From NCBI GenBank assembly GCA_938073745.1, contig CALJFR010000061.1:1-37610 (forward strand): a stretch of 37,610 nt of DNA. The letters are read 5' to 3'. Positions within the stretch are counted from its first letter, which is position 1, and every line of letters starts with the position of its first letter. This document shows, one piece after another, positions 1-37,610 of this stretch. A program made the position numbers and the translations under genes. Origin of the DNA: an uncultured Flavobacteriales bacterium (GTDB lineage Bacteria; Bacteroidota; Bacteroidia; Flavobacteriales; BACL11). A model generated the notes under the pieces. It was not told the DNA's origin, did not search any database, and saw nothing but the letters and a program-made list of their open reading frames with translations.

Positions 1-1
1 A

Positions 2-391
2 ATTGTTCCAGTTATAAAAGAATGTCAAAATAAAAATTTAGTTGGAATAACTAAATCAGTTAATGATTTAGCAACTAGAGCTAGAGCTGGAAAGCTTAAT
101 CCGGATGACATTCAAGGTGGAACTATTACAATGACTAATGTTGGTACATTTGGCAACCTAATGGGAACACCAATAATCAATCAACCACAAGTTGCTATAA
201 TGGCTTGTGGAGTAATTAAAAAGAAACCTGTAGTGTTAGAAACAGAGCATGGAGATGTTATAGCAATAAGACACATGATGTTCCTATCGCTTTCCTACGA
301 TCATAGGGTTGTTGATGGTGCATTGGGAGGACAATTTGTAAGAAAAGTTGCTGATTACCTAGAACAGTTTGATACTACAACAATAGTTTAA
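2..391 (+). CDS. 2-oxoacid dehydrogenase E2 component (dihydrolipoyl acyltransferase), C-terminal catalytic part, 5' truncated by window
   Basis: The frame of ORF 131..391 stays open to base 2 (IVPVIKECQNKNLVGITKSVNDLATRARAGKL...). Catalytic motif YDHRVVDG and GTFTMTN-like GGTITMTNVG are present. Confidence 0.9.
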   Translation: MVPVIKECQNKNLVGITKSVNDLATRARAGKLNPDDIQGGTITMTNVGTFGNLMGTPIINQPQVAIMACGVIKKKPVVLETEHGDVIAIRHMMFLSLSYDHRVVDGALGGQFVRKVADYLEQFDTTTIV

Positions 392-397
392 AAAAAT

Positions 398-424
398 AAA
401 ACTCCTTTATTTGAGTTTTTTTTT
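398..424 (+). terminator. intrinsic terminator after E2 gene
   Basis: aaaactc-(ctttattt)-gagtttt stem followed by a T run, just after the stop codon at 389-391. Confidence 0.75.
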
Positions 425-432
425 ATTCAAAT

Positions 433-1218
433 ATGAAATTAAGCCTAAATAAACCAATTGTTTTCTTTGATTTAGAAACTACAGGTGTAAATATTGTAAA
501 CGATAGGATTGTTGAAATATCATTACTGAAAATACATCCAAACGGAAATAAAGAATCTAAAACTTGGTTGGTAAACCCTACTATTAACATACCTCAAGAA
601 ACAATTGATATACATGGAATAACTAACGAAAAAGTTGCAAGTGAGCCTACTTTTGCTGATCTTCATAAAGAAATATTAAGCATTATAGAAAATTGTGATT
701 TAGCAGGATACAATTCAAATAAATTTGACATTCCATTATTAGCAGAAGAATTTATTAGGTGTGGCATTGATTTTTCACTTAAAAATATTAAGACTGTAGA
801 TATACAAAATATCTTTCATAAACTTGAAAAAAGAACGCTTTCTGCAGCATATAAATTCTATTGTCAAAAGGATTTAGAAAATGCACATTCTGCACAAGCT
901 GACACAGAAGCAACATATGAGATATTACTTGCTCAAATTAAAAAATACGATGAACTGGAAAATGATGTTGATTTTCTTTCTGAATTTTCAAGAAGAGGAA
1001 ATGATAATGTAGATATAGCAGGATTCATAAGATTAAATAAAAATAATGAGCCTGTAATAAGCTTTGGAAAATATAGAGACAAAACAATAAGTGAAATTTA
1101 TGATACTAACCCAGGTTACTTTTCATGGATTAACAATGCAGAATTTCCGAGATACACAAAAAAAGTTTTAAAAGAGTTAGTGAATACACATAAACTAAAA
1201 AAAAAATTTGAAAACTAA
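433..1218 (+). CDS. 3'-5' exonuclease (DnaQ/DEDD family) with ExoX-like C-terminal motif
   Basis: FFDLETTGVN ExoI motif, HSAQADTEAT ExoIII motif, C-terminal FGKYRDKTISEIYDTNPGYFSWI. Confidence 0.88.
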   Translation: MKLSLNKPIVFFDLETTGVNIVNDRIVEISLLKIHPNGNKESKTWLVNPTINIPQETIDIHGITNEKVASEPTFADLHKEILSIIENCDLAGYNSNKFDIPLLAEEFIRCGIDFSLKNIKTVDIQNIFHKLEKRTLSAAYKFYCQKDLENAHSAQADTEATYEILLAQIKKYDELENDVDFLSEFSRRGNDNVDIAGFIRLNKNNEPVISFGKYRDKTISEIYDTNPGYFSWINNAEFPRYTKKVLKELVNTHKLKKKFEN

Positions 1219-1220
1219 TT

Positions 1221-1832
1221 ATGAAAATTATTTGTATAGGAAGAAATTATCTAGATCATGCAAAGGAATTAGGTAATAAAATACCAACATCTCCCCTTTT
1301 CTTTTTAAAACCTGACACAGCTATTCAGCCAAAAGGACATCCTTTTTTTATTCCTGATTTTTCAAATAACATACACTTTGAAGTTGAATTGGTTGTAAAA
1401 ATCTCAAAAAATGGTAAAAACATTGATGAAAAATTTGCTCATAAATATTATGATGAAATTGGAATTGGAATAGATTTTACTGCTAGAGACATTCAAGAAG
1501 ATTGTAAAAAAAATGGATTACCGTGGGAAAAAGCTAAAGGTTTTGATGGTTCTGCACAAATAAGCAATGAATTCATAAATAAAAAATCATTGAAATTAGA
1601 AGACATTAATTTCAGCTTGATTCTAAACAATTCCTTAATGCAAAAAGGCAATTCTAAAAATATGATTTTCTCTTTTGACCATATCATCTCATATATTTCA
1701 AAATACTATACATTAAGAGCAGGGGATCTAATTTATACAGGAACACCCTCAGGAGTAGGAAAAGTTGAAATTGGTGACAGTCTTAGTTGTTTTATCAATG
1801 GTAGAGAAATGTTAAAGGTAAATATTAAATAG
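1221..1832 (+). CDS. fumarylacetoacetate hydrolase family protein
   Basis: MKIICIGRNYLDHAKELGN, FEVELVVKI, GIGIDFTARDIQ and TGTPSGVG motifs. Confidence 0.88.
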   Translation: MKIICIGRNYLDHAKELGNKIPTSPLFFLKPDTAIQPKGHPFFIPDFSNNIHFEVELVVKISKNGKNIDEKFAHKYYDEIGIGIDFTARDIQEDCKKNGLPWEKAKGFDGSAQISNEFINKKSLKLEDINFSLILNNSLMQKGNSKNMIFSFDHIISYISKYYTLRAGDLIYTGTPSGVGKVEIGDSLSCFINGREMLKVNIK

Positions 1833-1833
1833 T

Positions 1834-2391
1834 TTATCTACTTGCCCTCATACTATATTGAGGAGAAAAATCACCATTTTTAATATTTTTTAATTTCCCT
1901 TTAATCATTCTTTTCCTTAGTGGAGTTATTTTATCTATAAATAAAACACCTTCAATGTTATCGTATTCATGTAAAATTACTCTAGCATTTAAGCCTGAAA
2001 AACTATCCGTATTCTTTTCAAAATTCTCATCAAAATATTCTAATTTAACTTCAGAAACTCTTTTAACATCTTCACGAACATCTGGAATACTTAAACAACC
2101 TTCATTAAAAGACCAAATATCTCCTGATTTTAGTAAGATTTTAGGATTAATAAATACTTTCTTAATACCGACATGATCCGTATTTTCTTCATCCTCAAAA
2201 GGCTCAGTATCAATTATAAATAAACGCAATGATTTATTAATCTGAGGAGCTGCTAAACCAACACCACTAGCAGCATACATTGTTTCAAACATATTATCTA
2301 TTAAGGAATCTAAATTTTCATAGGACTTATCAATATTAATACATTCTTTTCTTAAAACATCAGAACCAAAAGGTACAATAGGCAAAATCAT
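1834..2391 (-). CDS. def: peptide deformylase family protein with altered metal motif (HEYDN)
   Basis: GVGLAAPQI and EGCLSIPDV motifs present. Third motif reads LHEYDNIEG instead of the HExxH consensus. Confidence 0.87.
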   Translation of the reverse strand: MILPIVPFGSDVLRKECINIDKSYENLDSLIDNMFETMYAASGVGLAAPQINKSLRLFIIDTEPFEDEENTDHVGIKKVFINPKILLKSGDIWSFNEGCLSIPDVREDVKRVSEVKLEYFDENFEKNTDSFSGLNARVILHEYDNIEGVLFIDKITPLRKRMIKGKLKNIKNGDFSPQYSMRASR

Positions 2392-3353
2392 TATAATATC
2401 CTATGAATTATATCATCAACACTCATCCCCTTAGACTCGGCTTTATAATTTTTTACAATCCGATGTCTTAATACAGGAATTGCAATAGATTTTACATCTT
2501 CAATGTCAGGAGTATATTTACCATTTAAAAGAGCATGACATTTAGAGGCTAATACAATATATTGAGAAGCTCTAGGACCAGCACCCCATTCAATGTATTC
2601 GTTTACTGTAACGTCCTTATTTTCGATACTAGGTCGAGTTTTATTTACTAAAGAAACGGCATAATGAAGTACATTATCATTAATTGGTACTGAACGAATT
2701 AAATTTTGATATTTGATAATATCCAATGCATCCATAATTTTATTTAAAGAAATCTCATTTTCAGATGTAGTTCTTTTAACAATTTCAATTTCTTCATCAT
2801 ATTTAGGATAATCAAGCTTTATATTAAACATAAATCTATCAAGTTGTGCCTCAGGAAGTGGATATGTTCCTTCTTGTTCGATTGGATTTTGTGTTGCCAA
2901 AACAAAAAAAGGCTTATCAAGTTGATAAGTATTTCCAGAATTAGTAATAGACTTTTCCTGCATAGCTTCTAATAAGGCAGCTTGAGTTTTAGGTGGTGTT
3001 CTATTAATTTCATCTGCTAAAATAATATTTGAAAAAATAGGGCCCTTTAAAAACTTGAAAGATCTGTTATTATCTAATATTTCTGAACCAACAATATCTG
3101 AAGGCATTAAATCTGGTGTAAATTGAATTCTATTAAACTTTAAACCTAAACAATCAGAAATAGTCTGTATTAGCAAGGTTTTAGCAAGACCTGGAACACC
3201 CACTAATAAAGAATGACCGTCACAAAATATGGACATCAAAACTTGATCAACAACATTATCCTGACCAATGATGACCTTACTAATTTCTTCTTTAAACTTT
3301 TTATATGAAGAAATAAAATCTTTAACTAATTCAATATTATTATTTGTTTGCAT
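2391..3353 (-). CDS. MoxR family AAA+ ATPase
   Basis: Walker A GVPGLAKT, Walker B ILADEINRTPPKTQAALLEAMQE, ATQNPIEQEGTYPLPEAQLDRF. Confidence 0.93.
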   Translation of the reverse strand: MQTNNNIELVKDFISSYKKFKEEISKVIIGQDNVVDQVLMSIFCDGHSLLVGVPGLAKTLLIQTISDCLGLKFNRIQFTPDLMPSDIVGSEILDNNRSFKFLKGPIFSNIILADEINRTPPKTQAALLEAMQEKSITNSGNTYQLDKPFFVLATQNPIEQEGTYPLPEAQLDRFMFNIKLDYPKYDEEIEIVKRTTSENEISLNKIMDALDIIKYQNLIRSVPINDNVLHYAVSLVNKTRPSIENKDVTVNEYIEWGAGPRASQYIVLASKCHALLNGKYTPDIEDVKSIAIPVLRHRIVKNYKAESKGMSVDDIIHRIL

Positions 3354-3356
3354 ATA

Positions 3357-4688
3357 TTATTTTATCCATTTATTGTAACAAGAGCAAGAAGAAAAATTTT
3401 CATTAATTTGAATATATGTATCATTAATGTTATCAATAATCCATTTATCGATATATTTTTGTTTCTTATCTGATAATGCATATCCCTTTAACACATCAAA
3501 ATCATTTGTAATATTTGCTTTATGCTCCTGAACTAAATTATTTAATCTTATTAATCTATACGCAGCTTGAGAACCATCATCTGATTTAGTTAGAGAAGGA
3601 GAAGTAATTTCCCCAATATTCATATTTTTAACAATATATTTAATAGAAGGATCAAGTTCATCAAATGTAAAATCAGTTGATCCTGAACTTGGATTAATAA
3701 TTAAACCGCCATTATTTTTACTATTGTCTTCCGAATATTTAACTACTGCATCATCAAATGAAATTAAACCACTATCAATTTCATTCTTTATTAATGAAAT
3801 TTTATCACTAGCATTTTTAATTGATGAAGAGTTAAACTTTGGCTTTATTAAAATATGTCTAGCATTTATTTGCTCTCCTCTTCTTTCTATCATTTGAATT
3901 AGATGGAAACCAAATTTCGTTTCAACCACTTCAGATATTTCATTATCCTTCAACCTAAATGCTGCTCTTTCAAATTCAGGCAGTAATTCACCTCTACTCA
4001 TAAATCCTAATTCACCACCATTATTGGCAGAAACAACATCATCAGAATATAATGTAGCCAAAACTTTAAAGTCTTCACCAGAATATATTCTTTTTCTAAA
4101 ACCATCAAGCTTTTCCTTAATAGACTTTTTCTTTTCAGATGATAATTTTGGTAATATTACCAACTGTGCTAATTCTAATTGAGTTGGAATTAATGGAATA
4201 TCATCATTTTCAAGACTATTTAAATAATCTTTAACTTCATTAGGAGTAATATTAACATTATTAATGATAATATTTTGTTTTTTCTGAGTATATAATTGAT
4301 CAGTAACAACAATTGAAAGCTCTTCTTTCATATTATCGATACTTCTCTTAAAATACTCCTCTACTTTATTTAAAGATCCTAATTGAGATTCAAAAAATGT
4401 AATTCTTTTATTTACTTCTTGATTCACTTCATCTTCATTAATTTCAATAGTACTATCAATTTTTGCATGATGAATAAGTAAATTTTGGTATAGTAATTCA
4501 TCTAAAATATCACATTTAATATTATTTGTTTGAATAATACCTTGACTTAAGATTTGGTTATATTGGTTTTCAATATCAGAAGTTAAAAGTATTTCACTTC
4601 CAATTATTGCTTCAATTTTATCTATTGTTTGTGAAAATAATAAGTTATTAATTAAAACAAATAAAAGTAGAACTAGTAGTTTTTTCAT
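3357..4688 (-). CDS. SurA-like periplasmic peptidyl-prolyl cis-trans isomerase/chaperone
   Basis: Signal peptide, SurA_N-like DKIEAIIGSEILLTSDIE, two parvulin-like segments (NNGGELGFMSRGELLPEFERAAF...FGFHLIQ; ARHILIKPKF). Confidence 0.88.
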   Translation of the reverse strand: MKKLLVLLLFVLINNLLFSQTIDKIEAIIGSEILLTSDIENQYNQILSQGIIQTNNIKCDILDELLYQNLLIHHAKIDSTIEINEDEVNQEVNKRITFFESQLGSLNKVEEYFKRSIDNMKEELSIVVTDQLYTQKKQNIIINNVNITPNEVKDYLNSLENDDIPLIPTQLELAQLVILPKLSSEKKKSIKEKLDGFRKRIYSGEDFKVLATLYSDDVVSANNGGELGFMSRGELLPEFERAAFRLKDNEISEVVETKFGFHLIQMIERRGEQINARHILIKPKFNSSSIKNASDKISLIKNEIDSGLISFDDAVVKYSEDNSKNNGGLIINPSSGSTDFTFDELDPSIKYIVKNMNIGEITSPSLTKSDDGSQAAYRLIRLNNLVQEHKANITNDFDVLKGYALSDKKQKYIDKWIIDNINDTYIQINENFSSCSCYNKWIK

Positions 4689-5507
4689 TTAATAAATTTT
4701 AATATCATTTGATAATTTTGCATCATTTACAATATTTTTTTCTAACATTTTTATATAAGATATTTTATTTTCATTTAGAATTAATGATTTTATTTTATCT
4801 TTTTCAACTGAAAATGGACTAATTGATCCTTTAAATTTAAAATCTTTAATAAACAATAAATATAAAAAATTATCATCCTCTACAATATCATATTTCCTTT
4901 TAGAATAAAAAATTTTTGTTTCAGAAATATTCTTTGGTAATTTTCTTTTAATAGAACTAAAATAGTTCCATGAGGAATCATTAACATAGTATTCTAAAGC
5001 ATACAACATACAATAACTAATCAAATCATCAATTTCATCATCATCATTAGATTTAAAATTATTATAAAGAGATTTTAAATTAGGCGCATTTTTATCAATA
5101 ATCACTAACCTACCTTTAAAGATATCTTGATCTAATTTAAATTTGTCAATATTATTATTGTAGTAATCTAGTATTTCAACTGAAGAAATTGTAGTATCAA
5201 AATTTTGATTAATTAATTCCTTTTGATATTCAAATATCACAAGTGAGTTTTTGAACTTTTGGACTGAAGCATCAATATATTCATCCTCATCTATATTAAT
5301 AAGGGCTTGCTTAAGCATGACTTGATCACTAACCCATTCTTGAATATATTTTTCAATATATAAGCTTGTGTCAATGATGTTTGATGGCAATTCTAAAATA
5401 ACATCATCATAATACAACTTTTTATCGTAGGCAGATGCTAAAATATTTTTATCTACTGAATTCTTGCAAGAAAAAAAGATTAAAAAAGCAAATATTATAT
5501 ACCTCAC
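4689..5507 (-). CDS. SurA-N-like lipoprotein without recognisable parvulin domain
   Basis: Lipobox-like FLIFFSCKN, N-terminal pattern similar to flanking PPIases, encoded between two PPIases. No GGDLG/FGYHI motifs found by eye. Confidence 0.65.
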   Translation of the reverse strand: MRYIIFAFLIFFSCKNSVDKNILASAYDKKLYYDDVILELPSNIIDTSLYIEKYIQEWVSDQVMLKQALINIDEDEYIDASVQKFKNSLVIFEYQKELINQNFDTTISSVEILDYYNNNIDKFKLDQDIFKGRLVIIDKNAPNLKSLYNNFKSNDDDEIDDLISYCMLYALEYYVNDSSWNYFSSIKRKLPKNISETKIFYSKRKYDIVEDDNFLYLLFIKDFKFKGSISPFSVEKDKIKSLILNENKISYIKMLEKNIVNDAKLSNDIKIY

Positions 5508-5509
5508 TA

Positions 5510-7426
5510 TTATTGTTTAATAAGCGAGTATAATAGGTCTTTATTTAAAGAATAATTATATTTATTTCTTAAATATTTAATCCAATTATTATCTAAATAT
5601 TTTTGATAATCTGAAATCACTTTCCCTCTTACATCATTTAAAGTCATTGTACCAGCAGGTAGAACACTTTTAACATTAACAAGAATGTATGAACCATCAT
5701 TATCCTTAATATCTTTACTTATTCCTTTTTTCCATTCTATCTGATCAATATATTTATTTTCGCCTCTTAAATATTTTTTAGAAACAATTTCAAGATTTAA
5801 AGGACTGTCTTTATTAATTTTAGCTAGAATTTCTTTATTTTCAACATTACCTCTGTTTAACTTATAAAGTAAACTTTTTACTTTTTTGGCTATGTTGATA
5901 TCAATACACTTATAAACAGATGCTTCTACCCTATCATCCCACATGTAATTATTAATATTTGATGAAAAGTATTTGATTAGTCCTAACGAATCATCAACGG
6001 CTTTTTTCCAAACATTTTTATTGGTAAGATCAAACAATAAAATCCCTTCTCTGTATTCATTTAATAAAGTTTTAAATTCAGGATATTTAGATTCTAATTG
6101 TGTTTCTTCATAAGTAAATAATGATTTATCAAAAAAATCTAGATATAACATATCAAAATCATTATTACTTTTTTGATTCTTTAAAATATAATTTGTAAGA
6201 TCATTTTGATAGAAAATCATACCTTCAATTTTAAATAAAGGTTTATCTAATAATTCTGCACTTTTACCATCCCATGTAGTTTTTGAAACATCCTTAACTG
6301 CAACTTTTCTCAGGGAATTAAAATTTTCTTTGTAAACCTTAGTACTATATTGATCTTTTAATTTTTTGGACATAAAATCGCTACTTAATTTATTTCTGGA
6401 ATCACGCTCAATGCCAGTTTTAACCTTTAAGTATAAGTCATCATTTAACTCTACTGGAAAATCTTCAATTAGCATAACAATATGCCATCCAAAATCAGTC
6501 TTAAATGGCTTAGAGAAATCACCAGGATTTGATAAACTAAATGCAATATTTTCAAATTCAGAAACCATTTTTCCAACTCCAAATGGTGGTAAAACTCCAC
6601 CTTTTACTGCAGTTGAACGATCTTCTGAAAAACGCTCCGCAACTTCTGCGAATGAGTCACCATTCTCTAAAAGCTCATAAGTCTTGTTAATCTTATTTTT
6701 TGCTTCATTTAGCTTTTCTTCACTAAAATTTTTACCAATTTTAAACATAATATGAGCAACTTTTCGCTCTCCAACAGCTTTACGTCTTTCATTAACTTTT
6801 ATTAAATGATAACCATATTTCGTTTTAACAGGCTTTGAAATATCACCAATATCCGTTTTGTAAGAAGCAGTTTCAAAATCATAGACCATCATAAAGGCAG
6901 TAAAATAGCCTAAATTTCCCTTATTGTCAACTGCAGACTTATCATCAGAATATTTTAATGCCGCATCTTCAAATGATATTTTTCCATTTAATATTTCTCT
7001 TCTTATATCAGAAATCTTACTAAAAGCTTCATCATTATTTTCATCATTAATATTTATTAGAATATGACTAGCGTTTATGTCAAATTGTATTCTTTCAAGA
7101 GCTTCATCAAATAGTTCTTCATTGAACTCGTCATCACGCAAATATGGTTTTGCTAATTGTTTTCGATATCCTTCAAGCTCAGTCACAAAAGTAGAAACCG
7201 TATCGTAACCTAAATTCTTGGCTTCTTTAACTTTTAGTTTAAAATTTATAAAAAGCTCTATATATTCATCTAAGTAAGCCTTATCTATAATAACATCATC
7301 ATTGTTTTTATTAAAAATATGCTTGAACTCATCAAGTGTAATTTGATCTTCTTCCAGTTGTAATAAAACATCTTGTGAAAAAGAGCTGTAATTAAATACA
7401 AGTAATAATAATATAATTTTTTTCAT
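5510..7426 (-). CDS. PpiC/SurA-type peptidyl-prolyl isomerase with two parvulin domains
   Basis: ASHILININ...NKGNLGYFTAFMMVYDFETASY...YGYHLIKV and KVAHIMFKI...KGGVLPPFGVGKMVSEFENIAF...FGWHIVML. Confidence 0.9.
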   Translation of the reverse strand: MKKIILLLLVFNYSSFSQDVLLQLEEDQITLDEFKHIFNKNNDDVIIDKAYLDEYIELFINFKLKVKEAKNLGYDTVSTFVTELEGYRKQLAKPYLRDDEFNEELFDEALERIQFDINASHILININDENNDEAFSKISDIRREILNGKISFEDAALKYSDDKSAVDNKGNLGYFTAFMMVYDFETASYKTDIGDISKPVKTKYGYHLIKVNERRKAVGERKVAHIMFKIGKNFSEEKLNEAKNKINKTYELLENGDSFAEVAERFSEDRSTAVKGGVLPPFGVGKMVSEFENIAFSLSNPGDFSKPFKTDFGWHIVMLIEDFPVELNDDLYLKVKTGIERDSRNKLSSDFMSKKLKDQYSTKVYKENFNSLRKVAVKDVSKTTWDGKSAELLDKPLFKIEGMIFYQNDLTNYILKNQKSNNDFDMLYLDFFDKSLFTYEETQLESKYPEFKTLLNEYREGILLFDLTNKNVWKKAVDDSLGLIKYFSSNINNYMWDDRVEASVYKCIDINIAKKVKSLLYKLNRGNVENKEILAKINKDSPLNLEIVSKKYLRGENKYIDQIEWKKGISKDIKDNDGSYILVNVKSVLPAGTMTLNDVRGKVISDYQKYLDNNWIKYLRNKYNYSLNKDLLYSLIKQ

Positions 7427-7440
7427 TTTTTTAGTTTACT

Positions 7441-8898
7441 TTATCTACTGTAATTTGGAGCTTCTCTTGTAATTGTAACATCATGCGGGTGGCTTTCAAC
7501 TACTCCTGCAGTTGTAACTTTTATAAACTCTGCTTTTTTTAACTTATCTATGTTTTCAGCTCCAGAATAACCCATTCCTGCTTTTAATCCACCTGACATT
7601 TGATGAATAACTTCTGTTAAATACCCTTTATAGGCTACTCTTCCAACAATTCCTTCAGGAACTAATTTTTTTAAATCATCTTCATGATCTTGAAAATATC
7701 TATCTTTTGAGCCTTGTTGCATTGCATCAATAGAACCCATTCCTCTGTATGTTTTATATTTTCTACTTTCAAAAATAATAGTATCTCCAGGAGCCTCTTC
7801 AACTCCAGCAATAATAGATCCTAACATAACAGAACTTGCCCCAGCAACCATTGCTTTAACAATGTCTCCAGAGTAACGAATTCCACCATCTGCAATTAAA
7901 GGAACATCATATTTTTTTGTTATTTCATAAACATCAATGACTGCAGTTAATTGTGGAACACCAACACCAGCCACAACTCTAGTAGTACAAATTGAACCAG
8001 GACCAATACCAACTTTAACAGCATCAGCTCCTGCTTTTATTAATTCTTCAGCAGCACTAGCAGTTGCGATATTCCCAACAACAATATCTATACCTTTAAA
8101 TTTACTTTTCACTTCTTTAAGTATTTTAATAACATTTTTTGAATGTCCATGCGCTGTATCAATAACTATTGCATCGACATCTACTTTTATTAGAGTAGCT
8201 ATTCTAGCTAATACATCTTTTGTAACACCAACAGCAGCAGCAACTCTTAATCTTCCAAATTTATCTTTACATGCATTTGGTCGCATTCTGTTCTTAATTA
8301 TATCTTTGAAAGTTATCAAACCAACTAGACAATTATTCTTATCGACAATTGGTAATTTTTCAATCTTGTTACTTTTTAAGATTTTCTCTGCCTTTTGAAG
8401 ATCATTTATTAATGTAGTTATCAAACCTTCTGATGTCATTACTTTCTTTATACTTAAAGAATGATCATTTTCAAAACGAAGATCTCTATTTGTAACAATA
8501 CCAAGAAGTAAATTATTATCGCCGACAATAGGAATACCTCCAATTTTATTTTCTTTCATTAATTTAAAAGCATCACCAACATTAGAACCGATACTTAAAG
8601 TGATGGGGTCTTGAATCATTCCACTTTCTGATCTTTTAACCTTTCTAACTTCAGATGCTTGTTGTTCTATACTCATATTTTTATGTAGAACGCCAATCCC
8701 ACCTTCTTGGGCAATAGCAATAGCCATCTTAGATTCTGTAACAGTATCCATTGCAGCAGAAACAAGAGGAATATTTAATTTAATATTTTTTGAAAAATAT
8801 GTTTTAGTATTGACATTATTTGGCAATACTTCAGAGTAAGCTGGAACAACAAGAACATCATCATAGGTAAGTCCTTCTTTTAAAATTTTATTGTCCAT
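7441..8898 (-). CDS. guaB: inosine-5'-monophosphate dehydrogenase
   Basis: [13 protein letters not shown] pair, [20 protein letters not shown] active-site loop, [22 protein letters not shown]. Confidence 0.97.
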
Positions 8899-8917
8899 AA
8901 TAATATTTAAAGGTTGG

Positions 8918-8925
8918 CAAAATTA
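8918..8925 (-). promoter_or_regulatory. candidate Bacteroidota -7 element upstream of guaB
   Basis: CAAAATTA on + strand = TAATTTTG on - strand (TAnnTTTG), 20 nt upstream of the ATG. No well-spaced -33 TTG. Confidence 0.4.
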
Positions 8926-8985
8926 ACGATTTTGATCAAAAAAAAGTATATCTACATCTAAGAAATTTGCTAAAAAGTCTATTTT

Positions 8986-11900
8986 TTAACGAATAAGTGT
9001 AAAAACCTCAACTTTTTCAGTTAGATCTCCAACTCCATTAAAATATGAAACATGATAAACATAGTTGTCATTTTTAGCATAACTACCTAAATATGTACCA
9101 TCCCATCCCTTTGAAGGATCATTTGTTTTGAATAATAATTCACCTGATCTTGAATAAATTGAAAATTCATATCCAATTTCAGAAACAAAATTAGTTATTG
9201 GTTTAAATATCTCATTGTGAAAATCACCATTAGGACTAAATGAAGAAGGAACAAAAAGAATTGGAGTTTGAGAAACGCATGATATATTAGAATAACTTCC
9301 GTTAGTAACGGATCCATAAGGATTATTATTACCTTCAATTGCTTTTATATAATAACAAAAACGACCATTACCATCACCAAAATCAGTTACTATATCAATA
9401 AATTTCAATTCTTCGTTTGGATTATTAATTCTATCAAAAACATAAATGGGCAATACATCAAAATCTTCTCTATTTACAGATCTGTATAATTGATATTCAA
9501 CAACTCCTCCTAACCAATTTTCATATTCATTAAAAGTGAGTGTGTTGGTATATTGTTCAAAATAGAGAGGATCATTACCATAATCTAAATTAATTTCTGA
9601 ATTTAAAAAAATAGTTTGCCCAAATGAAGTATCTTGATTTACTTGAAATACTGTTGGTGCCTGTAAAATATTTCCGCAAGTATCAACGGGATATACTTGA
9701 TACTGATAATAATAATTTTGTGGAGATGCACTATAATCAATAAATGAAATATTAGAATTGTTAAAGGGAACACTACCAATCTCATTAAAAACAGAATTAT
9801 TTTCTAATGATCTATATACTAAATACTTATTAATTATTGCATCATTATCAATCAAACAGCTTATCTCAACGCTATTATTATCTTGATTTACAGTCACATA
9901 ATCTATATAATTATATTTTGGTTGTCCAGGAAGAGAAATTAAATGATTAATTTGATCAGAAATAGCTACCATCGTAGAATCACCATTATAAGCAGATATA
10001 TAAAAATAATAGTTGTGTCCTTCTAAAATATTATTTATCGTATAATTTAAATTACCAGTAATTCTTACGGAATCTTTTACAGTATTTCCATTAAGATCTG
10101 TTATATCAAGAAAAAGCTTATAATGACTTAAATCATCTTTAAAATTTATATATTCATTCCAGCTAAAGTTAATAGATAAATCACAAATATTAACCTTAGA
10201 TATAATATTCATAGAATTATGCATAACACTTCTTGAACTTGCATTACCACAACTGTCTAATGATCTGACACTAAATGTCTCAAAATTGTTGATGGCATTG
10301 GATGAATTAAAAACATATGATGTGTTATTAAATCCATAAACAGAATCAATAGTTATCCAAGCTCCAAACTCATCAAGTAAATAAATAGCATAAACATCTA
10401 CATCAGTAGAAGTAGATGACCAAGAAATTACAGATTTACCATTTGAATTTACAGAAACATCTTTAATTATTGGTTTATTGGGGCTAATGGTATCTTTTAA
10501 TACAGCACCATTAATTGATGAATTTGAAACACAACCACTAGCATCTGACAAACTAACGTATAATTGTTGAAGAGAATTACAAGTTTGAGCAGGAAAGACA
10601 TAGTTATTACTAATAGTATTTGCAGTATTTTGCCAAACTTGATTTCCATCTAATGCGTTAATGTCAAAAGTATTTGAAGATGTTGGTAAATTTGGTTGAC
10701 GTAGAAAATTCCAATTCATATCTGCTTCAGTATCAGAATTAATTGCAACAACATCCAACAGAATAGATTGTAATGTGTCAGATGGTGCGGATTCATCAGC
10801 ACAAGATGATAATGATGTTAAATAATAAAAATGTGATTCTTGATTTCCATCAACATTAGAATGCATATATGTACTATCAGGAAAATATATACTATCTACA
10901 AATGAAAAAGGACCATTTTTATTAGTTGAATGGTATAGTGAATAAACAGTACTTTGTGGAGCAGAAGCAATATGTTGCCATGAAATTTTAACTTCTCCAC
11001 TCTCTTGAACTGAAATACATCTTATATCAGGAGATATATCAATAGGTAATGGCAACACTGTTACTTTAACTGTAGCAAATTTTATTCCATTAGCAGGACA
11101 GAAATCATCATACACTTTAACTAAAAATGTAAATACATTGGAAGTTTGTCCGCAACCTATATTAGCTGCAATATGATTACATGAAGTTTGCCAACGAAAA
11201 ATTCCAGAAACGGTACCAAAATTACTAAATGGAGCTGGGACACCTGCTGCATTATTGAATGTAGCACAAGGTGGATTTAAACAATTTGATGTAGTAAGAA
11301 AATCATCAGCAAACTGTCCTCCAGAAACTTCCATAACTAATTCTTGAGGGGTTAATCCATTATATAAATCGGCATCTATTCCATCTATAGCAAATTCAAC
11401 TAAAGAACCAGCATAAACAGTTGTATCATAAGAAGGTAAACCTGTAATAGAATCAATAAATGGTTGAGATACTTCAGGAGGGCTATTAGGAATTGGAGAT
11501 GCTGGTAAAGTAGGGCAAGATATTAAAACAACTTGTACTTCTCTATATACTTCAGCTACTAATTGATTACATTTCCACGATTGTACTTTTATACAAGTAA
11601 CAAAGTTTCCAGAAATATTTGCATTATATGAAACCTCACCTGTTGCAGCATCTAGAGTTGGTGCTCCAGGAAGAGGTGATGAAACTGTATAGGGAGCATT
11701 AAAAGTTAGTACAGGAGGATCTACGGGTGGGTTATATGTAGAAAGAAAATCATCTAAAGGCTCACCCCATGAATAAATTAATTCATCTAACTCTTCATCA
11801 AATGCATTGTGACTGTAAGAAAAAGGGAAACCAGTACATAAAATTGTTTTTGGTTGTTCTTTAAATTCAGGAGATGAATCAAAACATGGATCAGCGGGAG

Positions 11901-12411
11901 TTGGAATTCCAGTTGTAGGATCTACAAATGGATACATTGAAGCTCTTAAAGTAAAACCAGCAGATGAAGGATTAGTAATGTTTGTTATAGCAGCATTTCT
12001 ACAGCAATTATCCCAAGTAAATTGCCATCCTGTATTTGGAGGAATTCCAGGCAGTTGAACAGGTTGTGATTCAAATATATACTCCTCAACGGATCCAGGA
12101 TCTCCGCCAGCACAACTTAACTGATTATTACCACTTGCTATCGGATCACATATAGGAGACACATCTTGTTGAAGAACAAAATCAACATCAATACCGATGA
12201 CAGTAGGATGATTCCAAACTTGAATAACTTGAGTAAGAGTAGAAACTGTAATTCCAGAGCAGTCTCTATAAACCTTCATTGTAAAGACATACTTCCCAAT
12301 ATCTGGACCAGACTTTAAACATTTCCAAGTAATTTCACCTCCCATTAAATGGGAAGAAAAAGAATTAATGGAAAACAATACTAAGGCAAGAAATAGAAAA
12401 ATTTTTTTCAT
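8986..12411 (-). CDS. large secreted protein with C-terminal T9SS type B (gliding motility-associated) sorting domain
   Basis: Signal peptide followed by SHLMGGEITWKC, FN3-like segments, C-terminal LFVPSSFSPNGDFHNEIFKPI...VEVFTLIR. Confidence 0.85.
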   Translation of the reverse strand: MKKIFLFLALVLFSINSFSSHLMGGEITWKCLKSGPDIGKYVFTMKVYRDCSGITVSTLTQVIQVWNHPTVIGIDVDFVLQQDVSPICDPIASGNNQLSCAGGDPGSVEEYIFESQPVQLPGIPPNTGWQFTWDNCCRNAAITNITNPSSAGFTLRASMYPFVDPTTGIPTPADPCFDSSPEFKEQPKTILCTGFPFSYSHNAFDEELDELIYSWGEPLDDFLSTYNPPVDPPVLTFNAPYTVSSPLPGAPTLDAATGEVSYNANISGNFVTCIKVQSWKCNQLVAEVYREVQVVLISCPTLPASPIPNSPPEVSQPFIDSITGLPSYDTTVYAGSLVEFAIDGIDADLYNGLTPQELVMEVSGGQFADDFLTTSNCLNPPCATFNNAAGVPAPFSNFGTVSGIFRWQTSCNHIAANIGCGQTSNVFTFLVKVYDDFCPANGIKFATVKVTVLPLPIDISPDIRCISVQESGEVKISWQHIASAPQSTVYSLYHSTNKNGPFSFVDSIYFPDSTYMHSNVDGNQESHFYYLTSLSSCADESAPSDTLQSILLDVVAINSDTEADMNWNFLRQPNLPTSSNTFDINALDGNQVWQNTANTISNNYVFPAQTCNSLQQLYVSLSDASGCVSNSSINGAVLKDTISPNKPIIKDVSVNSNGKSVISWSSTSTDVDVYAIYLLDEFGAWITIDSVYGFNNTSYVFNSSNAINNFETFSVRSLDSCGNASSRSVMHNSMNIISKVNICDLSINFSWNEYINFKDDLSHYKLFLDITDLNGNTVKDSVRITGNLNYTINNILEGHNYYFYISAYNGDSTMVAISDQINHLISLPGQPKYNYIDYVTVNQDNNSVEISCLIDNDAIINKYLVYRSLENNSVFNEIGSVPFNNSNISFIDYSASPQNYYYQYQVYPVDTCGNILQAPTVFQVNQDTSFGQTIFLNSEINLDYGNDPLYFEQYTNTLTFNEYENWLGGVVEYQLYRSVNREDFDVLPIYVFDRINNPNEELKFIDIVTDFGDGNGRFCYYIKAIEGNNNPYGSVTNGSYSNISCVSQTPILFVPSSFSPNGDFHNEIFKPITNFVSEIGYEFSIYSRSGELLFKTNDPSKGWDGTYLGSYAKNDNYVYHVSYFNGVGDLTEKVEVFTLIR

Positions 12412-12422
12412 ATAATATTTAA

Positions 12423-12430
12423 CAAATTTA
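12423..12430 (-). promoter_or_regulatory. candidate -7 element upstream of T9SS type B gene
   Basis: CAAATTTA on + = TAAATTTG on -. Very close to the start codon and no clear -33. Confidence 0.3.
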
Positions 12431-12452
12431 CAAATAAAAAAATTTAATAATT

Positions 12453-12478
12453 ATCTGTAATTTATTAATCTTACAGAT
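12453..12478. other. 8-bp perfect inverted repeat, possible terminator for the minus-strand gene ending at 12487
   Basis: ATCTGTAA - tttattaatc - TTACAGAT in the 75-bp spacer between two minus-strand genes. Confidence 0.5.
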
Positions 12479-12486
12479 TCAAAACA

Positions 12487-13425
12487 CTAAAGACTTATTA
12501 GTTGTCTTTTTTTTAAATTAAAATCGTTCCATAAATTATTCATTATCTCTTTAACAGAAATAACATCTTTTATTGAAGCAGATATTTGCCCAATTTCTAA
12601 TTCACCATTTTTTAAATCACCTTCAAACATTCCTCTCTTTGATCTTCCCTTTGATAGTAAATTAGTTAATTCTTCTTTACTTGCGTTAGATTTATATGCA
12701 TTTTGAATTAAATCATAAAACTCATTTTTAATTAATCTGACAGGTGTAATTTCTTTAAGGGTCAATTGTGTATCAGTATCTGTTAAATCAACAATTTTAT
12801 TTTTAAAATTTTCATGAGCAGAAGATTCCTTGCTTGCAGCAAAGAGACTTCCAATTTGAACTCCATCAGCTCCCAAGCACATTGCAGCTAATATTGCACC
12901 ACCAGAACCAATTCCACCAGCTGCTATCAAAGGAATGTCAATTATAGATCTTATTTGAGGTATTAGACACATAGTTGTAATTTCATCAATACCATTGTGC
13001 CCTCCGGCTTCAAAACCTTCGGCTACAATAGCATCAACTCCTGCATCAATACATTTAAGAGCAAATTTTTGATTAGCAACAACATGGACTACAGTAATTC
13101 CATGATCTTTTAAATATTGGGTATAATTTATTGGGTTACCAGCTGAAGTAAATACAATCTTCACCTTTTCCTCAATAATTATATTAATGTGATCTTTAAC
13201 GTTTGGGTATAACAATGGAATATTTACTCCAAATGGGTTATTGGTAGATTCCTTACATTTTTTAATATGGTACCTTAAAACATCTGGATACATAGAGCCT
13301 GAGCCTAATAATCCAAGACCTCCATTGTTGCTAACTGCACTAGCTAATCTCCAGCCGCTACACCAAATCATTCCTCCTTGAATAATCGGATATTTTATTT
13401 TAAAAAGTTCAGTAAGTCTATTCAT
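12487..13425 (-). CDS. nitronate monooxygenase / FMN-dependent 2-nitropropane dioxygenase family
   Basis: TELFKIKYPIIQGGMIW, VVAEGFEAGGHNG, IAAGGIGSGGAILAAMCLGADGVQIGSLFAASKES. Start reassigned to MNRLTELF; the ORF-track start at 13470 runs into the glyA promoter region. Confidence 0.88.
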   Translation of the reverse strand: MNRLTELFKIKYPIIQGGMIWCSGWRLASAVSNNGGLGLLGSGSMYPDVLRYHIKKCKESTNNPFGVNIPLLYPNVKDHINIIIEEKVKIVFTSAGNPINYTQYLKDHGITVVHVVANQKFALKCIDAGVDAIVAEGFEAGGHNGIDEITTMCLIPQIRSIIDIPLIAAGGIGSGGAILAAMCLGADGVQIGSLFAASKESSAHENFKNKIVDLTDTDTQLTLKEITPVRLIKNEFYDLIQNAYKSNASKEELTNLLSKGRSKRGMFEGDLKNGELEIGQISASIKDVISVKEIMNNLWNDFNLKKRQLISL

Positions 13426-13433
13426 AAAAAATC

Positions 13434-13441
13434 TATATTTG
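13434..13441 (+). promoter_or_regulatory. candidate -7 element for glyA
   Basis: TATATTTG (TAnnTTTG) 31 nt upstream of the glyA ATG. Confidence 0.45.
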
Positions 13442-13472
13442 TTCTTAGCTACGAAATTAAAAAAAAACAATA

Positions 13473-14747
13473 ATGAAAAGTGACCATCAAATATTTAACT
13501 TGATAAAAGAAGAAGACTTAAGACAAAGAAATGGAATTGAACTTATTGCATCAGAGAATTTTGTTAGTAACAATGTAATGAATGCTGCAGGATCTTGTTT
13601 AACGAACAAATATGCAGAAGGTTACCCCAACAAAAGGTATTATGGAGGTTGCGAGATAGTTGACCAAGTCGAACAAATTGCAATTGACAGAGCAAAAAAA
13701 TTATTTGGAGTTGAATATGTAAATGTTCAGCCTCACTCAGGTTCACAAGCTAATTCTGCAGTTATGTTAGCATGTTTAAATGCTGGTGATAAAATATTAG
13801 GATTTAATTTAGCTCACGGAGGTCATCTTACTCATGGATCACCTGTAAATTTTTCTGGCAAACTGTATAAGACCTCATTTTACAATGTAAATAAGCAGAC
13901 AGGCTTAATAGACTATAATATGTTAGAAGAGGTTGCCAAAAAAGAAAAACCTAAAATGATTATTTGTGGCGGTTCAGCTTATTCTAGAGACTGGGATTAT
14001 AAAAAATTTAGAGAAGTAGCTGATAAAGTTGGCGCAATCTTACTCGCTGACATTGCGCATCCAGCAGGATTAATAGCAGCAGGACTACTTAACAATCCAG
14101 CAAATTATTGCCATATACTAACAACAACAACTCACAAAACTTTGAGAGGTCCTAGAGGAGGCATGATAATGATGGGAAAAGATTTTGAGAATCCTTTTGG
14201 TCACAAAAATTTAAAAGGAGAGAATAAAATGATGTCTACATTACTTAATTCTGGAGTTTTCCCTGGATCTCAAGGAGGTCCGTTAGAGCATATAATTGCT
14301 GCTAAAGCAATAGCTTTTGGTGAAGCTTTAGACACATCATTTATTGATTATTCTAAACAAGTAACACTTAATGCTAAAATTATGGCTGATTGCTTAACAA
14401 AAAAAGGGTATGATATAATTTCTGGAGGAACTGACAACCATTGTATGTTGATTGATCTTACATCTAAAAATATAAGCGGTAAACAAGCTGAAAATTCACT
14501 TGTTCAGGCTGATATTACTGCAAATAAAAACATGGTTCCGTTTGACACAAAATCTCCATTTGTAACTTCTGGTATTAGATTTGGGACTCCAGCAATAACT
14601 ACTAGAGGTGTAAAAGAAAATACAATTCCACAAATTGTTGAATTTATTGATCAAGTTATTTTGAATTATGATAATTTAATTAAGATTAAAGAAATTAAAA
14701 GTCAAGTAAATAAATTAATGAACAATTACAAAATCTTTGCATACTAA
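13473..14747 (+). CDS. glyA: serine hydroxymethyltransferase
   Basis: [33 protein letters not shown]-lysine region [16 protein letters not shown]. Confidence 0.97.
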
Positions 14748-14750
14748 AAA

Positions 14751-16964
14751 ATGGATCCTTTAAATTTAGAAAATGAAAAAAAGGAAATCATAAACCGTTA
14801 CAGAGCTCTTCTAAGAGCTTGTAATGAAAAAACTACCAAAGAAGATAAAAAAGAAATTCGAAAAGCCTTTAATCTTGCAGTTAAAGGACATGAAAACATA
14901 AGAAGAAAATCTGGCGAACCATATATTCTACATCCAATTGCTGTTGCTAGTATATGTGCAAAAGAAATAGGTCTAGGAACAACATCAATTATTTGTGCTT
15001 TACTTCATGATATTGTTGAAGACACTGACTATACAATTGAAGATATAGAAAAGTTATTTGGAAAAAAAATAGCTACTATAATAAATGGACTTACTAAAAT
15101 CTCAGATGTTTTTGATCAAAAAGTTTCATTACAAGCAGAAAATTTTAGAAAAATGTTACTTACATTATCTGACGATGTAAGAGTTATATTAATAAAGCTT
15201 GCAGATAGACTTCATAACATGAGAACTTTAGACGCGATGTCTAAACAACAAAAGCTGAAAATTGCTTCAGAAACTCTCTATTTATACGCTCCTTTAGCTC
15301 ATAGATTGGGCCTGTACCCTATTAAAACTGAATTAGAAGATTTAGGTCTCAAGTTTACCAAACCTGAAATATACAAAGCAATATCAATAAAATTAAATGA
15401 AACAAAGTTGAGTAGAAATAAGTACATAAATAAATTCTCTCAGCCAATAAAAACAGTTTTAAAAAAGGAAGGTCTTAAAACTACAATTAAAGGCAGGCCT
15501 AAATCTATTTACTCTATTAGAGAAAAAATTCTTCACAAAGGCGTAACCTTTGATAATATCTTTGACAAGTTTGCTATTAGAATAATTGTTGAAAGTAGTT
15601 ATCAAAATGAAAAATCTGATTGTTGGAAAATTTACTCAATAGTTACAGATTTTTACAAACCAAATCCAGATAGATTAAGAGATTGGATTTCTACTCCAAA
15701 AGTTAATGGATATGAATCATTACATACAACTGTAATGGGTGAGGATGGTAAGTGGGTAGAAGTTCAAATAAGAAGTAAAAGAATGGACGAAATAGCCGAA
15801 AGAGGATATGCAGCGCATTGGCATTATAAAAATCAAGACGAAAAATCCAGTAGTCTTGATTTATGGATTAATAAAATCAGTAGTCTATTAGAGAATCCCG
15901 AATCAAATGCTATTGATTTTATTGATGATTTTAAACTTAACTTATATTCAGGTGAAATATTTGTTTTCACACCAAAAGGCGATTTAAAAACCCTACCAAA
16001 AGGAGCAACTGCATTAGACTTTGCTTTTGAAATACATACACAAATTGGGATGACTTGTTTAGGTGTAAAAGTTAATGGAAAGTTAGTAGCACTAAGCCAT
16101 GAACTTTCAAGTGGAGATCAAGTAGAAATTATAACTTCTAGAAAACAACACCCTAGAAAAGACTGGCTTAGATTTGTAGTAACATCACATGCAAGAACTA
16201 GAATAAAAAGTGCATTAAAAAGAGAAGAAAAAGTTATTGCAGAAAAAGGAAAAGAACTAGCTGAAAGAAAATTAAGACACCTAAGAACAAAACTAAGTCG
16301 AGACACTGAAAATCAACTTATTAAATTTTTTAAATCTACTAGCTCACAAGAATTATTTTTTAGATTTGGAAATGGTCAAATTTCTAATAAAGAATTAAAA
16401 GAATTTGTTAATTTAAAGAATTCTGGATGGTATCAAAACATAAAAAATAGAATTTACAGCTCAAAATATTTAAGTAAAAAACCTATTATAAATAACTTAA
16501 TAGTATTTAATGAAGATGATGAAATACTAGATTATAAAATTTCAAAATGCTGTAATGCAATTCCAGGTGACAATATTTTTGGTTTTCTCTCTATTATAGA
16601 TGGACTAAAGGTTCACAGAGAAGATTGTCCAAATGCTATTGAGTTAAGGGCTAATTATGCGTATAGAATTTTAAAAGCAAAATGGACAACGAAAGAAAAT
16701 CTTGATTTTACAGCAAATTTAAAACTTAGTGGAATAGATAGTGTTGGACTTGTTAATAAAGTTACTCAAATAATATCTAAGCAATTACATGTAGATATAA
16801 AAGCAATAAATATTTATACTAATGATGGTGTATTTGAAGGAGAAATCACACTAAAAGTACACAATGAAACGTTCTTAAGCGAAATAACTAAAAAGTTAGA
16901 GAAAATTGAAGGTATAGTTAAAATTTCAAGAACTTATAAACATAGTAGAAATATTAAGGTATAA
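14751..16964 (+). CDS. spoT: bifunctional RelA/SpoT-family (p)ppGpp synthetase/hydrolase
   Basis: HD hydrolase motif ALLHDIVEDTDYT and DRLHNMRTL; synthetase DWISTPKVNGYESLHTTV; TGS domain VFTPKGDLKTLPKGATALDFAFEIHT; ACT at C-terminus. Confidence 0.95.
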   Translation: MDPLNLENEKKEIINRYRALLRACNEKTTKEDKKEIRKAFNLAVKGHENIRRKSGEPYILHPIAVASICAKEIGLGTTSIICALLHDIVEDTDYTIEDIEKLFGKKIATIINGLTKISDVFDQKVSLQAENFRKMLLTLSDDVRVILIKLADRLHNMRTLDAMSKQQKLKIASETLYLYAPLAHRLGLYPIKTELEDLGLKFTKPEIYKAISIKLNETKLSRNKYINKFSQPIKTVLKKEGLKTTIKGRPKSIYSIREKILHKGVTFDNIFDKFAIRIIVESSYQNEKSDCWKIYSIVTDFYKPNPDRLRDWISTPKVNGYESLHTTVMGEDGKWVEVQIRSKRMDEIAERGYAAHWHYKNQDEKSSSLDLWINKISSLLENPESNAIDFIDDFKLNLYSGEIFVFTPKGDLKTLPKGATALDFAFEIHTQIGMTCLGVKVNGKLVALSHELSSGDQVEIITSRKQHPRKDWLRFVVTSHARTRIKSALKREEKVIAEKGKELAERKLRHLRTKLSRDTENQLIKFFKSTSSQELFFRFGNGQISNKELKEFVNLKNSGWYQNIKNRIYSSKYLSKKPIINNLIVFNEDDEILDYKISKCCNAIPGDNIFGFLSIIDGLKVHREDCPNAIELRANYAYRILKAKWTTKENLDFTANLKLSGIDSVGLVNKVTQIISKQLHVDIKAINIYTNDGVFEGEITLKVHNETFLSEITKKLEKIEGIVKISRTYKHSRNIKV

Positions 16965-17024
16965 ATGTTTCAAAATATTCAATAAAATAATGTTTTTAAT
17001 TTATTTTTATTTTTTATTAAAATT

Positions 17025-17486
17025 ATGACTCAACAACATAAAACAATTAATGAAGTAACTAAAGTTTTCACTGATTACTTAATAAAAAACAATCAACGTA
17101 AAACTCCGGAGAGATATGCTATACTAAATGAGATTTATGAGTATGAGGGACATTTTGATATTGAAACATTGTATATCATGATGAAAAATAAAAAATACCG
17201 AGTAAGTAGGGCTACTCTTTACAATACAATAGAGCTTCTTTTGGACTCAAATCTTGTCAGAAAACATCAATTTGGAAAATCACATGCACAATTTGAAAAG
17301 TCTTATTCAAACAAACAACATGATCATTTAATTTGTACAAATTGTGATAAAGTTATTGAATTTTGTGACCCAAGATTGCAAGGAATAATGAGTTTTATTG
17401 AAGATAATATGAAATTTAAAATTTCTAGACATTCTCTTAATTTATATGGAAGATGTCTTGATGAAAAAAACTGTATTAAAAAATAA
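17025..17486 (+). CDS. Fur family transcriptional regulator
   Basis: [54 protein letters not shown]. Confidence 0.93.
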
Positions 17487-17490
17487 ATAG

Positions 17491-18753
17491 ATGAAAGTTG
17501 ATGTATTGTTAGGTCTTCAATGGGGAGATGAAGGAAAAGGAAAAATTGTTGATGTTTTAACTAAAAACTATGATATTATTGCTCGATTTCAAGGAGGTCC
17601 AAATGCAGGACATACACTAGAATTTGATGGAATTAAACATGTTTTACATACTATTCCTTCAGGAATCTTTCATAAAGGAATAACTAATCTTATTGGAAAT
17701 GGTGTTGTTATTGACCCAGTAATTTTTGAAAATGAAATTAATTCAATCAATAAATTAAATTTTGACATATCTGAACTATTAATTTCAAAAAAAGCTCATC
17801 TTATTCTACCCACTCATAAACTATTAGATGCGGCATCTGAAAAAGCAAAAGGAAAAAATAAGATTGGATCAACTCTCAAAGGAATAGGACCTACATATAT
17901 GGATAAGACCGGTAGAAATGGATTAAGAGTTGGCGATGTTAATACTAGTAATTTTAATGAAAAATATGAAAAACTAAAAAATAAACATATAGAACTTTTA
18001 AAGTTTTATGATTTTGAATACAATTTAGAAGAATTAGAATCAATTTGGTTTAAAAGTTTAGATACTCTCAAAAAATTCAATCATATTGACAGTGAACACT
18101 ATATTCATGAGGCATTGAAAAATGGGAAAAAATTATTAGCTGAAGGAGCTCAAGGCACATTATTAGATATTGATTTTGGCTCCTACCCTTTTGTAACTTC
18201 TTCAAATACAATAACTGCCGGAGCCTGTACAGGTTTAGGTGTAGCTCCAAATCAAATAACTGATGTTTTTGGAATCTTCAAGGCATACTGTACAAGAGTT
18301 GGAAGTGGACCTTTCCCTACTGAACTTTATGATGAAGTTGGAGAACATCTTGGCAGAGTAGGAAATGAATTTGGTGCTACAACTGGAAGAGCAAGAAGAT
18401 GTGGCTGGATAGATTTACCAGCTTTAAAATATGCAATAGATATTAATGGGGTAACACAATTAATGATGATGAAATCTGACGTCCTTTCTGGAATAAATAA
18501 AATAAAGGTTTGTACTCATTATTTAAATTCAAATAATGAAAAGATAGATTATCTACCTTTTGAAGATAATGAAAACTTAACTCCTGTCTATGATGAAATA
18601 GATGGCTGGAAAAAAAATCTTATGAAGATTAACAATCTTGAGGAAGCCCCAATTCAAGTTCATAATTATATTAAATATCTTGAAAATCATCTTGATGTAC
18701 CTATCAAAATCATTTCTGTAGGGCCAGATCGGAAACAAACATTTTTTAGATAA
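17491..18753 (+). CDS. purA: adenylosuccinate synthase
   Basis: LGLQWGDEGKGKIVDVL, ARFQGGPNAGHTL, GRARRCGWIDLPALKYA. Confidence 0.97.
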   Translation: MKVDVLLGLQWGDEGKGKIVDVLTKNYDIIARFQGGPNAGHTLEFDGIKHVLHTIPSGIFHKGITNLIGNGVVIDPVIFENEINSINKLNFDISELLISKKAHLILPTHKLLDAASEKAKGKNKIGSTLKGIGPTYMDKTGRNGLRVGDVNTSNFNEKYEKLKNKHIELLKFYDFEYNLEELESIWFKSLDTLKKFNHIDSEHYIHEALKNGKKLLAEGAQGTLLDIDFGSYPFVTSSNTITAGACTGLGVAPNQITDVFGIFKAYCTRVGSGPFPTELYDEVGEHLGRVGNEFGATTGRARRCGWIDLPALKYAIDINGVTQLMMMKSDVLSGINKIKVCTHYLNSNNEKIDYLPFEDNENLTPVYDEIDGWKKNLMKINNLEEAPIQVHNYIKYLENHLDVPIKIISVGPDRKQTFFR

Positions 18754-18755
18754 AC

Positions 18756-20252
18756 TTGAAACACTTAAATCTTATAATTTTTTCACTACTTATAAGTTCT
18801 GTTTCTTTTGCTCAAAAAAATCAGAAGAAAATAGAAATAATAAATGCAGATTTCACTTACGTTAATAATAAATCACACCCAGATTATTGGCGTCTGATTG
18901 GAAATGTTAATATAACTCACGATCAAACTGAAATGTTTTGTGATTCTGCTCATTATTTTTCAGAAAAAGAGAAGATTATCGCTTATGAAAATGTAAAAGT
19001 TAAAAAAGGTGACAGTATTAATATTAGCGGAGATATACTAAATTATGATGGAGAAAATAAAATTGCAATAATTTCAAAAAATGTTATTTTTATTAACAAA
19101 GAAAATATTTTAAATTCCCAAAGACTAATTTATAATCTTCAAAAAAAAATAATTAGTTTTAATTCATTAAGTGAAATTTCAAAAGGAAATCAAAAAATAT
19201 CAGCAAAAAAAGGCATCTATAACACTATAGAAAGAACATATCAATTTAATGACTCAGTAAACTATCATAATAATAATTATCATATAATAACTAACAACCT
19301 AAAATCTGAAGAAAAGAATCAAATAACTATATTAAATGGACCATCAAAGATATATTTTGATAACAAAGTTGTTTTTTGCGAAAAGGCCAACTTATATGAA
19401 AAAGAAAATAGAGCAGAGTTTTTCAAAAACACAGCTTTAAAAACAGAAAAATATATATTATTTGCCGATAGTTTATTTTTTGACAAAAAAAATAATAATC
19501 TAAAAGCAAAAAATAATGTCTTACTAGTAGATTCCATTAATAATTTTTTTATTGAAAGTAATAATGCTAAATATACAGGAGTTGAGAAAAAAATGATTTT
19601 TGACAAAAACCCATTACTAAATTTAGTTTCTAAAGAAGATACTCTATTTATAAAAGCAAATGAATTTCATAATCAAGAAATATTAAATAAAGAGACTTTA
19701 TGTGCTTTTAATAATGTTGAAATTTTAAATAATGAGATTAAAGGCAAATGTGATTCACTTACATTTTCAATTTCAGATTCTTTGATAAACATGTACGAGA
19801 AACCATTATTATGGATTGATGAGTATCAGATATCTGCAGATAGTATGAGCATTAATTATTATGGTAAAACAATTAAGAAGTTATTTTTAATTTCAAATCC
19901 TATTATTATTTCAGAGCAAGACTCTTCTCTATATAATCAAATAAAAGGAAAATACATGCAGGGAGATTTCTTAGAAAATAAGCTAAAAAACATAGATGTA
20001 TTAGGTAATGGACAAAGCATCTATTTTATTAAAGAAAACAAAGAAATTATTGGCATGAATTATATTGAATCATCAAATATTTATTTATCATTCAAAAAAA
20101 ATAGAATAGATAATATCAACTATAAAAAATCACCATACTCAATTACCACTCCATTAGAAGATATAATAGAAGAAAAAAAATATCTCAAAGGTTTTAATTG
20201 GAAAATAAAAGAAAAACCTGAAAGAAATGGAATATTTAATCAACAACTCTAA
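18756..20252 (+). CDS. OstA/LptA-like outer membrane biogenesis protein
   Basis: Signal peptide, IEIINADFTYVNNKSHPDYWRLIGNVNITHDQTEMFCDSAHYF (OstA-like pattern), repeated beta-strand blocks. Uses a TTG start. Confidence 0.8.
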   Translation: MKHLNLIIFSLLISSVSFAQKNQKKIEIINADFTYVNNKSHPDYWRLIGNVNITHDQTEMFCDSAHYFSEKEKIIAYENVKVKKGDSINISGDILNYDGENKIAIISKNVIFINKENILNSQRLIYNLQKKIISFNSLSEISKGNQKISAKKGIYNTIERTYQFNDSVNYHNNNYHIITNNLKSEEKNQITILNGPSKIYFDNKVVFCEKANLYEKENRAEFFKNTALKTEKYILFADSLFFDKKNNNLKAKNNVLLVDSINNFFIESNNAKYTGVEKKMIFDKNPLLNLVSKEDTLFIKANEFHNQEILNKETLCAFNNVEILNNEIKGKCDSLTFSISDSLINMYEKPLLWIDEYQISADSMSINYYGKTIKKLFLISNPIIISEQDSSLYNQIKGKYMQGDFLENKLKNIDVLGNGQSIYFIKENKEIIGMNYIESSNIYLSFKKNRIDNINYKKSPYSITTPLEDIIEEKKYLKGFNWKIKEKPERNGIFNQQL

Positions 20253-21870
20253 AAGAAGTCCTTCTATTTAGAGAACGGCCTAACTCAGTATTATTTGTAG
20301 AGATTGGAACTTTATCCCCAAAACCTTTGAAAGAAATCTGGTCATTTTTAACAGATTTTGATACTAAATAATCATAAACTGATTGAGCTCTATTTTTAGA
20401 TAATAAGAGATTAGAATTAGAATTACCAATTGAATCTGTATGACCCTCAACTAATATGTTAATGTTATACTTAATAATATACTCAGCTAGCTGATCAAGC
20501 TCGAATAAAGAATCACTTATTAAATCATAGGAATTAGTAGAAAAAAGTACATTTTTTAAGATTATCTCCTCACCTGCTCTTGATTGTATAATTTCTAGTT
20601 CAATTTGATTTAGCTTATTAGCTTTAAAAATTTCAGGTAAATCAAAATAAAAAATATCATCTAATCCATATCCGTCATTTGTTGAAGCATAGTAGGCAGT
20701 AATACCATTAGAAGAAACAACTAATGAGTTTTGATTTAAATGATTATTAATTGGGTAACCAAGATTAACAGGAGAATTCCAACTATCATTTACATCATTT
20801 CTTTTTGAAAGAAATAAATCAAAGTCACCTAAACCAACATGACCATTTGAAGCGAAGTATAAATTTAAATTATCTGGATGAATATATGGTGACATTTCAT
20901 CCTTATCAGTGTTAATTTCAGGACCTGCATTAACTGGTCTAGAAAAACCATCATTATTGATTTTAGAAATCCAAATATCTGTACCACCATATCCTCCAGG
21001 GCGATTACTTACAAAATAAATATAATTTCTATCAGAAGAAAAGCAAGCTTGAGAATCCCAATATTTAGAATTAATATCTTTTCCTAGATTTACAAAATTT
21101 AAATTATTAATATCATTATATCCATAATAAAGATCACAACTTCCAAAACCATCACTTCTGTTGCAAGCAGTATATATTAATAAACTTTGATCACTAGAAA
21201 ATGATAATGCTCCTTCATTGCCAGAAGTATTAAGTGGTGATGGAAATGGAAGTGCTTTTTGCCATTCACCCTTAACTTTATTTGAATAATAAAAATCTTC
21301 TTGTGGTTTAGAATCACCATCTTCTACCCTTCTAGTAAAAATAATTTTATTATCATCGGAACTTATTGTAGGACCAATTTCTGACATATTAGAGTTTATG
21401 TTCCCTCCAAGATTTACTGGGTTAAAAACTACAGGATTATTGATTGAATTTATAGAAAATTTACAGCTTTTAATAAAACGTTTAATTTTACTATTACAAA
21501 AAGAAGAATCAAGCTTACAAACTGCATTATAATAATAAAGAGCTTCAGAATAAAAACCTTTTTTATAAAAATTATTTGCAACTTTTTCTATACCTTCATA
21601 ATCATCAATATTATTGACGTCATAAATTTCAAGCAATAATTCTGAAGATTTAAAAATATCATCTTCAATAAAATAAATATTTGAAAGCAAAAGATAAGGT
21701 TTATCCCAACTGTTGTTCTTTTCAATTATTTTAATTAAGATATCTTTTGATTTATCTAAATTATTCTTCTTGAAATATTTAAATGCTTTATCATAGTTTT
21801 TAAAGTCTTTTTTTTGACAATATAAAGAACTACTAAATAGAAAAATATAAATTATTAAAAAAAACCTCAT
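20236..21870 (-). CDS. OmpA-family protein with TPR-like N-terminus and PD40 beta-propeller (PorE-like)
   Basis: PD40-like repeats (FSSDRNYIYFVSNRPGGYGGTDIWIS; IHPDNLNLYFASNGHVGLGDFDLFLS) and OmpA C-terminal ILVEGHTDSIGNSNSNLLLSKNRAQSVYDYLVSKSV. Confidence 0.85.
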   Translation of the reverse strand: MRFFLIIYIFLFSSSLYCQKKDFKNYDKAFKYFKKNNLDKSKDILIKIIEKNNSWDKPYLLLSNIYFIEDDIFKSSELLLEIYDVNNIDDYEGIEKVANNFYKKGFYSEALYYYNAVCKLDSSFCNSKIKRFIKSCKFSINSINNPVVFNPVNLGGNINSNMSEIGPTISSDDNKIIFTRRVEDGDSKPQEDFYYSNKVKGEWQKALPFPSPLNTSGNEGALSFSSDQSLLIYTACNRSDGFGSCDLYYGYNDINNLNFVNLGKDINSKYWDSQACFSSDRNYIYFVSNRPGGYGGTDIWISKINNDGFSRPVNAGPEINTDKDEMSPYIHPDNLNLYFASNGHVGLGDFDLFLSKRNDVNDSWNSPVNLGYPINNHLNQNSLVVSSNGITAYYASTNDGYGLDDIFYFDLPEIFKANKLNQIELEIIQSRAGEEIILKNVLFSTNSYDLISDSLFELDQLAEYIIKYNINILVEGHTDSIGNSNSNLLLSKNRAQSVYDYLVSKSVKNDQISFKGFGDKVPISTNNTELGRSLNRRTSFRVVD

Positions 21871-22502
21871 TATGGAATATTCATATATTTATGCGCCTGT
21901 AGAGATATAGTCCATTCAGGATTTTTTGTTACAAAATCAATGATAACAGGTAAAATTGAATCTTTTTTACTCCACTCAGGCTGAAGATACAATTTGCAAG
22001 ATGGTTTGACATTTTCTTTGTGTTTAACAGCCCATTTAAAATCATTTTTATTAGATATTATAACCTTTAGTTCATCAGTTAAACTATAGATATTATTCAA
22101 TGGCTTCATTGTCTTTTTGGGTGATAAGCAAATCCAATTAAATGATCCAGATAAGGGGTATGCTCCAGATGTCTCAAGATGAACTTGTATATTTTTTTCA
22201 AGTAATTTTTTGGTTATATATTCCATATCCCACATCAAAGGCTCACCTCCAGTGATAACAACAGTTTTCACCTTAGTTTCAATAATTGATTGAATTATAT
22301 AATCTACACTAATTAAAGGATGTAAATTAGGGTCCCAACTTTCTTTTACATCACACCAGTGACAACCAACATCACATCCTCCTATTCTTAAAAAATATGA
22401 AGATTTTCCTGAAAAATAACCCTCGCCTTGAATAGTTAAAAATGATTCCATTACAGGTAAAACTATACCATTTTCAAGGTCAATATTATTGTCATTATTC
22501 AT
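21870..22502 (-). CDS. queE: 7-carboxy-7-deazaguanine synthase (radical SAM)
   Basis: SFLTIQGEGYFSGKSSYFLRIGGCDVGCHWCDVKESW with CxxxCxxC; TGGEPLMW. Confidence 0.92.
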   Translation of the reverse strand: MNNDNNIDLENGIVLPVMESFLTIQGEGYFSGKSSYFLRIGGCDVGCHWCDVKESWDPNLHPLISVDYIIQSIIETKVKTVVITGGEPLMWDMEYITKKLLEKNIQVHLETSGAYPLSGSFNWICLSPKKTMKPLNNIYSLTDELKVIISNKNDFKWAVKHKENVKPSCKLYLQPEWSKKDSILPVIIDFVTKNPEWTISLQAHKYMNIP

Positions 22503-22507
22503 TGTTA

Positions 22508-22537
22508 CAAAAATAGATTATTTCAATTGATAACAAA
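22508..22537 (-). promoter_or_regulatory. candidate queE promoter
   Basis: -7 TATTTTTG (22508-22515 on -), -33 TTTG (22534-22537 on -), 18-bp spacer. Confidence 0.55.
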
Positions 22538-22553
22538 TAGAATATTATCTTTG
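22527..22553 (+). promoter_or_regulatory. candidate promoter of formiminotransferase-cyclodeaminase gene
   Basis: -33 TTG (22527-22529), -7 TATCTTTG (22546-22553), 16-bp spacer, 18 nt before ATG 22572. Confidence 0.5.
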
Positions 22554-22571
22554 TTAATCAAATTAAAAGAA

Positions 22572-24269
22572 ATGAAACAGTTAATAGAATGTGTCCCAAA
22601 TATTTCAGAGGGAATAGATATAAAAAAAATAAATGAAATAGCAAATGTTGTTGAAACAGTTAAAGGTGTTAAACTGCTTAATGTCGACCCAGGAAAGGCA
22701 ACTAACAGAACGGTTATAACATTTGTTGGTGAACCAAAAGAAGTTGTGGAAGCTGCATTTCTATTAATAAAAAAGGCAAAAAACTTAATTGATATGAGTG
22801 AACACAAAGGTGAACATCCAAGAATGGGTGCAACTGATGTATGTCCATTAGTTCCAATTTCAAACATATCTATGGAAGATGTAGTCAAATGGGCTCATAT
22901 TTTAGCCAAAAAAGTAGGAGATGAATTAAACATTCCTATATATTGTTATGAAAATGCAGCTTTTTCAGAAGAAAGAAAAAATCTCGCAAACTGCAGATCT
23001 GGAGAATATGAAGGTTTAGAGAAAAAAATAGTACATAAAAACTGGAAACCAGATTTTGGTCCTTCTAAATTTACAGATTCAATAAAAAAATCTGGTGCTA
23101 CTGCAATTTCAGCAAGAGACTTTCTAGTAGCTTACAATATCAATCTTAATACTACTTCAACAAGAAAAGCTAATGCAGTTGCATTTGACATAAGAGAAGC
23201 TGGAAGGATTAAAAGAGAAGGAAATGTATTATCAGGAAAAATCATAAAAGATAATGAAGGAAACCCACTAAGAACACCTGGAATATTTAAATCTGTTAAA
23301 GGAATTGGTTGGTACATTAAAGAATATGGAATTGCACAGATTTCATATAATTTAACTGATATTAAATCCTCTCCACTACATGAAGTTTTTGACAAAACTT
23401 GTGAAAAAGCAAGCTCAAGAGGATTAAGAGTAACCGGATCTGAACTAATAGGACTTGTTCCTAAAAAAGTACTTGTTGATGCAGGAAAGTTTTTTTTACT
23501 AAAACAAAAAAGATCAATAGGTATTAGTGAAAAAGAAATTATAAATATTGCCATTAAATCACTAGGCCTAAATGAATTATCTCCATTTAAGATGGAGGAA
23601 AGAATAATTGAATTTATGATAGAGGATAATACTAATGACAAGTTAATAGATTTATCATTAAAAGATTTTTCCTTTCAAACAGCTAGTGAATCTCCCGCTC
23701 CTGGAGGTGGATCAATATCAGCTTATTGTGGTGCTATGGGTGCAGCATTAGCTACTATGGTTGCAAACCTATCTGCAAATAAACGAGGATGGGACGAGAG
23801 ATGGGAAGAATTTTCACAATGGGCAGAAAAAGGATTTGAATTTCAAGAACAGCTTCTATTATTAGTTGACGAAGATACAAATGCATTTAATCAAATAATG
23901 GAATCTTTTAAACTTCCAAAAGAAAATAAAGAAGATATTAATAATAGAAATATAGCTATTCAGAAAGCAACAAAAAATGCAATTTTAACACCATTTAAAG
24001 TTATGGAAATTGGATTGTTATTGATGGATGTAATAAAGAGAATGGCAGAAATAGGTAATCCAAATTCAATAACTGATGCATGTGTTGCTGGTTTATGTAC
24101 AAGAACAGCTATAAGGGGTGCTTTCTTAAATGTAAAAATTAATTGTTTAGATTATGATGACAAGGACTTTATAAATAAAATTGAATTTGATGGAAATGAA
24201 ATTTTAAATAAAGCCATCAAGTATGAAGAAGATATTATAAAAATTACAAATAAAGTTATGAATTCTTAA
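22572..24269 (+). CDS. ftcD: glutamate formiminotransferase fused to formiminotetrahydrofolate cyclodeaminase
   Basis: MKQLIECVPNISEG, HKGEHPRMGATDVCPLVPI, then cyclodeaminase SESPAPGGGSISAYCGAMGAALATMVANLS. Start reassigned from TTG 22527 to ATG 22572. Confidence 0.94.
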   Translation: MKQLIECVPNISEGIDIKKINEIANVVETVKGVKLLNVDPGKATNRTVITFVGEPKEVVEAAFLLIKKAKNLIDMSEHKGEHPRMGATDVCPLVPISNISMEDVVKWAHILAKKVGDELNIPIYCYENAAFSEERKNLANCRSGEYEGLEKKIVHKNWKPDFGPSKFTDSIKKSGATAISARDFLVAYNINLNTTSTRKANAVAFDIREAGRIKREGNVLSGKIIKDNEGNPLRTPGIFKSVKGIGWYIKEYGIAQISYNLTDIKSSPLHEVFDKTCEKASSRGLRVTGSELIGLVPKKVLVDAGKFFLLKQKRSIGISEKEIINIAIKSLGLNELSPFKMEERIIEFMIEDNTNDKLIDLSLKDFSFQTASESPAPGGGSISAYCGAMGAALATMVANLSANKRGWDERWEEFSQWAEKGFEFQEQLLLLVDEDTNAFNQIMESFKLPKENKEDINNRNIAIQKATKNAILTPFKVMEIGLLLMDVIKRMAEIGNPNSITDACVAGLCTRTAIRGAFLNVKINCLDYDDKDFINKIEFDGNEILNKAIKYEEDIIKITNKVMNS

Positions 24270-25347
24270 TGCTGAAAATTTCTTTAGCAATCGCTTCAGA
24301 GACTTTTTGTTTAGTACTTAAAAGACTTTTAAGTGTTTTGTAGTCAGATTTAATTTCTTTTATATTTTCATCTTTTAGTATATGATCTAAATTTTTTCTT
24401 AAGTTATCCACTGTTAATTTAGATTGTATCAGTTCCACTACTGATTCTTTATCCAATAAGATATTAACTAGACTGATGTATTTAATTTTTACTAAATATT
24501 TTGCAATTAAGTAGGAAGGATTCGATGTTTTATAACAAACTATTTGTGGCACATTCATTAATGCGGTTTCTAAAGTTGCAGTTCCTGAAGTAACTAAAGC
24601 AGCTTTAGAAACAGATAAAATTTCAAGAGATTTACCATAAATCAAATCAACATTTTCATATTTATCAATGTATGTATTGTAATAATCAATATTAAAACTA
24701 TCAGTAGCAGAAATTACAAAATTATAGTCAGGAAAAAATTTAACAACTTCAAGCATTACAGGTAGAACTAATGAGATTTCCTGTTCTCTACTACCTGGAA
24801 ATAAAGAAATAACAGGTTTTTTATTATAATCAAAATTAAATTTCTTACTATCAATATCCTCAAATACAGGATTGCCTAAATATTCTACATTCAAATTAAA
24901 ATCTTTATAATATTCTTGTTCAAATGGAAAAATCACAAACATGCGATTAACATATTTTCTGATTTTATTAATTCTACTTTTTTTCCAAGCCCAAATTTTA
25001 GGAGAAATATAATAGTAGGTTGAAATTTTATTTTTGTGAGCGAATTCAGCAATCCTTAAATTAAAACCTGGATAATCAACAAGTAAAACAAGATCTGGAG
25101 AAAATTGCAAAATATCATCTTTACATTCATTTATTAAATTATAAATCTTTTTAAAGTTTTTAAAAACTTCCCAAAAACCCATATAACTTACTTCATCAAT
25201 ATGCCTATGCAAATGCATTCCTTGAGATTTTAAATTATCACCTCCCCAACCACGAATCACTACATTTTTATCTTTTTTTAGTTCTTTAACAATCTTAGCA
25301 GCATGTTGATCTCCTGATTTTTCGCCTGAAATAAGATAAATCTTCAT
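24256..25347 (-). CDS. lpxB: lipid-A-disaccharide synthase
   Basis: MKIYLISGEKSGDQHAAKIVKEL, GWGGDNLKSQGM, YYISPKIWAWKKSRINKIRKYV, LFPGSREQEI, TSGTATLETAL. Confidence 0.96.
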   Translation of the reverse strand: MKIYLISGEKSGDQHAAKIVKELKKDKNVVIRGWGGDNLKSQGMHLHRHIDEVSYMGFWEVFKNFKKIYNLINECKDDILQFSPDLVLLVDYPGFNLRIAEFAHKNKISTYYYISPKIWAWKKSRINKIRKYVNRMFVIFPFEQEYYKDFNLNVEYLGNPVFEDIDSKKFNFDYNKKPVISLFPGSREQEISLVLPVMLEVVKFFPDYNFVISATDSFNIDYYNTYIDKYENVDLIYGKSLEILSVSKAALVTSGTATLETALMNVPQIVCYKTSNPSYLIAKYLVKIKYISLVNILLDKESVVELIQSKLTVDNLRKNLDHILKDENIKEIKSDYKTLKSLLSTKQKVSEAIAKEIFSIKNS

Positions 25348-25625
25348 TAAATAAATTTTAAATAAACAATAAGGAAACCATAAAGAATTGTAGCACCTAA
25401 AATTCCTCTTGCTGCAGCATCTCTATTTGTTTTGATTTTCATAAAAAAAATCAATAAATTGACAAGAAGACTTAAACTTATTATATGAGGAAGTTTATTA
25501 CTTTCTAAAACTTTATTAATCATATAAAACAAATCAAGTTCCATTATGAAGAGCACATAAATTGAAAATGCAATAAATGGAGATATAATCCCAACAACAA
25601 ATCCAATTAAGTTCTGTTTATTCAT
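25347..25625 (-). CDS. small integral membrane protein between surE and lpxB
   Basis: 92 aa with three hydrophobic segments, overlapping/abutting both neighbours. Confidence 0.7.
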   Translation of the reverse strand: MNKQNLIGFVVGIISPFIAFSIYVLFIMELDLFYMINKVLESNKLPHIISLSLLVNLLIFFMKIKTNRDAAARGILGATILYGFLIVYLKFI

Positions 25626-26385
25626 TAAAAATATTTTCTATATCATTAATTTGATCAAAATAAGTTAGGTCATGGCGAATTGGAACAATACTCACAAAGT
25701 TCTTATCCAGTATATTTTGATCTGCTTGTTCTGATTCGTCTTCATTAATAAATTTACCTGTTAACCAAAAATATTTATTTCCTGAAGGATCTAATCGTTC
25801 ATCAAATTCTTCGATCCACTTTCCTTTTGATTGATGAGCAACCTTAATTCCTTTAATATCACTTTCTAGATTATACTTAGGAAAATTAACATTCAAACAT
25901 CTATTAAGTTTTGAGCTAAGCAGCTTGTTAGCTATACTAAGAATATAGTTATCGGTATGAGAAAAAGCAGCATTCATATCATGATCTAACAAAGAAAATC
26001 CAATTGATGGAATATTATGAATAGAAGCTTCGATAGCAGCTCCCATTGTTCCTGAATATATCACGTTAATTGACGCATTAGAACCGTGATTAATTCCAGA
26101 CACACACAAATCAGGTTTTCTATCTAAAATTTTAGATAATGCTAATTTTATACAATCAACAGGAGTACCACTACAAGAAAATTCTAATTGTTTTCCATTA
26201 TCAATTTTCACCTTCTTACATCTGAACGGTTTATTTATTGTAATTGCATGACTTTGAGCAGACTGAGGACTATCAGGTGCAACAACTACTACCTTACCAA
26301 TAGTATTCATTAATTTAATTAAATGACGCAGTCCAGGAGCATGGATACCATCATCATTTGTAATAAGAATTAAGGGTAAATTCAT
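25618..26385 (-). CDS. surE: 5'/3'-nucleotidase SurE
   Basis: ILITNDDGIHAPGLRHL, VVAPDSPQSAQSHAIT, SGTPVDCIKLAL, SGINHGSNASINVIYSGTMGAA. Confidence 0.96.
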   Translation of the reverse strand: MNLPLILITNDDGIHAPGLRHLIKLMNTIGKVVVVAPDSPQSAQSHAITINKPFRCKKVKIDNGKQLEFSCSGTPVDCIKLALSKILDRKPDLCVSGINHGSNASINVIYSGTMGAAIEASIHNIPSIGFSLLDHDMNAAFSHTDNYILSIANKLLSSKLNRCLNVNFPKYNLESDIKGIKVAHQSKGKWIEEFDERLDPSGNKYFWLTGKFINEDESEQADQNILDKNFVSIVPIRHDLTYFDQINDIENIFNE

Positions 26386-26398
26386 AGATATTTTTTAA

Positions 26399-26406
26399 CA
26401 AAACTA
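26399..26406 (-). promoter_or_regulatory. candidate -7 element for surE-lpxB operon
   Basis: CAAAACTA on + = TAGTTTTG on -, 14 nt from the surE ATG. Confidence 0.4.
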
Positions 26407-26417
26407 ATATAATTAAG

Positions 26418-26449
26418 TTGTTCTAAAAATATGATTTTTACTAATTTTG
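26418..26449 (+). promoter_or_regulatory. candidate promoter of zinc metallopeptidase gene
   Basis: TTG (26418-26420), 21-bp spacer, TAATTTTG (26442-26449). Confidence 0.55.
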
Positions 26450-26466
26450 TAAAAAAAAAAAAAAAA

Positions 26467-27147
26467 ATGATTTGGATAATAATGATTCTGTTTATGGTTG
26501 TTGGTGGATTTGTCAGTAACCGTCTTAAAAATAAATTTAAGAAATATAGCAAAATAGCTACTAGCTCGGGGCTAAGTGGAAAAGAAATTGCTCAAAAAAT
26601 GCTTGAAGATCACAACATTAATAATGTAAGAATAATCTCTGTAGCTGGTAAATTAACCGATCATTACAACCCCCAAGACAGAACTATTAATTTAAGTGCG
26701 GATGTTTATAATGGCAGACATGTTTCAGCAGCAGCAGTTGCTGCTCATGAGTGTGGTCATGCGATTCAGCATGCTACTTCTTATCAATGGCTACAAATGA
26801 GATCACAAATGGTTCCAATGGTAAGTTTTAGCAGTAAATTAATGAATATTATCATGATTCTAGGGTTAATTGGTGCTGGTGTCCTAAAAATGTTTCCTTT
26901 CGCAACTATAATTTTAGTTTTTGTGATATTACAAGCTGTTGTTACACTTTTTACATTAGTTACCCTTCCAGTTGAATTTGATGCAAGCAGAAGGGCTTTA
27001 ATATGGCTTAAAAGCGCTAACATAAGCACTCCACAAGAAGTTAATTTTGCAGAAGATGCGCTTAAATGGGCAGCAAGTACATATGTTGTTGCCGCATTAG
27101 CTGCAGCTGCCTATTTACTATATTATGTTGCTCTGCTTAAGGAATAA
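26467..27147 (+). CDS. YugP-like membrane zinc metallopeptidase
   Basis: VAAHECGHAIQHAT HExxH motif with multiple TM segments. Start placed at ATG 26467; the ORF-track ATG at 26431 lies inside the candidate promoter. Confidence 0.88.
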   Translation: MIWIIMILFMVVGGFVSNRLKNKFKKYSKIATSSGLSGKEIAQKMLEDHNINNVRIISVAGKLTDHYNPQDRTINLSADVYNGRHVSAAAVAAHECGHAIQHATSYQWLQMRSQMVPMVSFSSKLMNIIMILGLIGAGVLKMFPFATIILVFVILQAVVTLFTLVTLPVEFDASRRALIWLKSANISTPQEVNFAEDALKWAASTYVVAALAAAAYLLYYVALLKE

Positions 27148-27150
27148 TAA

Positions 27151-27178
27151 AAAAAAAAGCCCTATTTCTAGGGCTTTT
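27151..27178. terminator. bidirectional intrinsic terminator
   Basis: A10 - GCCCTA-TTTC-TAGGGC - TTTT between convergent genes ending at 27147 and 27199. Confidence 0.85.
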
Positions 27179-27198
27179 AATTAAATATCAAATTGATA

Positions 27199-27396
27199 TT
27201 ATTTTTTAGTTAAGAATGGTAAACCAGTTCTTGAGTTTTCTTTAACATTATATCCATCAGGTTTATCACAAGCAGTATCTCTTGAATCTTTTGAGAAAAA
27301 ATAAATTCTTTGTACTCTTCCTGTAGATTTTAAAGTAACATCTTTACAGTTTAAGTGATATTCTGTTCCTTTTGAATTGTTGTGTGTAAAAGCCAT
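27199..27396 (-). CDS. small conserved hypothetical protein (65 aa)
   Basis: MAFTHNNSKGTEYHLNCKDVTLKSTGRVQRIYFFSKD...DKPDGYNVKENSRTGLPFLTKK resembles a widespread small family with pattern NSKGxxYyLhxkdVtL...qxIYFFxKD...P.GY.V.EnxRTGLP.lkK. Confidence 0.75.
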   Translation of the reverse strand: MAFTHNNSKGTEYHLNCKDVTLKSTGRVQRIYFFSKDSRDTACDKPDGYNVKENSRTGLPFLTKK

Positions 27397-27752
27397 AATA
27401 TTTGTTTTTATTAATAATTAATTATGGACTAATATAACTAATTGACTTAAATAAACAAAATCTACTAGAGGAGAAATATATATATTGTTAATAAGTTTAA
27501 TTATTATATGAATTTATTGATTTATTGATTTATAATATTATTTTTTAAAATATAAAATAAAAACAATTAAAAATAAAGATAAAACGCTGTAAATCAACAT
27601 TTTAAATTTTCTTAATTAAAAATTATCATTTATTTGTTCTACTAGAGAAAGTTAATAAAAATACTAGGTTAAAAAAGTTAATAAGTCTAAATAAAACTAT
27701 AAAAATTGATAAAATGAGATTAAATAATTAATTATTATTTAAAAAATTACAA

Positions 27753-27779
27753 TTGAGAGTAGGCGATTTTATATTTTTG
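27753..27779 (+). promoter_or_regulatory. candidate promoter of DUF4019 gene
   Basis: TTG (27753-27755), 16-bp spacer, TATTTTTG (27772-27779), 25 nt before ATG 27805. Confidence 0.5.
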
Positions 27780-27804
27780 TGAATGGCTTTTTTACAATTA
27801 TAAA

Positions 27805-28275
27805 ATGAAAAAATTTGTTCTTTTACCCCTTTTATTTCTCTTTGTCTATAATCTTAATGGACAAATATTTAAAGATAAGTATATAAAAGATGCTACAAAA
27901 GTTGCAAATATTTGGTTAAAACAAATCAATAATAATAACTACAGTAAGGCATATAATCAATATTCTGAAAAAGTTAAAGAAAACTCAGACTCGACTTATT
28001 GGCTAAAAGCAATAGATCAATTGATGATTGAATTTGGCATATTTGAAAGCAGAAAAATATCTTCAAGTAAATTTGAAAACACTGTTGAAGGTTTAGGCGA
28101 TGGGTTTTATGTTTTTTTAGAATATGAGAGTATATATAAAAACATTAAGCGATGTGATGAATATATTCTGCTTGGCCAAAACGATAAATTTAAATGGAAA
28201 ATATTAAGATACGATTTTTCTTACGAAAGCAATGAGCTTGATCCTGAAAAAGAATTACCTAATCAAGGTAATTGA
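27805..28275 (+). CDS. secreted DUF4019-like protein
   Basis: Signal peptide; ATKVANIWLKQINNNNYSKAYNQYSEKVKENSDSTYWLKAIDQLMIEFG resembles the DUF4019 pattern. Confidence 0.7.
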   Translation: MKKFVLLPLLFLFVYNLNGQIFKDKYIKDATKVANIWLKQINNNNYSKAYNQYSEKVKENSDSTYWLKAIDQLMIEFGIFESRKISSSKFENTVEGLGDGFYVFLEYESIYKNIKRCDEYILLGQNDKFKWKILRYDFSYESNELDPEKELPNQGN

Positions 28276-31200
28276 GCCAAGCAATTTTGTAATTTCTGAA
28301 TCCTTTTTTTCTTTATAATTTATTTCAAAAACATAGGCTCCTAATGGTGCTTTTCTCCCATTTGACATTCTTCCATTCCATGATCCTAATTTATAATAAT
28401 CACCTATAGTATTATTATCACAACTTGAATTCTCTAACATACCATTTGTAAGTAATATTTCGTTGGATTCAAATATTAAAGTTGATGTCCACCTATCATA
28501 GATTTTAATATTAAAATCTGAAAATAATCCCAATGCTTTAATGAAGAAAACATCATTACAATTATCATTATCTGGAGTAAAACTATTTGGAATATAAAAT
28601 TTATTATCAGCTACAACACAAACACTTACGCTAGAAGAATCAACACATCCACCATCATTTATTAAGTATAAGTTGACTTGAAACTGACCTGTATCTGAAT
28701 ATGTATGTGTAGGATTAATGGAATATACATAAGGAATTTTAGTTCCATCACCTAAATCCCAATAACTATCTGAAGAAATTTCATTAAAATTAACAATACT
28801 AAGATCTATTAATTGAATATTCCCATCTAAAATAGATAAACAATCATTAACATTTAAAGAAAAAATTGAAGATAAATTACTGTAACCTTGGATTCTAATG
28901 GTATCATAAATAATACAATTTGTTAGAGTATTTGTTGCTTTTACAGTATAATTTCTATCAACTGTACCGCTTATACTATCACCATAAGAAATAGGGTTTG
29001 TATTCCACTCATACAGTAAATCATTAGAACTAGAAATAATCTTTGCATAGCCAATTTCTCCAAAACATTTTTTTTCAGAGGTTGAGAAATTTAAATTAAA
29101 TGTGTCAAAAACAAAAATCTTTAAAGTATCACTTGTATTGTCTGAACAACCATCTGAAACAGTAAGAATATATTCTGTAGTTTGAATTGGAGAAATCAAA
29201 TGAGAAAAACTATTACTCAAATTATTGTTCCAGTTAAATTCATAATTACCAATACCTCCATTTGAGAAAGCACTTATCGTTAATAATTCACCTGCACAAA
29301 TTGTATCATCTGAAACTGATGTTGTTGTCATTAACTCATCTCTTACAAAGAATACGGTATCTACAGTCGCAATACAATTTCCAGAGCCGTATGTAAAAGA
29401 AATATTATGATATCCAGATCCTGCTATTGAGGGATTAAAAGAAAAATTAACAATACCATTTCCAGACAAAACTCCCCCACTTGGACTAGTACTAACAGCA
29501 TATAAAGAATCTACATAACAATAATTTGTATTAAGACTATTAAATGAAACAACAGGAGGATTGATAATATTTACTTCAAATGAATCAACACATCCATTTT
29601 CAGAAGTATATTCAAGCAAAAGATTTCCTAGAGGAACTAATGATGGATCAAAAAGACCTAAAGTATTATCAATAATTCCAGAACCATTCCATTGCCCACC
29701 AGTAACATTTAAATCCAATATAAAAGGTGGTGAATTTGAGCATATCAAAGTATCTAACAAGATAGGTTTTGGATAAACACTAAAAATAATATCATCATCA
29801 CATGAATTTGCATAATAAGTTACTAAATGGTTTCCACTTCCTGAAACATATGTACTAAAAACTCCTGGAAAATTTGCATTTATAATTCCATTTCCAGCAA
29901 AAACACCATCATATGGTTCTCTGTTAAGAACATTTAAACCTAAAAATAAATCTGAAGAGTTATGACAAAGAAACAAAGTATCTTCAAAAAGCTCAGTATC
30001 AATATTATTAATTTCAATTGTATCAATACATTGATTATTCGAATAAGTTACAAGATCAATTCCTAGGTTATTAGAGGGATCATACAAACCAGTATTTTGA
30101 TTTACAATATTTATTCCATTCCAAATACCACCATTAGGCAAGCCAATTAAATTAAAAGATGATTGGGTTGGACAAATAGTTAGATCATCTCCTGCATCAA
30201 TAGGATCAACAGAAATAGTAACATTATCAGAACAACCTTCAATAGAATATTCAAAAGTGTGACTGCCTGAGGAAATAACATCTGTCAAAACAGTACCATC
30301 ACTAGATATGGAACCGCCTAAAATTGAAACTTTATCAATTGCAATATCTGAGCGAAAATTATGTCCAGTTAATACTCTAAATCTTACTTTTAACTCAGCA
30401 GAAATAAAGTTTGTTAAATCAATGGATTGAGAATACCATTGATTTCCCAAATTTCCGATAATATTCCACACATCAAGCTGCCAAGTAAGACCATTATTAA
30501 TAGAAACATCTACAGATATAATTGAATTTTTATTTCCATTTCCATATTTATGATAATAAAAATTTAAAATTGGATTATTATATTGTGAAATATTAATACA
30601 AGGGCTAATAATAGAAGAATTTTTATATGGATTATTAGAATTTGAAGTTTCAACATATATATATGTATTTAAATCATATGCAGAAGAGGGACCTGTATTG
30701 TTAGAAGGAGTTGCATTTGTATTTGCTACCCAATCAAAATCATTTGCAATATCATTTGTCCAATTTGAGAGTCCTAATTCAAAACTTTCAACATATGGAA
30801 AATCATCAATTGAATTTAAACATGAACTTGGAATTAATGGATTGTTTTCAATAGCAGACCAAGTTCCTCCAGCTGGTGAGGCATATAAAATAGTGTCATT
30901 TGAATTTTGACATAAGGAGAGATTATTTGGCATTGAAATGTTATTTACTACATTTACTAACAAAGTATCTGAACATCCATTAGAAAGCGTATAAACAGCC
31001 TCTATAACTGTACTAAAAGGACCTACATCAATATCACCATTAGCTTGTATATTATTTCCGGACCAATAACCACCAGCTGTAGTTAATGATGAATTTAAAT
31101 TAAAGATTGGAGCATTAATACAAGCAGAGATATCAGGACCTGCACTAATTTCAAGAACTGTAATTTCTAAATTATCAGAACAACCATTAACATCATAATT

Positions 31201-32331
31201 AATAGAATAAATACCTGGAGCTAATACAGTCGGATCAAAAATTGGATTTAAACCATTTACAATACTATTTCCAGACCACCAACCTCCAATTGGAGATGCA
31301 TTTAATGATACTGAAGCATCTGTATTACATATCGAGAAATCTGCTTGAGTTGTTGTTGGAGGAACTACAACTACTGTTACGGTATCAGATTGTGAATTTG
31401 CAGGTCCAAGATCACTAACTGAAACAATATACTGAGTAGTAGTAGTTGGACAAACTTGATGAGGACCAGAATTATTTGGTAAGATTGGAATCCAAGAAAA
31501 ATTATATGATGAAGCATCACCCCCGCTTACTATTGCGTTTAAATCAGTACAATCTCCCAAACAAATAGTATCATCATCAGCAACAATATCAACAATTAAA
31601 GGACAATCTAAAATATCAAAACTTAAAGATGATGATAAGGACCATATACTATCGCAAACATCTTTAAAATAAGATTGAAAAAAAATATTATAAGTACCAC
31701 TTTCATTCAATCCAGGAGTTAGGTTTAATTGAATAATATTTGTTGAGTCATTTAAGCATGCAAGAGGTATTGCATTAACAATTTGATTTAATTGTCCACT
31801 AACAGAAATATTTGCTGTATTTACTGAGTCACAATGTATATTTTTATCTAATATAAGTTCAATAACATTTGTACTACAATTTGGAGTATTAGCTAAACTT
31901 AATTGCGGAGGGTCAGGAACAGATATAATAGTCTCCCAACTTAAATTAAACCCATCGGCAGCAACATTTAAATCTGAAATAAATACAAGTGTTACGCAAC
32001 CATTAGAGGTAATTTGCGGTGGAGTATTCACTCCAGAAAATGGACCTGCTAAAATTGGGGATGTAGTATTAGGACCATCATAAATAAGAAGATAATCATT
32101 TATTGGTTCTGTATTAAAAAAACTAAAATCAATAATAATTGAGGAAGCACCATTGGGACAAATAGTAAATGTAAAGTTTTCATTATGATCATACCAACCT
32201 GCTTGTTGGGAATTAGCCTCACTATCACTTAATGTTCCTTCACAATCATAAACGGTTTGATTAGACATACTATATTGTGCACTTGTAGAAAATGTGAAAA
32301 TTGACAATATTAATATTATTAATACCCTCAT
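28255..32331 (-). CDS. giant CUB/repeat/MAM-like/PKD surface protein with T9SS type B sorting domain
   Basis: N-terminal CUB-like (YDCEGTLSDSEANSQQAGWYDHNENFTFTICPNGASSIIIDFSFFNTEPINDYLLIYDG), GG-WSG-type repeats, MAM-like block, PKD-like YWDLGDGT...HTYSDTGQF, C-terminal FYIPNSFTPDNDNCNDVFFI...GSITLIR. Confidence 0.88.
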   Translation of the reverse strand: MRVLIILILSIFTFSTSAQYSMSNQTVYDCEGTLSDSEANSQQAGWYDHNENFTFTICPNGASSIIIDFSFFNTEPINDYLLIYDGPNTTSPILAGPFSGVNTPPQITSNGCVTLVFISDLNVAADGFNLSWETIISVPDPPQLSLANTPNCSTNVIELILDKNIHCDSVNTANISVSGQLNQIVNAIPLACLNDSTNIIQLNLTPGLNESGTYNIFFQSYFKDVCDSIWSLSSSLSFDILDCPLIVDIVADDDTICLGDCTDLNAIVSGGDASSYNFSWIPILPNNSGPHQVCPTTTTQYIVSVSDLGPANSQSDTVTVVVVPPTTTQADFSICNTDASVSLNASPIGGWWSGNSIVNGLNPIFDPTVLAPGIYSINYDVNGCSDNLEITVLEISAGPDISACINAPIFNLNSSLTTAGGYWSGNNIQANGDIDVGPFSTVIEAVYTLSNGCSDTLLVNVVNNISMPNNLSLCQNSNDTILYASPAGGTWSAIENNPLIPSSCLNSIDDFPYVESFELGLSNWTNDIANDFDWVANTNATPSNNTGPSSAYDLNTYIYVETSNSNNPYKNSSIISPCINISQYNNPILNFYYHKYGNGNKNSIISVDVSINNGLTWQLDVWNIIGNLGNQWYSQSIDLTNFISAELKVRFRVLTGHNFRSDIAIDKVSILGGSISSDGTVLTDVISSGSHTFEYSIEGCSDNVTISVDPIDAGDDLTICPTQSSFNLIGLPNGGIWNGINIVNQNTGLYDPSNNLGIDLVTYSNNQCIDTIEINNIDTELFEDTLFLCHNSSDLFLGLNVLNREPYDGVFAGNGIINANFPGVFSTYVSGSGNHLVTYYANSCDDDIIFSVYPKPILLDTLICSNSPPFILDLNVTGGQWNGSGIIDNTLGLFDPSLVPLGNLLLEYTSENGCVDSFEVNIINPPVVSFNSLNTNYCYVDSLYAVSTSPSGGVLSGNGIVNFSFNPSIAGSGYHNISFTYGSGNCIATVDTVFFVRDELMTTTSVSDDTICAGELLTISAFSNGGIGNYEFNWNNNLSNSFSHLISPIQTTEYILTVSDGCSDNTSDTLKIFVFDTFNLNFSTSEKKCFGEIGYAKIISSSNDLLYEWNTNPISYGDSISGTVDRNYTVKATNTLTNCIIYDTIRIQGYSNLSSIFSLNVNDCLSILDGNIQLIDLSIVNFNEISSDSYWDLGDGTKIPYVYSINPTHTYSDTGQFQVNLYLINDGGCVDSSSVSVCVVADNKFYIPNSFTPDNDNCNDVFFIKALGLFSDFNIKIYDRWTSTLIFESNEILLTNGMLENSSCDNNTIGDYYKLGSWNGRMSNGRKAPLGAYVFEINYKEKKDSEITKLLGSITLIR
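29340..31350 (-). repeat. tandem array of degenerate ~70-85 aa protein repeats inside the giant surface protein (approximate bounds)
   Basis: Recurrent pattern C......L.....GG.W.G..I......FDP...G......Y....C.D...I.V visible at least six times in the translation. Confidence 0.7.
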
Positions 32332-32765
32332 TCTCTATTAACACTAATATTTGGTGTAGTTATTGTATTGCTCCAACTAAGATTTTGATCTTGAATTCTA
32401 ATAGAAAAGTTTACTAATTCAGTATTACCATTTCCAAAAAGAAATGGCGAATCAATTTCAACTAATAATTCTCCAGATACTGATAAATTGTTATTTGGAG
32501 GAGTAATGGGTATTAAATGATAATAATCTGCCTGTGACAATCTACTATCCTTAACTTCTAAAGAAAGATAATCAGGGTCAGAAAAACCTAGATATCCCTC
32601 AGGATGCTCATAGGACAACCTAACATAAATATTTTCTTGAAATTCTATTATGTTTAATGGGAATACTTCTATTAATCCTAAATTAAAATTTACTGGATCA
32701 TCATCTTTAGAGCATGAAGAAAAAAATACAGATACAAAAATTAATAAATAAAAAATAGATCTCAT
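32328..32765 (-). CDS. small lipoprotein
   Basis: Lipobox VSVFFSSCSKDDDP. ATGA overlap with the downstream giant gene. Confidence 0.75.
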   Translation of the reverse strand: MRSIFYLLIFVSVFFSSCSKDDDPVNFNLGLIEVFPLNIIEFQENIYVRLSYEHPEGYLGFSDPDYLSLEVKDSRLSQADYYHLIPITPPNNNLSVSGELLVEIDSPFLFGNGNTELVNFSIRIQDQNLSWSNTITTPNISVNRE

Positions 32766-32766
32766 G

Positions 32767-33690
32767 TTAAATAATAGTTAAAGAGAAATGTTTTATTAAA
32801 ACAAATGGAGAACCATTATTAGGGATTTCAGTTATTGGGTTAACATTATCTTGAACATATATTTTAAAGTATATAACATCCCCTATACTGTATGAGGTTA
32901 AGTCAAAATTATATTTGTGAAAATAGTCCTCATTGGTTGAATAAAAACCGATTTGAGAAATAGGATTATTCAAAACATTTAAATCGTAAGCAGTGATACT
33001 ATTAAAATTAAACAAGCTAGTAGAAAATTTAATTTTATTATGAGTTAATTGATTTGAAGTTAAAACATCATCACTAACGCTAAACCATAAATCCACTGAA
33101 CTTAAAGTGTTAGGCACTAATACTGAGCCATTTGGACTTCTTGATATTGGAATAGTTGTTTGTCCAGAGTTAAAGACTACCATTCCTCTAGCTAAAGGAA
33201 TATCATTCGGCAAAACAGGATTATTACCAAACATGTCCTTTGCTCCATCATCTATCCAGTCTTTTATATTACTAATATATGTCTCATCGTTATTATCCCA
33301 GTCATCTTCAGATTCAAGCGGCATAATTCCAGAAATTCCATCAATATCAACAATTAGTCTATGATATAACACTGATTTTAATGAATTGCCCGGCTCAACA
33401 CGATAAGAAAATGAGTTATTTAAATCATTTTTAATAACAGGATGATAAACTAAAGAGTTATATGCACTTTCAATAGTTCTAAAGTCGGGTTCAAATGTTC
33501 CATCATGACATCCTGAATTAGCGCATGTAGGATAAAATATATTATTATGTAAAGCAGAGAAAGATGTTGGATCTGTAAAATATAAAGTATCATTTTCTGA
33601 AACAATATTCGAATTAAAATCAAAAGGATTTATTTCCTCTTTACAAGAAAAGAAACAAATTAGTAATAGAATCGGTAATACTAGTTTCAT
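32767..33690 (-). CDS. lipoprotein with cytochrome-c-like CX4CH motif
   Basis: Lipobox LICFFSCKE; FYPTCANSGCHDGTFEPDFRTIESAYNSLV...SVLYHRLI...GIMPLES...ISNIKDWIDDGAKD. Confidence 0.75.
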   Translation of the reverse strand: MKLVLPILLLICFFSCKEEINPFDFNSNIVSENDTLYFTDPTSFSALHNNIFYPTCANSGCHDGTFEPDFRTIESAYNSLVYHPVIKNDLNNSFSYRVEPGNSLKSVLYHRLIVDIDGISGIMPLESEDDWDNNDETYISNIKDWIDDGAKDMFGNNPVLPNDIPLARGMVVFNSGQTTIPISRSPNGSVLVPNTLSSVDLWFSVSDDVLTSNQLTHNKIKFSTSLFNFNSITAYDLNVLNNPISQIGFYSTNEDYFHKYNFDLTSYSIGDVIYFKIYVQDNVNPITEIPNNGSPFVLIKHFSLTII

Positions 33691-33693
33691 AGA

Positions 33694-35028
33694 TCATATT
33701 AAATCAAAAAGTGATTTACTCGAAGCCACTAAACCAGAATTTACCACATCATCTTTACAACCAAGAATTTCTGCAATTGTAGGAGTTAAATTAACTATAT
33801 CACCAACTTGATTATTCTCATTTCCAATAGATAAATTACTATCAATTCCAGGACCAACAATAGAGGAAAATATTCGCCTACTATTAGCATCAGAATGATC
33901 GTATCCTGAAAATGCATTTCCATCTACAATATTATTAGAATCTAAATTTCTACCATGTTCAGGGATTACCATCATAGTTGTATTATTAGCCATCTGTGGA
34001 ATATTATTTTGTATGTAATCCCATAAATGACCTACACCGTGGTCAGCTCTATGCAAACTTCCTAAATAACTACTAAAATTACTATGACAACTATCTACAC
34101 TAGATAAGTATACTACAGTTAAAGTTGGTTTAAATCTTTGCATAACCTCGCAAGCATATCCAATTGTGCTTAAATCACCATTATCAGAAACTGGAGGATG
34201 AGCAATTGTTCCAGCTTGTGTTTTATCAAACATATCTTTCACAAATTGTTTAATTTGAATTTTCTCTTCCTCAGTATTTCCAATATTTGGTAATGCTTTT
34301 CCTTGAGAATACCATACATTATCTAAAAAATACTTCATTTTATACATTGGATCTAACTCATCTTCAGGATGATATACTTTTGCATTTTTAAGATGTTTTT
34401 CACCATCCACTCCAAAAGTAATTGTAGGAGCTAAAAAATTAGCTCCATAAGATGCTCCATATTCAGCATGAGTACTATAATCCAAAAGAGGAATAGAATT
34501 TCCTATTCCATTTCCAATAAACCAAGTTTTAGTTGCTTTTTCTCCCTGATGACGTCTTAAATATTCAAAAATAGTAGGCATAGTTGGCTTATTTCTTAAT
34601 CCTTGGGTATACATGTAATTACCTGTTAACATTGCATTAACACCAGCATAATGACCAACTGCAGAAGCATTTACTTCTCGAAATGTAGTTCCTTGATTTT
34701 GAATAGTTTGAGAAAGAATTTGAGGTATTGGTGTATCTCCATTAATTATATTATTTGTTCCATAAACAATTTTGTCAGTCGGAGCAGAACCATCAAAAAG
34801 ATTATATAAAATATTACCTTCACTTGGATAGGATTGGCTATCGTCTAAATATCTTTGAAGAATAGATTCTTGTTGTCTCACCCCACCAGCAAAAGCGACT
34901 AACACAACATGATCTGCCATTCTCATACCTGAGGCGGCAAATAATCTTCCAGAAGGTAAAATAAAAGGAATTGATATAGCAGCAGCTGAGGCTAGTGATG
35001 ATTTTTTTATAAATGATCTTCTTTTCAT
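33694..35028 (-). CDS. DUF1501-like protein with twin-arginine signal
   Basis: MKRRSFIKKSSLASAAAISIPFILPSGRLFAAS; MVIPEHGRNL...GYDHSDANSRRIFSSIVGPGI; HGVGHLWDYIQ; alkaline-phosphatase-superfamily-like layout. Confidence 0.8.
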   Translation of the reverse strand: MKRRSFIKKSSLASAAAISIPFILPSGRLFAASGMRMADHVVLVAFAGGVRQQESILQRYLDDSQSYPSEGNILYNLFDGSAPTDKIVYGTNNIINGDTPIPQILSQTIQNQGTTFREVNASAVGHYAGVNAMLTGNYMYTQGLRNKPTMPTIFEYLRRHQGEKATKTWFIGNGIGNSIPLLDYSTHAEYGASYGANFLAPTITFGVDGEKHLKNAKVYHPEDELDPMYKMKYFLDNVWYSQGKALPNIGNTEEEKIQIKQFVKDMFDKTQAGTIAHPPVSDNGDLSTIGYACEVMQRFKPTLTVVYLSSVDSCHSNFSSYLGSLHRADHGVGHLWDYIQNNIPQMANNTTMMVIPEHGRNLDSNNIVDGNAFSGYDHSDANSRRIFSSIVGPGIDSNLSIGNENNQVGDIVNLTPTIAEILGCKDDVVNSGLVASSKSLFDLI

Positions 35029-35031
35029 ACT

Positions 35032-35526
35032 TTAATAAAATTGATATTCATTAGACAAAGCAAAAGACATGTAAACCATTTCTGAACTAACATTAGGATT
35101 AGAATTTAAAAAGTTAAGAAAAAATTCTCTTTCAGCTTCAGTTATATCTCTAACAAAGAAACGCCTATATGATTCTTCTAAAAAAACATCTAGATCAGCA
35201 CGCATTAGTGAATCAGAAGGAAGGATTACATCTTGACTATTCATAAAATTACTTAATACAATTTCATGAGCAACCTCTTTATCTCCGATTGATTCAATAC
35301 ATCTAGTAATTTCAACTAACTCATTTGATGACAAAGCTTGTTGGAAGAGATTTGCATAAACAATTGAAATATATTGACCAACTGATTTTAATTTATTCTT
35401 ATTTGCATTATATGAACTTGATTGCAATTGATTGATATCATATACAACATCATCTTTTTGACATGATGAGACAATTAAAATCGTAAAAATAAAAACAAGA
35501 AATCTATTAAAAATGTGCATATTCAT
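35032..35526 (-). CDS. lipoprotein with DUF1553-like helical C-terminus
   Basis: From internal start MNMHIFNRFLVFIFTILIVSSCQKDD (lipobox). C-terminus LEESYRRFFVRDITEAEREFFLNFL. The ORF-track start 35583 gives an unlikely N-terminus. Confidence 0.65.
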   Translation of the reverse strand: MNMHIFNRFLVFIFTILIVSSCQKDDVVYDINQLQSSSYNANKNKLKSVGQYISIVYANLFQQALSSNELVEITRCIESIGDKEVAHEIVLSNFMNSQDVILPSDSLMRADLDVFLEESYRRFFVRDITEAEREFFLNFLNSNPNVSSEMVYMSFALSNEYQFY

Positions 35527-36421
35527 CTGTTTGCATAACATAACGTTGTAATTTAAGAAAATCACAGGAAATATAAAAATCATTCATTAAAAAGTCTGAT
35601 TCTGTTGTTGTTGGTACTCGCGCTAAAAGAGTTAAATAAGTCCAATGAATAATTCCTTCGTAAAACTCACGTGTATTACAAATAATATTAATAAAATCTT
35701 CTTTGTTTGTACCTGAGGACCCAAGAACTGTATAGGGTTGTTCGTCTTCAATCATAGCATATGAATTATTAAACTCATATTGAGTAGGAAATCTAAATAA
35801 TAAATTATCGAAAGCAGCATTAACAAAATTAAAGGTATTCATATTTATATTATCATAAATTGGATTATTAATCATTCTTTTATGCATTTCCTTAATATTA
35901 ATTAAGCTATTGTAATATTCTGATTCAGAGTTTATTACATCTTTAAACCTATAGTATTTTATTAAGTTTTCATGAGCACTAATCATGTTTCCCCCAAGTG
36001 AATCATTAACATAGCGATTATATCTTGTATTCATTACAGTTTGAATATGAGAATTCGATACTCCTTCAATTAATCTAACTTTAACCATTTCGTATATACG
36101 ATGAAAATAAGCTATTTTATATGATGAGTCACCAGGAATAAAATTAGTATCAAATTGTAGTTTAAAAATTAGAGAATCTCTTGATTGAATTGAAACATCA
36201 TTATCTCTAAGAAACTGTACATCTGAACTCATTTCATCGTCCAGTGGTTCTCTACCAATTAAATCAATATAAAGTCTATTTACATAATTTTCCAACAAAA
36301 TAGTGGGAATTTCACTGTAAATAGGAGCATTATTGTTTGGAATTATAACAACATCTTTTTTGCAAGAAGTTATAGTTATAGTAATTGCTACAAAAATTAT
36401 ATAAAATACATACTTATTCAA
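35507..36421 (-). CDS. lipoprotein with DUF1549/DUF1553-like motifs
   Basis: Lipobox ITITSCKKD; LLENYVNRLYIDLIGREPLDDEMSSDVQFLR and HWTYLTLLARVPTTTESDFL. Confidence 0.65.
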   Translation of the reverse strand: MNKYVFYIIFVAITITITSCKKDVVIIPNNNAPIYSEIPTILLENYVNRLYIDLIGREPLDDEMSSDVQFLRDNDVSIQSRDSLIFKLQFDTNFIPGDSSYKIAYFHRIYEMVKVRLIEGVSNSHIQTVMNTRYNRYVNDSLGGNMISAHENLIKYYRFKDVINSESEYYNSLINIKEMHKRMINNPIYDNINMNTFNFVNAAFDNLLFRFPTQYEFNNSYAMIEDEQPYTVLGSSGTNKEDFINIICNTREFYEGIIHWTYLTLLARVPTTTESDFLMNDFYISCDFLKLQRYVMQTDEYAHF

Positions 36422-37361
36422 TTATTATTTTTTTGAAGAAATTATTATTTCCAGAATGAATATTTAAAAAGTATAATCCTGATTTTAAGTATGAAAGATT
36501 AAGAGTGTGTAAATTTCTAAGGTTATATTTCTCTTTTATAAGTTTACCTGTAATATCATAGATATAAAAACTATAATAATGATTGGTATTATTCTGAAGA
36601 TTTAAATAATTATCAGTAGGATTAGGATAAATATTAAAGGTTGAAGACAAATCTACAATATTTGAAACACAAGAATCAACATCAACAAATATCTCTCCTT
36701 TTCTTTGACATCCATTAGCATCAATAGCTTCAGCAATATATGTTATATCTTGGTTTGGATAGAAAGTAGCAGGGTTTGAAGATTGTGGAGAATTTAACCA
36801 AATCGTATTAACAAATGAAGTGTCATGCACTAAATAAATAGAATCACCTAAGCAAATATTTGGTGGATTTGGAATTGAATAGATAGTCATTGACATAGTC
36901 TGCATATTAATACTTGTAGAATCAATACAGCCATTTGCATCTGTAACAGAAACGTAATACATACCAGGAACAGCAACAGTTAATAAGTTACCAGTTGACA
37001 GAATAGCTCCAGAATCATCCCACCAAGAATAAATAAAAGGACTAACTAAACTAGCAGAAGATGCTTCTAATATAACGGGATAATTACAAGCAATTGAATC
37101 TCCAATGATATTTACATCACACGCAGACAATGAACAAGGCTGTCCAGGAACAAGTGTTGGGTCTACAGGTCCAATTATTGTATTACCATCACATTGAGCC
37201 AAACAACTATTCGAATATACCAATCCATTACAAGCACAAACTGGCGCATATATCATTGGACATATACAAAAAGGATTAATTAATGAAGAATCAATACATT
37301 GAGATTTTGCTGTATTTGAAAAACAAAAAATTAAAAAAACCAAGGTGATAATCTTTTTCAT
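36414..37361 (-). CDS. Kazal-like domain protein with C-terminal T9SS type A sorting domain
   Basis: Signal peptide; CICPMIYAPVCACNGLVYSNSCLAQCDG; C-terminal FNIYPNPTDNYLNLQ...YDITGKLIKE...LKSGLYFLNI...KKIIIE. Confidence 0.85.
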   Translation of the reverse strand: MKKIITLVFLIFCFSNTAKSQCIDSSLINPFCICPMIYAPVCACNGLVYSNSCLAQCDGNTIIGPVDPTLVPGQPCSLSACDVNIIGDSIACNYPVILEASSASLVSPFIYSWWDDSGAILSTGNLLTVAVPGMYYVSVTDANGCIDSTSINMQTMSMTIYSIPNPPNICLGDSIYLVHDTSFVNTIWLNSPQSSNPATFYPNQDITYIAEAIDANGCQRKGEIFVDVDSCVSNIVDLSSTFNIYPNPTDNYLNLQNNTNHYYSFYIYDITGKLIKEKYNLRNLHTLNLSYLKSGLYFLNIHSGNNNFFKKIIIE

Positions 37362-37393
37362 AGAATGTATTTTTCTGTAAATATATAAAAAGA

Positions 37394-37401
37394 CAAACCT
37401 A
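37394..37401 (-). promoter_or_regulatory. candidate -7 element for the 7-gene surface operon
   Basis: CAAACCTA on + = TAGGTTTG on -, 33 nt from ATG 37361. No clear -33. Confidence 0.4.
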
Positions 37402-37436
37402 AATCAAAGAAACTCTAGATTATAACTTATGAAAAA

Positions 37437-37610
37437 CTAACGATTAAATATTACTTCTTTATTAGATGTAATTTCAGAAAATTGATAACCTAAACCATTA
37501 AAATTAAAAAGATCTTCAATTTTATTAGGTCTTTGCTCAACAATAAATCTTGCAAAAGAACCTCGTGCTTTTTTTGCAAAAAATGAAATTACTTTTGATT
37601 TACCATTTTT
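37437..37610 (-). CDS. YaaA/UPF0246 family protein, C-terminal part, truncated by window
   Basis: Reverse translation gives ...KSKVISFFAKKARGSFARFIVEQRPNKIEDLFNFNGLGYQFSEITSNKEVIFNR*, matching the YaaA C-terminal pattern. Confidence 0.8.
   Translation of the reverse strand, partial: KNGKSKVISFFAKKARGSFARFIVEQRPNKIEDLFNFNGLGYQFSEITSNKEVIFNR

What the first reader, a model, noticed from the sequence alone, without database searches (positions are those of the whole stretch)
28255..37361. Seven-gene DUF1501 / split DUF1549-1553 / cytochrome-like / T9SS surface operon
Seven minus-strand genes run from 37361 to 28255 with gaps of 1-5 nt or short overlaps. Order: Kazal-T9SS-A, DUF1549-like lipoprotein, DUF1553-like lipoprotein, Tat-type DUF1501 protein, CX4CH cytochrome-like lipoprotein, small lipoprotein, giant T9SS-B protein. 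From established knowledge, in Planctomycetes DUF1501 proteins commonly sit beside single polypeptides fusing a planctomycete-type cytochrome, DUF1549 and DUF1553. Here the same pieces appear split into separate lipoproteins and joined to T9SS-secreted surface proteins. Inference: a cell-envelope complex with a Tat-exported hydrolase-like core, several lipoproteins and two T9SS surface partners. Its function is unknown to me.
Basis: partly seen in the sequence, partly recalled or inferred. Interest (0 to 1): 0.72.

Follow-up and report, generated by a model that had tools for sequence, protein, structure and literature searches.

The report
Split haem-lipoprotein/Tat envelope gene cluster
A tightly packed operon in an uncultured marine flavobacterium holds five genes for exported proteins that always occur together and in the same order across several bacterial families; it looks like a broken-apart relative of a widespread but uncharacterised planctomycete-type cytochrome/DUF1501 system, here with surface proteins attached.

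Summary
The seven-gene minus-strand operon is real and packed as described. Its core is five genes (G2-G6). In 37 of 37 distinct loci they are co-linear (two genes are inserted in one), often with 4-nt start/stop overlaps. Strong G2, G4 and G5 matches fall in the same ~30 of 397 Flavobacteriales genomes. The core also reaches another order of the class. The T9SS proteins are additions: the type-B giant protein (G7) accompanies only one of two deep clades, in two other loci with a PorP/SprF-family gene straight after it. The domain reading needs correcting. G5's N-terminus is a PSCyt1-like haem-c domain (CX4CH in 41/42, Met-Pro in 42/42). G4 is an alkaline-phosphatase-superfamily Tat protein with a DUF1501-like degenerate active site, but it fails the Pfam DUF1501 test. 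G2 folds like a phycobilisome-linker/DUF4214 domain (pLDDT 90; Foldseek TM 0.65 over the target); only short segments of G2 and G3 match DUF1549, DUF1553 or DUF1800. Best explanation: an outer-membrane-associated complex, a "split" relative of the PSCyt1-DUF1549-DUF1553/DUF1501 module, with a haem lipoprotein and a Tat-folded partner held by linker-type lipoproteins. Its substrate is unknown.

The parts
36414..37361 (-). G1: Kazal-like, T9SS type A secreted protein (315 aa); lineage-specific accessory
   Evidence: Por_Secre_tail E 4e-16; Kazal_2 21.9 bits, just below its 22.8 cut-off; similar proteins upstream of G2 in family f1 loci, absent in clade II
35507..36421 (-). G2: helical lipoprotein (304 aa), phycobilisome-linker/DUF4214-like fold with DUF1549- and DUF1800-like segments; core
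   Evidence: AlphaFold pLDDT 90.1, pTM 0.80; Foldseek top hits PBS linker domains; DUF4214 in 14/17 and PBS_linker_poly in 8/17 homologues at E<=1; hhalign to DUF1549 and DUF1800
35032..35526 (-). G3: helical lipoprotein (~163 aa), DUF4214-like, C-terminus resembling the end of DUF1553 proteins; core
   Evidence: One homologue above the Pfam DUF4214 cut-off (25.3 vs 23.2 bits); hhalign to DUF1553 end, score 37.6 vs null maximum 20.9
33694..35028 (-). G4: Tat-exported alkaline-phosphatase-superfamily protein (444 aa), DUF1501-like; core
   Evidence: Phosphodiest 24.9 bits over cut-off; hhalign to phosphodiesterase-like proteins E 5e-33 and to DUF1501 E 5e-8; 'ExGRN...DH' motif
32767..33690 (-). 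G5: lipoprotein (307 aa) with PSCyt1-like haem-c domain (CX4CH + Met) and C-terminal beta domain; core
   Evidence: CX4CHD in 41/42 homologues (CX5CHD in one), Met-Pro in 42/42; hhalign to PSCyt1 region E ~1e-9; C-terminal region mostly beta strands, block pLDDT about 80-96
32328..32765 (-). G6: small lipoprotein (145 aa), no known family; core
   Evidence: Lipobox plus CSKDDD export-type signal; conserved in all complete loci
28255..32331 (-). G7: T9SS type B secreted protein (1358 aa) with CUB, MAM and PKD domains; clade I accessory
   Evidence: CUB, MAM, PKD, CHU_C, TIGR04131; length kept at 1355-1362 aa in most complete family f1 copies; PorP/SprF-family gene directly follows in L041 and L181

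Best explanation
The operon encodes an outer-membrane-associated protein complex. It is a 'split' relative of the PSCyt1-DUF1549-DUF1553 plus DUF1501 module. G5 carries one haem c (CX4CH, Met as sixth ligand). G4 is folded in the cytoplasm and exported by Tat; it is an alkaline-phosphatase-fold protein that has lost the canonical catalytic set and more likely binds a ligand, or does non-standard chemistry, than hydrolyses like a normal phosphatase. G2 and G3 are linker-type helical lipoproteins that hold G4 and G5 together; G6 is a small lipoprotein subunit. In clade I, G7 is secreted by T9SS, held at the surface by a PorP/SprF-like barrel, and acts as the outward binding arm. SHOWN here by computation: gene linkage, co-occurrence, homologies, export signals and the predicted fold of G2. 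INFERRED: physical complex, surface position, electron transfer, ligand.
For: Co-linear in 37/37 distinct loci, with frequent 4-nt start/stop overlaps. Strong G2, G4 and G5 matches fall in the same 30 of 397 genomes, plus one (G097) with G2 and G5 as partial matches on separate contigs. Pairwise distance matrices of the five proteins correlate at r 0.90-0.97. Haem and Met motifs are near-invariant. Export: lipoboxes, with acidic/Lys residues after the cysteine enriched over other predicted lipoproteins (signal defined in PMC5080379); TatC, a cytochrome-c assembly protein and PorP/SprF genes occur in the same genome. G2 linker fold. G4 active-site degeneration. Anchoring of type-B T9SS proteins by PorP-like proteins is published (PMC9143113).
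Against: No biochemical or expression data. The export-signal reading places the lipoproteins on the surface, while a Tat protein without a T9SS tail should stay in the periplasm, so the topology is unresolved. Correlated distances also follow from shared vertical descent. The haem domain of G5 was poorly modelled (no haem). Nothing identifies the substrate. The background set for the export signal was small and may contain false lipoproteins.
Confidence: 0.6

Rival explanations
1. A surface nutrient-acquisition (hydrolase) system: G4 is a working phosphodiesterase/sulfatase-type enzyme fed by surface lipoproteins and the CUB/MAM protein; the haem domain is structural.
For: G4 is closest in sequence to Bacteroidota phosphodiesterase-like proteins (hhalign E 5e-33) and hits Pfam Phosphodiest above cut-off.
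Against: The metal-binding Asp of 'DG' is Gly, the nucleophile position aligns with an invariant His, and the 'DHG' pair is E-x-G with a variable middle residue. No transporter gene is associated.
Confidence: 0.17
2. A surface electron-transfer or redox-sensing device: G5 shuttles electrons between the respiratory chain and an outside partner, with the rest as scaffold.
For: Near-invariant haem and Met ligands. In one genome a NapH-like ferredoxin protein (weak, below the model cut-off) and an Alginate_exp-like protein are inserted between G2 and G3 (L078).
Against: A single haem cannot span the outer membrane; the ferredoxin/barrel insertion was seen in one locus only; no multihaem cytochrome nearby.
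Confidence: 0.13
3. Merely co-inherited secreted genes with no physical complex; the order is kept by operon inertia.
For: The same linkage data would arise; no direct interaction evidence exists.
Against: Order kept down to ~30% identity between deep clades, in another order of the class, and in a second divergent copy in some genomes, while the flanking genes change.
Confidence: 0.1

Closest known systems
PSCyt1-DUF1549-DUF1553 proteins with neighbouring DUF1501 (Planctomycetes, Verrucomicrobia, some Bacteroidota)
   Same: A PSCyt1-like haem domain, DUF1549/1553-like segments and a Tat DUF1501-like protein occur in one gene cluster
   Different: Here the parts are separate lipoproteins; CX4CH instead of CX2CH; G2 and G3 match only short segments and G2 folds like PBS-linker/DUF4214; G6 is extra; T9SS partners in one clade
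DUF1800-DUF1501 pair (widespread in Bacteroidota)
   Same: Helical partner gene beside a Tat DUF1501-type protein; the C-terminal part of G2 aligns with a DUF1800 segment
   Different: DUF1800 not found in the window's genome nor matched by G2/G3 in Pfam; many of these DUF1501 proteins are longer and some carry their own T9SS-A tail
Phycobilisome linker domain (PF00427) / DUF4214
   Same: G2 fold and repeat motif; one G3 homologue passes the DUF4214 cut-off
   Different: Lipoproteins of Flavobacteriales without phycobilisomes; no phycobiliprotein partner
T9SS type B adhesins with PorP/SprF anchors (e.g. SprB-SprF, PG1035-PorP)
   Same: G7 sorting domain; PorP/SprF-family gene directly after G7 in two loci
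   Different: G7 sits in an operon with the haem/Tat core, which no SprB system described in the papers read here has

Membership tests
DUF1501 (PF07394) | Scores above Pfam gathering cut-off | tested here: not met
   No hit for G4 or 14 homologues at E<=1; none in own genome
DUF1501 (PF07394) | Profile-level homology with Tat start, E-x-G-R and DH motifs | tested here: met
   hhalign 94.8%, E 5e-8 over 345 columns; motifs aligned
PSCyt1 (PF07635) | Scores above Pfam gathering cut-off | tested here: not met
   No hit for G5; best homologue 14.2 bits vs 22
PSCyt1 (PF07635) | Homologous haem-c domain with axial Met | tested here: met
   E ~1e-9 over 129 columns including the CxnCH, PG..S.L..R, MP and WI..GA motifs; spacing CX4CH differs; haem itself not tested
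DUF1549/DUF1553 (PF07583, PF07587) | Full-domain Pfam match | tested here: not met
   Only 2 of 17 G2 homologues give a weak DUF1553 hit, E 0.022 at best
DUF1549/DUF1553 (PF07583, PF07587) | Local profile homology | tested here: met
   Scores 45.3 (G2-DUF1549) and 37.6 (G3-DUF1553) vs null maxima 18.2 and 20.9; short segments, probabilities 30-60%
PBS linker / DUF4214 | Characteristic helical fold and motif | tested here: met
   Foldseek prob 1.00 and TM 0.65 over the target although E 0.28; PBS_linker E 2.5e-7 in a homologue
Active alkaline-phosphatase-superfamily hydrolase | Intact metal ligands and nucleophile | tested here: not met
   D312, H315, H378 kept; N-terminal Asp, nucleophile and DHG His lost
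T9SS type B cargo | Type B C-terminal sorting domain; T9SS present | tested here: met
   TIGR04131 35.1 vs 35 bits, CHU_C; PorP/SprF genes in own genome
Bacteroidota surface lipoproteins | Export signal C-X-K-(D/E)2 | tested here: inconclusive
   Exact in window G3 (CQKDD) and G6 (CSKDD), partial in G2 (CKKDV) and G5 (CKEEI); enrichment; localisation untested

The most novel reading that the evidence does not exclude
An undescribed outer-membrane redox machine in which phycobilisome-linker-fold lipoproteins act as assembly scaffolds outside photosynthesis, joining a haem lipoprotein to a Tat-folded, catalytically divergent DUF1501-type protein; being split into five small genes, it would expose the common architecture behind DUF1501, DUF1549, DUF1553 and DUF1800.
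Probability: 0.3. Interest if true: 0.78.

Novelty: new variant of a known kind. Interest (0 to 1): 0.55.

Why it matters
DUF1501/DUF1549/DUF1553/DUF1800 genes are widespread (49 of 118 sampled Bacteroidota carry DUF1501; DUF1549 and DUF1553 are each represented 41 times in Rhodopirellula baltica, PMC2754498) and their function is unknown. A five-gene split version, with one function per small protein, makes the system tractable: subunits can be deleted, tagged and purified one by one. It also points to a common helical module linking phycobilisome linkers, DUF4214 and these families.

Tried and rejected
Direct Pfam/NCBIfam naming as DUF1501, DUF1549, DUF1553 or PSCyt1: rejected. Sequence search of G3-G6 against the PDB found no credible relative; DUF1501 and DUF1800 examples have no solved relative either. 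Foldseek of G5 gives only generic beta-sandwich matches and its haem domain is unreliable. The column-shuffled null for hhalign gave unexplained outliers near 132, so it was dropped for reversed and unrelated-family nulls. A deep G4 alignment was contaminated by phosphodiesterase-like proteins (its E 1e-24 to DUF1501 is not used) and was rebuilt. Literature searches on DUF1501, DUF1549 and DUF4214 found no function. No tRNA or Rfam match in the window. G2-G6 show no similarity to one another beyond the signal peptides.
Full report
OBSERVATION. Seven minus-strand genes lie between 37361 and 28255 with gaps of 1-3 nt or overlaps of 4 to about 20 nt. The window is one contig of an incomplete assembly (0.98 Mb, 72 contigs, 53.6% complete). 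I call the genes G1 to G7 in reading order.

WHAT IS THE CONSERVED UNIT. Relatives of G4 were fetched from public genomes. In 36 of 37 distinct loci with enough flank, G2-G3-G4-G5-G6 are present in that order on one strand; in the 37th (L014) G2 lies beyond two inserted genes, seen in the longer stretch L078. Gaps are mostly within a few bases, with many 4-nt overlaps at G4-G5 and G5-G6. In the same 397 Flavobacteriales genomes, strong G4, G2 and G5 matches fall in the same 30 genomes, plus one (G097) where G2 and G5 are partial matches on different contigs and G4 was not found strongly (counts read by me from the tables). The core reaches another order of the class (G450, L181). Distance matrices of the five proteins correlate at r 0.90-0.97, which fits joint inheritance but does not prove contact.

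TWO CLADES. A concatenated tree splits the loci into clade I (the window's type) and clade II; support for the split is moderate (0.64). Clade I loci carry G7, a T9SS type-B protein, directly after G6 where the contig is long enough. Clade II, which includes a second copy in some genomes of the window's own family (L067, L072, L079), carries neither G7 nor G1. In L041 and L181 a PorP/SprF-family gene follows G7 directly, matching the published role of PorP-like proteins as anchors of type-B cargo (PMC9143113). G1 (Kazal-like, T9SS-A) is variable.

WHAT THE PROTEINS ARE. G5: no Pfam hit, but its N-terminal half aligns with the PSCyt1 part of DUF1549/1553 proteins (hhalign E 1.1e-9; E 4.6e-10 with the first 28 target residues trimmed; best of 13 unrelated families scores 22.5 against 83.4). 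CX4CHD occurs in 41 of 42 homologues (CX5CHD in one) and a Met-Pro in all 42. The C-terminal half is a confidently modelled beta domain.

G4: Tat start; Pfam Phosphodiest just over cut-off, not DUF1501. Profile comparison gives E 5e-33 to phosphodiesterase-like Bacteroidota proteins and E 5e-8 to DUF1501. In the joint alignment the 'VIDG' Asp is Gly, the nucleophile position is the invariant His126, D312 and H315 and H378 are kept, and 'DHGR' becomes 'ExGR' with a variable x. DUF1501 shares the GG, E-x-G-R and DH pattern. So G4 works from a DUF1501-type site, not a normal phosphatase site (inference).

G2 and G3: helical lipoproteins. G2 was modelled well (pLDDT 90.1, pTM 0.80). Its Foldseek top hits are phycobilisome linker domains (prob 1.00, TM 0.65 over the target, though E 0.28), in line with Pfam PBS_linker_poly (E 2.5e-7) and DUF4214 hits in homologues and an independent PDB sequence hit (E 7.7e-6, a sum of repeated weak stretches). 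One G3 homologue passes the DUF4214 cut-off. Short segments also match DUF1549 (G2, near the start of the mature protein), DUF1800 (G2 C-terminus) and the end of DUF1553 (G3), scores 45.3, 45.4 and 37.6 against null maxima of 18.2 and 20.9. These are suggestive, not full-domain matches.

EXPORT. Window G3 (CQKDD) and G6 (CSKDD) match the published surface-export signal C-X-K-(D/E)2 exactly, G2 and G5 in part (PMC5080379). Two or more acidic residues after the cysteine occur in 18/31, 18/35, 18/28 and 27/33 homologues of G2, G3, G5 and G6 against 3/35 other predicted lipoproteins. TatC, a cytochrome-c assembly protein and PorP/SprF proteins are encoded in the same genome.

MECHANISM. I commit to an outer-membrane-associated complex: haem lipoprotein plus Tat-folded DUF1501-type protein, held by linker-type lipoproteins, with a T9SS-B binding arm in clade I. 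Linkage, homology, motifs and the G2 fold are shown by computation; contact, topology, redox work and ligand are inferred. The main open problem is topology: the lipoproteins look surface-bound, G4 looks periplasmic. Some DUF1501 proteins of other Bacteroidota carry both a Tat-type start (as read from sequence) and a T9SS-A tail, so surface placement of DUF1501-type proteins has a precedent in sequence.

COMPARISON AND NOVELTY. The nearest known kind is the PSCyt1-DUF1549-DUF1553 protein with a DUF1501 neighbour, function unknown (PMC5615132; PMC2754498; PMC4452313), then the DUF1800-DUF1501 pair (PMC5122149). This module resembles them in parts list but fails their Pfam membership tests, is split over five genes, uses CX4CH, and adds T9SS partners. 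I found no description of it in the library searched. I rate it a new variant of a known kind, interest 0.55.

Noticed in passing
L148, L153 (DUF1501 genes of other Bacteroidota): DUF1501 proteins with a twin-arginine-type start also carry a C-terminal T9SS type A sorting domain, i.e. apparent Tat plus T9SS export of one protein.
   Followed up: partly
L078:11371-13805 (between G3 and G2): An Alginate_exp-like protein and a weakly NapH-like ferredoxin protein are inserted inside the otherwise unbroken core.
   Followed up: partly
L074 (G047 contig 25): This copy has interrupted G2, G4 and G7 reading frames; either a decaying operon or assembly errors.
   Followed up: no
L067, L072, L079 versus L073, L078: Some genomes carry two divergent copies of the core, the second followed by a thioredoxin-domain (DsbH/DUF255) protein.
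   Followed up: partly
window:27805-28275: A DUF4019 protein gene on the plus strand overlaps the 3' end of G7 by 21 nt (convergent).
   Followed up: no
DUF1800 protein of L158: A DUF1800 protein gives weak hits to DUF1585 and DUF1553, and G2 aligns with DUF1800, hinting at one helical superfamily across these DUFs.
   Followed up: partly
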